From Gracilimonas mengyeensis (GTDB lineage Bacteria; Bacteroidota; Rhodothermia; Balneolales; Balneolaceae), in assembly GCF_900182705.1 (NCBI RefSeq), contig NZ_FXTP01000006.1, positions 1 to 64,000 of the forward strand: DNA of 64,000 nt, in the 5' to 3' direction. The notes below the pieces were generated by a model. That model saw only the letters and a list, made by a program, of their open reading frames with translations. It did no database searches and was not told the DNA's origin. This document shows positions 1-64,000 of this stretch, piece by piece. The stretch's first letter is position 1, and each line of letters opens with the position of its first letter. The position numbers were made by a program, and so were the translations under genes.

Positions 1-3000
1 AGCTGCAGCTGCCCGTTGCCCGTGTTGGCAATCGTCCCGATCACGTTGCCACCGGCCGTTACCGTGCCCCCGCCGTTCGGACCGCCGGCTACCGTGAGGT
101 TTCCGCCACTTGCCACCGACAGGCGGTCAAACCCATTGGCCCCGCCGTTTCTTGCAATGGTCAGGGAGGCACCCGCGTAGTTGCCACTAGCCCCGTTCAG
201 CGCATCCAGCTCTTCGTCGGAGATCGTGACATCCCCGTCCAGCGTCACAGCTGCACCGTCTTCGGTGAAGGATGGAGTGGCATCAAGGCCTGTTAATACA
301 GGTGTATCGTTGGTGGCTGTGGCGTTTACATTGACACTGCCCAGACTCACATTCGTGCCACCGCCTGAGCCGGTATTGCCTCCGTCATTAGCGGTGAGGT
401 TTATAGAGGTATACGGGCTTCCGTTTCCGTTGCTTGCGGTTGTATATTGAATATTCGAAGCGGTATTCAGGTAGGTGTCGATGTTGGAGGCGGTGCCAGT
501 CAACGTGAGCGTGCCTGTTCCGGAACCTCCTGTGGTTACTCCGCCGCCGCTGGAGGCCGTCAGCGTGCCCGCACCGGCGGTAAGGGTCAGGGTAATGCTA
601 TTGGCGCCCGCGTCGGGATCGGAAAAGGTCGCCGCCGAAAGGTCCACATTGCTGGTTACGTCTTCGTTTACCGTGATGCTGGCCGGAAGGCTGCTGATCG
701 CCGGATCGTCGTTAACGGCGCTCACACTTACCTGCGCCTGCACCGCTGGGGAACTTTCCGCCCCCTGATTATCCTGCGCGGTGATGGTGAACGTGTTGAG
801 CGTACCATTAGCATCACTCGCAGGCGTCCAATACGCATTATTGGAGCCATCGATCGCATTGTTGGTGGTTGCGTTGTATGCGGTAGCTGCTCCCGCATTC
901 GCTCCAATTTTAAGCGTCCCGGAAGAAACCGCTTTGACGATAAATGCATCAACGGTTCCATCAGAATCCGCCTCATCGCCCTGAGCAACAATATCCGCAA
1001 AAGTAATCTCCACTTCGGCGTCTTCGCTGGTGGTTGCGACTGCGCTGCTCAAGGTGGTAAATGTTGGGACAGCATTTGCCAGAGCAGTAAGCTGCGTACT
1101 ATTTGCTGTAGTTAACCCGCCAGAGGCCACCTGCATGTTGAAGTTTTCATCTGTATTGGCATCATTCAGTGAATAGTTAATGGCAAGATTGGTGAAGGTG
1201 GCTGCACCAGAAGCAGGCACTAAGGTCACCGTAGAGGCAGAACCATCCACATCTCCGGTACCGGTCAGGGTGGCGGAGCCTGCCCCGTTTACTTCAGCCA
1301 AAACAAAACCTGTGCTGTAGCCCGTATCAACAATATCATTAGCGTCTACGGCCTGAACTACAGGAACCGTTGTAAAAGAGGTTGAGCTTCCATCCGCCTG
1401 AAAACTGGTTGGGGCTGGTTGGGTATTAAAGACCAATTTTGTAGCTATTACATCTGAGGTCACGGCATTGGCATCCACAGTGGGAAGGTTGCTCCCTACG
1501 CCATCCTGATCGTTAGCCGTCAAAGTAAACGACTGCTGATCGGCCGTGGCAGTGTACGTTAACCCGGAAAAAGTAGCCACCCCACTGGTAGCTGCTTGTG
1601 TGTTGTTGGTGAGGGAGCCTGCACTGGCTTCGGTCAATGTGATGGTTTCGGTGAAATCCACATCTGTATTGCCGGCCGCATCCTGAGCCGTTACTACCGG
1701 TTGCGTGGTTAAAGAAGAACCAGAAGTTGAACCTGCTGGTTGTGTGGTAAATGCCAATTGGGTTGCGGTGATATCAATAGTACTGCCACTGCCATTAGTA
1801 ACTGCAGAGGTGGGACCCATTTGAGATTTTGAGCCATCGTTTACCAAGGTTAAATCCGTATCACCATCTACCGAAAGTACAAAGTTACGATCTTCGGTAA
1901 GCCCGGTATTGTTATTATAATATGCGTTGATGGTATAGGTTTCATTACCGCTTTCAGGGATAGAAATGCTTAAGCCGCTGAAGGTAATTTTATCAGTACC
2001 TGCGTCATAAGAGCCGGTAACGTTAGATGCATCCGGACCATTTAACCGCCAGGTGACTTTACCGCGTTCGGTATCTGTGGAAGTCCCGGAAACATTCACA
2101 TCAATGGAAGTAACATTAATCGGAAACCCATCACCACCGCCATCACTGATATTAAAGTCAAATACGTTCACCGCTCCGGCAGATGAAGTGGCTGTAGAGG
2201 GGAGGCCTACCGGTTCGGTAACACCGACGGCAGCAGCTAAGTCACCGTTGGAATCAAAAGTTGAAGGATCGGCTTGATCTAAATATAGCAATCTTCCGTT
2301 GGTACCCCCAAATGGATCGGGAATGACTAAATCCCCCAAAGCAAGGTTTGAGCCAAGCCCCGTTGGATAAGAAGATCCGGAGTAGGAGAGTCCCGTAACT
2401 ACTGATGAAGGAGTTCCTGCTCCACCAGTATACTTAACGATTTCGTAATTATCGGATCCAGCATTATAAGCAGTGGCAAATACATCGCCATTGCCGTTTG
2501 CAGCAAGGCCGGTATAATACTCACCCTGGTCCACAGTAGAAGAGCCGTATCCAGGAGCAGTGAGCTTGAGGATCGTTCCATTTGCACCATTAAACCCAAA
2601 TGAAGTGAGCACATACACATTGCCATCAGGATCTGCTGTTAATCCTCTTGGATAGGGAGTATCTAAGCCTAATCCGTTGTATATAACAGAGGAAGAATAT
2701 CCCGCCGATACATCATATTTAACGACCCGGTAGTTATCGCTTCCGTTGAATTCAGAAACATAGATGTCGTCATTTGCATCTATGCCTAAGGCCACGGGAT
2801 AGCTACCCAAAAGAGGAACAGTGGAAGAGCTGTAGCTATTGGAGGCATCCAGCCTGAGAATGGCCCCGGTACTGGAAGGCTCATCTATGCCATCTAATAC
2901 ATAAACATCTCCGTTGGAAGCCACTTCAATATCGGTAGGATATTCTCCATTGAAATAAAGCCCGTTGTAAATAACGGAAGAGGTGGTATATCCACTTGCG

Positions 3001-3194
3001 GCTGTGTATTTTACTACATCATAGTGACTTCCTCCGGCATCATACTGAGCTACATAAATATTCCCGTCCGCATCAATACTACCCCCCGTGGGATAATTTC
3101 CATTAGCCCCGCTAATTGTAGTTTGGGCATACACACCCGTTGCAAAAAAAATGGTTATAAATGGTATAAACAGGTATCGCTTGATCATGCTCAT
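1..3194 (-). CDS. Large secreted adhesin-like protein with beta-propeller and Ig/cadherin-like repeats (N-terminal part, runs off the window)
   Basis: An open frame of 1064 codons reads leftwards from ATG at 3194-3192 to the window edge with no stop that I could find. A second in-frame ATG lies two codons on. Residues 1-24 form a signal peptide ending in VYAQ. Residues about 25-310 repeat a pattern of glycine turns and short strands (DGNIYVA, NGDVYVL, NDDIYVS, DGNVYVL, NGDVFAT), which suggests an NHL-type propeller. Later modules include two related units starting ATQLAFTTQP and ATKLVFNTQP (about 471 and 583). Cadherin/VCBS-like units follow, with VNEDV and NDTPVLTGL junctions (about 705-1064). 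This architecture is typical of giant surface proteins in T9SS bacteria. The C-terminus, where a sorting domain would sit, is outside the window. The plus-strand frames in 181-2277 are shadows. The exact ligand and domain names are uncertain. Confidence 0.85.
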   Translation of the reverse strand, partial: MSMIKRYLFIPFITIFFATGVYAQTTISGANGNYPTGGSIDADGNIYVAQYDAGGSHYDVVKYTAASGYTTSSVIYNGLYFNGEYPTDIEVASNGDVYVLDGIDEPSSTGAILRLDASNSYSSSTVPLLGSYPVALGIDANDDIYVSEFNGSDNYRVVKYDVSAGYSSSVIYNGLGLDTPYPRGLTADPDGNVYVLTSFGFNGANGTILKLTAPGYGSSTVDQGEYYTGLAANGNGDVFATAYNAGSDNYEIVKYTGGAGTPSSVVTGLSYSGSSYPTGLGSNLALGDLVIPDPFGGTNGRLLYLDQADPSTFDSNGDLAAAVGVTEPVGLPSTATSSAGAVNVFDFNISDGGGDGFPINVTSIDVNVSGTSTDTERGKVTWRLNGPDASNVTGSYDAGTDKITFSGLSISIPESGNETYTINAYYNNNTGLTEDRNFVLSVDGDTDLTLVNDGSKSQMGPTSAVTNGSGSTIDITATQLAFTTQPAGSTSGSSLTTQPVVTAQDAAGNTDVDFTETITLTEASAGSLTNNTQAATSGVATFSGLTYTATADQQSFTLTANDQDGVGSNLPTVDANAVTSDVIATKLVFNTQPAPTSFQADGSSTSFTTVPVVQAVDANDIVDTGYSTGFVLAEVNGAGSATLTGTGDVDGSASTVTLVPASGAATFTNLAINYSLNDANTDENFNMQVASGGLTTANSTQLTALANAVPTFTTLSSAVATTSEDAEVEITFADIVAQGDEADSDGTVDAFIVKAVSSGTLKIGANAGAATAYNATTNNAIDGSNNAYWTPASDANGTLNTFTITAQDNQGAESSPAVQAQVSVSAVNDDPAISSLPASITVNEDVTSNVDLSAATFSDPDAGANSITLTLTAGAGTLTASSGGGVTTGGSGTGTLTLTGTASNIDTYLNTASNIQYTTASNGNGSPYTSINLTANDGGNTGSGGGTNVSLGSVNVNATATNDTPVLTGLDATPSFTEDGAAVTLDGDVTISDEELDALNGASGNYAGASLTIARNGGANGFDRLSVASGGNLTVAGGPNGGGTVTAGGNVIGTIANTGNGQLQ

Positions 3195-3477
3195 AGCTTC
3201 GGTTTTTAAGTTTTCTGAGTAGTAACTCCTACGGTTGGCTTGGCTCTATTATCTTTTTATGCCCCATTACCTTCTTACCCTTCAGGTTTATTATCCTGAG
3301 TAATGTCATCTAAACGTTAGCTGACCGGTAATTGCGCAAATGCACCGTATTCGGTTTTAATTATTGGCTTTTTTATAAATTGCAGTTTGCATGTACCCTT
3401 GCTTTGGCCTTACTGCATTGTTTTTCTTTGAACGTTATAATACTTAAATATTAGAGTATTTTACCATTAGAATTATA

Positions 3478-4656
3478 TCAGACACAAAACAATGGGTTTT
3501 GCCATCCTGAGGGGATAGATTTCCTGATATCATCAAAAATCAGATTGTTATAAGCCAGTCTTTTACCTTGTCCTATAACCTGTTTATCTACCTTAGCTCT
3601 TCCGACCTTAACTTTTGAAATATTCACTTCAGGCAGCACAAAGCCTGAATCCGGGTAAAAGTTTCGCTCACCCCTCGGACCTTTTATATGTTCGGTTTGC
3701 AGAAGCGATTTTACCTTGGCCCAGTTTCTCTTTTTGAGCTCCCCATACAATTCTTTGAATGCCAGCCCACCTTCATATCCCAGCAGTGCAAAAATATTTA
3801 CCTGTTGGCCGGTAGTTTGTTGAAACTGATTTTTAAACATCCGGTTTTGCATGCTGGATTTGGCCGGATCATATAACAAACTTGAGTAGCACTCTATATC
3901 CAGCCCAGCGACATCCTGCAGCCATTCATCGTAAATCATGTTTTCAGCTACAATCAAAGGGATTTGCTTGTTGAGACCTTCGTCTACCCAGCGTTTAAAA
4001 AACTCGGTTCCGCCATCTCCCGTAAATATGGCATGCACAAAAGGGGGCGCTTTCTTTTTAATCTCCCTGAATACTTTATCCATATCCAGGTTGTGTGGAT
4101 TTTGTTGATCAAATGGCAACACAGAAAGTAAAATCTGTCCACCGCCACCCATTGTGAAGCCCGTTTGGAAAGCACTGTGTAAATGATAGCCTGATTCCAA
4201 TAGCGGCATTACGATCAAGCCGCCTTCCCCGTATTCTTTACGAGCCCATTGCCCCAAGGCATATTCCGACTGCCACAATTGATTGGATGAGAAAAATGTA
4301 TTGGGACTTAAATAGTCGAAATAAGGGATGTACTCTCCGGAATCAAAGAAAAAACCCAGCTTTTCTCTCGATTCCAGCAAGGGCACAATTTCAGGCAGTA
4401 CCGAATAGCTGATTAAACCGGAAATCATATCAACCCGGTCAAAATTAAGGAGTTTTTTCACCCCTTCTTTTGTCTTGGAGGAACTTCCCGTATCGGTGTA
4501 ATGCGGCACAAATTGTATTTCTTTCTGGCTGCCCGGGTCTTTACCCATCCCCAGGAAAAATCCCGTCAATAAATGTTGGGCATAATATGGGTAGTAGCTC
4601 GAATGTGGGTTCAGAAACCCAATTTTTATCGTGTTATTATCAGTATTGAAAAACAT
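3478..4656 (-). CDS. Type-1 periplasmic-binding-fold protein without signal peptide
   Basis: This 392-residue protein has the look of ABC-transporter branched-chain amino acid binding proteins (Peripla_BP_6): IKIGFLNPHSSYYPYYAQHLLTGF at the first beta-strand, then a two-lobe alternating alpha/beta pattern, ending in a short tail GWQNPLFCV. Two things are unusual. The N-terminus (MFFNTDNNTIKIGF) is polar, so no export signal or lipobox is visible, and no ABC permease or ATPase gene is near. It lies 56 bases downstream of the tail-collar gene on the same strand, with a strong hairpin between them. It may be a cytosolic ligand sensor or a carrier or substrate for the neighbouring modifying enzymes; both are inferences. 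The fold assignment is fairly firm and the role is unknown. Confidence 0.75.
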   Translation of the reverse strand: MFFNTDNNTIKIGFLNPHSSYYPYYAQHLLTGFFLGMGKDPGSQKEIQFVPHYTDTGSSSKTKEGVKKLLNFDRVDMISGLISYSVLPEIVPLLESREKLGFFFDSGEYIPYFDYLSPNTFFSSNQLWQSEYALGQWARKEYGEGGLIVMPLLESGYHLHSAFQTGFTMGGGGQILLSVLPFDQQNPHNLDMDKVFREIKKKAPPFVHAIFTGDGGTEFFKRWVDEGLNKQIPLIVAENMIYDEWLQDVAGLDIECYSSLLYDPAKSSMQNRMFKNQFQQTTGQQVNIFALLGYEGGLAFKELYGELKKRNWAKVKSLLQTEHIKGPRGERNFYPDSGFVLPEVNISKVKVGRAKVDKQVIGQGKRLAYNNLIFDDIRKSIPSGWQNPLFCV

Positions 4657-4661
4657 AGACT

Positions 4662-4695
4662 AAAAAAAGCTTTGGAAGAATCTCCCAAAGCTTTT
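4662..4695 (-). terminator. Rho-independent terminator between collar gene and binding-fold gene
   Basis: Arms AAAAGCTTTGG (4665-4675) and CCAAAGCTTTT (4685-4695) are perfectly complementary over 11 bp with a 9-base loop. Read on the minus strand, the hairpin is followed by seven T (4668-4662). It lies after the collar stop codon (4713), and the T tract ends only a few bases before the ATG of the binding-fold gene (4656). Confidence 0.75.
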
Positions 4696-4712
4696 CAATG
4701 TTAATTAGATGA

Positions 4713-5309
4713 TTAGTTTCTGGATGGGAAAATGCCTACCAAACAGAAAATGAATTGAATAGCTTGAATAGGCTGTACAATAGAGAAAGGCTGACTTCCG
4801 CCTGTACTTCCAAGCTGGATATTTCCCGTAACCGGCCCGCCATGCAACGTTGTATCAGCATTGGATGCATCCGTATAAATTTCAGTAGCTGAACCTGTTC
4901 CAGGACCAGAAGCCGCTACAAAACCTTTTGCCATCACGTTGGAAGCAGCCGGCGTATTGCTGGAACCGTTAGACGTACTTGCACTGATCGTAGAGCTGAG
5001 ATTATTGCTGTTTACAGTATGGGTGTGATTAGGCATTTCCAGTACAGTCAATGTCTGGGTTTCCTGCCCTTGTATAGATCCAAGCGGATGAAAGGAGGTT
5101 CCTGTTCCCTGTCCGGCACCAACGGGTGCTCTTCCGCGTAAGTCAGGTAGCTTAAAACTTGTTCTTCCGTCTCCTCCATATGTGGTTCCGATTAGCGAAA
5201 ATACGGCCGTGTTTGTAGATATTGCTAAAAGCTGACCGGCACATAAGGCCCAGTTTCTCGGAGCCCATGATGGTCCCCATCCCATTATTGAACTAATGTA
5301 GTAATCCAT
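4713..5309 (-). CDS. Phage tail collar domain protein (MdpB-like)
   Basis: At 198 residues this matches the stand-alone tail-collar (Pfam Collar) / microcystin-dependent protein family. Residues 10-68 carry the core WGPSWAPRNWALCAGQLL, GTTYGGDGRTSFKLPDLRGRAPVG. A Ser/Thr/Asn-rich middle follows (about 85-160), and the usual family end IQPIQAIQFIFCLVGIFPSRN closes the chain. Homologues occur outside phages as isolated genes, and no phage head, tape-measure, lysis or integrase gene is present here. It lies between a small beta-rich protein gene (5426-5806) and the binding-fold gene, all on the minus strand. A hydroxylase and a sulfotransferase gene lie close by. The Ser/Thr/Asn-rich middle could be a modification target; this is inference. 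Location in the cell is unknown. Confidence 0.88.
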   Translation of the reverse strand: MDYYISSIMGWGPSWAPRNWALCAGQLLAISTNTAVFSLIGTTYGGDGRTSFKLPDLRGRAPVGAGQGTGTSFHPLGSIQGQETQTLTVLEMPNHTHTVNSNNLSSTISASTSNGSSNTPAASNVMAKGFVAASGPGTGSATEIYTDASNADTTLHGGPVTGNIQLGSTGGSQPFSIVQPIQAIQFIFCLVGIFPSRN

Positions 5310-5425
5310 AGCTATAGTTATTTCTTAAGTTTATAATATTTGTACCTACAGGTTTTATTGATCTGTTTTACCCTTTTCTAAATTGCCTTACTTACCCCTA
5401 AGTAATATGTCCGAAACCTAAATGC

Positions 5426-5806
5426 TTACTCGTTACTTTTTGCGGGATCTTTCCGCGCCAAAGTTAAACCCGGCAGACTTATTTCAAGTGCACTCCCATT
5501 TACAGGATGTACGATCACATCCCCGTATTGGTCAAAAGTGATATCAAACTCTCCATCCCCTTCGTAGCGGGCATAGATTTCTTTGGTTTGATAACGCATA
5601 AGAATACCCCAGGTCTCACCCAGTGTGTATCCCGGTATTTTGTTCTTTGCAAGATCCAGGATATTAAATATGGTAAGACCGTCTGTGGTTATGGTATGCT
5701 GTCCGGAAATCCGGTCTGTAGTGTATTTGCCCCCGTCGGCTTTTATAGTTTCATCTCCGAATTCAAGATCGGATACATAGTTGTTTGTTATATTTAATAT
5801 AAACAT
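5426..5806 (-). CDS. Small beta-rich protein of unknown function in collar cluster
   Basis: I do not recognise this 126-residue protein. It has no signal peptide or membrane segment. Alternating hydrophobic residues (MFILNITNNYVSDLEF, QHTITTDGLTIFNI, GEFDITFDQYGDVIVHPV) suggest a small beta-sandwich or barrel, and the C-terminal tail ARKDPAKSNE is charged. It is the first gene of a minus-strand run with the collar (116 bases downstream) and binding-fold genes, and is divergent from the hydroxylase gene at 6050. Proteins of this size next to fibre or collar genes are sometimes assembly partners, but nothing in the sequence proves that. Confidence 0.6.
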   Translation of the reverse strand: MFILNITNNYVSDLEFGDETIKADGGKYTTDRISGQHTITTDGLTIFNILDLAKNKIPGYTLGETWGILMRYQTKEIYARYEGDGEFDITFDQYGDVIVHPVNGSALEISLPGLTLARKDPAKSNE

Positions 5807-5891
5807 AGATTAGATTTTGATTTTATTGGTTACCCCATTTCTGTGATCTCAATGTATATAAATTCATCAATCCAACAAAACAACCTTACTT

Positions 5892-5914
5892 TTTTATAAT
5901 GTTATGTTATAAAA
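5892..5914. promoter_or_regulatory. AT-rich palindrome between divergent cluster genes
   Basis: TTTTATAA (5892-5899) and TTATAAAA (5907-5914) form a perfect 8-bp inverted repeat with a 7-base spacer. It lies in the 243-base gap between the divergent small-protein gene and hydroxylase gene. More AT dyads (ATTAATT...AATTAAT) follow at about 5940-5966. It may be an operator shared by both directions. No regulator gene is adjacent. Confidence 0.35.
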
Positions 5915-6049
5915 CTGATTTAAACGATAATTAGGCAGGTATTAATTAAAAAATTAATCTATTAATATCACCTCTTATTAAATTGAAACTTTGTTTTTTG
6001 GGTATATCAAAACTAACATCCATAAAACCAATTACAGGTAATACTATCT

Positions 6050-6745
6050 ATGAAAAACATTCACAAACTTTCTCTTCATTTTGATTCAAAGTCTTTACTA
6101 CATGATTTTCAGAACTTGTTGCCTGACTGGGAAATGCATTTTAACACCCAGTACTATTCCGGTAACTGGAGTGGTATTCCGTTACGGGCGGCAGTAGACA
6201 AAAATCATACCTTATCTGCCGGTGATGAAAGCAATACTGTTTTTGAAGACACCGAATACCTGGATAAAGCTCCATATTTGCAAGAAGTACTCAGTCATTT
6301 TAAAACGCCTAAACAATCCGTTCGCCTGCTTAGGCTTACACCAGGCTCTGAAATCAAAGAACATCAGGATTTTGGGCTTGGCTATTTTGACGGTGCCGTA
6401 CGCCTGCACGTTCCCATACTCACCAATCCGAAAGTTGAATTTTGTGTGGAAGGGGAGAACATCCCGATGACGGTGGGAGAGTGCTGGTTTGCCAATTTCA
6501 ATGCACCGCATTCGGTAGCTAATCATGGAGATACAGACCGTGTGCATTTGGTCGTAGATCTGGAAGTGAACGAGTGGCTACAACAGCTTTTCGAAAAGGA
6601 AGGAATCATCGACACCGAAGAAACACCAGAAGAACGTCACAATGAAGAAGAACAACGGCAGATTATTGCATCACTTAAAGAAATGGGAACGGATACTTCA
6701 CTGAAACTTGCCCGGGAAATGGAAGAAAAAATTAGCGGAGCTTAG
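6050..6745 (+). CDS. Aspartyl/asparaginyl beta-hydroxylase family 2-oxoglutarate dioxygenase
   Basis: This 231-residue protein belongs to the Asp_Arg_Hydrox (cupin-like, Fe(II)/2-oxoglutarate) family. Visible active-site residues are the H105-x-D107 pair (EHQDFG), followed by VRLHVPI (Arg118 may bind 2-oxoglutarate), the distal H154 (FNAPHSVANHG) and RVHLVVD. The third facial ligand is Asp, where eukaryotic AspH has Gly, so a full His-Asp-His triad is present. A C-terminal helix rich in Glu/Gln (185-231) is extra. There is no signal peptide, so it should act in the cytoplasm. Family members hydroxylate Asp/Asn/Arg side chains or free amino acids. It lies between the collar operon (divergent) and the sulfotransferase gene (convergent). 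The substrate is unknown; a neighbouring protein is one hypothesis. Confidence 0.85.
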   Translation: MKNIHKLSLHFDSKSLLHDFQNLLPDWEMHFNTQYYSGNWSGIPLRAAVDKNHTLSAGDESNTVFEDTEYLDKAPYLQEVLSHFKTPKQSVRLLRLTPGSEIKEHQDFGLGYFDGAVRLHVPILTNPKVEFCVEGENIPMTVGECWFANFNAPHSVANHGDTDRVHLVVDLEVNEWLQQLFEKEGIIDTEETPEERHNEEEQRQIIASLKEMGTDTSLKLAREMEEKISGA

Positions 6746-6803
6746 CCTTGTGTTACTCTAAATTGTGAGATAAGAAGGAAGGAAAAACACTAACAACAAG
6801 ACA

Positions 6804-6886
6804 TAAAAATAGCCCGCCGATTTTATTCCGTGGGCTTGTTTTTTTGAATAACTGCTTTTAATATACGGCGGAAGGAGTGCCTCGAC
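6804..6886 (-). ncRNA. Candidate small RNA, copy 1 (promoter-to-terminator block shared with 48212-48291)
   Basis: On the minus strand a TAnnTTTG element (TAGATTTG, 6894-6887) is followed by GGTCGAGGCAC and GCCGTATATTA. A hairpin then forms from AGCCC...GGGCT (6836-6811, nine pairs with one mismatch and one wobble) and ends in a run of T (6809-6805). The same order of blocks recurs at 48212-48299, and similarity extends upstream of the promoter. A transcript of about 80 nt is predicted. The hairpin could also terminate the plus-strand hydroxylase transcript, because T tracts flank both sides. The rest of the gap, 6887-7109, is AT-rich with no gene. Confidence 0.4.
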
Positions 6887-7109
6887 CAAATCTAATTCAA
6901 TACCGACAACTAATATTAGTTAATAATAAGATAAAACTGATTAGAAGGTAACTAATCTGTCTTTTTTGACTACTGAAATTGGCGGGAATATTTTCCCGTT
7001 AAAGATAATTTCAACCATCTATATTACATGCTCTGCGTTTGAATTGTGTAAAGATGACCCAAAACTGTTAACAAAAAGCCCTTACTCTCCTTATTCTTAT
7101 CAGTAATGT

Positions 7110-8045
7110 TTAAGCAGTGCTGGCTTTCAATTTTCTATATAACACCTGCAGTTCTTCTATGTTTTTCGGGCACATAAAATTTGAACACTCTGGCCTGTCT
7201 CCTTCAAAAACTCGTCTTTTATTTTTGGAATAGTACCGCGCTCTGGAAAGCATCTTTTCTTTATGGCCTGTGGTCCAACTTACCGCAACTTTTTTTGTAA
7301 ACACAGCCCAAAACCTCTCCTGTATACTGCTATAATTCAGCATTGTAAGTGGTATCTCCTTATCCCACTCCGAGATAGACTGCATATATTTTTGAAGCAC
7401 TTTGCCGGCATGCTGATCCATATTGGCATAATCCCGTGCTTCTATTGGCATGATGGATTCCTCAAAAAAACCTGGAATCATATGCTGCCCTCGTTTTCTA
7501 TGGTGAGATTGTAAAACCTCTTTCGGATTGCGGTACATTGCTATAAATGACGCTTCCGGAAACACTTTTCGGAACCTATCCATATGCAACAGGTGCCAGG
7601 CATCCATTTTTAGGAAAGCATGTTTTTGATTACCAAATCGTTTTCGGCAAAGCCAGGCCACCAGGTTTTTCAGGTAGTTGTTTTTTACTTTTTCAGAGAG
7701 ATTGGATTTCAGTAACTGATCAATCACCGGGGCTTCGGAAATGACCAGGTTCTCAGAGATGGCACTTAACATCTGCGCCAGCAGGGTAGAGCCACAACGG
7801 GATACATGAAAGATAAAGGCAGAAGGCTTTAAAACTTCTGCCGGTTTGGGCGGGAGCTTTTCAAAAATATCCAGGGATGTTTGCATGCGTGACCTTTCAT
7901 CGGTATCTACGCATCCCATGGTATCTTCATAAAAGGGTTCTGTAAATCGTTTATCCCCCATCATTTTCCAGTAAACCTGATTGTTTTTGATCTTCTCCGG
8001 AAACCAGCTTTCTGACCATAGTTTTTGTGTAGTGATTTGTTGCAT
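7110..8045 (-). CDS. PAPS-dependent sulfotransferase family protein
   Basis: This 311-residue protein has the sulfotransferase fold. The 5'-phosphosulfate loop is FIFHVSRCGSTLLAQML (78-93), and the 3'-phosphate site is IAMYRNPKEVLQSHHR (168-183), with Arg172 and Ser180 as likely contacts. The enzyme transfers sulfate from PAPS to a hydroxyl or amine. No membrane anchor is visible, so it is probably cytosolic, unlike Golgi relatives. It is convergent with the hydroxylase gene, with a 364-base gap that holds a terminator-like hairpin. Hydroxylase plus sulfotransferase would fit sequential hydroxylation and sulfation of one substrate; that is inference. No PAPS synthesis genes are in the window. 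Confidence 0.82.
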   Translation of the reverse strand: MQQITTQKLWSESWFPEKIKNNQVYWKMMGDKRFTEPFYEDTMGCVDTDERSRMQTSLDIFEKLPPKPAEVLKPSAFIFHVSRCGSTLLAQMLSAISENLVISEAPVIDQLLKSNLSEKVKNNYLKNLVAWLCRKRFGNQKHAFLKMDAWHLLHMDRFRKVFPEASFIAMYRNPKEVLQSHHRKRGQHMIPGFFEESIMPIEARDYANMDQHAGKVLQKYMQSISEWDKEIPLTMLNYSSIQERFWAVFTKKVAVSWTTGHKEKMLSRARYYSKNKRRVFEGDRPECSNFMCPKNIEELQVLYRKLKASTA

Positions 8046-8191
8046 GTTTTACCCCAAATAATGTAGGAAGCTCCGATTTGTATTTTACACTATGTAATAT
8101 TTCACAAAAACGAAATTACTGCCCCATCTGTTTTGACTGCGTTGTCACGTCTCTGTATCATCCCAAAAAATAAACCAACCCAACACATTTC

Positions 8192-9952
8192 ATGGCATTT
8201 ACCAACCAGCAGATTTCAGACAAACTCCGGGAAGTTTCACAGCTCATGCAGCTGGCCGGGGAAAACCGTTTTAAAGTCATCGCCTTTGACCGTGCCGCCC
8301 AAACCATCGAGGGACTGGGCGACGATATCAACGAGCACATCAAAGAAAAGTCGCTCACCGACATTAAGGGTATCGGGAAATCGATTGCCGAAGATATTTA
8401 TGCGCTGGATGAAACCGGAGAGATGCCCGTACTGGAGAGCTTCCGCGAGAAAGTACCGGAAGGACTGGTGCAATGGCTCAATATCTCCGGCCTGGGACCT
8501 AAAAATGCCTATAAAATTCATAAAGAATTGGGCATCAGCACCATTGAAGAACTGAAGGAAAAAATTGAAGACGGCTCGGTGGCTTCGCTCTCTGGATTAG
8601 GGAAAAAATCCGCAGAGAAGATCATGAAATCCATTGAGTGGATGGAGAAGTTTGATGAACGCTGCCGCCTGGATCAGGCCGAAGAAATTGCTTCCGTGAT
8701 TTATGACAGCCTGAAGGATCAGGAAGGCGTTCAAAAAATTGATGTGGCCGGTTCCTACCGCCGCGGACTCGAAACCATTGGCGATATCGATATCCTGATT
8801 GCAGCCGATGAAGAACATATTGAGCCACTGTTTAATGTGTTCACCAACCATGAACGGGTTACCGAGGTGCTGGGCCGTGGCGATACCAAAAGCTCGGTGC
8901 GTACCAAAGAGGGGCGACAGGTGGACTTGCGGATTGTTAAGCCCAAAGAATTCCCAGCCGCTTTGATGTATTTCACCGGCAGTAAAGAGCATAATGTAGT
9001 GATGCGTCAGCGTGCCCGAGAACGAGGGATGAGCCTGAACGAATACGGACTTTTTAAACTGAATGACGAAGGCGATACCGACTTCGATCAACCCATCGAG
9101 TTTGAAAGCGAAGCCGATATCTACCAAAAACTGGACTTACATTTTGTGCCCCCGGAGCTGCGCGAAGACCGGGGCGAATTTGAGATTTATGAAGATCAGA
9201 AAGAGTTTGACCTGGTGACCGATGACGACATTCGCGGGGTGATACACGCCCACAGCACCTGGAGCGATGGCAAGTTTTCGATCAGGGAAATGGCCGAAGC
9301 CTGCATGGAACGCGGCTATGAATATCTTGGCATCACCGACCACTCCAAAACAGCGGCCTATGCCGGCGGACTTTCGGTAGATGAAATCAAAGAGCAGTGG
9401 GAAGAAATTGACCAGCTAAATGAAGAATTCGCCCATGACGGCAAAAACTTTGTGATTTTTAAAGGCATCGAATCCGACATCCTGGCCGATGGCTCACTGG
9501 ATTATGAGGATGAGATACTGGAAGGCTTCGACTTTGTGGTAGCCAGCGTGCATCAGTCGCTGGAAATGCCCCGGGAGAAGATGATGGAGCGTATGCGCAA
9601 TGCCATCAAAAATCCATATACCCGAATTTTGGGTCACCCCACCGGTCGGCTACTCCTGAAACGCAACGGTAGCGACCTGGACCTGAACGAACTGGTAGCC
9701 CTGGCCGCCGAGCACAACACCTCCATCGAAATAAACGCCAACCCGCACCGGCTGGATCTGGACTGGCGCTTTGGCAACAAAGCCCGCGAAGTGGAACTCA
9801 TGACTTCCATTAACCCGGACGCCCACACGGTGGAAGGCATCGATGACATCAAATACGGCGTGCGGATTGCCAGAAAAGGTAAATACGGCAAAGACCGTGT
9901 GCTGAATGCGAAAAGCGCGGATGAGGTGCGGGCATTTTTTGAGGCGAGGTAA
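8192..9952 (+). CDS. polX: DNA polymerase/3'-5' exonuclease PolX
   Basis: This 586-residue protein has the full bacterial PolX architecture. An N-terminal helix-hairpin-helix region (to about 150) contains IKGIGKSIAEDI and LSGLGKKSAEKI. The nucleotidyltransferase palm follows, with GSYRRGLETIGDIDILI (GS and DxD motifs). The C-terminal PHP phosphoesterase has GVIHAHSTWSDG, YLGITDHS, VVASVHQS, ILGHPTG and IEINANP. Family X enzymes fill short gaps in base-excision repair, and the PHP domain supplies metal-dependent exonuclease and AP activity. The start was chosen because MAFTNQQI matches the family N-terminus. It is transcribed alone. All key catalytic motifs appear intact. Confidence 0.95.
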   Translation: MAFTNQQISDKLREVSQLMQLAGENRFKVIAFDRAAQTIEGLGDDINEHIKEKSLTDIKGIGKSIAEDIYALDETGEMPVLESFREKVPEGLVQWLNISGLGPKNAYKIHKELGISTIEELKEKIEDGSVASLSGLGKKSAEKIMKSIEWMEKFDERCRLDQAEEIASVIYDSLKDQEGVQKIDVAGSYRRGLETIGDIDILIAADEEHIEPLFNVFTNHERVTEVLGRGDTKSSVRTKEGRQVDLRIVKPKEFPAALMYFTGSKEHNVVMRQRARERGMSLNEYGLFKLNDEGDTDFDQPIEFESEADIYQKLDLHFVPPELREDRGEFEIYEDQKEFDLVTDDDIRGVIHAHSTWSDGKFSIREMAEACMERGYEYLGITDHSKTAAYAGGLSVDEIKEQWEEIDQLNEEFAHDGKNFVIFKGIESDILADGSLDYEDEILEGFDFVVASVHQSLEMPREKMMERMRNAIKNPYTRILGHPTGRLLLKRNGSDLDLNELVALAAEHNTSIEINANPHRLDLDWRFGNKAREVELMTSINPDAHTVEGIDDIKYGVRIARKGKYGKDRVLNAKSADEVRAFFEAR

Positions 9953-9985
9953 GGGGGAGAACCAGGATTTTTTCAGGATTCAGAG

Positions 9986-10208
9986 GATTTACAGGATTTC
10001 TTACGCTAATCCTGTAAATCTTGGTCAATCCTTAAAATCCCGGTTCAAAAACAAATGACACTTCTTTAGGCTCAAATAACCTTAACTGGTCATTCCTGCG
10101 CACCTGTCCCGACATTATTGTCGGAGAGGCAGGAATCTTATTGCTACCAATAAATCAACGGTTGCCCCCTGTAAAGCACTTAGATTTCGGGCATTCGCCG
10201 CGAAATGA
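9986..10208. repeat. Intergenic repeat modules (palindrome plus GGTCATTCC...TTTCGGGC module, copy 1)
   Basis: This fills most of the 384-base gap 9953-10336. A perfect 13-bp inverted repeat, GATTTACAGGATT (9986-9998) and AATCCTGTAAATC (10008-10020), is followed by the module 10088-10208. That module begins GGTCATTCCTGCG, contains ATTGTCGG/CCGACATT, and ends TTAGATTTCGGGCATTC...CGCGAAATGA. Related modules occur at 35290-35410 and 50151-50246. No gene is visible here. Confidence 0.7.
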
Positions 10209-10281
10209 TTACTTCTGTGTTTATATGAATCTTGGGATCGCATTAATCCTTAAAATCATGGTTCAAAATCGAAAGCATTAA

Positions 10282-10308
10282 AAAAGCCCCGCGTTACACG
10301 GGGCTTTT
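10282..10308 (-). terminator. Terminator of the aldehyde dehydrogenase gene
   Basis: AAAAGCCCCG (10282-10291) pairs perfectly with CGGGGCTTTT (10299-10308) around a 7-base loop. It lies 28 bases past the dehydrogenase stop codon. A/T tracts on both sides make it potentially bidirectional. Confidence 0.8.
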
Positions 10309-10336
10309 CTGCATTATCAATGTACAGTCAAACGGT

Positions 10337-11797
10337 TTAGCTAAAAGCGTAAGGACGCTCTTCGTGCTGCACAGTTACCCATTGGGTAGTGGTGAATTCC
10401 TCTTTGATGAAGTCACCATTAAAACGTCCAATACCAGATTGCTTCTCGCCGCCGAACACTGCGTTGGCATCGTCATTCACCGGCTGGTCGTTGATGTGAA
10501 TCATTCCGGTTTCAATGGACTTGGCTACATTTAAAGCACGTTCAGTATTCTTGGAGTGAACCGCTCCGCTCAGTCCCTGCGAAGTGTCGTTGGCCAGCTT
10601 GATGGCTTCTTCGTCACCGCTAAACTTGATGATGGGTGCCACAGGACCAAAAATCTCCTTTTGTGCTACCGGCATATCATTCGTCACATTAGCCAGTACA
10701 ACAGGATGGATCAGGTTTCCTTCCTGCTTGATCTCGGTTAATGGTTCCGCGCCGGCTTCAATACCTTCATTCACCAAGTCCATAATTTTTTCAACCTGAC
10801 TTTCATTTACAATAGGGCCAATTTCCGTTTCGGGATCCGTTGGATCGCCAACTTTCAGAGCTTTGGCTTTTTCTGTGAATTGCTCCACGAAATCGTCATA
10901 GATTTTTTCATCTACCAGAATTCGATTGGCCGCCATGCAGATTTGGCCCTGGTGCATGTATTTACCGAACAGGGCGGCATCCACGGCATTTTCAAGATCG
11001 GCATCATCCAATACAATCATAGCATTATTGCCGCCTAACTCCAGGCTGACATCCTTCATTTGTTCGGCAGCTTTCTTGGCAATACGCTTTCCGATTGGGG
11101 TAGAACCTGTAAACGAAATCAGCTCTCCGGTAGGATGCTCCACAATGTAATCCCCAATGTCGGAACCTTTACCCAGTACCACGTTGAACAAGCCTTCTGG
11201 CAGACCGGCTTCCTCAAAGATTTTTGCGATGATGGTGGCGCCAGTGACGGGCGTATCTTCTGCTGGTTTCACTACTACAGCGTTCCCAGTGGCCAGTGCC
11301 GGTGCAATTGAACGCATGGAGAGATTCAGCGGAAAATTCCACGGGGTGATGATGGTAATCACTCCCAACGGCTTGCGATACATCCGGCTTTCTTTTCCTG
11401 GGATAAGAGAGGGAAAAATCTCGCCCTTTACTTCATAGGGATAGTTAGCGGATACCCGGAGTGCTTCAAAAGCAATCATCCATTCGGTTTCCGCCTTCAC
11501 TTTAGTACCGCCCGACTCTTTCGTAATCCAGTCGGTGATTTCCTCTTTGCGCTCTTTCATAATTTCGGCAGCGCGATCAAAGATATTGCGCTTTTCAGAG
11601 GGCGTCTTCTTTTCCCACTCTTTTTGGGCTGCCTTAGCCGCCGAATAGGCTTCATCTACATCCGACTCGTTCGATGATTTGAAGCTGAAGATATTTTCTT
11701 TGGTATATGGATTCAGCACATCTACGCTACTGTCTCCACTACCATCTTTCCAGTTCCCGTTTATATAATTTTTGTCGAGGTCTTCGTAAGTACTCAT
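10337..11797 (-). CDS. NAD(P)-dependent aldehyde dehydrogenase
   Basis: This 486-residue protein has the length and motifs of the ALDH superfamily. PWNFPLNL has catalytic-site Asn154, and VVVKPAE has cofactor-binding Lys177. FTGSTPIGKRIA is the Rossmann turn, LELGGNNAMIVLDDAD has Glu253, and HQGQICMAANR has the nucleophile Cys287. It oxidises an aldehyde to the acid in the cytoplasm. The sequence resembles benzaldehyde/vanillin or succinate-semialdehyde type enzymes more than acetaldehyde enzymes, but the substrate cannot be fixed from sequence. It is monocistronic, with a clear terminator downstream. The 293-base gap upstream (11798-12090) holds no gene. Confidence 0.92.
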   Translation of the reverse strand: MSTYEDLDKNYINGNWKDGSGDSSVDVLNPYTKENIFSFKSSNESDVDEAYSAAKAAQKEWEKKTPSEKRNIFDRAAEIMKERKEEITDWITKESGGTKVKAETEWMIAFEALRVSANYPYEVKGEIFPSLIPGKESRMYRKPLGVITIITPWNFPLNLSMRSIAPALATGNAVVVKPAEDTPVTGATIIAKIFEEAGLPEGLFNVVLGKGSDIGDYIVEHPTGELISFTGSTPIGKRIAKKAAEQMKDVSLELGGNNAMIVLDDADLENAVDAALFGKYMHQGQICMAANRILVDEKIYDDFVEQFTEKAKALKVGDPTDPETEIGPIVNESQVEKIMDLVNEGIEAGAEPLTEIKQEGNLIHPVVLANVTNDMPVAQKEIFGPVAPIIKFSGDEEAIKLANDTSQGLSGAVHSKNTERALNVAKSIETGMIHINDQPVNDDANAVFGGEKQSGIGRFNGDFIKEEFTTTQWVTVQHEERPYAFS

Positions 11798-12055
11798 TGT
11801 GATTCATTTTGTTTAATGTTGAACTATTTCTTTGTACAACGCGCTGTTGGGTAGCACAATTCAACCTTATCAACAACTATGAACTCAAAAAAGCAAAAAG
11901 AGGGCAGCTGGCTAATCAATTGGTGGACAGGCAAAACCGGCGGTATATCAGGATAGCATAGATTCCGCTTATAACGGTCTTAGGTGTTGCTTCTTAGCAA
12001 ATGACTCTGTTATAGTGCGCAGAGATGAATGTATTTAGTGGATATCAGCTTGAAA

Positions 12056-12090
12056 TCATTCAATATTCATTATTCGATATTGAATATTCT
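12056..12090 (-). repeat. AT-rich stop-proximal repeat after gldC
   Basis: On the minus strand the repeat AGAATATTCAATATCGAATA and its extension begin directly after the gldC TAA stop (12093-12091). The unit is built from permuted GAATATT/CAATATC words. The same kind of tract in the same orientation follows several other stop codons in the window. Confidence 0.6.
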
Positions 12091-12426
12091 TTATTCCTTG
12101 ATTTCCATCCGCTCAGCAAAATAGTGGCAGAAATCACGCATGTCGCCGGCAATGCGTTCGTCATCGATGGAGCGCTCCAGGGTATCTGCCATGGTGACCA
12201 GTGTTTGGTGGAAAAAGATCTTCATTTCGTCCACGGTCATATCACGGGTCCACAAGTCCAGCTTCAGGGTATCCTTGTTTTGAGCATCCCAAAAAGAAAG
12301 CAACATGGCGCGGCAATTTACGGCATCGACGTTAGGCATATCATCCGCCTTAAAAGCGATATTAGAAGCTACATTCTTTTCGTCCAGTTCTACCGTTATG
12401 TTGATGTCTTTCTTTTGAGTGGGCAT
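12091..12426 (-). CDS. gldC: Gliding motility protein GldC family
   Basis: At 111 residues this matches the GldC family in length and pattern: KKDINITVELDEKNVASNIAFKADD, VNCRAMLLSFWDAQNKDTLKLDLWTRDMTVDEMKIFFHQTL. There is no signal peptide. GldC is a soluble protein first found in gliding Bacteroidota, where it supports motility, and it is also widespread in non-gliding relatives. It lies 77 bases downstream of the rluD-like gene on the same strand, so co-transcription is plausible. Its stop is followed at once by an AT-rich repeat. Presence of gldC alone does not show that the organism glides. Confidence 0.85.
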   Translation of the reverse strand: MPTQKKDINITVELDEKNVASNIAFKADDMPNVDAVNCRAMLLSFWDAQNKDTLKLDLWTRDMTVDEMKIFFHQTLVTMADTLERSIDDERIAGDMRDFCHYFAERMEIKE

Positions 12427-12462
12427 GATGAAATTCTTGGATCAGTATTTCTAATGAAAACA

Positions 12463-12503
12463 GTTCAACATTCAATGTTGAATGTTCAATATTCGATATT
12501 CTT
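12463..12503 (-). repeat. AT-rich stop-proximal repeat after rluD-like gene
   Basis: On the minus strand AAGAATATCGAATATTGAAC and further CATTCAACATTGAATGTTG-type words begin directly after the TAA stop (12506-12504). It shares the core GAATATCGAATATTGAAC with the tract after the stop at 47354. Confidence 0.65.
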
Positions 12504-13520
12504 TTAGTATTCTTCTTTACAGTTTTCCCGCAACATCGTTAGCACATGCTGGAAATCATCGGGGAGCTCGGAATCGAAGCGCACCATTTCGCCGGTGGAT
12601 GGATGTTCGAAGCCCAGGGTTTTTGCATGCAGGGCTTGCCGGCCCAGACCGGTGATGAGGTTATGGAACATGGCCTTGCGGGACCCGGTGTTGGGGCCGT
12701 AGCGTACCGAAGTGCCGCCGTAGGTAGGGTCGCCAAATACATGATGACCAATATGCGCAAAATGTACACGAATTTGGTGGGTTCGGCCGGTTTCCAGTTT
12801 CACTTCCACCAAGCTCAGATAATCAAAATATTCCAGCACTTTGTAATGGGTAACCGCCGATTTTCCTTTTCCGGCAGGCTTCACGGTCATCAGCTTACGG
12901 TCTCTTTTGGAGCGACCGATATCGCCTTCAATCGTGCCTTCTTTTTCCGGCGTGCCCCAAACGATGGCCCAGTAGGTACGTTCCACATCTTTTTCCTGGA
13001 AAAGTCCGCTGAGCTTGGCCAGGGTCTCGTCGTTTTTGGCCACTACCAGTAAACCACTGGTATCTTTATCCAGCCGGTGCACGATGCCAGGCCGCAGGTT
13101 TTCATCTTCTTCATCCCCAGCCAGATCGTCCACGTGATACATCAATCCGTTCACCAATGTGCCCGTCCAGTTGCCGTAGGCAGGGTGTACTACCATATCG
13201 GCTTCTTTATTTACGATGATGATGTCATCGTCTTCATACACGATCTCCAGCTCCATCTCTTCCGGTTTGGCTTCCGGCGGAGGCGGCTTGGGCAGCTCGA
13301 TAAAAATCTCATCCCCCGGCTGCATGATGTAGGAGTTCTTTTCCTGTTTCCCGTTCACGGTTACATAGCCGTCGTTAATGGCTTCCTGCACTTTGGTCCG
13401 TGAGGCATTTTCCACAAAGGAGGTTATGTATTTATCCAAACGGATATCGGTATGCTGCCCGTCGGGCACGGTATGTTCGTAAATCGTAGACTGTCGGTCT
13501 TTTCCGGCTTTCTTTTCCAT
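12504..13520 (-). CDS. rluD: RluA/RluD-family 23S rRNA pseudouridine synthase
   Basis: This 338-residue protein has an N-terminal S4 RNA-binding domain (IRLDKYITSFVENASRTKVQEAINDGYVTVNG, about 27-57). The RluA-type catalytic domain follows, with the signature RPGIVHRLDKDTSGLLVVAKND, in which the Asp of HRLDKDT is the catalytic residue. Later motifs are GRTHQIRVHFAHIGHHVFGDPTYGG and GLGRQALHAKTLGFEHP. These enzymes isomerise uridines in 23S rRNA. RluD (U1911/1915/1917) is the closest match by architecture, but the exact site is not provable here. It lies upstream of gldC on the same strand. Confidence 0.9.
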   Translation of the reverse strand: MEKKAGKDRQSTIYEHTVPDGQHTDIRLDKYITSFVENASRTKVQEAINDGYVTVNGKQEKNSYIMQPGDEIFIELPKPPPPEAKPEEMELEIVYEDDDIIIVNKEADMVVHPAYGNWTGTLVNGLMYHVDDLAGDEEDENLRPGIVHRLDKDTSGLLVVAKNDETLAKLSGLFQEKDVERTYWAIVWGTPEKEGTIEGDIGRSKRDRKLMTVKPAGKGKSAVTHYKVLEYFDYLSLVEVKLETGRTHQIRVHFAHIGHHVFGDPTYGGTSVRYGPNTGSRKAMFHNLITGLGRQALHAKTLGFEHPSTGEMVRFDSELPDDFQHVLTMLRENCKEEY

Positions 13521-13570
13521 GGCCTAAAGGTACGGAGATTGTTTCTTCTTTTTAAGCTCTCCAGAGTTTT

Positions 13571-13633
13571 TGTAAGGATTTGGGTTTTTGGGCTTTTAGT
13601 AATTCTAAATTTTGAATGTTGAATTTTAAATTA
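13571..13633. repeat. Direct repeat, left copy, flanking the HEPN-like gene
   Basis: It begins TGTAAGGATTTGGGTTTTTG and ends TTGAATGTTGAATTTTAAAT plus TA. The right copy at 14377-14449 has the same order of words with a small insertion. Together they bracket the HEPN-like gene. Confidence 0.75.
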
Positions 13634-13665
13634 ATCATACGAGATGTCTTATCTATCATAAACAT

Positions 13666-14295
13666 TCAAACTGACATATCAGGATAAGTCTGTTCTATAT
13701 CCCAAAGTAATCTGATTGGATCACCCGGATAAAGAAATCCATGTCCTTTATCATTCTTAAAAAGAGGATGATCTTGTAAATCGGATGTAATAGTTAAATT
13801 TTTCCATTGAGCAAGTCTTTTGGGTTCAGAACCTCTGAAATCAAATAAACCATTATGTGTTGCAGCATTTCTACAATGTCTCAGAAATTCCCAAAGAGGC
13901 CCCTTATCTCTATAACTTTTTCCTTTAGTATTTTCATGAGCAAGGATAATTAAACTACCTGTAGACCGTATCACATGAGGTAACAAATAGTTAAAGTTAC
14001 TTTTTATTTCTTTAGCAACTTGATCGGCTTCAACCTTAATTCTATCACCATGCGATGTCTTCAAGTCTAAAGGTCCCAGTAAAGTCTTTAAATTATTCTG
14101 AATCTTCCCTTTCTCTTCAGAAGATGCCTCCTGTAATTCAGGAAATGCTTTTTCGAATACGGTATCTGTAATATTTCTTCTACCTAATACTCCTCTCACC
14201 GCTAGTTCTTTCAACCCATGATATTGAAGCAAATAACTCATAACTAATGGATAGAATGGTTTGCTTCTATCAAAATGGTTAATTGGTATTTCCAT
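13666..14295 (-). CDS. HEPN-like protein of unknown function
   Basis: This 209-residue protein is predicted to be all-helical and soluble. It contains FLRHCRNAATHNGLF (138-152), whose R142-x4-H147 spacing is the catalytic signature of HEPN ribonucleases, such as those of toxin-antitoxin and anti-phage systems. I recognise no named family. The codon use is visibly more AT-rich than that of rluD or recN. The gene is bracketed by ~65-bp direct repeats (13571-13633, 14377-14449), which suggests a mobile or recombination-borne cassette. A HEPN toxin usually has a partner antitoxin; none is evident inside the bracketed segment. The function is therefore open, with a C-terminal or HEPN-domain structural role as the alternative. 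Confidence 0.6.
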   Translation of the reverse strand: MEIPINHFDRSKPFYPLVMSYLLQYHGLKELAVRGVLGRRNITDTVFEKAFPELQEASSEEKGKIQNNLKTLLGPLDLKTSHGDRIKVEADQVAKEIKSNFNYLLPHVIRSTGSLIILAHENTKGKSYRDKGPLWEFLRHCRNAATHNGLFDFRGSEPKRLAQWKNLTITSDLQDHPLFKNDKGHGFLYPGDPIRLLWDIEQTYPDMSV

Positions 14296-14376
14296 CTAAT
14301 ACCCCCTTTTCTGTCTTTTATGATTTCTATCACTAAAGGTACATCGTTTATTCCTACTTATCGGCCCCATTTATTC

Positions 14377-14449
14377 TGTAAGGAATTGGGTTTTGGGGGC
14401 TCTTACTTGTGTAGGTAATTCTAAATTTTGAATGTTGAATTTTAAATTA
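14377..14449. repeat. Direct repeat, right copy, flanking the HEPN-like gene
   Basis: TGTAAGGAATTGGGTTTTGG through TAATTCTAAATTTTGAATGT to the end TTGAATTTTAAATTA. It matches 13571-13633 word by word, and the shared 3' portion is identical over about 33 bases. Confidence 0.75.
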
Positions 14450-14457
14450 GTGGGGCC

Positions 14458-14811
14458 ATGAAAAGAGAAAATATCATCCAAACAAAAAGTTTTGATTTCG
14501 CTTTAGTGATCATCAAGTTATATACTCAATTGGTAGAGGAAAAAGAGTATGTCATTTCCAAACAATTATTACGCTGTGGAACCAGTATAGGCTCAAACGT
14601 TGAAGAAGCATTAGCAGGATATTCCAGGAAAGATTTCTTGTGCAAAATGTCGATCTCTTCGAAGGAAGCCAGGGAAACCCGGTATTGGTTGCGATTGTTG
14701 AAACATAGTGAACTCACTCAGGTAAATTTGGATTCTATCTTAGAGGACATCAACCAAATTATTAATATTTTGACTTCGATCGTCAAAACCACCCAGCATA
14801 GCAATTCATAA
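14458..14811 (+). CDS. Four helix bundle protein (23S rRNA intervening-sequence protein family)
   Basis: This 117-residue protein matches the small four-helix-bundle family that also occurs inside 23S rRNA intervening sequences: KSFDFALVIIKLYTQL, SKQLLRCGTSIGSNVEEALAGYSRKDFLCKMSISSKEARETRYWLRLL. It is cytosolic with no catalytic motif. The function of the stand-alone family is unknown; members form homopentamers and are often encoded near repeats or in variable loci. It follows the right-hand direct repeat by 8 bases and precedes recN by 26 bases. It is more AT-rich than recN, consistent with recent arrival. Confidence 0.85.
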   Translation: MKRENIIQTKSFDFALVIIKLYTQLVEEKEYVISKQLLRCGTSIGSNVEEALAGYSRKDFLCKMSISSKEARETRYWLRLLKHSELTQVNLDSILEDINQIINILTSIVKTTQHSNS

Positions 14812-14837
14812 TCCAAAACTCATAATTCACAATTTCC

Positions 14838-16544
14838 ATGATTAAACAGTTGTACATCAAAGATTTTGCCCTCATCGATGAGCTGGAGGTGGCTTTTGAG
14901 GAGGGGTTGAATATTATGACCGGGCAGACGGGCGCCGGGAAGTCGATTATCATTGGAGCATTGAATATGATTTTGGGAGAGCGGGCCGACACCGATGTGA
15001 TCCGTCGCGGGGCCGATAAAGCTATTTCTGAAGCCACCATCCGTGTGGGAGATGATGAAGAACTGCGGGAATTGCTGGAAGCCAATGAAGTGGAAACAGG
15101 CGAATATGTGATCCTGCGCCGGGAAATTCGCAGCACCGGCAGCCGCGCTTTCATCAACGATACACCGGTTAACATTGGCGTGCTAAAACAAGCCGGGGAT
15201 TTGCTGGTCGACCTCCACGGACAACACGATCATCAGCTGCTGTTGAAAGAAGAAAATCACCTTGGGGTGATTGACGGCTTTGGGGAAATTGATCCCATCC
15301 TGAAAAGTTATCAGACCGAATACAAAAAGATGGGAGAACTCAAAAAGGAGCTTAAGGCCCTTAAAAAGAAAGAGCACGAGCTTCAGGAAAAAACAGAATT
15401 ATATCGTTTCCAGGTAAAAGAACTTGAAGAGGCGCGTCTTGGGGAAATCGACCTGGACGAACTGGAAGGGGAGATGAACCTGCTGGATAATGCCGAAGTG
15501 CTGGATCAAAAAGCAGCGGCTATCTCCGAGATGGGCGATGCCGATGACGCCAACATCATTCAACTGCTTAATTTCCTGAAACTGAATTTGGAAGACCTGG
15601 CCCGCATCGAACCCGAATTTGAAAACTACCTGCAGGAGATAAACGCCGCGCGGGTAAGTGTGAATGAAGCCATCGCCTTTGCAGAGCGCTACCGAAACAG
15701 TATTGAGTTTAACCCACAACGGCTAGAGGATTTGCGTAAACGACAATCCGAGCTGAACCGCCTCCAGAAAAAATACCAGCGGGATTTGCCGGATCTCATC
15801 CAATATCTCCATGATATACAGCGCGAATTATCCATCGCCGACAATTTTGATCTTGAGATTGAAAAGATGGAAGGTGCTATTGAAGCTCAGTCTGAAGTGC
15901 TGAAAGAACATGCCATTTCCCTCCATCAAACCAGAGAAAAGATCGGGGAGAAACTGGCCGAACAGATTCAGCAGGAACTGGCGGAACTGGGTATTCCTCA
16001 CTCCAAACTAGATGTTCGCGTAGACTGGATGCTTTCCAACAAAGGCTGGATTGAAGTAGACGGCAAGACCATTGAGTGTACCGAAAATGGCTGCGATGAT
16101 GTGCGTCTGTTTATCTCTACCAACAAAGGGGAAGAGCCGAAGCCATTGGCTAAAATTGCATCCGGCGGGGAAATCAGCCGGGTAATGCTGGCCCTAAAAT
16201 CCATCCTCGCTAAAGAGCAAAGTTTGCCGGTGATGATTTTTGACGAAATCGATACCGGTATCAGTGGGGAGATTTCTGAGAAGGTGGGTGTCTCCATGCG
16301 CAGACTCTCTAAGCATTGTCAGATTGTGGCTATCACACATCAGCCCCAGATTGCCAGCCAAGCCCACAAGCATTATAAAGTAGCTAAAGCAGAAGAAGGC
16401 GACCGAACGGTCAGCCACATCATTCCGCTTTCAGAGGAAGAGCACATCCGCGAAATTGCCAGCCTGATGAGTGGATCGGAAATCACGGATTCCGCCTTGA
16501 ACAGCGCCCGCGAGTTGATTGAGAAGAATACCTTCAGGAATTAA
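14838..16544 (+). CDS. recN: DNA repair protein RecN
   Basis: At 568 residues this is the usual RecN length. It is an SMC-like ATPase that senses and tethers double-strand ends. The N-terminal half has IKDFALIDELEVAFEEGLNIMTGQTGAGKSIIIGALNMILG (Walker A), and VDLHGQHDHQLLL is the Q-loop region. A long coiled coil follows (about 160-370). The C-terminal half has the ABC signature ASGGEISRVMLALK and Walker B PVMIFDEIDTGISG, then VAITHQPQIA. All motifs are intact. The start was chosen at MIKQLYIKDFALI, the family N-terminus. An LexA-type operator is not obvious upstream. Confidence 0.96.
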   Translation: MIKQLYIKDFALIDELEVAFEEGLNIMTGQTGAGKSIIIGALNMILGERADTDVIRRGADKAISEATIRVGDDEELRELLEANEVETGEYVILRREIRSTGSRAFINDTPVNIGVLKQAGDLLVDLHGQHDHQLLLKEENHLGVIDGFGEIDPILKSYQTEYKKMGELKKELKALKKKEHELQEKTELYRFQVKELEEARLGEIDLDELEGEMNLLDNAEVLDQKAAAISEMGDADDANIIQLLNFLKLNLEDLARIEPEFENYLQEINAARVSVNEAIAFAERYRNSIEFNPQRLEDLRKRQSELNRLQKKYQRDLPDLIQYLHDIQRELSIADNFDLEIEKMEGAIEAQSEVLKEHAISLHQTREKIGEKLAEQIQQELAELGIPHSKLDVRVDWMLSNKGWIEVDGKTIECTENGCDDVRLFISTNKGEEPKPLAKIASGGEISRVMLALKSILAKEQSLPVMIFDEIDTGISGEISEKVGVSMRRLSKHCQIVAITHQPQIASQAHKHYKVAKAEEGDRTVSHIIPLSEEEHIREIASLMSGSEITDSALNSARELIEKNTFRN

Positions 16545-16599
16545 GCTGCAAACCAAGGTATTGGAAATGTTGAATTATGAATGCTGAATTTTAAATTAC

Positions 16600-17904
16600 C
16601 TATTTAAAAACATTCAGTAGCGCATCCATTCGCTGTTTAATCTGCTCGTTACCCAGATTTCCAATGCTGCCTTCGTGCGTATGGTCTAACTGCTTGGGCG
16701 GTACAAAAGTATCCTGTTCAATTTGTTGGGCCACCTGCAGGTACGCATCCCGAAACGGTACACCATCCACTACCAATTTATTCACCGCCTCCACAGAGAA
16801 TGTCAGTTTATACTTGGGATCATCCATCACTTCTTCGTTTACATCCATCTGACTGGCAGCATATTCGGTGATGAAAAGACAGTTTTTTAGTTCCTCGATG
16901 GCTGGAAACAACATTTCTTTCAGCAGCTGAAAGTCCCGATGATAACCGGAAGTGAGGTTGGCTGTTGCCATCATGATTTCGTTGGGAAGGGAGCGTAACC
17001 GGTTTGTTTTGGCCCGTATTAGTTCAAACACATCGGGGTTTTTTTTATGCGGCATGATGCTGGATCCAGTCGTCAGCTCATCGGGCAGTTTCAGAAATTG
17101 AAAATTCTGGCTGTTATACAGGCACACATCCGCAGCCAGTTTATTAAGGGTGCCTGCAAGCGAGGCCATGGCAAACGAAAGCGTCTGCTCGGTTTTACCC
17201 CGACCCATTTGTGCATACACCGAATTCACATTCATCCCTTCAAAACCCAGCAGCTCGGTGGTCATGGTTCGGTTCAGCGGAAAAGAGGAGCCGTAGCCCG
17301 CCGCAGAACCCAGTGGGTTTCTATTGATAATGTCATAGGCGGATTTCAGCAAGACTACATCATCCGTCAAGCTTTCAGCGTAGGCTCCGAACCACATTCC
17401 AAAACTGGAGGGCATAGCCGCCTGAGTATGCGTGTAACCGGGGAGCAAAATCTCTTTAGTGGCTTCACTTTTGTCCATCAGCGTATCAAAAAGCTTTGAC
17501 GTCAATTCCTTTATCTCTTTGATCTGGTCACGTAAAAACAATCGTACATCCACCAACACCTGGTCGTTGCGGGAGCGACCGGAGTGTACTTTCTTGCCCA
17601 CATTCCCCAGTTCGCGGGTTAGCATCAGTTCAACTTGGGAGTGTACGTCTTCCACGCCTTCTTCAATTTCAAACTCGCCCGGTTCAATGACTTCTTCCAG
17701 GATGCGGTTCAGCTCCGCCGTCAGCTTTTCAAGCTCTTCTTTTTCCAGCAAACCCACCGATTCCAGCATAGTGATATGGGCGATGGTTCCCTGCACGTCA
17801 TACTTGGCCAGCTGCAAATCCAGTTCCCGGTCTTTGCCTACCGTAAATTTTTCGATGAAGGCATCGGTTTCAATTCCCTTTTCCCAAAGTTTCTTCCCGC
17901 TCAT
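16600..17904 (-). CDS. argH: Argininosuccinate lyase
   Basis: This 434-residue protein has the fumarase/aspartase-fold signature GSSIMPHKKNPD, with the catalytic serine in the mobile loop. Typical ArgH segments are also present: SRNDQV (HSGRSRNDQVLVDVRLFLRDQI), TQAAMPSSFGMWFGAYAE and NRNPLGSAAGYGSSFPLNR. It cleaves argininosuccinate to arginine and fumarate in the cytoplasm. It is somewhat shorter than E. coli ArgH (457). No other arginine genes are in the window, so argH is unlinked here. Its 3' end is convergent with recN; the 55-base gap contains the AT-rich words TTGAATTATGAATGCTGAAT. Confidence 0.95.
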   Translation of the reverse strand: MSGKKLWEKGIETDAFIEKFTVGKDRELDLQLAKYDVQGTIAHITMLESVGLLEKEELEKLTAELNRILEEVIEPGEFEIEEGVEDVHSQVELMLTRELGNVGKKVHSGRSRNDQVLVDVRLFLRDQIKEIKELTSKLFDTLMDKSEATKEILLPGYTHTQAAMPSSFGMWFGAYAESLTDDVVLLKSAYDIINRNPLGSAAGYGSSFPLNRTMTTELLGFEGMNVNSVYAQMGRGKTEQTLSFAMASLAGTLNKLAADVCLYNSQNFQFLKLPDELTTGSSIMPHKKNPDVFELIRAKTNRLRSLPNEIMMATANLTSGYHRDFQLLKEMLFPAIEELKNCLFITEYAASQMDVNEEVMDDPKYKLTFSVEAVNKLVVDGVPFRDAYLQVAQQIEQDTFVPPKQLDHTHEGSIGNLGNEQIKQRMDALLNVFK

Positions 17905-18235
17905 GGTGATGATTTGATTTGATTGATTTGTACGCCCGAAAAGGTAATAAAATTAACAGAAGCACTGCGAAGGTTTTTGTGGGCTGTTTTTTTGAGGTTT
18001 GAGTGGGGATAAAACTGTAAGAACTTATCCCAAAAGAAAATGATACAGGGAAAACCCTATCCATCACCCCGTTTCTCACCTAAATAGCACCTTTCGGCTC
18101 ACCCTAAAAAGGCCTAAAGTGCACTCTTTTGCAACGCATTTATCGGTTAGGTTTTCCTTTTTAGAAATCCCTTTAACCATTTTTAGGGCTGTAAGTTAAC
18201 CGGTAGTTATGCGAATCAAAATGAGTATAGTGCCG
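17905..18235. other. Gene-free stretch upstream of argH
   Basis: No convincing gene is present. Several CCTTT/AAAGG words and a lone dyad around 18100-18200 are all that can be seen. It forms the left end of a 1240-base gene-free region between argH and cydA. Confidence 0.5.
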
Positions 18236-18495
18236 GAGACACCGACAGGTGTCCAACCATTCTGGTAACAGAATGAGATAGCCCTGAGCCAAAGCTCAGG
18301 GTACCATTGAAACAAATAGGCAAACCCCGAATGGGGTGAAACCTTGCGGCTTTTGGGTTGAACCCTGTTCAGGGTTCTGCAGTATCCTGCATCTCATCCC
18401 TCGGTTGTATCCACGCTGTGGATTCCACCGGGAGTTATTCATGTAAAACCCCATTTGGGGTTTTCAGCCTCACTTGGTGAGACTTACATAGATGC
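18236..18495. repeat. Array of short palindromes (REP-like)
   Basis: Successive short inverted repeats, mostly perfect, lie within about 260 bases: CCTGAGCCAAAGCTCAGG, AACCCTGTTCAGGGTT, ATCCACGCTGTGGAT, AAACCCCATTTGGGGTTT, CTCACTTGGTGAG. The tip sequences differ while the style is constant. No transposase gene is adjacent. Related arrays occur at 23605-23925. Confidence 0.7.
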
Positions 18496-18809
18496 CTGAA
18501 TTGTTTGGAGTTTTTTGATATGTAACTTTCGATGAACATGTAGTTAATGTAATCAAACGCTGATAATAATTCGAGACAGCAAATATCTATACTTTTAAAT
18601 TGGAGAATTCCAATTTCTTCATCTCAAATCTTCCATTTTTGGCAGTTTTTTATTCTGAGGCGCTGGGACGAACACAATGAAAGAGCTGCAGAAACATCGG
18701 CACCGTGGATGCTTTTGTGGCGTTTTCGCTATCCAGCGCACGTCCTCGTCCGACGATTGAACACCGGCAATCCTGTTTTTCCGGCCTCCCAACTTCCTGC
18801 CTTTGTCAA

Positions 18810-18901
18810 TCGTCGGACCACTTCTGTGTGATTTCAGCGGTATGCACCTGCACAATCTTACGAGCATATGGTTCCATTTTGCCCCATCAGTGGTCAGACG
18901 A
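18810..18901. repeat. Long-spaced inverted repeat of the TCGTCnGACCACT family
   Basis: TCGTCGGACCACT (18810-18822) faces AGTGGTCAGACGA (18889-18901). Overlapping it, GTCCGACGATTG (18748-18759) and CAATCGTCGGAC (18807-18818) form a perfect 12-bp inverted repeat. The same 13-mer family reappears at 49135-49195. The remaining bases 18902-19144 show no gene; a minus-strand frame at 18619-18954 is low-quality and is not called. Confidence 0.6.
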
Positions 18902-19144
18902 ATTTCTCGGGTTTGTTCTATCCAATTCCATTTCGGCCGGTGAGTCCTGCCCATCTCCTGCCGAATGCATTGTGCAGAGATGCTTTTTTGGGGCTACAAT
19001 ATTTCTCATAGCACCTCAAAGTAAAAACCTTCCCCATTTTTTAATCTTCAATCTTCCTTAAAAACCTCTTCTTCATTTATTCTTCATATAAAAGAATTTG
19101 GTTACCTTGATATAAGAGTGTCGGTTTAACAACATAAAATTGTT

Positions 19145-20482
19145 ATGGAAGATCTACTTGCCGCCCGGCTGCAAATGGCCATTTCGCTGGGCTTTCACAT
19201 CATTTTTGCCTGCATCGGGATGGCCATGCCTTTCCTGATGGCCATCGCAGAATACAAATGGATAAAAACGGGCGAGCAGGTGTACCAGGATTTAGCCAAG
19301 GCATGGTCAAAGGGCGTTGCCATCTTTTTTGCCACCGGCGCGGTATCAGGCACTGTGCTTTCGTTTGAGTTGGGCCTGCTCTGGCCGACCTTCATGGAAC
19401 ACGCCGGACCTATTTTCGGGATGCCTTTTTCCTGGGAAGGGACTGCCTTTTTTGTAGAAGCCATTGCACTCGGACTTTTTCTCTACGGATGGGATAAACT
19501 CAAACCCTGGGTGCACTGGGGCACCGGTTTAGTGGTAGGGATTTCCGGGGTTGCTTCGGGCATTTTTGTAGTGGCTGCCAATGCCTGGATGAACAGCCCG
19601 GCCGGTTTCGACTGGGTGAACGGAGAGGCCATCAATATTGACCCCGTAGCTGCCATGTTTAACGATGCCTGGGCCTCACAGGCCATTCATATGACCATCG
19701 CTGCCTTTGTAGCCACCGGTTTTGGGGTGGCGGGCTTGCATGCCTTATTGCTCCTCAAAGACCGTAATAATTTATTTCACCGGAAAGCTCTTAAAATTGC
19801 CCTAGCCATAGGCGCTGTTGCCGCCATCCTGCAACCCATCAGTGGTGATTATTCCGCCAAGGATGTAGCTGAACGTCAACCTGCCAAACTTGCTGCCCTG
19901 GAAAGCCACTTTGAAACCGAGCGTGGTGCCGACCTGATCATTGGTGGTATCCCGGATGAAGAAAACCGGGAAGTACATTTTGCTATCCGCATTCCCGGAA
20001 TGCTCAGTTTCCTCGCCCACGGAGACCTGAACGCCGAAGTGATCGGACTGGAAGAATTCCCTGAAGATGAATGGCCGCCGGTGCTGGTCACCCACATCGC
20101 CTTTCAAATTATGGTGGGTGCCGGGTTTTTGATGATGTTTGTGGGATTGCTCTACCTCTTTTTCTACTGGAAGAAAAAACACCTGTTGTTTCGTCGCTGG
20201 TTTCTCTGGCTAGTGGGTATTTGTACGCCGCTTGGCTTTATTGCCGTGGAAGCCGGCTGGACTGTCACAGAAGTGGGCCGGCAACCCTGGATCATCTATG
20301 AAATCATGAAGACGGAAGATGCGCTCTCTTCTATGCCCGGACTGCAATATCCGCTATACCTCATCATTGCGCTCTATCTGCTGCTTACGGTGATTGTAAG
20401 CTGGCTGATGTACCGGCAAGTCATCACGCTATCCGACCGCTACCAAACCGCAAACCTCAAAGCCGAAACCGATGCTGATTGA
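19145..20482 (+). CDS. cydA: Cytochrome bd-type ubiquinol oxidase subunit I
   Basis: This 445-residue polytopic protein has the CydA pattern. RLQMAISLGFHIIFA carries a heme-ligand histidine (H18), and WEGTAFFVEAIALGLFLYGW has the conserved glutamate. QAIHMTIAAF (heme b558 His) and the later HIAFQIMVGAGFLMMF (Met ligand) follow. About nine membrane helices are expected. The Q-loop region (GDYSAKDVAERQPAKLAALESHF) is short, as in cyanide-insensitive-type (CioA-like) oxidases. With CydB it reduces oxygen to water from quinol at the inner membrane, with high oxygen affinity. Its 3' end overlaps cydB by 11 bases, so the two are translationally coupled. No cydX-like ORF or cydCD follows. Confidence 0.94.
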   Translation: MEDLLAARLQMAISLGFHIIFACIGMAMPFLMAIAEYKWIKTGEQVYQDLAKAWSKGVAIFFATGAVSGTVLSFELGLLWPTFMEHAGPIFGMPFSWEGTAFFVEAIALGLFLYGWDKLKPWVHWGTGLVVGISGVASGIFVVAANAWMNSPAGFDWVNGEAINIDPVAAMFNDAWASQAIHMTIAAFVATGFGVAGLHALLLLKDRNNLFHRKALKIALAIGAVAAILQPISGDYSAKDVAERQPAKLAALESHFETERGADLIIGGIPDEENREVHFAIRIPGMLSFLAHGDLNAEVIGLEEFPEDEWPPVLVTHIAFQIMVGAGFLMMFVGLLYLFFYWKKKHLLFRRWFLWLVGICTPLGFIAVEAGWTVTEVGRQPWIIYEIMKTEDALSSMPGLQYPLYLIIALYLLLTVIVSWLMYRQVITLSDRYQTANLKAETDAD

Positions 20483-21491
20483 GATTGTCATATTCTTCCT
20501 CGGATTATCCATCGTATTCTATGTGCTTTTTGGCGGAGCTGATTTTGGCGCCGGCGTGCTGGAAATTCTCTCCGGCAAAGGCGACCGGGAAACCATTGCT
20601 CATGCCATCGGCCCTGTCTGGGAGGCTAATCACGTGTGGCTGGTTTTAGTGGTGGTAATTTTATTCATGGCTTTTCCGAAAGTGTATGCGGCCATGTCGG
20701 TACACCTTCACATTCCCCTGTTGCTTATGCTGGTGGGTATCGTGCTGCGCGGCACCGCCTTCACCTACATGCACTATGATGCCATTAAGGATGAAACCAA
20801 CGATATTTACAACGCTGTATTTAAAATTTCGAGTGTGTTCACTCCCTTGTTTTTGGGAGTGATTGCAGGGGCAGCCACCTTGGGTAAAATCAATCCCGAA
20901 CCCGAACATTTTGTGGAAGGATTTATCACCCCGTGGCTTAACTTGTTTTCTTTTAGTGTTGGATTATTCACCGTCACCCTCTTCACCTTTCTGGCTGCTA
21001 TCTATCTGATCGGTGAAACCTCCCAAGAAAAGCAACGATCGGCATTTACCAAAACCGCCCGAAATCTCAATATCGCCGCCGTCTTCATAGGCATTCTCGT
21101 ATTTGCCTCGGCCCACTTTGAAGGCTTGACTTTACTTAGCATGTTCCTTGATTCCTGGTTTGCCATTCTGATGGCTGCTCTGGCTACGCTTTTACTGCCG
21201 GCCATTTGGTGGAGCTTGCAGCATTACAAAGTGATTTTATCCCGCATATTTGCCGCCGGACAGGTGGTGGCCATTCTGCTGGCCTGGTTTTGGGTGCAAT
21301 ATCCGTCTATCATCAACCGCACAGACGGTTTTGAAGACCTCACTTTCTATAATACCGCTGCCCCGGACGCTACCCTCACACAGCTGGTTTGGGCACTGGT
21401 AATTGGCTCATGTATTATCCTGCCGTGCCTGTTTTATTTGATGCGGGTATTTAAAGGAGGCCAGTTCACCCAATCAAAAACAAATCAATAA
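20472..21491 (+). CDS. cydB: Cytochrome bd-type ubiquinol oxidase subunit II
   Basis: This 339-residue integral membrane protein starts MLIEIVIFFLGLSIVFYVLFGGADFGAGVLEI, a typical CydB N-terminus containing the GADFGAG motif. GPVWEANHVWLVLVVVILFMAFP follows and is strongly conserved in the family. Eight or so membrane helices are visible. It forms the heterodimer with CydA. The ATG lies inside the cydA coding end (11-base overlap), and the gene ends in QSKTNQ. The 146-base gap downstream carries a promoter-like TACTTTTG (21569-21576) for the next gene. Confidence 0.94.
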   Translation: MLIEIVIFFLGLSIVFYVLFGGADFGAGVLEILSGKGDRETIAHAIGPVWEANHVWLVLVVVILFMAFPKVYAAMSVHLHIPLLLMLVGIVLRGTAFTYMHYDAIKDETNDIYNAVFKISSVFTPLFLGVIAGAATLGKINPEPEHFVEGFITPWLNLFSFSVGLFTVTLFTFLAAIYLIGETSQEKQRSAFTKTARNLNIAAVFIGILVFASAHFEGLTLLSMFLDSWFAILMAALATLLLPAIWWSLQHYKVILSRIFAAGQVVAILLAWFWVQYPSIINRTDGFEDLTFYNTAAPDATLTQLVWALVIGSCIILPCLFYLMRVFKGGQFTQSKTNQ

Positions 21492-21579
21492 AGTCTTTTA
21501 TATCTTTTTTTCCTGGCTGTAAGCTTGTCTAAGTGTATTGAATTAAGAATATCAGCTTAATCGTACTGTACTTTTGTTT

Positions 21580-21610
21580 AAAATTTATTCAACTTATTTG
21601 AATAAATTTT
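21580..21610. promoter_or_regulatory. Perfect 12-bp palindrome upstream of the esterase gene
   Basis: AAAATTTATTCA (21580-21591) and TGAATAAATTTT (21599-21610) are exact complements around a 7-base spacer. They lie just downstream of a TAnnTTTG -7 element (TACTTTTG, 21569-21576) and 28 bases before the ATG at 21638. It could be an operator or a 5'-leader hairpin controlling the esterase. No T tract follows, so it is not a terminator. Confidence 0.55.
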
Positions 21611-21637
21611 AGTACCAGCCTTAAAATCAAGCCTCTC

Positions 21638-23542
21638 ATGTCTAAACTTATTTCCCTCACTTTTATCTTAATGATGAGTGTCTCTTCTCTATTTGCACAA
21701 GACCTCAGCCTTCCTAAAATTTTCAGTGATCATATGGTGCTACAACGGGATACCGATGTTCGTTTCTGGGGATGGGCTGATCCCGGAGCCGAGGTCAGTT
21801 TGCAACTGGGTGATATCAACCGAATAACCGTTGCCGACCAAGACGGACAATGGGAAGCTTATCTGCCCGATCAGCCGGCGGGTGGGCCGCATACCATCAC
21901 CATAAAAAGCGGAAAGACCGTCACGCTAAATGATGTGTATTTTGGTGATGTGTGGGTAGCTGGTGGTCAATCCAATATGGAATGGAAACTCAGCTGGATG
22001 GTTGAAAACTGGGAAGAGGAAATAGCTAATAGTGGCGATTTCCCGGAAATCCGTTTTTTTGAAATTCCTCAAGCCACCGCACCATCCCCAAAACATAAAT
22101 TCCCCGGCGGGGAGTGGAAAAAAGCTCATCCCGATAATGCTGGAAATTTCTCTGCTGTAGCCTGGTATTTCGCCAAGCTGAATCATGCTGATAAAGATGT
22201 ACCGGTAGGTATCGTGGAAAGCAACTGGGGCGGCACTCCGGCCGAAGCGTGGACTCCAGCTTTGCGCCTTCTGGATGTGGATGGCTACAAGCAAGCGGCA
22301 AAAGATGTGCTGGATCCCGCTTTAGATTGGGAGCAGGAAATTGCAGAGAATACAGCGCGAAACGAGCGCAAGTTTGAGTTGGTAGGTAACCCGCAAGCAG
22401 GGATTGAAGCCAGCGTGCATAAACCCGAATACAATGATGACGATTGGGAGACCGTAAGCCTGCCCACCACTGAGCCTCTTTCAGATGTAGCCTGGCTGCG
22501 CAGAACTTTTGCTGTGGATGCAGCTGATGTTGAATCCGTGAGTCTTTTTACCGGGGATATATCACAAGAGTCTTTCTTCTACATAAACGGGGAGCAAGTA
22601 GGACAGAAAAGCTGGCAGAATGCCAATGAGACTTTTGATGTGGATCCCGGGCTACTCAAAACTGGAACCAATCACATTGCTTTTCGAGCCGTAAACTCTT
22701 GGAATAATCAGGTGAATATCGGTGGTAATAATAACATGTCCATCACCATAAATGGAGAAGAAATGCCGCTTACCGGTGAATGGAAATATTCCAATTCCAT
22801 TGAGCCGCCCATGCCACAGGTATCTCGCTACGAATGGACTCCGGGCTTTTTATATAACGCCATGATTCACCCCTTGGCCGGTTATTCTATCAAAGGCGCG
22901 ATCTGGTATCAAGGGGAAAGCAATGCCGGTGTGCATCAATATTACAATGAGCTTTTTGAGGCTATGATCGAAGAATGGCGGGCAAGCTGGCATCAGGGAG
23001 ATTTTCCTTTTCTGTATGTACAGCTGGCCAATTATATGCAAAAACGTGAGCAGCCCAATGATAGCGACTGGGCCCGCCTCCGCGAAGCACAAACGCAGAC
23101 ACTAACGCTCGCCAACACCGGTATGGCTACTATTATTGATATTGGCGATGCCAACGACATCCATCCCCGCAACAAGCATGACGTAGGTGCCCGGCTCTGG
23201 AAAGCAGCTCAAAAAGTGGCTTATGGCGAGCAAATGGTGTATTCCGGGCCGATGTACCGTGGACATGTAGTTGAGGGCGATAAAATTCGCATCAGCCTTA
23301 ACCACACCGGTTCCGGGCTGATCACCAAAGGCACCGATGAAGTCCTCGGATTTGCCATTGCAGGTGCCGATGAGAAATTCCACTGGGCCAAGGCCAAAAT
23401 TGATGGAGACGACATTGTGGTCTGGTCGGATAAAGTGGAAAATCCCGTAGCCGTTCGCTATGCCTGGGCCGATAACCCGGATGTTTCGCTGTATAATGAG
23501 GAAGGCCTACCTGCTGTGCCGTTTAGAACGGATGAATGGTGA
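21638..23542 (+). CDS. Sialate O-acetylesterase (secreted SGNH-type)
   Basis: This 634-residue protein begins with a signal peptide (MSKLISLTFILMMSVSSLFAQ). The nucleophile block is GGQSNMEW (about 109-116). An inserted galactose-binding/GH2-like beta-sandwich spans about 270-390 (WLRRTFAVDAADVE, FFYINGEQVGQ). The catalytic core then resumes with GAIWYQGESNAG and later DANDIHPRNK, with Asp and His. Family members remove O-acetyl groups from sialic acids or other sugars in the periplasm or at the surface. There is no T9SS sorting domain at the C-terminus. It is monocistronic with its own putative promoter and palindrome. No other sialic acid genes are nearby, so the true substrate may be another acetylated glycan. 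Confidence 0.9.
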   Translation: MSKLISLTFILMMSVSSLFAQDLSLPKIFSDHMVLQRDTDVRFWGWADPGAEVSLQLGDINRITVADQDGQWEAYLPDQPAGGPHTITIKSGKTVTLNDVYFGDVWVAGGQSNMEWKLSWMVENWEEEIANSGDFPEIRFFEIPQATAPSPKHKFPGGEWKKAHPDNAGNFSAVAWYFAKLNHADKDVPVGIVESNWGGTPAEAWTPALRLLDVDGYKQAAKDVLDPALDWEQEIAENTARNERKFELVGNPQAGIEASVHKPEYNDDDWETVSLPTTEPLSDVAWLRRTFAVDAADVESVSLFTGDISQESFFYINGEQVGQKSWQNANETFDVDPGLLKTGTNHIAFRAVNSWNNQVNIGGNNNMSITINGEEMPLTGEWKYSNSIEPPMPQVSRYEWTPGFLYNAMIHPLAGYSIKGAIWYQGESNAGVHQYYNELFEAMIEEWRASWHQGDFPFLYVQLANYMQKREQPNDSDWARLREAQTQTLTLANTGMATIIDIGDANDIHPRNKHDVGARLWKAAQKVAYGEQMVYSGPMYRGHVVEGDKIRISLNHTGSGLITKGTDEVLGFAIAGADEKFHWAKAKIDGDDIVVWSDKVENPVAVRYAWADNPDVSLYNEEGLPAVPFRTDEW

Positions 23543-23604
23543 CAATCTTATCGCTCCAACGCAGAGCGTGTGGAGCGAGGTGAAAGATTGAATAAATCAG
23601 CTTT

Positions 23605-23925
23605 ATGTGAGATATGGGGAAAAATATAAGTCCCGAGAGGGACGGTCGACAGTAGCCACGGAGTTTACTCCGTGGTTTGGAGTTGAATGCATAGCAAAAA
23701 TCCCAGAGGGATGCCCCATAGCTGCACTTCAATCTCATTTATATCAAATTCGCCAACAATGGGTTCGTCCTTACAGGACTTTTCCCTTTTTGATCTTCTG
23801 TTCCACGGAGTTGCCTTCGGCATCGCTTCGCGAAAACTCCGTGGCTAAATTCGGTAATCCCTGCGGGATTTTGAATGGAGTACCTACGCTTAAAATTCTC
23901 ACTGGCCTTTAATTAGCTAAAGTCC
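23605..23925. repeat. Second array of short palindromes
   Basis: GTCCCGAGAGGGAC, GCCACGGAGTTTACTCCGTGG, ATCCCAGAGGGAT and ATCCCTGCGGGAT occur in series, plus a long stem-forming pair from CCACGGAGTTGCC and AACTCCGTGG (about 23811-23845). They occupy the gap after the esterase gene. The rest of the gap to 24204 contains another GGGAGGTC/GACCTCCC pair (about 24150-24180) and no gene. Confidence 0.65.
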
Positions 23926-24204
23926 CGAACCTTGTGTTCCTCCGGGAATGTGAAGATGAGACCGGTTTGCAAGCAGCCTCCATGCTGCTGAAAAACAAAG
24001 GAGGGTAGTCCTCATTGATGGCTAAATGCTTTCAAACATTGAAAGAGTCCTTGACTCACTTTTTCCTATTTGAACCAGGATTGGTCTCGATTTTCTTGAT
24101 TGGCAGGATTTTTTAACCACTCCCTCGTTCCCAACCTCTCCCGAACGAATCGGGAGGAATGCTTTGGCAGACCTCCCGGTCCGTCTGATAGCATCCAAAT
24201 CTAA

Positions 24205-25665
24205 TTAATCCTCTGGTGTCCAGTCTTTCATGCCGTCGCGGATGACTTCGGAGAGACGAGAAACAGGCACTCGGTCCTGACTCATATCATCGCGGTAGCG
24301 GATGGTTACCGTGTCTTCGCCTTCAGATTCCACACCGTCAAAATCCACGGTGATACAAAATGGCGTTCCGGCTTCATCCTGGCGGCGATAGCGTTTACCG
24401 ATGGAACCAGACTCATCATACAGCACAGAAAACTCCTCAAGCAGTTCTTTTTCGATCTTGTGTGCGAGATCCTGCAGTTTGTCTTTTTTGATGAGCGGGA
24501 AGATACCGACCTGTGTTGGGGCCAGCTTTGGATTCATCTTCAAAACGGTGCGGGTGTCGCCATCTACTTCTTCTTCGCGGTACGCATCGCAGAGTACCAT
24601 CAAGGTAAGTCGATCGAGGCCTACGGAGGTTTCAATCACATAAGGAGTAAATCGCTCCTGGTTTTTCTGATCGTAGTAATCCAGCTTTTTGCCGGAGAAT
24701 TCCTGATGCTGAGTCAGGTCAAAATCGGTTCGGTTGTGGATGCCTTCCACTTCCTGCCAGCCAATGGGATACTTGTATTGAATATCGGCTGCTGCACGTG
24801 CGTAGTGGGCCAGCTTGTCTTCCGGGTGGGGCGCAGTGCGGAGGTTCTCCTCGCGGATCCCCATAAATTTATGCCACTCAAGGCGTTTTTCCAGCCATTT
24901 TTCGTACTCATCCTCGTCGGTGCCGGGCTTCACAAAATATTGCATTTCCATCTGCTCAAACTCACGCATACGGAATACAAACTGTCGGGCCACCACCTCA
25001 TTACGGAAAGCCTTACCGGTTTGGGCAATTCCAAAGGGAACCGTTACCCGGGCCGTATCTAATACGTTTTTGTAGTTCACAAAAATACCCTGAGCGGTTT
25101 CCGGACGGAGATATACCCCATCATCCTCGCTGCCTGTAGCTCCGAATTGGGTCTTAAACATCAAGTTAAACTGCCGTACTTCAGTCCAGTCAAAGGCGCC
25201 GGATTCAGGAGCACGGATTTCATTTTCCATGATGATTTCGTACAAGTCTTCCGTCAGGCTTTTGCGAGAACCACAGGTATCCAGCTTTTCCTGGATGGCA
25301 TTGGCTTCTTCGTGTTTGTCGTCGCTGCGCAGTTTTTCAATGTACTGCTCAATCAGCATGTCGGCACGGTAGCGTTTCTTGGACTGTTTGTCGTCAATCA
25401 TGGGATCGTTGAAACCGCCTACGTGACCACTGGCTTCCCACACTTTAGGATGCATAAAGATAGCCGCATCAACCCCAACAATATTGTCGTGGCGACGAGT
25501 CATCTCTTTCCACCAAGCATCGCGGATATTACGTTTCAATTCCACGCCCAGCGGACCGTAATCATACACGGCACTAAGGCCACCGTAAATTTCAGAAGAT
25601 TGAAAGATGAAGCCCCGCGCTTTGGCCAGCGAAACAATTTTATCCAGGTTGTCCAGATTCGACAT
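24205..25665 (-). CDS. glyS: Glycine--tRNA ligase (dimeric, single-chain type)
   Basis: This class II synthetase of about 486 residues charges tRNA-Gly. It belongs to the alpha2 type found in eukaryotes, archaea and many bacteria, not the alpha2beta2 GlyQS type. Motifs are SEIYGGLSAVYDYGPLGVELKRNIRDAWW, LRPETAQGIFVNYKN (motif 2 region), FRMREFEQMEMQYFV and VIETSVGLDRLTLMVLCDAY. The C-terminal anticodon-binding domain has LAPTQVGIFPLIKKD, YDESGSIGKRYRRQDEAGTPFCITVDFD. I take the ATG at 25665 (MSNLDNLDKIVSLAKARGF) over an upstream in-frame TTG at 25689 because it matches the family start. The 306-base gap upstream to 25971 holds no gene. Confidence 0.93.
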   Translation of the reverse strand: MSNLDNLDKIVSLAKARGFIFQSSEIYGGLSAVYDYGPLGVELKRNIRDAWWKEMTRRHDNIVGVDAAIFMHPKVWEASGHVGGFNDPMIDDKQSKKRYRADMLIEQYIEKLRSDDKHEEANAIQEKLDTCGSRKSLTEDLYEIIMENEIRAPESGAFDWTEVRQFNLMFKTQFGATGSEDDGVYLRPETAQGIFVNYKNVLDTARVTVPFGIAQTGKAFRNEVVARQFVFRMREFEQMEMQYFVKPGTDEDEYEKWLEKRLEWHKFMGIREENLRTAPHPEDKLAHYARAAADIQYKYPIGWQEVEGIHNRTDFDLTQHQEFSGKKLDYYDQKNQERFTPYVIETSVGLDRLTLMVLCDAYREEEVDGDTRTVLKMNPKLAPTQVGIFPLIKKDKLQDLAHKIEKELLEEFSVLYDESGSIGKRYRRQDEAGTPFCITVDFDGVESEGEDTVTIRYRDDMSQDRVPVSRLSEVIRDGMKDWTPED

Positions 25666-25911
25666 GTGAGTATGATGTTTACAATTCAAAATTCGTTGAG
25701 CGCCAAAGATACGGAATAGAACATTGAAATATTACCCGAAGCCCTGAACATCCCGCTGCTTATCCTTAAAAGAATTCACTTACATAACTCTTATCGAAAC
25801 AGATTGGTGGTTTCCCCTTTAGCAAACGGACCTGTTGCCGATAACAACTACTGTAAATCCGATAGATCAAGATCTATACCGGTCCAATTATAATTTATCT
25901 TGAATTACGAC

Positions 25912-25919
25912 TACCTTTG
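25912..25919 (+). promoter_or_regulatory. Putative -7 promoter element of the CotH-like gene
   Basis: TACCTTTG matches TAnnTTTG, the -7 element of Bacteroidota-type sigma factors, 52 bases before the ATG at 25972. A matching -33 TTTG at the right spacing is not obvious, so the call is tentative. Confidence 0.35.
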
Positions 25920-25971
25920 GTGACTGTCTATTTTTACTGATACTTGGGTATAAACAACTAAAATTTTTCTG

Positions 25972-28947
25972 ATGAAACACTCCATTCTACTGGTACTGTT
26001 GGGCTTTGCCGTGTCTGCTCTGCCTGCACACGCACAAATCAAGATTAATGAAATTGTTGCTTCTAACGGTTCTTCCCTGACCGATGAGCAAGGCGAAGCT
26101 GACGACTGGGTTGAAATTTTTAACGCCGGCGAAGTCTCTGTAAACTTTGGCGGGATGTATGTAACCGATGATCCCGAAGAGCCCCTGAAATGGCAGATAC
26201 CTTCCGATCAAAGCAATCAAACTACCATTGGTCCCGGCGAATACCTGGTACTTTGGTTTGATGGAGATCCGGAACAGGGAGCCCTGCATGTGGACACCAA
26301 GCTTAGTGCCAGCGGTGAATACGTTATTTTAACGGATGATGACGGAGTCACCCGTATTGATTCCGTTGCATTTCCCGAACTCGAAGAAGACATAGCCTGG
26401 GGAAGGAACCCGGACGGCAGTGGTGCTTTCACGTATCTAAATCCCACACCCTTAGCTACCAACTCAGGAAGTGAGCTCCAACAACAGGCCGAAGCACCTT
26501 CTTTTACTCTGGAATCCGGATTCTATTCATCTTCGCTGGTAATTGGTATTGAAGCTCCTTCTGAGGATGCACAGATTAGATACACGATAGGCGGAGGTAT
26601 CCCTACAACTAGTTCTACGCTTTATGAGGGCCCCATTACCATTGATTCCTCAGCCGTACTACGTGCCATAGCTATTGAACCGGGCAAAGCAATCAGCCCG
26701 ATAAGCACAAACACCTATTTATTTGGAGACTCACATACCATTCCTGTAGTCACGTTTGTCATGGATCCCGACAGCCTGTTCGGCGAAGAGGAGGGAATGT
26801 ATGTAATTGGAGATTCCGCCGAGGCGGGAGAAAACTTCCCATTCTTTGGTGCCAATTTCTGGGAAGAATGGGAACGTCCGGTTCATATCGAATATCTGAA
26901 TCGATCCGGCTCGGTAGAATTTGAGTTTGATGGGGGAGCGAGTATCGGCGGTAACTTTAGCCGCGGTTTCCCTAAAAAATCATTCATCATTAATAACAAC
27001 TCCAGCTATGGAATTGACGAACTGGACTACGACCTCTTTCCGGAAAATGATTACACCGAGTACGATGGTTTTGGGTTGCGCGCCGGGGCCGAAGAACGTT
27101 CGCGACTGCTAAACGAGCTGATGTACACCATTAACCAAGACTGGAATCATCATAATGCCATGCAAGCTTACCAGCCGGTGGTATTGTATTTAAACGGGCA
27201 GTATTGGGGCGTGTATAATCTGCAAGAGCGTAAAAACGATGATTTTGTAGAATCCCGTTTTGGCTACGACGATATTGATATGATTAAGGATTACAGCGAA
27301 GTCAAAGACGGCAACTATGAGTCTTATGATGCGCTGCTGGATTTATTTCAGGATGAATCCTTGCAAGGGGAAGAGTTTTTTGCGATAGCCGACTCTTTGA
27401 TTGATCTCCAAAGTTTTACCGATCATTGGGTATACCAGGTATATACCTCTCACGGCGATCCCAATAACCTGCGCTACTGGCGTCCACGGGAAGCGGGAGG
27501 GAAATGGCGCTATATCTCTCATGATTTTGACTGGTGGAAAAATCTCGGCGATGACTGGGATGAATACGAGCGGGTTTTTACGAGATATCTGAGCGAAGAG
27601 CCTGCCGGCTTTTGGATTATTGGTCGGATGATGGAAAACGAAACCTACCGGGAGATGTTTCTTAATCGTTTAGCCGATATGATGAACACCGCCTTTGAGC
27701 CTTCGTACATGCTTGGAGTGATTGACTCCATCGACACCGCCATCAACCCTGAAATGCCCCGCGACACTCTAAGATGGAGTGATGGCTGGTTTGATATCGG
27801 CGGTCCAACCAATTACGATATGGAGTACACCCGCGACATCACCGAAGAATATGTAGTGAATTATCCCCGCTTCATCTACACTGAAATCCGGGATACCCTG
27901 CAAATCGATACTTTGGTTGTGCAGCTTGCCCAGACTTCAAATGGTACCGTGCAATTGAATTCCATCACCCCAAATACGGTGGTCGGAGATTGGACCGGGG
28001 TGTATTTTGAAAACACAAGCATCACCCTGCAAGCCCATCCCGAACCGGGTTACGAGCTCACCAGCTGGATGATAAACGGAGAAACTGCGGGTGCTGACAA
28101 AGAAATTTCTGTTGCTCTCGGCTCCACCTCCATTGAGATAGAAGCCACCTTTGGCGCTGTAGAAAACGATGAAATTGTCATCAATGAAATCAACTACAAC
28201 TCCAGCGATGATATAAACACCGGGGACTGGGTGGAGCTGTTCAACTATTCTTCGGTTGATATTGACCTCTCCGGATGGACCTTTCGGGATGAGGACGACG
28301 AGCACGCATTTGTGATCCCTGACGGGGTGATTATTGCCGCCCAGGGATATCTTGTGCTTTCTGATGACACGGCTGCTTTTCGAAGTATACATCCCAATGT
28401 ACCGATGGTAGATCTTGAAGTTGATTTTGGCCTTGGAGGTGGAGGTGATCAGGTTCGGATCTTCAATTCCAATGGAGTGCTCATTGATCGTGTGGAATAC
28501 ACCGATGACGAGCCCTGGCCCACCGCTGCCGATGGAGAGGGCTACACGCTGGCTTTGCTTTCGTATGAGCTGGATAATGCCTTGGCTGAAAGCTGGGGCG
28601 CCTCTGATCAGCTGGGAGGAACGCCCGGCAGAGATAATTGGGAGATCATCAACAGTACGAAAGAAAAACCGGAAACACCCCGAACCTTTAGCCTGCAACA
28701 AAATTACCCCAACCCGTTCAACCCCACTACGGTCATTAGTTATGAGCTCGCTGAAAACAGCCGGGTGAAGCTTAAAGTGTTTGATATGCTGGGCCGGGAA
28801 GTGGCCACTTTGGTGAATGGTGATCGTCAGGCTGCCGGACAGCATCAGATATCATTTGATGCCCGGAATTTATCGAGTGGCGTGTATATTTATCGCCTCA
28901 CCGCTGAAAACTTCTCTTCCACAATGAAAATGATTTTACTGAAGTAA
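25972..28947 (+). CDS. Secreted CotH-kinase/lamin-tail protein with T9SS sorting domain
   Basis: This 991-residue protein has a signal peptide (MKHSILLVLLGFAVSALPAHA). A first lamin-tail domain spans about 22-160 (IKINEIVASN, DDWVEIFNAGE, YLVLWFDGD). A chitobiase-like C-terminal-domain unit follows at about 170-260 (PSFTLESGFYSSSLVIGIEA). A CotH kinase-like region spans about 280-640 (GGASIGGNFSRGFPKKSFI, PVVLYLNGQYWGVYNLQERKNDDFV, YISHDFDWWKNLGDDWDEYER). A Big-type module comes next, then a second lamin-tail domain at about 735-850. The last 80 residues are a T9SS type A sorting domain (NYPNPFNPTTVISYELAENS, VFDMLGREVATL, SSGVYIYRL). It should be secreted and surface-attached. CotH domains phosphorylate proteins in Bacillus; its substrate here is unknown. 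A terminator follows the stop codon. Confidence 0.9.
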   Translation: MKHSILLVLLGFAVSALPAHAQIKINEIVASNGSSLTDEQGEADDWVEIFNAGEVSVNFGGMYVTDDPEEPLKWQIPSDQSNQTTIGPGEYLVLWFDGDPEQGALHVDTKLSASGEYVILTDDDGVTRIDSVAFPELEEDIAWGRNPDGSGAFTYLNPTPLATNSGSELQQQAEAPSFTLESGFYSSSLVIGIEAPSEDAQIRYTIGGGIPTTSSTLYEGPITIDSSAVLRAIAIEPGKAISPISTNTYLFGDSHTIPVVTFVMDPDSLFGEEEGMYVIGDSAEAGENFPFFGANFWEEWERPVHIEYLNRSGSVEFEFDGGASIGGNFSRGFPKKSFIINNNSSYGIDELDYDLFPENDYTEYDGFGLRAGAEERSRLLNELMYTINQDWNHHNAMQAYQPVVLYLNGQYWGVYNLQERKNDDFVESRFGYDDIDMIKDYSEVKDGNYESYDALLDLFQDESLQGEEFFAIADSLIDLQSFTDHWVYQVYTSHGDPNNLRYWRPREAGGKWRYISHDFDWWKNLGDDWDEYERVFTRYLSEEPAGFWIIGRMMENETYREMFLNRLADMMNTAFEPSYMLGVIDSIDTAINPEMPRDTLRWSDGWFDIGGPTNYDMEYTRDITEEYVVNYPRFIYTEIRDTLQIDTLVVQLAQTSNGTVQLNSITPNTVVGDWTGVYFENTSITLQAHPEPGYELTSWMINGETAGADKEISVALGSTSIEIEATFGAVENDEIVINEINYNSSDDINTGDWVELFNYSSVDIDLSGWTFRDEDDEHAFVIPDGVIIAAQGYLVLSDDTAAFRSIHPNVPMVDLEVDFGLGGGGDQVRIFNSNGVLIDRVEYTDDEPWPTAADGEGYTLALLSYELDNALAESWGASDQLGGTPGRDNWEIINSTKEKPETPRTFSLQQNYPNPFNPTTVISYELAENSRVKLKVFDMLGREVATLVNGDRQAAGQHQISFDARNLSSGVYIYRLTAENFSSTMKMILLK

Positions 28948-28970
28948 CCACGAATTTAGATTTGAGGTCC

Positions 28971-29009
28971 AAAAAAAGGATGTGCCGGTTCAAGGCGCGT
29001 CCTTTTTTT
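28971..29009 (+). terminator. Terminator of the CotH-like gene
   Basis: AAAAAAAGGATGTGCC (28971-28986) pairs with GGCGCGTCCTTTTTTT (about 28994-29009), with one G-T wobble and one mismatch. A run of T ends the hairpin, 24 bases past the stop codon. Confidence 0.75.
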
Positions 29010-29065
29010 ATTTATTTCATTCCCGGGTTTAAAGGCCGGAAGCTCTGCTCTCACTTTTACTATCT

Positions 29066-29269
29066 TAACGTGAGTTCGATATAAAAACCCGTCATTGTGA
29101 GGTATTCAGCGACCGTATGGGAGCAAATACCGTGGCAATCTCCCGGATAATGCCTCTGAGCGTTATTAGGAAGATCGCTTCGTCGGTAGACATACTATCT
29201 TATGTACGCAAATGGGCTCCTCGCGTTGACCAGCCTATTTTTGTATCATTTTTATCTCGAACTGAGGTT
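29066..29269. mobile_element. MITE-like element, copy A
   Basis: A ~204-bp non-coding unit begins TAACGTGAGTTCGATATAAA and ends ATCTCGAACTGAGGTT. Inside are TTGTGAGGTATTCAGCGACC, GGCAATCTCCCGG and GATCGCTTCGTCGGTAGAC. Copies B (40203-40405) and C (41046-41251) share this order. The terminal inverted repeat is damaged at the right end of this copy. It contains no transposase gene. Confidence 0.8.
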
Positions 29270-29353
29270 CTCCTAAATACCACCTGCGTATCTATCTACA
29301 AAATCATACCTTCTGAGCCAAAGATAACTGTTTACTGCTAACTGATCACTGAA

Positions 29354-30064
29354 ATGGCGAAAGCAAAAGACGACCTTCCCAAGCTTCCTAAAAAATCAAA
29401 GAAACAAAAAGAGCGGGCGCTGGAAATCCTGAATGAGCTCTACCAGCATTATCCCAATCCGCATTGTGAGCTTAACCACCGCAATCCTTTTGAACTGTTA
29501 ATAGCCACCATTTTGAGTGCGCAGTGTACCGATGTGCGGGTTAATAAAACCACTCCGGCTTTGTTTGAAACCTATCCCACGCCGGAACTCATGAAAGATG
29601 CACCGCTGAAGGAGCTTCAAGAATTGGTTCGCTCAACAGGTTTTTATAAGAATAAAGCCAAGGCTCTTAAAGAATCATCGCGGATAATAGTAGAAGAGTT
29701 TGACGGCGAGGTGCCGAAGAATATGAAAGATCTCCTTAAACTCAGGGGAGCTGCAAGAAAGACCGCCAATGTAGTGTTGGGCAATGCCTTTGGCATCAAT
29801 GTAGGCGTGGTAGTAGATACCCACGTGAAACGTTTTTCCAATCGCTTTGGGCTGACTAAAGAGAAGAAAAATACCAACAAAATTGAAAAGGACTTGATGG
29901 CCCTGTTTCCCCGTGAAAGCTGGACCGATTTATCGCACCTGATGATTCATCATGGCCGCGGTCCTTGTAAAGCCCGAATTTCCGAAGCACCGGATCATCC
30001 CTTGTGCAAAAAATACGGCGTAAATTGCGAGTGCCAGAAGATGAGGGAAGAGCAAGGGGATTAA
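29354..30064 (+). CDS. nth: Endonuclease III-like DNA glycosylase with atypical iron-sulfur cysteines
   Basis: This 236-residue protein has the HhH-GPD fold of endonuclease III, which excises oxidised pyrimidines: NPFELLIATILSAQCTDVRVNK, the hairpin region LRGAARKTANVVLGNAFG with catalytic Lys136, and VVVDTHVKRFSNRFGL with catalytic Asp155. Two features are odd. The hairpin-helix core, normally LPGVGRKT, reads LRGAARKT. The C-terminal cysteines are C205, C218, C225 and C227, not the usual C-x6-C-x2-C-x5-C of the 4Fe-4S loop. Both catalytic residues remain, so activity is plausible, but cluster binding may differ or be absent. It sits 85 bases downstream of MITE copy A. Confidence 0.86.
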   Translation: MAKAKDDLPKLPKKSKKQKERALEILNELYQHYPNPHCELNHRNPFELLIATILSAQCTDVRVNKTTPALFETYPTPELMKDAPLKELQELVRSTGFYKNKAKALKESSRIIVEEFDGEVPKNMKDLLKLRGAARKTANVVLGNAFGINVGVVVDTHVKRFSNRFGLTKEKKNTNKIEKDLMALFPRESWTDLSHLMIHHGRGPCKARISEAPDHPLCKKYGVNCECQKMREEQGD

Positions 30065-30434
30065 TATTATTTATGCAGTAGCCTCCTAAACGTTAAAGAA
30101 TCTGTAGTACTTCATGTGCCATCGCTCCATATTCTGTGTCTCTTTGGAGAGACCGGTTTTTCAACAGCCCTGTGCTGATGAAAAACCAGAGAGGGTAGTG
30201 CCAGTGGCTATCTCGTGATTTAAGGCTCGGTACGAATCCATGGCTTCCCTCTCCCTCGCTCCATGAGCAAGCTCATTCCGCATGCCCTCTCCAAAGAGGG
30301 ACACTGTTCTTGCTTTTTTTATCCTTCCAATTCATTCTAATCACGAAACCTTTGTTGACAGATACAATCATTCCCTGGGTGTACGATGGGATTAGTTTGG
30401 CTTTTAAATTAGCGTCAGTTCGAGATGAGAAATA
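30065..30434. other. Gene-free stretch with palindromic words
   Basis: Words such as TGGAGAGACCGG and AGAGGGTAGTG occur (about 30152-30200), with similar text at 23955-24010. A lone element end, GTCAGTTCGAGAT, is visible near 30415. No gene is supported. Confidence 0.45.
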
Positions 30435-30650
30435 AATTGCTCCGGCCTTCAGGCCGATGAAAGCAAATCTCTTTTATAACGAACCCGAATTTTGATGGCA
30501 TAAACGTCCATATGTTTGTAGAGGGTTGGCGAAACGCAGGGTAAAAGGCCATACAGCAAAAGCTTTGAAGAATAGGTCATTTCATTCATCCATTGGGGCA
30601 AAGCTTTATTTTTCTTGTCTTTTTTCACCGGCCTGAAGGCAGGAGCAATT
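30435..30650. mobile_element. Inverted-repeat element of 216 bp
   Basis: AATTGCTCCGGCCTTCAGGC (from 30435) faces CCTGAAGGCAGGAGCAATT (to 30650). The arms match over about 28 bp with three differences. No coding frame lies between the arms. The design is that of a non-autonomous element or a long REP pair. It is unrelated in sequence to the TAACGTGAG element. Confidence 0.6.
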
Positions 30651-30734
30651 ACCGTAGAAGTTGAAAAAGCCTGCCCCTTACTTTTTTAGCAAGGGCAAGA
30701 CTTTTCCGATCTTATATGTGGTGCAAACAGCCGT

Positions 30735-32738
30735 TTATTTGATGAGCGTGAATTTCTTGGCCTGGCTAAATTCTCCGGCTTCTAAACGGTATAAATACAC
30801 TCCGCTAGCCAGATTTCCGGCATCAAATTTGAAGCTATGTTCTCCATGTCCAACTCGCCCTTCAAAGATCGTAGCCACTTCCTGCCCAAGCATATTATAT
30901 ACCTTCAGGCTAATGTTTGAAGTCTTAGGCAGTGAAAAACTGATATTCGTACTTGGGTTGAACGGGTTTGGGTAGTTTTGTTCTAAGCTGATGCGGTTAG
31001 GCATAGATACGGCGGTAGGCTCATCTTTTGTACTGGTAAAGATCATTTCAGGTCCAAATACAAATGAACGGTTTTCACCAACATCATTATTACTCACCAT
31101 AACAGAATCATTTCCTGCCAGATCGGAACTGAAAATCCCGCCATTAAATCCCCAATACAATCGGTCTTCATAAATAGCCAGATCTCCCGGACGTCCGCCT
31201 TCGGTAATCACCGCTTCCTCACCGGAACCATCTATAGCCAATTTTATGATATTATCGTAGCCATAAGCATACAGGCTGTCGTTAGTAGCAGAGTAAGCCA
31301 GATCCGTGAGATATTGCGTACTGCTGATTCTGGTACTGCTGTCACTATCTATGGTCATTTTGTGAATTCCTTCAATTCGCTCTCTTCCGTCGACCAGCCA
31401 GAACACTTCATCCGTGGCATTTTTATACTCGATATCAGGAATACGCGTGGTACTTGAAGAACTAATCGAGGTCAGCATTTGCGGATTACTTCCATCAAGT
31501 TCACCCATATAAATCTGAGCTTCATAGCCTTCGGAGATAGCCCAGAAAAGACGTTCATTTTCCTCATCGATCTCAATGGAATTTATTTCATCCTCATTAC
31601 TGAATAATACTTCTAATTCCCCGCTGCCATCTGCTGCGGTTTTAACAACCTTATACGGTTGACCATAAATATCATCTTCATCCCGGATCCAAATCAACTC
31701 GTCTGTATTTTCATTATAGACCATTTTCCCCGGATCAATTAAACCGCTGTTTTGTCCATCATACAGCGTAGTCACGTCAGTGCCATCCATATTCATCTTC
31801 AGGATCGCATTGGTATACCTCCTTATGACGTACATTTCATTATTAGAAGTATCCAGAAACAGGCCGTTGAATGCATCTACTGCTTCGGTAAAAACATCTT
31901 CAACCTGACTTCCATCAAGGTTTGCCCGCTGAATTTTTCCAGGCACCTCATCATCATAAATATCGCCTTCACTGGTCCAATACATTTTACCCGCTTCCAC
32001 ATCCAGCTTTATTCTCTGGCCTTCTTCAAAACCGGAATCGATCAGCACTTCCATTCCGCTTCCGTCCAGATTCATTCTTTGGATCTCATCATTTGTTGTC
32101 ACGATGTATAGCTTTCCACTTTGTTGATCCAGCGCAATTCCCCTGGCTTCGTCGGTGCCGGTGCCAAGTGGGCCGGAAATCTCTTCGTTGTAAGGGTTCA
32201 CTCTAAATACGCCTTCATAAGCATCTGCCACGTAAATAATGTTATTTACATTATCCATAACCAGGGCATTAGGCCAGTCCAGGCCATCATCCTCATTTAG
32301 CAAGGTGTCAATTACTTGCCCTTCATAATTCATTGAAATTAAGGCGCTTTCCTTTTCACTTTCTGAGCCCTCCCGAACGGTGAAATAAATGGTTTCCGTT
32401 TCCGGGTTTACCACTACATCAGTTGGCCAGCCCAAGCCCGTTTCTACCGAATTAATGATAGAACGCATGTCAGGCTGCGTGGTATCCGTTGATGCAGTCA
32501 TTATCGTTTCTGCAAACAGATCAGCCCAATAAAGTTGAGCTTCCTGAGTATCTACCCAAAGTCCTATTGGATAATCCATATTTTGGTGCATCAGCTGTTT
32601 AGACTTCCCCGATTGAATGTCTGTTGCTATTAACCCCTTTCGATCTGTCTGATAAATAGTTTGTGCTTGACCGATACCCCCCATCAGAGCAGCAATTAAT
32701 AAAATGAAAAATAGTTTTATTATAGATTTTATATTCAT
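30735..32738 (-). CDS. Secreted YWTD-type beta-propeller protein with T9SS sorting domain
   Basis: This 667-residue protein has a signal peptide (MNIKSIIKLFFILLIAALMGGIGQAQ). A long run of LDL-receptor-like blades follows: LYWADLFAETI, IYFTVREG, IYVADAYEGVFRVN, LYIVTTNDEIQRMNLDGSGM, MYWTSEGDIYDDEVPGKIQRANLDGS. About ten repeats are spread over residues 25-560. The end is a T9SS type A sorting domain (LEQNYPNPFNPSTNISFSLP, VYNMLGQEVATIF, SGVYLYRLEAGEF). It is probably surface-exposed, and propellers of this kind usually bind proteins or ligands. No catalytic residues are recognised. It is monocistronic and divergent from the MEMO-like gene at 32851. Confidence 0.87.
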   Translation of the reverse strand: MNIKSIIKLFFILLIAALMGGIGQAQTIYQTDRKGLIATDIQSGKSKQLMHQNMDYPIGLWVDTQEAQLYWADLFAETIMTASTDTTQPDMRSIINSVETGLGWPTDVVVNPETETIYFTVREGSESEKESALISMNYEGQVIDTLLNEDDGLDWPNALVMDNVNNIIYVADAYEGVFRVNPYNEEISGPLGTGTDEARGIALDQQSGKLYIVTTNDEIQRMNLDGSGMEVLIDSGFEEGQRIKLDVEAGKMYWTSEGDIYDDEVPGKIQRANLDGSQVEDVFTEAVDAFNGLFLDTSNNEMYVIRRYTNAILKMNMDGTDVTTLYDGQNSGLIDPGKMVYNENTDELIWIRDEDDIYGQPYKVVKTAADGSGELEVLFSNEDEINSIEIDEENERLFWAISEGYEAQIYMGELDGSNPQMLTSISSSSTTRIPDIEYKNATDEVFWLVDGRERIEGIHKMTIDSDSSTRISSTQYLTDLAYSATNDSLYAYGYDNIIKLAIDGSGEEAVITEGGRPGDLAIYEDRLYWGFNGGIFSSDLAGNDSVMVSNNDVGENRSFVFGPEMIFTSTKDEPTAVSMPNRISLEQNYPNPFNPSTNISFSLPKTSNISLKVYNMLGQEVATIFEGRVGHGEHSFKFDAGNLASGVYLYRLEAGEFSQAKKFTLIK

Positions 32739-32850
32739 TTTTTAGTCTTAATTTGAATTTAATGATCGTTGTAGATGTAGTAATGCATACGTAAGTGATT
32801 AATAAATAAGCTCACCAAGACATCATTTAAATCAGCTCTCTTAAATCTTT

Positions 32851-34098
32851 ATGTCATCTAATATTTTCAACTCCTACACCGACCCCATACCACCGCTTCG
32901 GTTTAACGTGCAGATCATCCCAATAAAACAGAACGGTCAGAACTACCTCTATTTTCAGGATCAATACGGCTATGCCACTGGCAACTTTGCGGTACCTCAA
33001 TCTGCTCAGTCTATTTTTTCTCTGTTTGATGGTCAGCGCAGCGTAGAAGACCTGATGGAATTTACCGGCAATGGCGTCACCAAAGAGCAAATCCTGGAAT
33101 ACGTGCAGTTTTTGGATGAAAACGCTCTGCTGCACTCGCCTTATTTTAAAGAACACGCCCGCAAAACCGAGGAAGAATATGAATCCTCTGGTGTTCACAA
33201 ATCCAACACCGCCGGCTTTTCTTATCCCGATGATGAAGAGGAAATGACCCACTTTTTTGATGAGGCTTTTGGAAAGCTGGCTACCACCGCCCCGGTAGAT
33301 TCAGCCAAAGCACTGTACGCCCCACACATCGATATCCGCGTGGGGATGAACAGCTATGTGAAGGCTTTTTCGTCCATCCAAAACATCACCCCAAAACGCG
33401 TGGTGATTCTGGCTACTTCTCATTATTCAGGTCTCTATCCGGATATTTACGAAGAACGGCCCTTCGTTATCTCCCAAAAGGATTTTGAAATGGTAAATGG
33501 CACGGTAAAGGCTGACCAGGAAGCCATCAAAAAACTTAAAGAGCAAATCGGGGAGGATGCCGAGCATTATGGCGTAACCTTTCAGGACCGGGCCCACCGG
33601 GTAGAGCACAGCATTGAGCTGCACCTGGTATTTCTAAACCACCTTTGGAATCATGATTTCGAAATCATCCCCATTGTAGTAGGCAGCCTGGATGAGCTGT
33701 TTTATAAGGCCGATGGCTTCCAGGGAAAGCAGGTAGAGAATTTTGCTGGTCTGCTGAACGAGCTTTACGGCCAAGATGACGAAACTTTCTTCCTCATCAG
33801 TGGCGACCTGGCGCATGTGGGCAAAAAGTTCGGAGATGATAAACCGGCCAAAGAGCTATTCGAAGAGGTACGAAATTTCGACGAATCCTTCCTGGATTTT
33901 GGGGCTGCAGGCAACTCCGATCGTATATTGCAACTGATGAGTCAAAAATATGACCCATACCGCATTTGCGGATACCCGCCGCTGTACTCTTTTTTGAAAA
34001 CCCTGCCTGATTCCCGCGGAGAAATACTTAGCTACGATATCTGGGATGAAAGTGAACGCGAAAGTGGGGTAAGCTTTGGCTCCATCCTTTATAAATAG
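32851..34098 (+). CDS. MEMO-family protein (AmmeMemoRadiSam protein B) with PqqD-like N-terminal domain
   Basis: This 415-residue protein has two parts. Residues about 150-412 are the MEMO1 fold: APHIDIRVGMNSYVKAFSSI, VVILATSHYSGLYPDIYEERPF, HRVEHSIELHLVFLNHLW, IPIVVGSL, FFLISGDLAHVG. His residues lie in the family's metal-binding positions. Residues about 12-105 (NFAVPQSAQSIFSLFDGQRSVEDLMEFTG, TKEQILEYVQFLDENALL) resemble the PqqD/RRE winged-helix fold that binds peptide substrates. MEMO proteins commonly accompany AMMECR1 and a radical SAM enzyme, yet neither is in the window. The role is unknown, and redox or peptide modification chemistry is a guess. Confidence 0.85.
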   Translation: MSSNIFNSYTDPIPPLRFNVQIIPIKQNGQNYLYFQDQYGYATGNFAVPQSAQSIFSLFDGQRSVEDLMEFTGNGVTKEQILEYVQFLDENALLHSPYFKEHARKTEEEYESSGVHKSNTAGFSYPDDEEEMTHFFDEAFGKLATTAPVDSAKALYAPHIDIRVGMNSYVKAFSSIQNITPKRVVILATSHYSGLYPDIYEERPFVISQKDFEMVNGTVKADQEAIKKLKEQIGEDAEHYGVTFQDRAHRVEHSIELHLVFLNHLWNHDFEIIPIVVGSLDELFYKADGFQGKQVENFAGLLNELYGQDDETFFLISGDLAHVGKKFGDDKPAKELFEEVRNFDESFLDFGAAGNSDRILQLMSQKYDPYRICGYPPLYSFLKTLPDSRGEILSYDIWDESERESGVSFGSILYK

Positions 34099-34223
34099 CA
34101 GGGAACTTTGGCCTGATATCAGCAGTATTTCATGGAAAACACCTGGAGCTTTCCAGAATTTTTTGGAAGTGTATTTTGTTAACCCTTTCGGAATCAACAA
34201 AATAAAACCGAATATACAATACC

Positions 34224-35219
34224 ATGAAATACAAGAAACTTGGACACTCTGAGGTAGAAGTAACCCCCATTGCATTTGGCGCCTGGGCTATTGGCGGCTG
34301 GATGTGGGGCGGTGCCGACAAACAGGATGCCATAAAGGCCGTGCAGACGGCTTACGAGCAGGGCATCACCACCATTGATACGGCACCGGTCTACGGCTTT
34401 GGACAGGGTGAAGAGCTGGTAGGCGAGGCCCTCAAAGACATCCCCCGGGAAAAATACCAGATCTTGACCAAGTATGGCCTGAACTGGGAAAGTGAGGACG
34501 GGGATTTTTATTTCGAAACCGAGGATAATGACGGGAACCCGTTGAAGGTGTACAAATGGGCGTCTAAAGAGCGGGTCAAGAAAGAATGTGAGGATAGCCT
34601 CCGCCGCCTGCAAACCGATTACATTGACTTGTACCAAATTCACTGGCCAGACAGCACCACCCCGGTTTCGGAAACTATGAAAGCCGTGCAGGAGCTGATG
34701 GATGAAGGTAAAATTCGGGCGGCCGGCGTATGTAATTACTCTACGGATTTGGTTGATGAAGCCCTGAAAACCGTTGATTTGGCCACCAACCAAGTGCCTT
34801 ACAGCCTCATCAAGCGTGGAAATGAAAAGGATGTAATCCCGCAGGCTAAAGAAAAGGGGATGCATATTTTGCCTTACAGTCCATTACAAAGAGGTTTGCT
34901 GACGGGTAAGATTGAGCCCGGCCATGAGTTTCCAGATGACGACGGCCGAAAAAACAGTAAGTTCTACACCGACGAAAACATCCGAAAGGCCAACCAGTTG
35001 CTGGAAGAGATCAAACCTATTGCTGAAAAATACGATGCCACTTTTGCGCAGTTAGTGATTAACTGGACGACACGTCAGCCTGCCATGGGTACTGTATTGG
35101 TGGGCGCACGCAACCAGCAACAAGTGAAAGACAACGCTGGGGCCATGGACTTTGAGCTTAGTGAAGACGAAGTAAAAGCCATTACCGCAGCGTCAGAAAA
35201 ATACTTTCCCCTGGATTAG
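34224..35219 (+). CDS. Aldo/keto reductase
   Basis: This 331-residue NADPH-dependent oxidoreductase has a TIM-barrel fold. The catalytic tetrad is visible as Asp52 and Tyr57 (TIDTAPVYGFGQGEELVG), Lys83 (QILTKYGL) and His140 (DLYQIHWPD). The C-terminal cofactor end has LPYSPLQRGLLTG and VLVGARNQQQVKDNAGA. It most resembles the bacterial YdbC/YajO/AKR11-13 groups that reduce small aldehydes and ketones. It follows the MEMO-like gene by 125 bases on the same strand, and co-transcription is possible but not shown. The substrate is unknown. Confidence 0.92.
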   Translation: MKYKKLGHSEVEVTPIAFGAWAIGGWMWGGADKQDAIKAVQTAYEQGITTIDTAPVYGFGQGEELVGEALKDIPREKYQILTKYGLNWESEDGDFYFETEDNDGNPLKVYKWASKERVKKECEDSLRRLQTDYIDLYQIHWPDSTTPVSETMKAVQELMDEGKIRAAGVCNYSTDLVDEALKTVDLATNQVPYSLIKRGNEKDVIPQAKEKGMHILPYSPLQRGLLTGKIEPGHEFPDDDGRKNSKFYTDENIRKANQLLEEIKPIAEKYDATFAQLVINWTTRQPAMGTVLVGARNQQQVKDNAGAMDFELSEDEVKAITAASEKYFPLD

Positions 35220-35289
35220 GAGTTTTTAGTTTTTAGGGTTGAGTTTTGAGTTAGACCTAAATTTTTCTGTATACCCTAAAGTCAATAGC

Positions 35290-35410
35290 GGTCATTCCTG
35301 CACAGGCAGGAATCTTATTCTGGCCAGTAAATCTACGGTAAAGTCTTAATAAACCATTAGATTTCGGGCCTCACCGACAAATACGTCGGGATAGGTATGC
35401 CACGAAATGA
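35290..35410. repeat. GGTCATTCC...TTTCGGGC module, copy 2
   Basis: It begins GGTCATTCCTGCACAGGCAG, has AGTAAATCTACGGTAAAG in the middle and ends TTAGATTTCGGGC...CACGAAATGA. It matches 10088-10208 and 50151-50246 in block order, including the self-complementary TTCCTGC...GCAGGAA hairpin. Confidence 0.75.
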
Positions 35411-35450
35411 GCTCAGATCATAAATTATCACAAACCAAAATGCCTTTGCC

Positions 35451-37013
35451 ATGAACCGATCCGAATTTTTAGAGCAGGTTGAAAACTTTAATGACTACTG
35501 GGATGTGGTGGTAATTGGCGGCGGGGCCACCGGCCTGGGCGTTGGGGTGGATGCGGCATCCCGTGGCTATAAAACCCTGCTCCTGGAGATGCATGATTTT
35601 GCTAAGGGTACTTCCAGCCGCAGCACCAAACTGGTGCATGGCGGGGTCCGATATTTGCAACAGGGCGACGTTTCGCTGGTCATTGAAGCTTTGCATGAAC
35701 GTGGTCTGTTGATTCAGAATGCACCGCATTTGGTTAGCCATCAATCCTTTATAGTGCCGAGCTACGAGTGGTGGAACGGGCCTTTTTATGGAGTAGGATT
35801 GAAAGTGTATGATGCATTGGCCGGCAAGCTGGGCATCAATAAATCCAAGAATCTCTCTAAAAAAGAAACGCTAGAAAAAATTCCTACGCTGGAGTCCAAG
35901 GATTTGCGGGGCGGGGTGATTTACTACGACGGGCAGTTTGATGATTCCCGGCTTTCCGTCAACCTGGCTCAAACCATCCACGATCAAGGTGGCGTACCGT
36001 TAAATTATATGAAAGTGACCGGGCTTAGTAAAAACAATAATGGGCTGATTGACGGCGTGAAAGCCCGCGACATGCTGAACGGCAAAAGCCATGAAATCAA
36101 CGCCCGGGTGGTCATAAATGCCACCGGTATCTTTACCGATGAAATTCTGGATATGGATGAGGCAGATCATGAGCGCCTCATTCAGTGCGCCCAAGGCATT
36201 CACCTCGTGCTGGATAAAGAATTCCTGCCGGGCGAATCCGCCATCATGGTACCGCATACCGACGACGGCCGTGTACTCTTTGCCGTACCCTGGCACAATA
36301 AAGTGATCGTGGGCACCACCGATACGCCCATCGAAAAGCCCACCCTGGAACCGGTGGCACAAGAAGAGGAAATTGATTTCGTACTACGTCATGCGGCCCA
36401 ATATCTCACTAAAAATCCTACCCGTAAGGATGTGAAGAGCGTGTTTGCAGGATTACGTCCGCTGGTAAAACCGCCGGAATCTTCCAAAACCTCGGAGATT
36501 TCGCGCAGCCATCATCTACAGGTTTCTGAATCGGGTCTGGTCACTATCACCGGGGGTAAATGGACGACCTATCGCAAGATGGCTGAAGACACCATGGACC
36601 GTGCGGCGATGGTAGCCGGACTGGAAGTAGAGGAATGTCCTACCAAAGAGTTACGTATTCATGGCTGGTTAAAGAATGTGGACCGCGATGATCATTTGTA
36701 CGTCTACGGTTCAGATCGCGTGGCCCTCAAGCACCTGTTGGATGAACAACCTGAATTAGCAGAAAAAATACATCCCGACTTACCTTATTTGAAAGGAGAG
36801 GTTATCTGGGCCGTTCGAAATGAGATGGCGCAAACCATTGAAGACTTTCTTGCCCGCCGAACCCGGGCTTTACTTCTGGATGCGAAGGCCAGTATAGAAA
36901 TGGCGGAAGAGGTGGGCCGGCTTATGGCTCAGGAATTTGGCAAAGACGAATCCTGGGTGCAGCAGGAAGTGAAGGAGTATAAACAGGTGGCCAAGAATTA
37001 TATGATTGGGTAG
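35451..37013 (+). CDS. glpD: Glycerol-3-phosphate dehydrogenase (FAD-dependent)
   Basis: This 520-residue GlpD family protein has the N-terminal FAD-binding motif VVVIGGGATGLGVGVDAASRGYKTLLLE, then KGTSSRSTKLVHGGVRYLQQGDVSLVIEAL and RGGVIYYDGQFDDSRL, all hallmarks of the family. Later blocks are VPWHNKVIVGTTDTPIE and VTITGGKWTTYRKMAEDTMDRA. The C-terminal DAO_C domain is present (RNEMAQTIEDFLARRTRALLLD). It oxidises sn-glycerol 3-phosphate to dihydroxyacetone phosphate at the inner membrane and feeds the quinone pool, which links to the cytochrome bd oxidase in this window. No glpK or glpF is adjacent. An AT-rich GAATTTTGAATTATGAATGT tract starts at the stop codon. Confidence 0.94.
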   Translation: MNRSEFLEQVENFNDYWDVVVIGGGATGLGVGVDAASRGYKTLLLEMHDFAKGTSSRSTKLVHGGVRYLQQGDVSLVIEALHERGLLIQNAPHLVSHQSFIVPSYEWWNGPFYGVGLKVYDALAGKLGINKSKNLSKKETLEKIPTLESKDLRGGVIYYDGQFDDSRLSVNLAQTIHDQGGVPLNYMKVTGLSKNNNGLIDGVKARDMLNGKSHEINARVVINATGIFTDEILDMDEADHERLIQCAQGIHLVLDKEFLPGESAIMVPHTDDGRVLFAVPWHNKVIVGTTDTPIEKPTLEPVAQEEEIDFVLRHAAQYLTKNPTRKDVKSVFAGLRPLVKPPESSKTSEISRSHHLQVSESGLVTITGGKWTTYRKMAEDTMDRAAMVAGLEVEECPTKELRIHGWLKNVDRDDHLYVYGSDRVALKHLLDEQPELAEKIHPDLPYLKGEVIWAVRNEMAQTIEDFLARRTRALLLDAKASIEMAEEVGRLMAQEFGKDESWVQQEVKEYKQVAKNYMIG

Positions 37014-37119
37014 GGAATTTTGAATTATGAATGTTGAGTTTTGAATTCGGCTCTTATTCATTCCCTGTTACTTCCTTATCTTTGTTTTGATATCAAAAAG
37101 TGTTCAACTATAAAATCCT

Positions 37120-37770
37120 ATGAGAACCGAAGAAGCTATCCGAAACCGGCGGACCCATAAAATGAAGGGTGATGCCGGAAACCCCTTACCTATCACAAAA
37201 GGCAAAGAATTTCGTCAGACTATGGAAGAACTGATCGCACTGGCCGGTCGTGCCCCTTTTCATTATACCAGTGAAGAAAACCTGCGTTCTAAAGAACTTG
37301 AAGGAGCCGAACCCTGGCGTTTTCATGCACTTGAGTGCACCACTTGTCGCAGCTTACTGAAAGACTTCAACGAGGATCGTCCTATAAAATGTAGCGATGG
37401 CATCAAGCAAATGCTGGCTGTGGCTGATGGTCTGATTTTAACGACCTGGCTTCCTGAGGGATCAAGTAAGCTCGACAGAAAATATTATCCCAACATAAAA
37501 AACATGGAGCATATTGCGGCTACCGGGGCAGCCATCCAGAACCTGTTATTGGCCGCAACCTCACGGGGTATTGCCAATTACTGGTCTTCGGGCGGGTGTT
37601 TTCGTAAGCCAAAAATGATGCAGTATCTCGGCATCCCTGAACATGAAATACTGCTGGGTGCACTGTTCCTGTTTCCCGAAACGGACCGTGAGGACGTTAT
37701 CGTGAAACCGGGCAAAAATACCGATCAACGGGGAGCACCCTCTGCATGGGCAAACTGGATAAAAAAATAA
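37120..37770 (+). CDS. Nitroreductase family protein
   Basis: This 216-residue FMN-dependent nitroreductase-fold protein has the N-terminal RNRRTHKMKG arginine cluster and RAPFHYTSEENLR. The central helix is IAATGAAIQNLLLAATSRGIANYWSSGG, and the C-terminal ILLGALFLFPETD is the flavin-site strand. The RRS of standard nitroreductases reads RRT. It may reduce nitro compounds, quinones or act on another electron acceptor. It follows glpD by 106 bases on the same strand. Its exact substrate is unknown. Confidence 0.85.
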   Translation: MRTEEAIRNRRTHKMKGDAGNPLPITKGKEFRQTMEELIALAGRAPFHYTSEENLRSKELEGAEPWRFHALECTTCRSLLKDFNEDRPIKCSDGIKQMLAVADGLILTTWLPEGSSKLDRKYYPNIKNMEHIAATGAAIQNLLLAATSRGIANYWSSGGCFRKPKMMQYLGIPEHEILLGALFLFPETDREDVIVKPGKNTDQRGAPSAWANWIKK

Positions 37771-38095
37771 ACCACCCTGTCCTGTAAGTATTAGGATTTA
37801 GTTGGGGACTTAAAGTTCCACTCTCTCCTCCACTACGGTCATCCAGAGGGTACCCCCGATGGATCCTGCATGTAGCAGAGCATCTTTAAACAATTTCCTA
37901 TACTATACTTCCAGTGGCTAAAGCATTGTTGCTCGTGGCAGGTTGGTGAACATTTTCTGGCTGAGTTTCTTCGGGAGTACCCTCAGAATGACTCCATGAT
38001 TTTAGCATTAGATTTCTTCGCAATACTAAAGTGCTGCACTAAAAGTACAGGGTTTTAAACCCTCCGCTGAGACCAATAAACCTTGCCGGGCTAGT
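37771..38095. other. Gene-free stretch of 325 bases
   Basis: It contains a long-spaced stem-like pair, GGTCATCCAGAGGGTAC (about 37838) and GTACCCTCAGAATGAC (about 37976), typical of the repeats in this genome. There is no gene. It lies between the nitroreductase gene and the convergent pepP-like gene. Confidence 0.5.
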
Positions 38096-39430
38096 TTAGC
38101 CAGCCATCAGTTTTTCAATATCCTCGCGTGATTTTGGTACATCGGTCAGGTTTTCGCAACCATCATCCGTAACCACCACATTATCCTCAATGCGAATTCC
38201 ACCGAACTCAAAGAGCTTAGTCAGCTTATCTGCATTCAGGAACTTGGATTGGGTATCATCTTCAATAGCAGGAATTAGCAAGGCTGGAATGAAATAGATA
38301 CCAGGCTCGATAGTAATCACCATACCGGGCTGCAGATCACGGCGCACTCGCAGAAATTTGATACCGGGCCGGTCAATACGCTCTACGCCTTTGGGATATC
38401 CTCCAACATCGTGGGTATCGAGGCCGAGAAAGTGTCCAAGTCCGTGCGGGAAAAAGAGGGCAAAAATATCGTTCTCCATCATATCATCCACAGACCCTTT
38501 TACCAAATCCAGCTCTTTCAAGCCCTCCATCATAATACGGGCGGCGTTCATGTGGAGGTCTTCCATTTTAACGCCGGGATCAACCTGTTCAATGCAGGTA
38601 TTCAGCGCATTCAACACGGCATCATACACACCGGCCTGAATATCGGTGAATTTACCATTGGCCGGATAAGTGCGGGTGTAGTCGGATGCATAGCCTTTGT
38701 ACTCGTGGCCGGCATCCAGTAAAAACAGGTCGCCATCCTTAATCTTGCTGGTATTTTCTACATAGTGCAGAATCGCACCGTTTTTTCCACTGGCAAAGAT
38801 TCCATTATAGGCATCCTGCTGCAGTCCATGCTCATACTGAACCTTGGTAAAAGCAGCTTTCACTTCATACTCAAACATCCCCGGTTTGATGATTTCCATG
38901 GCGCGCCGGTGGGCTTTGTTGTTTACCTCGGCCGCCTTGCGCATCAGCTTCAGCTCGTCATCGGTTTTGAGCACCCGGCAGTAGGTGAGCGCATCCTGCA
39001 GGCTTTCAATATCCACCTCAAAACTGCGGTCCAGGTCTTCTACCAATTCGGCATCAACCTCGCTTAGGCAATACACCTTTTCTGGACTGATGTTGTTCAG
39101 CACATGCAAAATCTCATTATCATAATGCAGGTGATCGGGCTCATACTGCTGCTGGTAGGTATCTTTTGATTTCACATAGCCGTGCCACACTGCATACTGG
39201 GCATCTCTCTTGGGTACAAAAAGATGATATTCCTCGGTTTTCAAATCCAGGATCAATGCACAATCCGGTTCATTCACCCCGGTGAGATACCAAAAATTGG
39301 ATTCCTGCCGAAACGGGTACTCATAATCGGTTTCATCCCGGTAAAAAATTTCAGAGCCTTGCATAAACACAACGCCGCTTTGCCCTTCATCAAATAGTGA
39401 AAATAATTTCTCGCGGTGTTTCTTGTACAT
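38096..39430 (-). CDS. pepP: Xaa-Pro aminopeptidase (aminopeptidase P)
   Basis: This 444-residue M24 family peptidase removes the N-terminal residue before proline. Residues about 1-160 form the creatinase-type N-terminal domain (YEYPFRQESNFWYLTGVNEPDCALIL). The pita-bread catalytic domain has the dimetal ligands in LFLLDAGHEYKGYASDYTRTYP (two Asp), FFPHGLGHFLGLDTHDVGG (His), MVITIEPGIYFIP (Glu) and GGIRIEDNVVV (Glu). It is cytosolic, with no signal peptide, and shares no operon with its neighbours. It is divergent from the gene at 39639. Confidence 0.94.
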   Translation of the reverse strand: MYKKHREKLFSLFDEGQSGVVFMQGSEIFYRDETDYEYPFRQESNFWYLTGVNEPDCALILDLKTEEYHLFVPKRDAQYAVWHGYVKSKDTYQQQYEPDHLHYDNEILHVLNNISPEKVYCLSEVDAELVEDLDRSFEVDIESLQDALTYCRVLKTDDELKLMRKAAEVNNKAHRRAMEIIKPGMFEYEVKAAFTKVQYEHGLQQDAYNGIFASGKNGAILHYVENTSKIKDGDLFLLDAGHEYKGYASDYTRTYPANGKFTDIQAGVYDAVLNALNTCIEQVDPGVKMEDLHMNAARIMMEGLKELDLVKGSVDDMMENDIFALFFPHGLGHFLGLDTHDVGGYPKGVERIDRPGIKFLRVRRDLQPGMVITIEPGIYFIPALLIPAIEDDTQSKFLNADKLTKLFEFGGIRIEDNVVVTDDGCENLTDVPKSREDIEKLMAG

Positions 39431-39638
39431 AATTTCGCCTTTTTGGGGTGATGATTAGCAGGTTTCATTATTCTTATCCTGTGATTTGGAAGGTATGAAT
39501 TCAACGGCAAAATTAATGGCAAAAAGATTGAAGCCTTTAAAATATACCGGCAAATTCCGGGATGATGTGGTAAACGCCTTTCTTAATTTTTTTGTAGCTT
39601 TATAAGCGTTCGTCAACGACAAACACTCACCGGAAGCC

Positions 39639-40205
39639 ATGCAAAAGCGAAGTGACTTTTATTTTAAGTATCCGCCCAACATACATGAGCTGGATTTGGC
39701 AACCATGGTGCATATGTTTCGCTCCCGCGGAGAACCTAAAAAAGCACCGGCCGGGCAGTATTTTGCCTGTGCGGTAAGTGGTGACTTATTGAAGGAAGCC
39801 AAATGGTGGTTCGGGCTACACTATTCCCAATCAACGTGGGATAAGATGCTCACCAAGGGCAGCGAAGGATTTCCAATCACCGACGTAGAACTGAATGTAC
39901 TGGGCCTGGTGTATCAAAGTGAAGATGAGCCGCCACACCGCGAGTACATTGAAAAGAAATCCGGCGTTACCGAAAAGCTGGCTTACCTTATTGTAAACGA
40001 CTTGCGCACCTTTGGTTTCCTGGACGAGGACGACAGCGGCTTTGTGCGCATCACCCCAAGAGGAGAGAAAGCACTGCATGGCATTGCCCGCCGTATCTAC
40101 GAAAAACGATTTTTGCCCGAGATGCTCCGCACCTTCACCCCTGCGGATGAGCCTACCATAGAACAAGCACAAAAAGAAGACCAGGAACAGACCAGTTTGT
40201 TTTAA
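39639..40205 (+). CDS. Uncharacterised winged-helix-like protein with possible clamp-binding tail
   Basis: This 188-residue protein is not one I can name. The middle (about 85-150: PPHREYIEKKSGVTEKLAYLIVNDLRTFGFLDED, GFVRITPRGEKALHG) reads like a winged-helix fold. The C-terminus ends EQTSLF, and QTSLF (184-188) resembles the QLxLF consensus by which proteins bind the bacterial sliding clamp. This would suit a DNA-replication or repair partner, but the motif is short and could be chance. Its TAA stop (40203-40205) is contributed by the first bases of MITE copy B, so the element abuts the coding end exactly. Confidence 0.65.
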   Translation: MQKRSDFYFKYPPNIHELDLATMVHMFRSRGEPKKAPAGQYFACAVSGDLLKEAKWWFGLHYSQSTWDKMLTKGSEGFPITDVELNVLGLVYQSEDEPPHREYIEKKSGVTEKLAYLIVNDLRTFGFLDEDDSGFVRITPRGEKALHGIARRIYEKRFLPEMLRTFTPADEPTIEQAQKEDQEQTSLF

Positions 40206-40405
40206 CGTCAGTTCGATATAAATCTCGTCATTGCGAGGTATTCAGCGACCGAAAGGGAGCAAATACCGAGGCAATCTCCCAGATAAAGCCTCTGTGCTTT
40301 GTTCGGGAGGTCGCTTTGTCGGAAGAAAAACAGCTAAACCTAAAAAAGGGGCTCCTCGAGATGACCAGACTATTTTTACATCATTCTTATCTCGAACTCA
40401 CGTTA
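40203..40405. mobile_element. MITE-like element, copy B (supplies the stop codon of the upstream gene)
   Basis: A ~203-bp unit begins TAACGTCAGTTCGATATAAA and ends TTATCTCGAACTCACGTTA. Its termini are inverted repeats of about 19 bp. The first bases overlap the stop codon of the gene at 39639-40205. It shares the internal words TTGCGAGGTATTCAGCGACC and GGCAATCTCCC with copies A and C. It has no transposase of its own. Confidence 0.85.
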
Positions 40406-40458
40406 ACTTATGCGGATATATTGTGAACCTATCTTAACCCTATCAGCAACTCTTTCAT

Positions 40459-40965
40459 ATGGAACCCATTACTTTTTCATCCTACCTGGATTATCTGCCC
40501 AGACTTAAACTCCATCACGTCACCGTTCCGGCTGATATCGTGGATAAAGTGGGAGGCATCGGCACGCGGCTGATGTGTTCGGTGAACGGACATAAGGCTT
40601 TTCATGGCGGAATGGTTGCCCTGGGTGGTGGTGCCGCCTATATCACCATCAACAAAAAGAGAATGAAAGCGTTTGGGATTGATAAAGGCGATGAAGTGGA
40701 AGTAACCATAACGCTGGATCACAGCAAGTACGGCATGGAGGTGCCCGAGGAGCTGGAAGCACTGCTGGAGCAGGATGATGAGGGCGAACGTCGTTTTGAG
40801 ATGCTAACGCCCGGCAGGCAGCGATACATTATTCATTACGTCTCGCAGGTCAAGAGCAGCCAAAAACGTATCGACAGAGCTATTCTTCTCATCAACAATC
40901 TAAAAAAACAGCCTGAGGATGCATTTGATTTTCGGGAGCTGTTGGGATTGCCACCGAAGGATTAG
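40459..40965 (+). CDS. YdeI/OmpD-associated family protein with DUF1905 domain
   Basis: This 168-residue protein has an N-terminal DUF1905-like small beta-barrel (HHVTVPADIVDKVGGIGTRLMCSVNGHKAFHGGMV, TINKKRMKAFGIDKGDEVEVTI). A YdeI-type helical C-terminal part follows (LTPGRQRYIIHYVSQVKSSQKRIDRAILLINNLKK). It is cytosolic. The family is poorly characterised, without an assigned activity. It lies between MITE copies B and C. AT-rich tract AACATCGAACAAGGAATGTT begins at its stop codon. Confidence 0.82.
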   Translation: MEPITFSSYLDYLPRLKLHHVTVPADIVDKVGGIGTRLMCSVNGHKAFHGGMVALGGGAAYITINKKRMKAFGIDKGDEVEVTITLDHSKYGMEVPEELEALLEQDDEGERRFEMLTPGRQRYIIHYVSQVKSSQKRIDRAILLINNLKKQPEDAFDFRELLGLPPKD

Positions 40966-41045
40966 AACATCGAACAAGGAATGTTGAACATCCAATGCAG
41001 AATGTATTCCAGTTTTGTTCAAAGTTCCATATAAAAAATTTAGTC

Positions 41046-41251
41046 TAACGTGAGTTCGATATAAAACCGGTCATTGCGAGGTATTCAGCGACCGTATGGG
41101 AGCAAATACCGTGGCAATCTCCCGAATAATGCCTCTGAGCGTTGATAGGGAGATCGCTTCGTCGGTAGACATAATATCTTATACACATAAATGGGCTCCT
41201 CGCGATGACCGGCCTGTTTTTTTGTGTTATTCTTATGTCGAACTCACGTTA
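41046..41251. mobile_element. MITE-like element, copy C
   Basis: A ~206-bp unit begins TAACGTGAGTTCGATATAAA and ends GTCGAACTCACGTTA. The outer 17 bp are near-perfect inverted repeats. A TA dinucleotide at each outer end would fit IS630/Tc1-mariner-type targets (inference). Internal sequence is nearly identical to copy A (TACCGTGGCAATCTCCCG, GATCGCTTCGTCGGTAGAC). It fills most of the 368-base gap 40966-41333. Confidence 0.85.
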
Positions 41252-41333
41252 GTCTACCTCTCAACAAGAAAACTCAGAACGCTTCTTTAATAAAACGTTC
41301 TGAGTCGAATATTCAATTTTCCTTATTCGATAT

Positions 41334-43919
41334 TCAATTCGCCGTGCTTCCACTGATGGTATGCCCAAAGAAGATGGCATTGGCAAACAGTTTGTTGGTC
41401 CCGTACCAAAAAGCGCGGAAATTGGGGTTGTCGGTCATAGCGATTACGCGCCCACTTCCCAAACGGCTTACCACAACGGCCGCCGTCCCTTTAATGGTTT
41501 CGTGATTTTCATCCGAAATGTAGCCACTGGCTAAAGGCTCATCGCTATAATACAAGGGAGTGGAATAGGGGTTCTCGCCTTTTTCTATGAACAAGGTGGT
41601 GTTGCGGAAAACGGTTATGTCTTCACTGTTAAAACCATATCCCAGCGGATGCGTCAGATCCAGTTTGGCGTTAAAAATGGTACCCCCAATGTACTGTGCA
41701 CCACGGTCGGGACCAGATTTCACGTAAGGACGAACTTCGGTTTCTTCCCCATTTTCTTCATCCTCTTCTTCTACAAACTCGATGTTGGCCAGGCCAAAAC
41801 TTTTTGCCCATCGAACCGCATTGCGATAGGTAATCAGCGTACCGCCATTTTGCACCCAATTTCGGATGTTTTCAGCAGCGTCATCAGAAATACTGTAGGC
41901 GCTAGTGGCAATCACGTTGTAACGGCTCAGGTCCATATCATCCAGTTCTCCTGATTTCAGAATTGATACCGGCATGTGGTAACGCTGGTCCAGCAGGTGC
42001 CAGCTTTCGCCTACTTCATACGAGCTGGTTCCGGGGCCTCCAATAAAAGCGATTCGTGGATTTTCCAGCATCTCAAAGTTATTACTTCCCAAATCAATGC
42101 CTTCAGGGGTTAAGCCGGTGGGCAATTCATACACGGTAATACCATCTTCTTCTGTGATGGTTTGTACCAGCTCATGTACTTTTTCCTGATCTTGTTGAAT
42201 GCCCATCGGGATGACGATGGTTCCGTAATCAAAGTCTTTAGCACCGTCTGTAATAACTGACTTGAAAGTCCGTGAAGCCACTTTGGCTTTCACCCCTTGC
42301 GACAACAAACGATACAATGCCCGGGGAGCATAATATTCATCCCACTCAAAAGCGTAGGCATATTGAGCTTCATCACCAATAAGCTGCCCGGGTTCTTCTA
42401 AATCTTCCAGGCTAAATGCGTCACCGACCATGTTGTCATTGAAGTCGCGACTAAGTTCAGCAAAGGGCAAATTGAAGGCATAAGGCATCGTCCAAGCCGA
42501 GACATCATAAAACAGGCTGTCGGAAAATTCAGTACGACGTTCAAATAAGGCGGTAATTAATTTGTACTGTTTTTGATCGGTAGGAACCACATACGCCTTG
42601 CCGGCTTTGAAGTCCTCGTAATCCTGGTCCAGCTCATACACGTTGATTTGGTTTCGGACGAACATCTCGGCCATATGCTTGGTACGGGCCTGATCGGCTT
42701 CTTCCCCAAACACATAGGCAGAAATAGGGGCATTACTTGCCTCCTCAGCAGATTCCTGGTAAAACTCCCGGGTGTTGGCCAGCAGTTCTTCTCGCAGGCC
42801 TTGGGCGGCTTTCAGGGTAGAAAGCGAAGTGGCAAATTGGTTTCGAATGGTGAAAGGAAACTTCAACACGCCGTGAATGCTCTCCTGTGCATGACCTCGC
42901 GAGCTACCCTGCTCAAACAAGATTCCAATAGAACCATTTACATCCGGGTAGGTAGAGCCTTTTCCGTAATAAAAGTCATCAAAGCTTTCCTGGGAGTAGT
43001 ACAGTGATTGAATGTCGTCCAAAGCATCTGCGTGATATTCGGCAATGGCGCCGGTCAGATTCTGGTTACGCTGCGGGGTAAGGGGATGGGTTCGCTGCGG
43101 AATGCCCGGCTGAAAGAAAAAGGTGGAGTTGGTTCCCATTTCATGATGATCGGTAAGAATCTGCGGTACCCACTCATGGAATTTAGCTACGCGCCCCTTG
43201 CTCTCGGGATGCTGCATCAGCAGCCAGTCGCGATTCAGGTCAAACCAATAGTGATTGGTACGTCCGCCCGGCCAGTTTTCATCAAACTCCCGGCTTTGGG
43301 GATCGGTTACCAGCACGTTTTTACTTCGGTTGGTATTGGCCCAATGCGCAAAACGGTTCAAGCCATCCGGGTTGATACTTGGATCCACATTGATGATTGT
43401 ATTCTCCAGTATGTCGTTGATTTCTGAACCTTGCGCAGCCGCCAAATAATAAACCACAGCCAGCGAGGCATTGGAACCACTGGGCTCGTTGCCGTGTACG
43501 CTGTAACTCATAGTCACTACTACCGGCATGGATGAAAGATCCAGATCCTCAGAAGCCTCGGCATCGGTAAGCTTCAAATGCTCTTCTTTAATCTCCTCAA
43601 TGTTGCGATGATTTTTAGGAGAAGTGATGGTGAGCATCAGCAACGGACGGTTTTCATAGGTTCGTGCGTATTCGGTGATGGTCACCCGGTCTGAAGCTTC
43701 GGCTACGGCGTACATGTAGTTCACCAGCTGGTCGTGGCGAACATGCCATTCACCCAGCTCAGCTCCTAAAATTTCTTTGGGTGTGGGGATGTCGGCATCG
43801 TATCGGACATCATCCGGTAAATAATAACTGAGGGGAACGGGGTCGGGTTGTACCTGGGCTTGGGTCATATTCATCATCCCAAAAAGCAACGATAAGAGCG
43901 CCGTAAAGAATACTTTCAT
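41334..43919 (-). CDS. Secreted M14 family zinc carboxypeptidase-like protein
   Basis: This 861-residue protein has a signal peptide (MKVFFTALLSLLFGMMNMTQAQ). The M14 zinc site reads H142-x2-E145 (SYSVHGNEPSG), with a third His at 258 or 259 (ILTDHHEMGTN) and the catalytic Glu at about 336 (IGILFEQGSSRGH). Substrate-site residues NVDPSINPDG and NRDWLLMQHPESK fit the family. The C-terminal 400 residues include a glutamine-amidotransferase-like portion (YNVIATSAYSISDDAAENIRNWVQNGGTLI), as in related Bacteroidota peptidases. It acts on peptides outside the cytoplasm and has no T9SS domain. The stop codon TGA lies inside an AT-rich repeat. Confidence 0.9.
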   Translation of the reverse strand: MKVFFTALLSLLFGMMNMTQAQVQPDPVPLSYYLPDDVRYDADIPTPKEILGAELGEWHVRHDQLVNYMYAVAEASDRVTITEYARTYENRPLLMLTITSPKNHRNIEEIKEEHLKLTDAEASEDLDLSSMPVVVTMSYSVHGNEPSGSNASLAVVYYLAAAQGSEINDILENTIINVDPSINPDGLNRFAHWANTNRSKNVLVTDPQSREFDENWPGGRTNHYWFDLNRDWLLMQHPESKGRVAKFHEWVPQILTDHHEMGTNSTFFFQPGIPQRTHPLTPQRNQNLTGAIAEYHADALDDIQSLYYSQESFDDFYYGKGSTYPDVNGSIGILFEQGSSRGHAQESIHGVLKFPFTIRNQFATSLSTLKAAQGLREELLANTREFYQESAEEASNAPISAYVFGEEADQARTKHMAEMFVRNQINVYELDQDYEDFKAGKAYVVPTDQKQYKLITALFERRTEFSDSLFYDVSAWTMPYAFNLPFAELSRDFNDNMVGDAFSLEDLEEPGQLIGDEAQYAYAFEWDEYYAPRALYRLLSQGVKAKVASRTFKSVITDGAKDFDYGTIVIPMGIQQDQEKVHELVQTITEEDGITVYELPTGLTPEGIDLGSNNFEMLENPRIAFIGGPGTSSYEVGESWHLLDQRYHMPVSILKSGELDDMDLSRYNVIATSAYSISDDAAENIRNWVQNGGTLITYRNAVRWAKSFGLANIEFVEEEDEENGEETEVRPYVKSGPDRGAQYIGGTIFNAKLDLTHPLGYGFNSEDITVFRNTTLFIEKGENPYSTPLYYSDEPLASGYISDENHETIKGTAAVVVSRLGSGRVIAMTDNPNFRAFWYGTNKLFANAIFFGHTISGSTAN

Positions 43920-44549
43920 AACTAACGTACATTTTTATTTGAGTGTTTATACCGCTAACAATAACGGCAGGTATGGTAGCAGTTCAAAATGAAAAATGCT
44001 TTTAAAAAGTTCTTGGGGTGATTTTTAGTGAGGCAGAGCAGCCGGAACGAGTACCAAGTAGTGCGATGGAACGAGCATTAGTGTCATATTAAGGGTAAAG
44101 ACCTGTCAGGTTTTATTTAAACGCGCGTTGAACATTTGAAACAGAATCAAAACCTGACCGGTCTGCGAACACATTGAGGTTGCTACCAGACTGTATTACT
44201 GAAATTAGGCAAGAAAGCTACCAACCCAAAGAACCTGTGTCCCGCTGGGAGGGACAGAAAAATCACTTCAGTGATTTTACAGGGAGGGGAGAGAAATTGT
44301 ATTTGCTCTATAATCTTTACTGGAATCTGGAGCTTCCGGGACTGCTTGATCCACGAATCACTCGGGGGAGCTTGGTAACGAGTGCCAGACATAGCGTTCC
44401 AACGCAGAGCGTAGGAACGAGTACGAACGAGTACGAGGAAAAATGACAGCAACCAACAATCAGTATAATCATCGAAATCAGCGATTGGTTCAAGAGGATG
44501 CAAAATTTTATGTATAATCCGCCGTAATTGATCAAACTACTTAGGGGAC
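43920..44549. other. Gene-free region with palindromic repeats
   Basis: It holds GAACGAGTA words and a near-palindrome, GCGTTCCAACGCAGAGCGTAG (about 44394-44414), of the widespread 'cgttcc-aac...gagcgt' style, with a similar pair at about 57840-57865. There is no gene; a plus-strand frame at 44174-44446 has no recognisable protein features. Confidence 0.5.
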
Positions 44550-45806
44550 ATGGAGTCACAGAAAATTACCTCAACTTTTAAATATGCTTTTGGGCCCGGA
44601 CTCATTTTAGCCGCTGCAGCCATCGGAGTATCCCATCTGGTGCAATCAACCCGCGCCGGGGCCGATTATGGATTTACGCTGGTTTGGGCCGTGGTGCTGG
44701 CCAGCCTCATGAAATATCCTTTCTTGGAATACGGTCCGCGTTACGCAGCGGCTACCGGCGAAAGTCTGATTGCCGGCTATAAAAAACTGGGCAACTGGGC
44801 CCTGTGGATTTATATCATATTTACCGTGGGCACCATGTTTGCCATACAGGCGGCCGTCACCATTGTCACTGCCAGCTTGGCTGTGGAGCTTACCGGCATT
44901 GAACTGCCTTTGCTGGTGTGGAGTATTATCATCCTGATGCTATGCATTGGAGTGCTCTACCGGGGAGGCTATAACGCCCTTGATTCTCTGATAAAAGTAG
45001 TGATGGTAGTGCTAAGCCTTTCCACCATAGCCGCTTTCCTGATGGCTTTCTTCGATGGTTCCACTCCGGAATTACCAGCCGCTCCATCGGTGTGGGATGT
45101 AGCCGGTATCACCTTTTTGATTGCGCTGATGGGATGGATGCCGATCCCTATTGACGCTGCCGCCTGGAATTCCCTCTGGACCCTGGAGCGTGAAAAGCAG
45201 ACCCAACATAAGGCCTCCCTCAAAGACAGCTTGCTGGATTTCAACATTGGTTATGTGGGCGCTACCATTTTGGCGCTCTTGTTTTTGGGATTGGGTGCTT
45301 TGGTGATGTTTGGATCCGGTGTAAGTTTTTCTTCTTCAGGAGCAGCCTTTGCTCAACAGCTCATCGATCTCTACACCCAAACGCTTGGCGAGTGGGCCCA
45401 CTGGATTATCATTATCTGTGCTTTTACCACCATGTTCAGCACCACGCTTACTGTTACCGACTCATACCCGAGGGTAAGTCAGGAAATTATTACCGTGTTG
45501 AGGAATTCAAATGCCAGCACCTCCGGAGTCCTTTCCTATCGTGGACTCATGATTATTATCTCCATCATTTCGATGCTGGTATTGTATCTCACCGGCAGCC
45601 AGTTTACCTATATTATTGATTTGGCTACTTCGCTCTCTTTCCTCACCGCTCCCGCACTGGCATTCATTAATTACCGGCTGATTATGTCCAAATACTTTCC
45701 CGATGAACACAAACCGGCCGTCTGGCTACAGGTACTTAGTTGGCTCGGGTTGATGTTTCTTACGGCCTTTGCCCTGGTATTTTTCTACTGGCGCTTTTTT
45801 GTATAA
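44550..45806 (+). CDS. Nramp-related membrane transporter with non-canonical metal-binding residues
   Basis: This 418-residue protein with about 11 membrane helices belongs to the Nramp superfamily: FGPGLILAAAAIGVSHLVQSTRAGADYGFTLVWAVVLASL at the TM1a-TM1b break, and TFLIALMGWMPIPIDAAAWNSLW at TM6. The canonical Nramp metal motif DPGN is replaced by GVSH (26-29), and the MPH of TM6 reads MPI (197-199). The two coordinating Asp/Asn and His/Met positions are thus changed, so Mn/Fe transport is doubtful. Nramp-related Mg or Al carriers are the known precedents with altered sites. No partner genes are adjacent. Confidence 0.85.
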   Translation: MESQKITSTFKYAFGPGLILAAAAIGVSHLVQSTRAGADYGFTLVWAVVLASLMKYPFLEYGPRYAAATGESLIAGYKKLGNWALWIYIIFTVGTMFAIQAAVTIVTASLAVELTGIELPLLVWSIIILMLCIGVLYRGGYNALDSLIKVVMVVLSLSTIAAFLMAFFDGSTPELPAAPSVWDVAGITFLIALMGWMPIPIDAAAWNSLWTLEREKQTQHKASLKDSLLDFNIGYVGATILALLFLGLGALVMFGSGVSFSSSGAAFAQQLIDLYTQTLGEWAHWIIIICAFTTMFSTTLTVTDSYPRVSQEIITVLRNSNASTSGVLSYRGLMIIISIISMLVLYLTGSQFTYIIDLATSLSFLTAPALAFINYRLIMSKYFPDEHKPAVWLQVLSWLGLMFLTAFALVFFYWRFFV

Positions 45807-46012
45807 AAATCGCCAATCGCATTTCGGTCTATCGATATATCGCAAATCCGGTGAATACAAGCACTCGAACCGGGAGGTTGAAAAGAAATTTCAAAGCAGA
45901 ACAGAGTTAGTAAATTACTTAGAGTCCTTTACTTCGACCTCTCTAAATCTCTCCTTCGCAAGGAGAGACTTTTTCTGCCGTTTATAAAAAATCTATGCTT
46001 ATACAACGATAA

Positions 46013-46175
46013 TATGCCTTTTAGGAGTCTTTCTCCTTGCCAAGGAGAAAACAAATGAGGTCAAAAAATGGTGCCAGAACTCACAAAGTAGTAACAAAAC
46101 AAAAATCGCTAATTGAATCTCGGACCGGGTGGTCCGCTTAGGCATTCCCAACCGGGTGGTTGGGAACGAGTAACT
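46013..46175. repeat. Direct repeat flanking the 2OG-oxygenase gene, left copy
   Basis: It starts TATGCCTTTTAGGAGTCTTT, continues with CTTGCCAAGGAGAAAACAAA, CAAAGTAGTAACAAAACAAA and AAATCGCTAAT, and ends in GGCATTCCCAACCGGGTGGT...GGGAACGAG. The right copy is at 46969-47177. A third, partial relative (TATCGCAAATCCGGTGAATA) lies at 45840-45895. The 481-base gap 45807-46287 holds no gene beyond these repeats. Confidence 0.75.
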
Positions 46176-46287
46176 TTTGGACCTAAAATATTTTCAGCAT
46201 CTATTCCGGCATATTATATTTCCCCATATCTTTTTCCGCTTCACTTTGGTGAGATAAGCTTTCCTTAAACCAATTTTTAATCCCCCC

Positions 46288-46914
46288 ATGTTTTATTCGG
46301 ATGACCAGTGGCTTTCCTGGATGGATGAGCTGGCTGAAAACGACTATGTTATTGCGGATAATTTTATTTCCGAGGATCTGTACCAATCCATCATGCAATA
46401 TTTTGCGGAACTGGAACAGGCCGATAAATTGAATAAAGCCGGCATTGGCGCACAGCAGGATTTTACGGTAAAAGCAGAAATCCGCGGTGATTTTATCTAC
46501 TGGCTGGATGAATCCCGAGACCAACCTATGGCTCCTTTTTTTGGGTTGATGGAGGAGCTAAATCAAAGTCTGCGACGCTTTTGCTACCTGAGCCTGCCCG
46601 GCTCCGAATTCCACCTGGCCAAATATCCCGCCGGCTCGCATTATCACCGGCATCTGGATCAGTTCCAGGAACGGTCCAACCGGCAAATCACGGTGCTTAT
46701 CTATCTAAACAAAAACTGGAAACCCGGAAACGGAGGCGAGCTGGTCATCTATAAAGACGATCAGGAGATCAAAGTTGAACCCATTGCCAAACGGCTACTG
46801 CTTTTTAAAAGTGATGTGATTGAGCATGAAGTGCTCACCACAAATGTGCCTCGCTACAGCCTCACCGGCTGGCTGCTCAAGCAACCGGCGGAAGTAGGAT
46901 TTTTGCTTGGGTGA
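46288..46914 (+). CDS. 2-oxoglutarate-Fe(II) oxygenase (prolyl-hydroxylase-like)
   Basis: This 208-residue protein has the P4Hc/PHD-type double-stranded beta-helix. The iron triad is H122-x-D124 (AGSHYHRHLDQF) and distal H180 (SDVIEHEVL), with Arg189 (RYSLTGWLL) as the likely 2-oxoglutarate ligand. NKNWKPGNGGELVIYKDDQE is a conserved family block. It is cytosolic. Related SM-20-type enzymes hydroxylate proteins, but the substrate here is unknown. The gene stands alone, bracketed by ~160-200 bp direct repeats (46013-46175 and 46969-47177). The repeats suggest that it moved as a cassette. Confidence 0.87.
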   Translation: MFYSDDQWLSWMDELAENDYVIADNFISEDLYQSIMQYFAELEQADKLNKAGIGAQQDFTVKAEIRGDFIYWLDESRDQPMAPFFGLMEELNQSLRRFCYLSLPGSEFHLAKYPAGSHYHRHLDQFQERSNRQITVLIYLNKNWKPGNGGELVIYKDDQEIKVEPIAKRLLLFKSDVIEHEVLTTNVPRYSLTGWLLKQPAEVGFLLG

Positions 46915-46968
46915 GATTTTGAGAGATTTAAGAAGGATTAAAGATTACAAATTGCAGATTGAAGATTT

Positions 46969-47177
46969 TATGCCCTTTAGGAGTTTTTCTCCTTGAGAAG
47001 GAGAAAACAAAAGAGGTCGGAAAAATGGTTTAATGGCTAACAAAGTAGTAACAAACCAAAAATCGCTAATCGTATCTCGGTCCATCGATCTATCGCAAAT
47101 CCGGTGAATACAAGCTCTCGGACCGGGAGGTCCTGACAGGCATTCCCATCGCGGACGTGGGATACGAGCTCTAAAAG
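46969..47177. repeat. Direct repeat flanking the 2OG-oxygenase gene, right copy
   Basis: It starts TATGCCCTTTAGGAGTTTTT, then has CTTGAGAAGGAGAAAACAAA, CAAAGTAGTAACAAACCAAA and AATCGCTAATCGTATCTCGG. It continues into TCTATCGCAAATCCGGTGAA (also at 45840) and ends in GGCATTCCCATCGCGGACGT...GAGCTC. It matches the left copy in order. Confidence 0.75.
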
Positions 47178-47183
47178 TAAACA

Positions 47184-47250
47184 TCTATCCCTTGGCACCA
47201 TTTACCACCCCTTAATCCCCGCCCAAGCGGGGAACTCCCTGAAAAAATTA
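47184..47250. repeat. GGGGATTAAGGGGTGG-type repeat
   Basis: Read on the minus strand it contains GGAGTTCCCCGC, GGGCGGGGATTAAGGGGTGG and TAAATGGTGCC. Related text lies at 51698-51752 (GGAGTTTCCCCTCCTTGGAG, GGATTAAGGGGTGGGTAAAT) and near 63289-63335 (GGGGATTGAGGGGTGAGTAA). The 439-base gap 46915-47353 has no gene. Confidence 0.6.
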
Positions 47251-47304
47251 TTCCAGTATTATCCGGTTTAGTAGAAGTTTGTAGGACAACTCAAAATTCA
47301 TCAT

Positions 47305-47353
47305 TCTCAATTACTTCAACATTCAATATTCCTTGTTCAATATTCGATATTCC
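47305..47353 (-). repeat. AT-rich stop-proximal repeat after the membrane-protein gene
   Basis: On the minus strand GGAATATCGAATATTGAACA then AGGAATATTGAATGTTGAAG begins directly after the TAA stop (47356-47354). The core matches the tract after the rluD-like gene. Confidence 0.65.
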
Positions 47354-48118
47354 TTACCCCACCAGCTTTTTCCACCAGGCCGTTCCTTTAATCGCTTCCT
47401 TCACTGCATCCCCAAAAGCGCCTTTGTCTTCTTTGATGTCCTCCGGTTTTAGCACTTCCAGCTGTCGGGCTCCGCGGTAGAAGCAATACATGCTGATCGC
47501 CATTACGGTATGGGCCAGATCTAAGTGGTTGAACCATTTGTGTAATCCTATTTCACTGGTATAGAAGAAAGCAGCCAGGGTAGCAAAAATCACTGTTAAG
47601 AAAAAGATGCGGCTGCCCTCGTTTCGGGTTCGCCAGTACACCAGGAAGTGCAGCGGAAGTACAATCAACCCTAAACCATAGGCGGAGTGTACCTGGATGA
47701 AAAAGAAATTGAGGGTGGTAAACGTGATGACGGCAAACGTAAGCAGTTCCACCACGTTGGCTACTTCCAGAAACTTGCCAAATTTATCATTAATCACTGG
47801 CTGCGCATGCATTATCGAAGCCCGTTCCACAGCCATCACCGCAAGCATACTTATGAGCCAGCCCGGCAGTTTCCATTCCAGTCCCACCGCATATTGAAAA
47901 GCATGTCCCAACACACCGCCTAAAAAAGTAGCTACCGCCATTATGGAAAAGTACCAGCGCATATATTGATGCACTTTTCCCTTTTTGTTCAACTTCTTCA
48001 GCTTATAAAAAGCATACAGGCAGACGGCGGTAATCCACAAATCCGTGAAGGTAACCATCGGCTCCATGATGGTGAGTTCAAAAATCTCAATGGATGGCTG
48101 TCCGGATGCAGATTGCAT
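47354..48118 (-). CDS. Polytopic membrane protein of unknown function
   Basis: This 254-residue protein has about seven or eight hydrophobic segments (LWITAVCLYAFYKL, YFSIMAVATFLGGVLGHAF, WLISMLAVMAV, LLTFAVITFTTLNFFFI, LGLIVLPLHFLVYW, IFFLTVIFATLAAFFY, AHTVMAISMYCFYRGA). Histidines lie inside or next to helices (GVLGHAFQ, HKWFNHLDLAHTVMA). This recalls ceramidase/CREST membrane hydrolases, which use His/Asp clusters, but the spacing is not exact and I would not assert it. A soluble C-terminal tail follows (EDIKEDKGAFGDAVKEAIKG). It is monocistronic. The function is unknown. Confidence 0.7.
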   Translation of the reverse strand: MQSASGQPSIEIFELTIMEPMVTFTDLWITAVCLYAFYKLKKLNKKGKVHQYMRWYFSIMAVATFLGGVLGHAFQYAVGLEWKLPGWLISMLAVMAVERASIMHAQPVINDKFGKFLEVANVVELLTFAVITFTTLNFFFIQVHSAYGLGLIVLPLHFLVYWRTRNEGSRIFFLTVIFATLAAFFYTSEIGLHKWFNHLDLAHTVMAISMYCFYRGARQLEVLKPEDIKEDKGAFGDAVKEAIKGTAWWKKLVG

Positions 48119-48211
48119 AGCGTGGGGATGAATTAATATTCAATCTAAAATATCAGAATTGGGGAGATTCGGGAATTAAAATTCTGAAAAGTTACTTGCT
48201 AAAAGAGAGGC

Positions 48212-48291
48212 CAAATAAAAAGCCCTGACAGTTTTGCCGGGCTGATTTTTAAGTAACTGGCACTAATATACGGCAGAACAGGTGCCTCGAC
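48212..48291 (-). ncRNA. Candidate small RNA, copy 2
   Basis: On the minus strand TAGATTTG (48299-48292) is followed by GGTCGAGGCAC, GCCGTATATTA and a hairpin AGCCC...GGGCT (48243-48221), then TTTTTATTT. A possible extra stem, GGCAC/GTGCC, is present in this copy but not in copy 1. The block order, promoter and upstream context match 6804-6894. It lies in the 275-base gap between the divergent membrane-protein gene and the HTH-protein gene. Confidence 0.42.
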
Positions 48292-48393
48292 CAAATCTAA
48301 TTTATTACCTATAACTAATAGCAACTAATCATAATTTATTTGTAGTTTACGGCTCATTAATTTCAGATAAAGATATAACCATATTTCATCAAG

Positions 48394-48807
48394 ATGCCGA
48401 AGAAGATAGGAGATTTAACGCTGTATACGGTGGATGATCTGCATGATATCCTTGGAATTTCCAAAATGACCCTGCGCACCTACCTCCGCGAAGGACGGTT
48501 GCGTGGACGCAAACTCGGTGTGAGTTGGTACGTGACCGAAGAGGCTATCCGGGAATATTTTGATGAACCCACCGAGGAAACCTCATCACCCAAAAAAAAG
48601 AAAAGTAAGGAAGATTACCGCTATATTGTGCAGGGGATCAACGACTTGGTAAGTGAAACCGAAGAATGTGAAACCATTTCCGAGGTCATTGAAACGCTGA
48701 ATGAACAAGCTATTATCAGTTTGTTCCAGGTGCGCATTGTGGATCGCGAAACCAACGAAATCACCGAAATTGTAAAAGCCAGAGATTTTTTAGAACGCCA
48801 TGCTTAA
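48394..48807 (+). CDS. Helix-turn-helix DNA-binding protein (excisionase-type)
   Basis: This 137-residue protein starts with an HTH_17/excisionase-like winged helix (LYTVDDLHDILGISKMTLRTYLREGRLRGRKLGVSWYVTEEAIREYF, about 7-53). A basic linker follows (KKKKSKED), then an alpha/beta C-terminal domain (about 75-137). It is followed with an 8-base overlap by the 94-residue gene, so the two form an operon. No integrase is present, so an excisionase role is unlikely; a transcription-regulator role fits better. Targets are unknown. Confidence 0.75.
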   Translation: MPKKIGDLTLYTVDDLHDILGISKMTLRTYLREGRLRGRKLGVSWYVTEEAIREYFDEPTEETSSPKKKKSKEDYRYIVQGINDLVSETEECETISEVIETLNEQAIISLFQVRIVDRETNEITEIVKARDFLERHA

Positions 48808-49084
48808 AAAGAAAGAGACCGGACTGGAAGAATATTCATTTGGAGACGAACGGGGCGACTTGTTCTACATCCTGGTAAACAAAAAAATTAGTCCCGACGG
48901 CATTGACATTAAAAAGCTAAGTGCCGCCGATCCACGAAATTTCGATGCCGTGCTTACCGAAATGGGTTGTATCCTAATGCTAAATGGGATAGAGGTGGAT
49001 GAACTGGTCCGCCGCGGAGAGCTGGATAAAAACAACCTGCATCAAACCATGTTTGAGCTGGCGGAAAGAGAAGGGCTTTTGTGA
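48800..49084 (+). CDS. Small protein of unknown function, coupled to the HTH gene
   Basis: This 94-residue soluble protein (LEEYSFGDERGDLFYILVNKKISPDGIDIKKLSAADPRNFDAVLTEMGCILMLNGIEVDELVRRGEL) is not recognised. Its start overlaps the preceding HTH gene by 8 bases, which implies translational coupling and a shared job. A regulator partner or antitoxin-like role is possible, but nothing in the sequence shows it. Confidence 0.6.
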   Translation: MLKKKETGLEEYSFGDERGDLFYILVNKKISPDGIDIKKLSAADPRNFDAVLTEMGCILMLNGIEVDELVRRGELDKNNLHQTMFELAEREGLL

Positions 49085-49134
49085 TGTGATGCTATTCATC
49101 AGACGAACTTTAGTCGTCGGATGAATTATCGTTA

Positions 49135-49195
49135 TCGTCCGACCACTCAATATAAATGTCTACACTTGATTTTCCCTGCCTCAGTGGTCTGACGA
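49135..49195. repeat. TCGTCnGACCACT inverted repeat, second locus
   Basis: TCGTCCGACCACT (49135-49147) and AGTGGTCTGACGA (49183-49195) are inverted with one mismatch and a 35-base spacer. The family also occurs at 18810-18901. It occupies the 129-base gap between the two-gene HTH operon and the metalloenzyme gene and may form a transcript-end hairpin. Confidence 0.6.
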
Positions 49196-49213
49196 TTCTG
49201 TATTCTCAAAAGC

Positions 49214-50101
49214 CTATAAAACTCCCATTATCCCGTCTTTTACATCGGTCAGGCTTTCTACCTGCTGAAATTTCTGGGCTGATTCGCCCAATACAAATAA
49301 AGGAACTTTATTACGAGTATGGGTTTTGGTGGATAGATCTTCGAGGTTTCCGTGATCACTGGTAATCACTAGGGTATCGCTGCTTTTTTTGTGTTTGATG
49401 ATGTGCATCAGGAACTCATCCAATGGTTTTAATACCCGTTCGGCCTGATCTTTTTTCTGGCTATGACCGGCTTTATCCGTCAGATAATATTCATAAAGCA
49501 GCAGATCATAATCCTCAGCCACATCTAAAAGTCGCAGACCGGCATCGGTGGGAGTAATTTTTGGGATGTCGATTCCTAACTTTTCCCGCCACGCATTTTG
49601 GACAATCTCTGCGGTTAGGGCCGTTTCATCCAGTACATCTTCGGTAGAATTCAGTTTCATGCTGGCACTTTTGGTCATAAGCGTGGTGCAGCTCCAGCGG
49701 TTTCTTTTTTTGGCGTGATTGAAAAACACCGGCGGATACGCATTCATGAAGTACGGCCTTTTCCCAGCCTCCTGCGCTGCATGAAAAATGCTCTCTTTCT
49801 TTAGAAAAGGTTTGATGCCCGAATGGGGAAACGGCCCGAAGTGCTTGCCAATTTCTTTAGAAGCATTTCTCCCGGTAAAGAGCGCCGTTTGTCCGGTTCC
49901 GCTTTGGGGAAGGCCTTCCACGCCCAAGTTGGCATCAATGGGTTTAAACAATTGATCGCTATTTGCAATTGCTTTGGCTTCCTGATTAAAAAAACCATCC
50001 GTCAAAACTTCAAAAGAGGAATAACGGTTTTGCGAGAAGGGATTTTCAGGTGCAGACTGCCCAAGGCCAACGCCATCAATAAAAATGAAGATTACAGCCA
50101 T
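49214..50101 (-). CDS. Alkaline-phosphatase-superfamily metalloenzyme (phosphopentomutase/phosphoglycerate-mutase-like)
   Basis: This 295-residue protein has IFIFIDGVGLG (metal Asp9), SGTGQTALFTGRNA (nucleophile Thr region), YYLTDKAGHSQKK (Asp and His) and VITSDHGNLEDLSTKTH (Asp-His with Glu-Asp). These are the dimetal-site motifs of the metalloenzyme superfamily. It is far shorter than cofactor-independent phosphoglycerate mutase (about 510), and the inserted phosphotransfer domain is absent or minimal. The likely activity is transfer or hydrolysis of a phosphate ester, but the substrate is unknown. It is monocistronic with no signal peptide. Confidence 0.83.
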   Translation of the reverse strand: MAVIFIFIDGVGLGQSAPENPFSQNRYSSFEVLTDGFFNQEAKAIANSDQLFKPIDANLGVEGLPQSGTGQTALFTGRNASKEIGKHFGPFPHSGIKPFLKKESIFHAAQEAGKRPYFMNAYPPVFFNHAKKRNRWSCTTLMTKSASMKLNSTEDVLDETALTAEIVQNAWREKLGIDIPKITPTDAGLRLLDVAEDYDLLLYEYYLTDKAGHSQKKDQAERVLKPLDEFLMHIIKHKKSSDTLVITSDHGNLEDLSTKTHTRNKVPLFVLGESAQKFQQVESLTDVKDGIMGVL

Positions 50102-50150
50102 TATCAGGTGGTTGGTTTATTTTGAATCATTTAAGATCAGTTTCTCTTAT

Positions 50151-50246
50151 GGTCATCCCTGCGCAGGCAGGGATCTAAATGTTGTCAGTAATAAAACGTA
50201 ATAATCCTGTACAATAGTTAGATTTCGGGCATACGCCGCGAGATGA
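50151..50246. repeat. GGTCATCCC...TTTCGGGC module, copy 3
   Basis: It begins GGTCATCCCTGCGCAGGCAG and ends TTAGATTTCGGGCATACGCC...GAGATGA, matching 10088-10208 and 35290-35410. It lies in the gap between the metalloenzyme gene and dtd. Confidence 0.75.
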
Positions 50247-50279
50247 CTTCGCCTCAAATACTTTCATTTTTTGTTAGGA

Positions 50280-50720
50280 CTATTTTTCCAGGATGATCGT
50301 CACTGGTCCATCATTGACCAGTTCCACGCTCATCATGGCACCGAACTCTCCGGTTTGGATATGTAAATCCGTATTGGCTTTAAACCATTCCACCATTTCG
50401 TCATACATGGGCTCGGCTTTTTCAGGACGGGCGGCTTCTATGAAACTGGGGCGGGTCCCTTTATCCGCATTGGCATACAAGGTGAATTGTGAAACGAGAA
50501 GAATTCCCCCGCCAACATCCTGCACCGAGTTATTCATTTTGCCTTCTTCATCTTCAAAAATGCGGAGTTTAGCTATCTTATTACAGATCCATTCCATCTG
50601 CTCTTTGGTATCATCCTGATGAATACCAATAAGCACCAAAAGCCCCTTTTCAATGGCTCCTGTTACTTCATTATCGATGGTTACGGAAGAAGATTCTACG
50701 CGCTGAACTACTGCTTTCAT
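50280..50720 (-). CDS. dtd: D-aminoacyl-tRNA deacylase
   Basis: At 146 residues this is the usual Dtd length. It has the catalytic signatures SQFTLYANADKG (Thr/Ser region) and NDGPVTIILEK (the Gly-cisPro-type end of the family), with N-terminal MKAVVQRVESSSVTI. The enzyme hydrolyses D-amino acids mischarged onto tRNAs. The gene lies next to the gap with DnaA-box clusters and is divergent from the gene at 51140. Confidence 0.95.
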   Translation of the reverse strand: MKAVVQRVESSSVTIDNEVTGAIEKGLLVLIGIHQDDTKEQMEWICNKIAKLRIFEDEEGKMNNSVQDVGGGILLVSQFTLYANADKGTRPSFIEAARPEKAEPMYDEMVEWFKANTDLHIQTGEFGAMMSVELVNDGPVTIILEK

Positions 50721-51125
50721 ACAATGTGAATATGTGGATTACTATGTGGATTACCTGCCTAAAACTATTGGATAACTTAAAAGCCCAAAAGTTGTACACA
50801 GGTTTCAACAATTATTTTGGTCTATCAACATTTCAAAAGAATAACTTTTGATGTTAATCACCCTTTGCTTGAATTTATGTTCAAAATATATAAAGCTGTG
50901 TATAACTTTTTAAGAATATTTATAAACCACTGATTTTTATCATCAAATATTCCACAATTTTATTCACATTCCTTAGATAGTTTTCCATATCCCTTGGGAT
51001 AAAAAAGTTATCCACTTATCCACAGTCTCTACTACTACAACTAAAACTTATAAATCTCATACTGTTCGAATACTACCTGTGGAAAACCCGGAGAAAAATT
51101 TCTCAAAACACTCTTTTAAACCTTC
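50721..51125. other. Candidate chromosomal replication origin (DnaA-box cluster in AT-rich gap)
   Basis: This 405-base non-coding, AT-rich gap between divergent genes contains many DnaA-box-like nonamers (consensus TTATnCACA). Matches on either strand are TGTGAATAT (50725-50733), TGTGGATTA (50733-50741 and 50745-50753), TTGTACACA (50792-50800), TGTGTATAA (50897-50905, exact), TATTCCACA (50948-50956), TTATTCACA (50960-50968, exact), TTATCCACT (51008-51016), TTATCCACA (51016-51024, exact) and TGTGGAAAA (51078-51086). The segment 50800-50960 is the most AT-rich and could unwind. dnaA is not adjacent, which is common in this phylum. Confidence 0.6.
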
Positions 51126-51133
51126 TATATTTG
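51126..51133 (+). promoter_or_regulatory. Putative -7 element directly before the DinB-like gene
   Basis: TATATTTG matches TAnnTTTG. A start site a few bases on would be at or next to the ATG at 51140, so the transcript could be leaderless or nearly so. It also overlaps an alternative in-frame TTG (51131), which argues against that start. Confidence 0.4.
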
Positions 51134-51139
51134 AGTGTT

Positions 51140-51670
51140 ATGAATAAACAATTTCCCATAGGCAAACTTTCATACTCACCAGACCATTCTCCGGAAGACC
51201 GTGAACAGTGGATTGATGATATAGCCTTACTTCCAGGACGTATCCGGGATGAAATTGAAGGCTGTTCAGATGATATTCTTTTAACTCCTTACCGTAAAGA
51301 TGGCTGGACCGTAAGAGAAGTGATTGAACATTTAGCCGATAGCCATATGAATACGGTTATTCGTTTGAAGTCAGCTTTAGCTGAAGATCATCCAACTATT
51401 AGACCTTATGACCAGTCAGCTTGGGCAGTTGCTACAGGAAAAATTGGACTTCCATTAGAATTCACCCTCGAATTCCTGGAATACATTCATGAGTATATGG
51501 TTCGTATTTTCGAAAGTCTGGATGAAGATCAGTGGCAACGTACTTTTTATCATCCTGAATCTGAAAAATCATATACCATAGATGAAGTTGCAGCCCTATA
51601 CGCCTGGCATTCCAATCATCACTTGGCGCATATTAGGCTAGTAACAGATGGAAAGTCATCGAGTAGCTAA
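51140..51670 (+). CDS. DinB/YfiT-family metal-dependent thiol transferase-like protein
   Basis: This is a 176-residue protein from the ATG. It has the DinB four-helix fold: LPGRIRDEIEGCSDDILLTPYRKDGWTVREVIEHLADSHMNTVIRLKSAL and a C-terminal AWHSNHHLAHIRLV. The metal-binding triad is likely His in VIEHLADSHMN plus the two His in the HSNHHLAHI segment. Relatives (YfiT/BstA) act as bacillithiol S-transferases or metal-dependent hydrolases. I chose ATG 51140 over the TTG three codons upstream because a -7 element overlaps that TTG. It is monocistronic and lies beside the putative origin. Confidence 0.85.
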   Translation: MNKQFPIGKLSYSPDHSPEDREQWIDDIALLPGRIRDEIEGCSDDILLTPYRKDGWTVREVIEHLADSHMNTVIRLKSALAEDHPTIRPYDQSAWAVATGKIGLPLEFTLEFLEYIHEYMVRIFESLDEDQWQRTFYHPESEKSYTIDEVAALYAWHSNHHLAHIRLVTDGKSSSS

Positions 51671-51882
51671 TGTTAAATTTAGTATCAATTTTTTAAAGGA
51701 GTTTCCCCTCCTTGGAGGGGATTAAGGGGTGGGTAAATGACACCAAAGTTTAAATTGTATTACTTAAACTAAATTCATTCAAAAAAACAGGAACCGTGTG
51801 CTTCCCACATGTATTCCCAACGAAGACGTTGGGAACAAGTCTTTAACCAACAATCAGTGCAATCAACGAAATCAACGATCGA

Positions 51883-52890
51883 ATGAGTGACAAGAAACCA
51901 ATGACCTACAAAGACTCTGGCGTAGACATCAAAGCCGGAGAAGAAATGGTGGAATCCATCAAAGGCGTGGTACAAGATACCCATGGACCCGAAGTACTGA
52001 CGAACATCGGTGGCTTCGGAGGATTTTTTAAACCCGATCTGGGTTCCTTTGAAAATCCAGTGTTTGTGAGCTCCGTTGATGGCGTTGGCACCAAACTGAT
52101 TGTAGCTTTTAAAGCCGGTAAATATGATACCGTTGGACAGGATTTAGTAAATCATTGCGTAAATGATATTGCCGTATGCGGTGCCAAGCCCCTGTTTTTC
52201 CTGGATTACTTTTCAACCGGTAAACTGGAGCAGCATGTTGGGGTAGATGTGGTAAAAGGATTTGCCAAAGCTTGTAAAGAAAATGGCGTTGCCCTGATTG
52301 GAGGTGAAACTGCCGAGATGCCCGACATTTACGATGAAGGAGAGTTTGATTTGGCGGGCACCATCGTAGGGATAGTAGATCAGAAAAAAGTGATTAATGG
52401 ATCCGACATCCAAAAAGGAGATGTTTTGCTTGGATTCAAAAGTTCAGGCCTCCATACCAACGGATATTCTCTGGCCCGGAAAGTGCTTTTCAGCAAATAT
52501 AATGTAGAAAATTACGTAGAGGAGCTGGGAAGTACCGTAGGGGATGAACTGTTAAAAGTGCACAAATCCTATTTATCCCTGATCACTGAGTTGAAAGATA
52601 TGGATGGTGTTCATGGCTTCTCTCACATCACCGGCGGTGGTATTGTAGGCAACACCAAACGTATTTTACCCGAAGGACTGAAACTGGATATCGATTGGGA
52701 AGGATGGAAACGTCCACCGGTTTATAATTTGATGCAGGAAATAGGAAACGTACCCGAAGAAGACATGCAGGCAACTTTTAACCTGGGTGTTGGATTGATT
52801 GCCGTGGTTTCTGAAAATGAAGCTGAAGCTGTAAAGAAAAAAGCAGAGGAATTGGGGGAAGAGGTTATAGAGGTGGGAAGTGTGGTTTAG
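51883..52890 (+). CDS. purM: Phosphoribosylformylglycinamidine cyclo-ligase (AIR synthetase)
   Basis: This 335-residue protein catalyses the ATP-dependent cyclisation of FGAM to AIR in purine synthesis. Motifs are MTYKDSGVDIKAGEEMVESIK, SSVDGVGTKLIVAFKAGKYDTVGQDLVNHCVNDIAVCGAKPLFFLDYFSTG, VALIGGETAEMPD, GLHTNGYSLARKVLF and GFSHITGGGIVGNTKRILPEGLKLDI. It is complete and canonical. It is not next to other purine genes. An AT-rich TTTTGGTTTTGAATCTTGAG tract begins just past its stop codon. The gap upstream (51671-51882) carries a GGGGATTAAGGGGTGG-type repeat and an ACGAAGACGTTGGGAAC palindrome, with no gene. Confidence 0.95.
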   Translation: MSDKKPMTYKDSGVDIKAGEEMVESIKGVVQDTHGPEVLTNIGGFGGFFKPDLGSFENPVFVSSVDGVGTKLIVAFKAGKYDTVGQDLVNHCVNDIAVCGAKPLFFLDYFSTGKLEQHVGVDVVKGFAKACKENGVALIGGETAEMPDIYDEGEFDLAGTIVGIVDQKKVINGSDIQKGDVLLGFKSSGLHTNGYSLARKVLFSKYNVENYVEELGSTVGDELLKVHKSYLSLITELKDMDGVHGFSHITGGGIVGNTKRILPEGLKLDIDWEGWKRPPVYNLMQEIGNVPEEDMQATFNLGVGLIAVVSENEAEAVKKKAEELGEEVIEVGSVV

Positions 52891-53078
52891 CTTTTGGTTT
52901 TGAATCTTGAGATTTGAGTTACTTCAAAATTTAAAAATAGGTATTGTAACGTAGGTTTGTAATACGACATTTAATCTTGTGCTTTCGATTGATCCCATTT
53001 CTAAATCTGCTCCTCCTGTGCTATCTTCGAAGGGCTTATTTTGATTCCATTCCAATTAGTTGATGCAGGTCGTTATCC

Positions 53079-54176
53079 ATGATAAATAGGTTCAGGGCTT
53101 ATGTGCGCGCCAACCAGCGGTATTTGCCGGTGGTCTTTTTTATGTGTGGTTTTTTGTGGGATTCACTCACGCTTGGACGTATTGATCGCCTCTATGATCA
53201 GATTATTTTATGCACCTACCTAACCTCACTCAGCATCAGCCTGTACCTGTATAATCTTGCTGATGATGGAAAATGGACGGAAACATTTTTAGAAAAGTAT
53301 CAGGATTATCTGCCGCTGGCTATTCAGTTTTTCTTAGGGGGATTGTGTAGCGCCTATGTAATCTATTTTTCCCGCAGTGTATCCTTTTCAAAAACTTTTT
53401 TCTTTTTCCTCATCCTGGTGCTGTTACTGTTTGCCAATGAGCTGCTTAAAAAAAGGATTTCCAATAAGTACCTGCAGTTCAGTGCCTACTTTTTTGTGAA
53501 TTTCACCTTCTTCACTTTTTTCATTCCTATGTTGGTGAAAAGCATGAACACCTTCATCTTTATGGTCTCCGGGGCCATAAGTTTAGGTCTCACCCTGGCA
53601 CTGATCATTTACATCTACAATGTAAGCCCCTCAACCCGGCAAGAAATTCACATGGGTAAAATGTCGGGATTGATACTGGGTATTTACCTGCTCATCAACA
53701 GTTTTTACTATTTTAACCTGATACCCCCCGTACCTCTTGCCCTTGATGTTGGACTGGTGGCACACAACGTTGAAAAAAACACTGAGAACAACGAATATGT
53801 TGTTACCTACGAGCAAAATCCCTGGTACAAAATATGGAGAGATAACGACAAAGATTTTCATCACACTCCGGGAACGCGGGTTTATGTATTTACCTCAATT
53901 TTTGCTCCCTCCGAATTAAAAGAATCAGTGTTGCACCGGTGGAAATGGTATAGCCCGCATACCAACCAATGGGAAGTGATAGATGAAATCGGGTACGAAA
54001 TAACCGGCGGACGAGATGGCGGCTATCGCGGTTACACCTACAAAACCAATATGATGGAAGGTAAATGGGAAGTAGATGTAATTACCGATGATGAGCTGGT
54101 GCTCGGTATTATCAATTTTGAGGTACAAATAGATTCAACCGCCCAAGCCCAGGATATGAGAACCCGGGTATTTTAG
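53079..54176 (+). CDS. Membrane protein with C-terminal DUF2914 domain
   Basis: This 365-residue protein has about six to seven membrane helices in the first 215 residues (YLPVVFFMCGFLWDSL, IILCTYLTSLSISLYLY, LAIQFFLGGLCSAYVIYF, FFFFLILVLLLFANELL, FSAYFFVNFTFFTFFIPML). The C-terminal 130 residues are a soluble domain matching DUF2914 (VYVFTSIFAPSELKESVLHRWKWYSPHTNQWEVIDEI, EGKWEVDVITDDELVLGIINFEV). DUF2914 is beta-rich and thought to bind a ligand or glycan, unproven. It probably faces the periplasm. The gene is monocistronic. Confidence 0.78.
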   Translation: MINRFRAYVRANQRYLPVVFFMCGFLWDSLTLGRIDRLYDQIILCTYLTSLSISLYLYNLADDGKWTETFLEKYQDYLPLAIQFFLGGLCSAYVIYFSRSVSFSKTFFFFLILVLLLFANELLKKRISNKYLQFSAYFFVNFTFFTFFIPMLVKSMNTFIFMVSGAISLGLTLALIIYIYNVSPSTRQEIHMGKMSGLILGIYLLINSFYYFNLIPPVPLALDVGLVAHNVEKNTENNEYVVTYEQNPWYKIWRDNDKDFHHTPGTRVYVFTSIFAPSELKESVLHRWKWYSPHTNQWEVIDEIGYEITGGRDGGYRGYTYKTNMMEGKWEVDVITDDELVLGIINFEVQIDSTAQAQDMRTRVF

Positions 54177-54294
54177 GCCTCCCATTAAAATCATGGTGAT
54201 CCTCAAAATCCTTTAAATCATGATTCAAATAACGGTAATCGACTATGAAGGAGAGATATCCGGGATCTTGCATCATATTTTTTAAATCATCACA

Positions 54295-54507
54295 CTAAAT
54301 TTCATAAGTAAAAACCTCTTCCAGTGGCTTATCAAAAGCATGGGCAATTTTAAAGGCCAGCTCTAGCGAAGGGGAATACTTGGCAGCTTCAATAGCGTTA
54401 ATGGTCTGGCGGGTAACGCCCACTTTATCGGCCAGCTCTTGTTGGGTCATCTCTCCGTGCATAAAACGTAGTTTCCGGATTTGATTATGTATGCTTCCTT
54501 CTTCCAT
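54295..54507 (-). CDS. XRE-family HTH transcriptional regulator (small)
   Basis: This 70-residue protein is almost entirely an HTH_3 fold: IRKLRFMHGEMTQQELADKVGVTRQTINAIEAAKYSPSLELAFKIAHAFDKPLEEVFTYE. Such YozG-like stand-alone regulators usually control a co-transcribed membrane protein. Its start lies one base past the stop of the membrane-protein gene at 54509, so the pair is an operon and translation is coupled. Confidence 0.9.
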   Translation of the reverse strand: MEEGSIHNQIRKLRFMHGEMTQQELADKVGVTRQTINAIEAAKYSPSLELAFKIAHAFDKPLEEVFTYEI

Positions 54508-54508
54508 G

Positions 54509-54955
54509 TTAAAAGCTCTTTCGGTAGTGATAAAGCATCGTGCCCCGTTTGATGATGCTGGACGTAAACAAGATCAAAAACAAGGCATGAAAAATCATAT
54601 TGGGTTGGCCAAATAGTACATACTGGCTGCCCTCATGTCCAAAAATCCTGGAGAGAAATATTTGGGCGAGCATAAAAACAATGGCTACCATCAAAAACGA
54701 ATAGGCATACTTGTGGCCGTATGCTTCAATTTTATCATCCCGTTCATCTTTATTGGGACGGTTTTTACTTTCGGTAAGGCCAATAATGAGTTCAACGGCC
54801 ATGGCAATCCAAAACACGTTGAAGAATATTTTGGTGAAATGGTCTGAATAGTCGGGCAAAAAATCCGGCCAGCCAAAAACGAACAGTACATAAAAAAACA
54901 CCACGGAAAAGGAGAAACCGATGGAAGTCCACGAAAGTATTTCTTGTTTTGACAT
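54509..54955 (-). CDS. Small four-helix membrane protein paired with XRE regulator
   Basis: This 148-residue protein has four membrane helices (TSIGFSFSVVFFYVLFVFGW, FFNVFWIAMAVELIIGL, YAYSFLMVAIVFMLAQIFL, MIFHALFLILFTSSIIK) and a charged cytoplasmic loop (TESKNRPNKDERDDKIEAYGHK). It occurs directly upstream of a small XRE regulator. The pairing is widespread in bacteria, but the membrane partner has no assigned function. It is divergent from the CPBP-type gene at 55067. Confidence 0.75.
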   Translation of the reverse strand: MSKQEILSWTSIGFSFSVVFFYVLFVFGWPDFLPDYSDHFTKIFFNVFWIAMAVELIIGLTESKNRPNKDERDDKIEAYGHKYAYSFLMVAIVFMLAQIFLSRIFGHEGSQYVLFGQPNMIFHALFLILFTSSIIKRGTMLYHYRKSF

Positions 54956-55066
54956 AAGAATTAAGAATTAGTTGATAGTCAAAAGTTCTTTACGTGATGT
55001 AAAAAATATGTTACACACTAATTTCATAATTTTGAGATTAATTACCGCATTAAAATTCCTTTTCAA

Positions 55067-55681
55067 TTGAAAGAGCATAGAACTGAACATTCAGAGACAG
55101 ATTATTCCGGAGATGAATCCATTTCCAGTGGACGCTTGTTGTTACTTTCGGTTGTCTCAGCCTTCTTGTACATATCAGTGGCCTTGGGCATTTTCTATTT
55201 TTGGAGGGATGAATCCTTTGGTCAAATATTTGCCTCTGGCTTTTCATTACCGGTTCAGCTTTTAGTGGGGGTGATAGCAGGAGGGGCTGCCGCAGCGGTA
55301 ATTATCTTTATCATGCAACGTCCACCGGTATCGGACGTACTTTCCGATTTTTATATCATCCGCGTGCTTTCACAATCCAACTTCAGCCTGACTGACCATC
55401 TGCACCTTTCTTTTTTTGCAGGGGCTGGGGAAGAAATTCTGTTTCGGGGAGCTATCCAACCTTTATTGGGCAATACTGTCACCTCCATCATATTTGTAGG
55501 TATTCATGGCTACTTTCGTTTTACATCACTGGGTCACTGGCTATTTGGAGTGATGATGTTCGGCCTCAGCTTTTTTCTTGGGGTGATATTCTCCGAAGCT
55601 GGACTAATTGCCGCCATGACCGCCCACGCCGTTTACGATGTGATTATGTTGCAAGTAGTACAGCGTATGAAGTTGGTTTAG
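55067..55681 (+). CDS. CPBP-family intramembrane metalloprotease (Rce1-like)
   Basis: This 204-residue membrane protein carries the CPBP motif FFAGAGEEILFRGAIQPLL (Glu-Glu-x3-Arg, about 117-134). Downstream His blocks are FVGIHGYFRF (motif 2) and MTAHAVYDVIM (motif 3). These residues form the metalloprotease site. The start is a TTG at 55067 because no in-frame ATG exists before the membrane region; this is a low-quality start and the true start could lie upstream. It stands divergent from the small membrane-protein gene. Family members process or protect prenylated proteins, bacteriocins or membrane anchors; the substrate is unknown. Confidence 0.85.
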   Translation: MKEHRTEHSETDYSGDESISSGRLLLLSVVSAFLYISVALGIFYFWRDESFGQIFASGFSLPVQLLVGVIAGGAAAAVIIFIMQRPPVSDVLSDFYIIRVLSQSNFSLTDHLHLSFFAGAGEEILFRGAIQPLLGNTVTSIIFVGIHGYFRFTSLGHWLFGVMMFGLSFFLGVIFSEAGLIAAMTAHAVYDVIMLQVVQRMKLV

Positions 55682-56056
55682 GGGAAAGAGGAAATAAGGG
55701 GATAAGGCATATGGTTTTCCCTGTGGATCTAATCTGATGAGTTACTAAGAGATCATTATGAAGCTACTGCTGAAGAACCTTAGCCAGAAAATGATTACCA
55801 ACAAGCCAAAGTTAGCACTCTAAGAGTCACTGGAAAGAGTGGTTGAGGAAATTAGCTGGATAGGTTCTGCAGAATGATGAAAAAGAACACTCCATCCTTC
55901 GGCTCAGCCGGAACTGGCAGGCAATGTTTTCATCATTAGAGCCGGGTGATGGAGCGGGCCAAAGTTTAGGTGGTTTATAATTTATTTCCATGTTGCTATC
56001 TACCGATATCTCAGCCTTGATGCAACACTGAGATGTTGAGATCTTAAAAGCCTCCA
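55682..56056. other. Gene-free stretch with a short broken-gene-like frame
   Basis: There is no full gene. A 21-codon plus-strand frame (from ATG 55758, MKLLLKNLSQKMITNKPKLA) ends after one more codon and resembles the start of an ABC-permease-like membrane protein, so it may be a pseudogene remnant. The rest shows nothing coherent. Confidence 0.35.
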
Positions 56057-56989
56057 TCAAACAATCTCAGTGTTCTCGTGATCCTTCAACTCCTCAAAAG
56101 GTTTGGAGAACAATTCAGCATAGGTGAGAGGCACGTCGGTCATTTTAAGATAAAGCAGGGTTATTCCAAGAATAAGCAAGATTCCGAAGATTCCGATCAA
56201 ACCCGCTTCGGGACCAAATGAGCCGCCGGTCCACCACTCTGGTCCCAGCTGACGTATTTCAATAAGAGAGCCGTTTACTTCCATCCCACTCACCCGGAAT
56301 CCGAAAATACCGCCCTGGAAAAAATTCCAGGAGAAATGAATTCCAATGGAAAGTGCCAACCTTCCGGTGATGATGAATGGAATCGCTAACATCACCCCGG
56401 CCAGCATAATATTGACAACCGCAGTCATTGAAGCATTGGGGTTGCTGCCATGAGCCACGCCAAAAATGGCCGAGCTCAACACAATGGCAATAATAGATGC
56501 TTTTTGCGGACTGATACTTCCCAAAGTAAAGCCTTCAGTCATATTTGGAAGCCAGTATCCCCGGGATAATACTTCCTCGTAAAAGCCTACCGATGCCATC
56601 TGTACAAAAAATACGATGATGGGAATCAACCAAAGGGATTCGCTGCCACGCTGCCAGGCAAAGCGGTTTATTTCAAGTCCACCAGTAAGCCACTCTGTGA
56701 TAAAAATCAGCCCCATCACTCCTCCGGCAATCAGAACTCCTGCCAGGCATTCGTTAATCCAGCGGCGGTTGATGGACAAACCGGCATAGTGCCAGGGACG
56801 GCGATCGCCAAAACGAAACATCACATAAAACAATCCCAAAATTAGCAGGGAACGTACCAGGTAACTTAGCCATACAAAAGGTATAAGCGTTGAAACGCCC
56901 ATAGAGGCAATAAACGCAAAGATGAACAGCAGGATCCGGAATAGGGCACGCAGGCGTTGCTCTTTGCCGTTATAAATTGGATTGATCAT
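56057..56989 (-). CDS. CPBP-family intramembrane metalloprotease
   Basis: This 310-residue, eight-or-more-helix protein carries the CPBP signature VGFYEEVLSRGYWLPN (Glu-Glu-x3-Arg), SAIFGVAHGSNPNAS (motif 2 His) and SIGIHFSWNFFQGGIFGF (motif 3 His). Homology to the 55067-55681 protein is limited to these motifs, so it is a distinct subfamily. The large first half has about five hydrophobic segments and no recognisable partner. It is monocistronic. Substrate unknown. Confidence 0.9.
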   Translation of the reverse strand: MINPIYNGKEQRLRALFRILLFIFAFIASMGVSTLIPFVWLSYLVRSLLILGLFYVMFRFGDRRPWHYAGLSINRRWINECLAGVLIAGGVMGLIFITEWLTGGLEINRFAWQRGSESLWLIPIIVFFVQMASVGFYEEVLSRGYWLPNMTEGFTLGSISPQKASIIAIVLSSAIFGVAHGSNPNASMTAVVNIMLAGVMLAIPFIITGRLALSIGIHFSWNFFQGGIFGFRVSGMEVNGSLIEIRQLGPEWWTGGSFGPEAGLIGIFGILLILGITLLYLKMTDVPLTYAELFSKPFEELKDHENTEIV

Positions 56990-57116
56990 GATGGCTTGTT
57001 TGTTTTAATAGTGATTTTTGGCAAGAAACAGCTAAATGTATAATAATTTATAGTTAATCTTGTTGTTGATGTGCTATCGGTCAGTCAATAATTATCCCAA
57101 AAAGGAGTGATTTATT

Positions 57117-57785
57117 ATGGAAAGATATGTTTTGGAAGCAGAAAAAACAGTGATTGAAGAAACATTTGAAGCCTCATCCGAATCGGAGAGTTTATTTGAA
57201 GCCAATTATAATGTGATTGGCGGATCTCCTATGCCCATTGTGATAAAAGATGAAGAAGAGCGAAAAGTAGTAAGCGCCATATGGGGTTTAAAAAGGCAAT
57301 CAGGAGACGATTTGCAATCGGTTGCACAGGAAGAGGTTTTGAAGGATGACGAACTGAAAAAATTGGTTTCTGTTTCGCCGTGTATTATTCCTGCCAGCGG
57401 ATTTTATAAATGGAAGAAAAGTGTGAAAGATCCGCTTCCTTTTCTGCTCCGGGTGATTAAACAAGATGTAATGAGCTTTGCAGGTCTGTGCACCATCACA
57501 AAAGATGAAAATGGGAAAACCACACGCTCCTTTGCTGTCATAACCATGCCCGCTAACGCTTTGGTTGAACCTTTGCATCAATCCATGCCCGTCATTTTGG
57601 AAGAAAAGGATTTTGGGAGATGGCTATCCGGACATGCCCCCGAAATGCTGAGAGATGGTTTTGAAGGCAATCACCTGCTGCCGGATATGACGGTATTCCG
57701 CGTACCCGAATTGGTGAACGATCCTTCCAACAATTCAAAAGAGCTGATTCAACCTATTCCCAAGCTGCGCAACTACGAAGACTGA
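57117..57785 (+). CDS. SRAP (HMCES/YedK)-like protein with degenerate active site
   Basis: This 222-residue protein fits the SRAP fold: SAIWGLKRQSG, IIPASGFYKWKKS, PFLLRVIKQDVMSFAGLCTITKDENGKTTRSFAVITMPANALVEPLHQSMPVIL. SRAP proteins crosslink to abasic sites through Cys2, exposed after Met removal. Here the start MCGRY is replaced by MERY, so Cys2 and Gly3 are absent. The Glu of GFYEW reads Lys98 (GFYKW), and the Asn of the NARxET block is not obvious. Only the His (His154 in HQSMPVIL) remains. It is probably not a crosslinking enzyme; a structural or DNA-end-binding role, or decay, is possible. Confidence 0.8.
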   Translation: MERYVLEAEKTVIEETFEASSESESLFEANYNVIGGSPMPIVIKDEEERKVVSAIWGLKRQSGDDLQSVAQEEVLKDDELKKLVSVSPCIIPASGFYKWKKSVKDPLPFLLRVIKQDVMSFAGLCTITKDENGKTTRSFAVITMPANALVEPLHQSMPVILEEKDFGRWLSGHAPEMLRDGFEGNHLLPDMTVFRVPELVNDPSNNSKELIQPIPKLRNYED

Positions 57786-57882
57786 AATCAGTTTTCAGTG
57801 ATCAGTTATCAGTAATCAAAACATTGTTTAATACTACCCCTCGTTCCTACGCTCTGCGTTGGAACGAAATGGGGAAAGAATT

Positions 57883-58170
57883 CTACTTCCCTTTTAATAC
57901 GCCAGATAGGTTAAGCTTGTGGATGGGAATGAGGTAGGAGGAAAGCATTTCATCTTTGTGAATTCCCAATTCACCGGTGCCGCGAAAATCCACCATGCAT
58001 ACTTTTTCTGCGGTTTGTACCACTTCACCGATGCCGTAGTACTCCGGACTCGGTCCATAATACACCAGATCGCCGGTCCTCAGGTTGTTATTTGCCCGGC
58101 GATGATAGGGCAAAATGACCGGAAGTAAATCAAGCCGGTACGATAATTGTCTTTTTTTAGATTTTCCCAT
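57883..58170 (-). CDS. Small protein of unknown function downstream of tsaE
   Basis: This 95-residue protein (LRTGDLVYYGPSPEYYGIGEVVQTAEKVCMVDFRGTGELGIHKDEML) reads like a small SH3-like barrel with a basic N-terminus (MGKSKKRQLSYRLD). It begins 19 bases after the tsaE stop on the same strand, so it is the third gene of a porX-tsaE operon. I do not recognise a family. A link to RNA or protein binding is speculative. Confidence 0.65.
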   Translation of the reverse strand: MGKSKKRQLSYRLDLLPVILPYHRRANNNLRTGDLVYYGPSPEYYGIGEVVQTAEKVCMVDFRGTGELGIHKDEMLSSYLIPIHKLNLSGVLKGK

Positions 58171-58189
58171 CGCTGGTACTACTTAATTC

Positions 58190-58621
58190 TTATTCGGTGT
58201 TATCGGAGTGATGAATTTCAATTTGTCGCTGATGGCCCTTAAGATGTAAAATTTTTACCCAAATCGCTTCCTCGGGAATAAGGGACTCTATTCGCTCCGG
58301 CCATTCCACCAAACAAACGCCCTCACCGTAAAAGTATTCCTCTGCGCCAATTTCCAGGGCCTCCTCTTCATGCTCCAGCCGGTAGCAATCAAAATGATAC
58401 ACCGGCAAAGCTCCCGAGTATTCATGAATGAGGGTATAGGTTGGAGAACTCACCGTTTCCGGCTTGATGCCAAAATGTTCGGCTACTCCTTTCACAAAAT
58501 GGGTTTTGCCCGCACCTAAATCACCGGTGAGGCAAACCACATCCCCGGCTTTAAGTTGTTTACCAAACTCGGATGCAAAGCGCATCGTTTCATCTACGGA
58601 AGAACTCTTGAAGGTAGTCAC
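58190..58621 (-). CDS. tsaE: tRNA threonylcarbamoyladenosine biosynthesis ATPase TsaE
   Basis: This 143-residue P-loop ATPase has the Walker A LTGDLGAGKTHFVKGVAEHFG (31-51) and the family blocks VSSPTYTLIHEYSG, YHFDCYRLE and GVCLVEWPERI. TsaE works with TsaB and TsaD to make t6A37 of ANN-decoding tRNAs. It starts 19 bases after porX ends on the same strand. Only tsaE of the t6A set is here. Confidence 0.95.
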   Translation of the reverse strand: MTTFKSSSVDETMRFASEFGKQLKAGDVVCLTGDLGAGKTHFVKGVAEHFGIKPETVSSPTYTLIHEYSGALPVYHFDCYRLEHEEEALEIGAEEYFYGEGVCLVEWPERIESLIPEEAIWVKILHLKGHQRQIEIHHSDNTE

Positions 58622-58640
58622 GGTATCAAATCCAGTCTCG

Positions 58641-60182
58641 TTATTTCGGTCGCAGCGTAGCCACCGGTAATATCATCTCTTCCATAGAAGCTCCGCCATG
58701 CTGAAAGGTATCCCGATACCGGTTTTGATATTTGTGGTAATTGGTAGGATAGATAAAATAGAAATCCTCACGTGCAATGATGTAATTATTCACCCCTCCG
58801 GGTTTTGGTAAGCGATAATTTTCGGGATTATCCATAAACAGTACGGCATCCGGTTCATCGGCTTTGAGATTTCGGCCATACTTATAGCGTAGGTTGGTAG
58901 CTGTGTCGCGATCGCCGTACACTTTGGTATCTCGCAAAGAGCGAACCGAACCATGATCAGTTGTGATCACAATGGTGACATCTTCCTCGGCCAGTGCTTT
59001 AAACATCTGCAGCAAGGTTGAGTGCTGAAACCAGGCATCCGTTACCGAACGGAAAGCTGAAACATCCGGTGCCAGCTCCTTGATTACATCCGAATCGGAG
59101 CGGGAGTGCACCAGCGTATCCACAAAGTTAAACACAAAAGCCGCCAGTTTTGACTGGGAGTAGCTGTGCATTTTATCAGCCACTTTCTTGCCGGTTTCGG
59201 CGTTCAGTATCTTCTCATATTTAAAGTTTAGATCCAGGCCTTCCCGTTCCAGTTGCAATCGCAATAGTTCCTCTTCATGGCGATTCAGGGAGGTTTCATC
59301 CTGACCCTGTTGCCATAAATCCGGGTACATGCGCTCGATATCAGCCGGGTATAATCCCGCAAAAATAGCATTGCGCGAGTAAGGCGTAGCGGTGGGCAAA
59401 ATGGAGTAGTAGAAATCGGTATCAATAGAAAAGTGATTAGCCAGGTAAGGCTCAAAAATCAGCCACTGATCGTAACGCATGCAGTCAATCAGGAAAAACA
59501 TTACGTTTTCATCCTTTTCCAGCAGCGGATTTACGTACCGCTTAAAAATCTCGGGCGAGAGCAGGGGGCGTCCGTCATCACCGCCCATCCATTCGATATA
59601 TTCGTTGTCTATAAACTTCCCAAACTCACGGTTGGCTTGCTGAAATTGGTCAGCCAGTACCTGCTTGAGGCCTTCATCCCCGGAGCCCAAATCAATTTCC
59701 CAATTGGTAAGTTCTTTGTAAATATCAATCCATTCTTCCCAGTGGGTGGAGGGATGGATCCGGTTCGACAACTCATTAAACTGGCGCAGGTAGGTTTGGG
59801 CTGATTTTTCGGACTGCAAACGCCCGCGTTCCAGCAGACGTTTGGTGGTCAATAAAATCTGGTTGGGATTTACCGGTTTGATGAGATAGTCGGAGATCTT
59901 GCCGCCAATGGCATCCTCCATGATGGACTCTTCCTCACTTTTGGTGATCATCACCACGGGCAGTGAGGGCTGCAGCGATTTAATTTTCTCCAGCGTTTCA
60001 ATGCCACCCATCCCCGGCATCTGCTCATCCAGGTACACAATGTCATAGGATTCCTTGCTGATCATGCTTACCGCATCATCGCCGTTGGTTACCGGGGTAA
60101 TTTCAAATCCCTTTTTCTCTAAAAAGATAATGTGTGATTGCAGATGATCTATTTCATCATCGGCCCAGAGTATTTTTGGCAT
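58641..60182 (-). CDS. porX: T9SS regulator PorX (response regulator with PglZ/alkaline-phosphatase domain)
   Basis: This 513-residue protein has an N-terminal REC domain ([25 protein letters not shown]...[15 protein letters not shown], phospho-acceptor Asp52, then [10 protein letters not shown] and [12 protein letters not shown]). A C-terminal PglZ domain of the alkaline phosphatase superfamily follows ([49 protein letters not shown]). Together these define PorX, which with PorY/SigP controls T9SS genes. It is first in the operon porX-tsaE-95-residue gene. Two T9SS cargo genes occur in this window (25972-28947 and 30735-32738). Confidence 0.93.
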
Positions 60183-60372
60183 GAATTTCTGTTGATTTTA
60201 GGATTGCCACTAAAGCATTAAAAACCAAAAGGCAGCGGATTTATTTCCTCAGATAAAATAAAAAATTATATCCGGTTATTTTGGTTTTCGAAGCAAGGAT
60301 GTTCTCAATGAATATTGCAGTGCAAACTTAACCAACATACGCATTTCCTGTATTCAGGATGATGTGTACGGA

Positions 60373-60930
60373 TTAATTTTCAAGTTTTATAAATGGACGG
60401 ATACCTGCAAGACGTTTTTCGCCAATGCCTTTCACGTTAAGCAGTTCGTCAATGGTTTCAAAGCCACCGTTGCTTTCGCGATATTCAATAATACGCCGGG
60501 CGTAAGCGGGACCGATACCATCCAGTTGCTGCAGTTGTTGGCTGTTCGCTGTGTTTATGTTGATGGTTTCTGAGGTATACACTACATCTGAAGCTGATGG
60601 TTCCGCCTCTTCTGTTTTGGGTTGATCGGAGTCTTCCGGTTCGTAGGCATCGGCCTGTTCATTTGAAGCTTTGGATGAGGTGTCCGGAAGGTATTTTTCA
60701 GCAATCTCCTCCTTTTTCTGTTTCAGCTCTGCACTGCGGCGATCAAATTCCGCCATGATTTCGTCGTACTGCTGTTGATCATAGTTGAAACTGCGATTGA
60801 GAAAAAAATGCATCAAAAAAGAAGTCCCTAACACGGCAAGCAATACCGAGAAGGCAATGCGCTCACTTCTGGATATTTGCAGCTTTTCCATCCAGAAAAA
60901 GAAAGATCTCTTTAGCTTTTTAAACCCCAT
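60373..60930 (-). CDS. ComEA-like helix-hairpin-helix DNA-binding protein with membrane anchor
   Basis: This 185-residue protein has one N-terminal membrane segment (IAFSVLLAVLGTSFLMHFF), a long acidic linker with a coiled-coil character (about 50-115), and a C-terminal ComEA HhH pair (ININTANSQQLQQLDGIGPAYARRIIEYRESNGGFETIDELLNVKGIGEKRLAGIRPFI). The HhH pair binds DNA without sequence preference. Such proteins take part in natural-transformation DNA uptake, but the family also includes non-competence members. No comEC or comF is nearby. Confidence 0.87.
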   Translation of the reverse strand: MGFKKLKRSFFFWMEKLQISRSERIAFSVLLAVLGTSFLMHFFLNRSFNYDQQQYDEIMAEFDRRSAELKQKKEEIAEKYLPDTSSKASNEQADAYEPEDSDQPKTEEAEPSASDVVYTSETININTANSQQLQQLDGIGPAYARRIIEYRESNGGFETIDELLNVKGIGEKRLAGIRPFIKLEN

Positions 60931-61186
60931 GGTTCTCTTCGTTTATCTAAAAATATCCCCGTCACTAAACCACTCGACCGGTTTTTCAGTGCTCTGAAAA
61001 TAGTGTAGCTAATTTTTGGATTAAATGCAGGCACGCAGGTATATCTGTCTGTTTCCGCCAACATGTAGACTGTGAGGGATAAGAAGCACACTCAAGAAAG
61101 TCATGAATGCATTGAAGTAGACAAACACTCTTTATTCAATTAAATTGAGGTAATATCAATCGCTAATCTAACCAACGGTAACTGAT

Positions 61187-61981
61187 ATGTATAGAACCTC
61201 ATTATTATTTTTAGCTTTCTGTTTTATAAGCGGAATGGTTTTCGGCCAGGAAAAAGAACTTACGGATGAAGAAATACTACGTTTGTATGAAGATTTGCGT
61301 GTAGCGGATGTATCCGACGGGATGGACTTTGTAGGACTTTGGAATACCGGTCTGCTCGATCAGTCAATTACCCCACTTTGGCGGGATGTACAAACTATGG
61401 ATCATGTGGTTCGGGGCATAGCTGTAACGGCCCGCTATATTCCTACCAATAAAACGGTACAGGATGCGCCCAAAACCTATGAAGAATATCGTGCCTGGGA
61501 GGGGAATTGGTATAACGACCTCTCGCCTGAACCCTTTGTTGAATTCATAAAAGACGGAACAATAGTAGTGCTGGATGTGGAGGGAGACGGAGATACGGGC
61601 ACGGTGGGGTCTTATAATTCGTTGGATTGGGTGAGCCGCGGAGCAGTAGGCATCGTTTCAAATGGTGGCATCCGGGATACCGATGAGATTATACTACAGC
61701 GTATTCCTACTTATTATGATGAGGAAAACAGGGGAAGAGGTATTCGTCCCGGGCGCAATGAGGTAGAATCCGTAAACAAGACGGTGAGTATTGGAGGAGT
61801 TCAAATTAATCCGGGAGATGTTATTGTGGCCGATGGTGACGGTGTAATTGTAGTGCCGCGTAAGCACGCCCTGGCCGTAGCCGAATTTGCCTTCAAAATT
61901 TTAGAAGGCGATAAAGAAGGCCGGCGAAGCCTGTATGAAAAATTAGGACGAGAACTGGATGAATCTGTACAGAATGATTGA
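61187..61981 (+). CDS. Secreted RraA-like/aldolase-fold protein
   Basis: This 264-residue protein has a signal peptide (MYRTSLLFLAFCFISGMVFG). The RraA fold follows: ADVSDGMDFVGLWNTGLLDQ, DGTIVVLDVEGDGDTGTVGSYNSLDWVSRGAVGIVSNGGIRDTDEI, VQINPGDVIVADGDGVIVVPRKHALAVAEFAF. This superfamily includes RNase E inhibitor RraA and HMG/CHA-aldolases. Export makes RNase E regulation unlikely, so a periplasmic aldolase-like or unknown activity is better. It is monocistronic with a terminator. Confidence 0.85.
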   Translation: MYRTSLLFLAFCFISGMVFGQEKELTDEEILRLYEDLRVADVSDGMDFVGLWNTGLLDQSITPLWRDVQTMDHVVRGIAVTARYIPTNKTVQDAPKTYEEYRAWEGNWYNDLSPEPFVEFIKDGTIVVLDVEGDGDTGTVGSYNSLDWVSRGAVGIVSNGGIRDTDEIILQRIPTYYDEENRGRGIRPGRNEVESVNKTVSIGGVQINPGDVIVADGDGVIVVPRKHALAVAEFAFKILEGDKEGRRSLYEKLGRELDESVQND

Positions 61982-62005
61982 CATGGGCATTGTTAATCAC
62001 GATTT

Positions 62006-62039
62006 AAGCCGGAGTGTGTTATTCGCTCCGGCTTTTTTT
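62006..62039 (+). terminator. Terminator of the RraA-like gene
   Basis: AAGCCGGAG (62006-62014) pairs perfectly with CTCCGGCTT (62026-62034) around an 11-base loop and is followed by a run of seven T (62033-62039). It ends the RraA-like transcript and excludes an upstream start of the next gene. Confidence 0.85.
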
Positions 62040-62151
62040 ATTCCCTGTGATTTATCCTGTCAAAGATCTTCAATCACAAAAAACAGATTCTACTATAAAT
62101 GGTTGTTTAGGAAAAAGCGTTGTATCATCTCACACAAAAATAAACCCCATC

Positions 62152-63213
62152 ATGAGTTTTTTTAAGAAGATGATTTTATGGATTGCTGGAATTTTCCTAA
62201 TCGCTGCGGTGACAATAGCTACAGTAGGCTGGATGATTTCCGAACCCGGTTACCAGGGCCCCAAAACTGACCACTTTAACGGCACTACCTTTGAGAATCC
62301 GGGAGACATTCCTTCCAAAGGATTCACAGATGTAATGCGCTGGTACATAAACCGCGATCAGGGCGAATGGAGTGAGTCTGCGGGCCGGCCAGAAACAGCG
62401 CCCGCGCAACCGGCCGACCGTATTGAAGACGGACTCGAAATCACCTACGTAAATCATTCTACTTTTTTGATTCAGGTGGATGGACTCAATATCCTCACCG
62501 ATCCGGTGTGGAGCGAGCGTGTGAGTCCTTTTACTTTTGCCGGACCGAAACGCTACCGCGAACCGGGCATCCGCTTTGAAGACTTGCCGGAAATTGATCT
62601 GATTGTACTCAGTCATAATCACTACGACCATCTCGATATCGAAACCCTGAAAAAGCTGAATCAATCGTATCAACCCAAAGTAATTGCTCCATTGGGCGTG
62701 CCGCTGATGTTGAATAAATACGGCATCCAGGATACAGAAGCTTTGGACTGGTGGGAGCATACTTCCGGTATGGATGAGATTGCCATCCATGCGGTTCCGG
62801 CCCAGCACTTTTCAGCTCGTGGCATGTTTGACCGGGACAAAACGTTGTGGGCGGGTTACATCATCCAAACCGCCCATGGTGATATCTATTTTGCCGGGGA
62901 TACCGGTTATGCACCCTTTTTTACAGAAATCGGGGAGAAATTCCCCAACATAAAAATTGGGTTGATACCCATCGGGGCCTACAAACCACGCTGGTTTATG
63001 AAGCCCATGCACGTAAATCCTGCCGAGGCTATCCAAATTCACAAAGATGTTGGCGCCGACATCAGCTTTGGCATGCACTTCGGCACCTTCCCGCTGGCCG
63101 ATGACGGGCAGATGGATCCTATTAACGATTTCAACGAAGAAATGCAGAAATCCGAAAACCGCGGGGTGAATTTTAAGTTGTTAACCGAGGGAGATCAGTT
63201 TAGTATTCAGTAA
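62152..63213 (+). CDS. MBL-fold metallo-hydrolase (NAPE-PLD/UlaG-like), membrane anchored
   Basis: This 353-residue protein has an N-terminal membrane helix (MILWIAGIFLIAAVTIATVGWMI) and the metallo-beta-lactamase dimetal site SHNHYDHLD (H155, H157, D159, H160). Other metal or substrate blocks are IHAVPAQHFSARG, YFAGDTGYAPFF and ISFGMHFGTFPLADD. NAPE-PLD-type phosphodiesterases share this layout. I take ATG 62152 because the longer frame from 62014 would begin inside a terminator hairpin. It follows the RraA-like gene, but the terminator separates transcription. Substrate unknown, probably a phosphodiester or lactone. Confidence 0.88.
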   Translation: MSFFKKMILWIAGIFLIAAVTIATVGWMISEPGYQGPKTDHFNGTTFENPGDIPSKGFTDVMRWYINRDQGEWSESAGRPETAPAQPADRIEDGLEITYVNHSTFLIQVDGLNILTDPVWSERVSPFTFAGPKRYREPGIRFEDLPEIDLIVLSHNHYDHLDIETLKKLNQSYQPKVIAPLGVPLMLNKYGIQDTEALDWWEHTSGMDEIAIHAVPAQHFSARGMFDRDKTLWAGYIIQTAHGDIYFAGDTGYAPFFTEIGEKFPNIKIGLIPIGAYKPRWFMKPMHVNPAEAIQIHKDVGADISFGMHFGTFPLADDGQMDPINDFNEEMQKSENRGVNFKLLTEGDQFSIQ

Positions 63214-63450
63214 AAGTAATTTGGAATGAGGAATTTTGAGTTTTGAATTATAGAGTTGCTGAATACATGCAATCCCGAGTTTAGTCAATGAACTTTCCTT
63301 CTTGGTAGGGGATTGAGGGGTGAGTAATGTTTCAAAAGGGTATTAATTTTCACGCGAACCGGGAGGTTCGACCAGGCATTCCGCAGCAGAGCGGCGGAAC
63401 GAGGGCCAAGGATGGGTTGATTTAATGCTTATCATTTAGATTACGTATCA
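63214..63450. repeat. Gene-free stretch with repeat words
   Basis: The AT-rich tract TTTTGAGTTTTGAATTATAG follows the MBL-gene stop codon closely. A GGGGATTGAGGGGTGAGTAA repeat (about 63308) and the stem GCGAACCGGGAGGTTCG (about 63354) follow. There is no gene. Confidence 0.5.
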
Positions 63451-64000
63451 ATGAAGAAAGCTTTATCCATAATAATTTTCATTAGCATTTATTTGAATGG
63501 CTTTGCCCAGACAAATGATAGATTGATTAACCAGACAGAAGGGCAAAACGGTCACGTCATAAATTATATCACTGCCCAAACTCTTATAGATGGAAGGATT
63601 AATCATACTCTAAATCTAAAAGAGGTTTTAAACAACAAAACGTTGGAAGAGACGATCAGGATTTGGGGTGAACCGATTAACATCAAATCAGAACAGGATG
63701 TAGCAAATGACGGGACGGTTTTGTTTGAAAGAAAGATGGGTTACTACCCGGGATTGAGGCTTATTTTTCCAGAAAAGAACGGGAAGTATGTTTTAAGCAG
63801 AATTGATTTCATAACAAATAAATCAAACCTAAAACTCGGTGACACATCTTTTTCATTAGGAATGGAAGTAGATAAGCTTCTTCCTACTGCCAATAAAATA
63901 AAATCTGGAGAAGGTAAAAGAGATATTGATATTCGGGTGCTAGAAACCGATCATACCGGAAAAATTAAGAAGACCGATCAAGGGGTATTTCAGTCCCGAA
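63451..64000 (+). CDS. Secreted protein of unknown function (N-terminal part, runs off the window)
   Basis: From ATG 63451 the frame runs 183 codons to the window edge without a stop. It begins with a signal peptide (MKKALSIIIFISIYLNGFAQ). A mixed alpha/beta region follows (TLEETIRIWGEPINI, RLIFPEKNGKYVLSRIDFITN, LGDTSFSLGMEVDKLLP) that I do not recognise. The pattern of two similar segments, each with a G-x-P or G-M step, hints at a repeat of a small domain. No function is inferred. Confidence 0.7.
   Translation, partial: MKKALSIIIFISIYLNGFAQTNDRLINQTEGQNGHVINYITAQTLIDGRINHTLNLKEVLNNKTLEETIRIWGEPINIKSEQDVANDGTVLFERKMGYYPGLRLIFPEKNGKYVLSRIDFITNKSNLKLGDTSFSLGMEVDKLLPTANKIKSGEGKRDIDIRVLETDHTGKIKKTDQGVFQSR

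Follow-up and report, generated by a model that had tools for sequence, protein, structure and literature searches.

In Escherichia coli and many Bacteroidota, the chromosomal replication origin (oriC) does not adjoin dnaA. In the published architecture of the basal unwinding system (BUS), tandem DnaA boxes are joined by a spacer averaging 4 bp to at least three consecutive 3'-NAN-5' DnaA-trios (PMC8287927; PMC6669920), and the one or two DnaA boxes beside the trios include a better one with at most two mismatches (PMC8287927). Our search of the literature found no description of an origin from Balneolota, Balneolaceae or Gracilimonas; databases such as DoriC may hold an automatic prediction.

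Here, we describe a gap at 50721–51130 of the 64,000-nt stretch of DNA that was analysed (the window), which from sequence comparison we take, with a probability of about 0.95, to be the chromosomal replication origin. An earlier note on this DNA had proposed the same reading, and it is supported by order-wide conservation of the boxes, by GC-skew minima in relatives and by a core of tandem boxes and trios. Several features by which an oriC is recognised come together here, namely the densest box cluster in non-coding DNA, an AT-rich element, conservation of the site across the order and a skew minimum in relatives, and linkage to dnaA is absent. What this analysis adds is the trio core, a dtd-oriC-purM setting shared across the order and the separation of the gap from dnaA.

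The gap is 410 bp long, with 29% G+C and 71% A+T, and its flanking genes are divergent. On the left lies dtd, encoding D-aminoacyl-tRNA deacylase (50280–50720, minus strand; PF02580, E 1.9e-62), which is the conserved neighbour on that side. The gene on the right belongs to the DinB_2 superfamily (51140–51670, plus strand; PF12867, E 1.7e-19), with a start that is probably the ATG at 51140, and beyond it lies purM (AIR synthase; 51883–52890, plus strand; PF02769/PF00586). A tRNA search across the window found no tRNA. At the right-hand end of the gap we observed TATATTTG (51127–51134), in which TATATTT is invariant in 16 of 16 aligned sequences and which resembles the Bacteroidota-type -7 promoter element, TAnnTTTG. 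This element lies only 5 nt ahead of the ATG at 51140 and probably drives the gene to the right of oriC.

Defining a DnaA box as TTATnCACA with at most one mismatch, we located nine in the gap, at 50725(-), 50733(-), 50745(-), 50792(+), 50897(-), 50960(+), 51008(+), 51016(+) and 51078(-), and a tenth at 51139(-), bordering the gene that follows. These account for the roughly ten nonamers that the earlier note had reported in gene-free DNA, and the three exact matches, 50897(-), 50960(+) and 51016(+), are where it had placed them. Three boxes sit beside dtd (50725–50753, minus strand; ATATTCACA, TAATCCACA and TAATCCACA) at a position conserved in an alignment of 16 sequences, and the two TAATCCACA copies are part of a 12-bp direct repeat, TATGTGGATTAC. 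To their right follow the box-like motif match TTGTACACA (50792–50800, plus strand) and two exact boxes, TTATACACA (50897–50905, minus strand) and TTATTCACA (50960–50968, plus strand), the latter aligned with TATCCACA in most relatives. On the purM side, the box TTTTCCACA (51078–51086, minus strand) faces the unwinding core and has a GTGGA core that is invariant in the 16-sequence alignment. A near-palindrome, ATCAACATTTCAAAAGAATAACTTTTGATGTT, also lies inside oriC (50826–50862) and is no recognised DnaA box. It is conserved with hardly any change across the genus, as it also is in G018, G021 and L120, is missing from G014 and G019 in the 16-sequence alignment, and is possibly a site for another origin-binding protein.

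Across the window the box motif shows no enrichment (58 observed vs 59.75 expected), so it is the clustering alone that stands out. When 464 kb of the own genome was scanned for boxes per 400 bp, the gap ranked first, with nine, and the region upstream of dnaA second, with five, the remainder having five or fewer. Markov sequences of the gap's composition held 0.90 boxes on average and five at most in 2000 trials. The density is therefore far above chance, as had been claimed, and no site of equal density was found elsewhere in the 464 kb.

The tandem boxes open a longer arrangement, which from 51008 reads TTATCCACTTATCCACA-GTCT-CTACTACTACAACTA-AAACTTATAAATC. The upstream box TTATCCACT (51008–51016, one mismatch) and the proximal box TTATCCACA (51016–51024, exact), both on the plus strand and assigned by motif match and alignment, follow each other at an 8-bp step and have one base in common. 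They are followed on the same strand by the spacer GTCT (51025–51028), whose 4 bp equal the average of the published model (PMC8287927), and by the DnaA-trios CTA CTA CTA CAA CTA (51029–51043), which place 3'-GAT-5' on the complementary strand in three perfect units, a deviant fourth and a perfect fifth. The trinucleotide tract CTACTACTA (51029–51037), which directly adjoins the spacer, had escaped the earlier note. In its boxes, its spacer and its number of trios, the gap agrees with the BUS architecture. Beyond the trios lies an AT-rich tract (51044–51062) that is probably the first DNA to be opened, given its sequence and its instability; the 30 bp from 51033 fall at the 99.2th percentile of helix instability.

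We found this core in all nine sequences of the same genus, about 286–295 nt from the dtd start codon and with 3–5 consecutive trios; among relatives farther removed, a strict trio pattern was not recognised in several (G018, G013, G021 and others). In the 16-sequence alignment, the box cores and the tandem-box core with its first CTA (TCCACA-CTA) are invariant or nearly so, and the other DNA has diverged. Among 394 genomes of the phylum, 15 contain the core pattern TTATCCACnTATCCACAnnnnCTA, each a single time; 14 of these belong to the window's family, and the reversed control matched none of the 394.

The box cluster accompanies dtd through the order Balneolales. When 36 relatives of the order were searched for dtd, only two gave no match. 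In 29 of 30 Balneolales loci from five families, the own locus included, the 450 bp upstream of dtd hold at least five boxes (median nine), and at the remaining one, where a contig end interrupts the gap, there are four boxes in 200 bp. The opposite, downstream side of dtd in the same loci has a median of zero boxes and a maximum of two. All of five further Balneolaceae have the cluster, with 5–14 boxes upstream of dtd. The best named relative by dtd is a Balneolaceae MAG (77% identical). At dtd in the class's other orders, the cluster is absent from 21 of 21 genomes (0–1 boxes), and none of 79 dtd loci in named genomes of other lineages, mostly other phyla, has more than four boxes upstream, so linkage of the origin to dtd is not general. 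Across the gap from dtd, purM is found in nearly all Balneolales loci; the DinB gene intervenes in part of the Balneolaceae only, and in the other families purM follows oriC directly. We conclude that the dtd-oriC-purM setting is specific to Balneolales and that the interval between oriC and purM either acquired the DinB gene or lost it.

In G253, a genome of about 70% G+C from another order of the class, we observed TTATCCACGTATCCACAGCCCCTACTA in a GTGGA-rich gap (L254:1500–1550). It is flanked by a glucose-6-phosphate isomerase-like gene and a UspA-like gene (ORFs read by eye), with dtd 0.5 Mb away, and is probably where that lineage has its oriC, at another site than in Balneolales.

Cumulative GC skew, computed over 180–220 kb of contiguous sequence per relative, places its minimum at the gap in four relatives, which represent three genera and two families: at 1,536,061 in G001 (gap centre 1,536,300; 239 bp apart), 440,763 in G007 (440,500; 263 bp), 656,042 in G019 (655,900; 142 bp) and 135,961 in G026 (136,250; 289 bp). 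All four minima are displaced from the tandem boxes towards the trios, by 66–209 bp, a small offset that should not be over-read, as the coding strand also switches at the gap. Along G001, every sample taken between 0 and 1.52 Mb is negative, and nearly every one beyond 1.54 Mb is positive. Further relatives were sampled: in G028 sparse samples bracket the sign change at the gap, in G013 one sample left of the gap is already positive, and the samples from G006 were +0.012 and +0.015. Along the single contig of G030, skew is near zero at 0–0.44 Mb, positive at 0.6–1.9 Mb and negative as far as 4.2 Mb; this change, broad rather than sharp, fits a gap that lies at 269 kb.

On the own contig, skew is -0.011 over the left 51 kb and +0.061 over the following 193 kb. 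The trough is flat from 33 to 61 kb: cumulative skew is lowest at 33,475 (-314), compared with -284 at 51,500, and the change point fits best at 61,000. The own skew therefore locates the origin no more finely than about 30 kb, and the exact position comes from the relatives. The skew minimum that the earlier note had proposed as a check thus lies less than 300 bp from the gap centre in four relatives, and on the own contig agrees at the coarser scale of about 30 kb.

Granting that the gap is an origin, the duplex might first open at a different point within it. Between the two halves of the cluster lies its least stable DNA (50871–50930), where a 50-bp window at 50876 reaches the 99.9th percentile of helix instability within the window; the AT-rich stretch that the earlier note had seen here is real, and makes a second candidate melting site. 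The gap's instability, at or above the 99th percentile, is that of an AT-rich unwinding element of an oriC. On this alternative, opening would begin in the AT-rich DNA at 50871–50960, following a DUE model without trios, a reading we consider unlikely. The stretch is poorly conserved in sequence, whereas the tandem-box and trio core keeps its place and spacing among relatives. In four genomes the skew minimum is found towards the trios, though the coding-strand switch could displace it over distances as small as these. Melting on the trio side (51025–51062) is the more likely course.

A more radical alternative holds that the boxes mark a DnaA-regulated promoter region, or a titration site of the kind that E. 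coli has in datA and DARS, and that the true origin is elsewhere, for instance upstream of dnaA. The divergent promoters must indeed lie in the gap. The own dnaA is on another contig (C10), and in three genomes of the same genus it shares a contig with the gap at a distance of about 435 kb (G001), 409 kb (G006) and 452 kb (G007), bearing out the earlier remark that dnaA is not adjacent. The DnaA of the own genome keeps the box-binding signature GGRDHSTV and the Walker A motif, and its expected target is therefore an E. coli-type box. Such boxes are clustered upstream of dnaA as well, with five in 400 bp in the own genome (L089:10980–11340) and two or three exact ones in eight relatives, which lends this alternative some weight. 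Against it, no trio tract was seen beside those boxes (read by eye), and the sign of the skew changes at the dtd gap rather than at dnaA: around the G001 dnaA, at 1.10 Mb, the samples are all negative on both sides (-0.113, -0.032, -0.041). The cluster upstream of dnaA probably serves dnaA autoregulation. On the position of the skew switch and the lack of trios near dnaA, we rejected the dnaA-promoter and titration-site readings, and we regard an origin elsewhere as highly improbable. Finally, a chance cluster in AT-rich DNA, conceivable insofar as the one-mismatch motif is common in the window at chance level, has a negligible probability given a Markov control that stays at or below five boxes against nine, and is refuted by conservation in 29 of the 30 loci.

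If the gap is oriC, its working can be sketched from the model established in Bacillus subtilis (PMC6669920; PMC8287927). DnaA-ATP would bind the boxes of the gap and be loaded from the tandem boxes (51008–51024) onto the bottom-strand trios (51029–51043), where it would form a filament. By stretching the trio strand, the filament would open the duplex rightward, towards purM, over about 51029–51062; helicase loading would follow, and two forks would depart in opposite directions. The more distant boxes (50725–50968) and the facing box at 51078 may help by looping, or may regulate assembly or initiation.

An origin at this gap would supply position zero and define the arms in the genomes of an entire order, and it would stay beside metabolic genes while dnaA is 0.4 Mb away. 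Compact (about 400 bp) and well conserved in dozens of relatives, it would suit study of how DnaA is handed over from tandem boxes to trios beyond model organisms. More tentatively, and with more doubt than confidence, we suggest that a Balneolales-wide origin between dtd and purM, without dnaA linkage, was set up after the split from the class's other orders, and that its base-sharing tandem boxes, with their 8-bp step, may need a DnaA arrangement other than that of B. subtilis.

The boxes that these genomes carry upstream of dnaA likewise include two or three exact ones in intergenic DNA, but they are fewer than those of the gap, no trio core was seen there, and the G001 dnaA shows no skew switch. 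The B. subtilis incC BUS (PMC6669920; PMC8287927) resembles the gap in its tandem DnaA boxes, its 4-bp spacer, the 3'-GAT-5' trinucleotides on the complementary strand, the AT-rich DNA beyond the trios and the further boxes at a distance. Unlike incC, the gap has dtd and purM as neighbours in place of a dnaA-dnaN linkage, its tandem boxes are 8 bp apart with one shared base, and one trio unit is deviant. With the origins of E. coli and many Bacteroidota, the gap has in common a box cluster and a skew minimum far from dnaA, and it differs from them in having dtd and purM as its neighbours.
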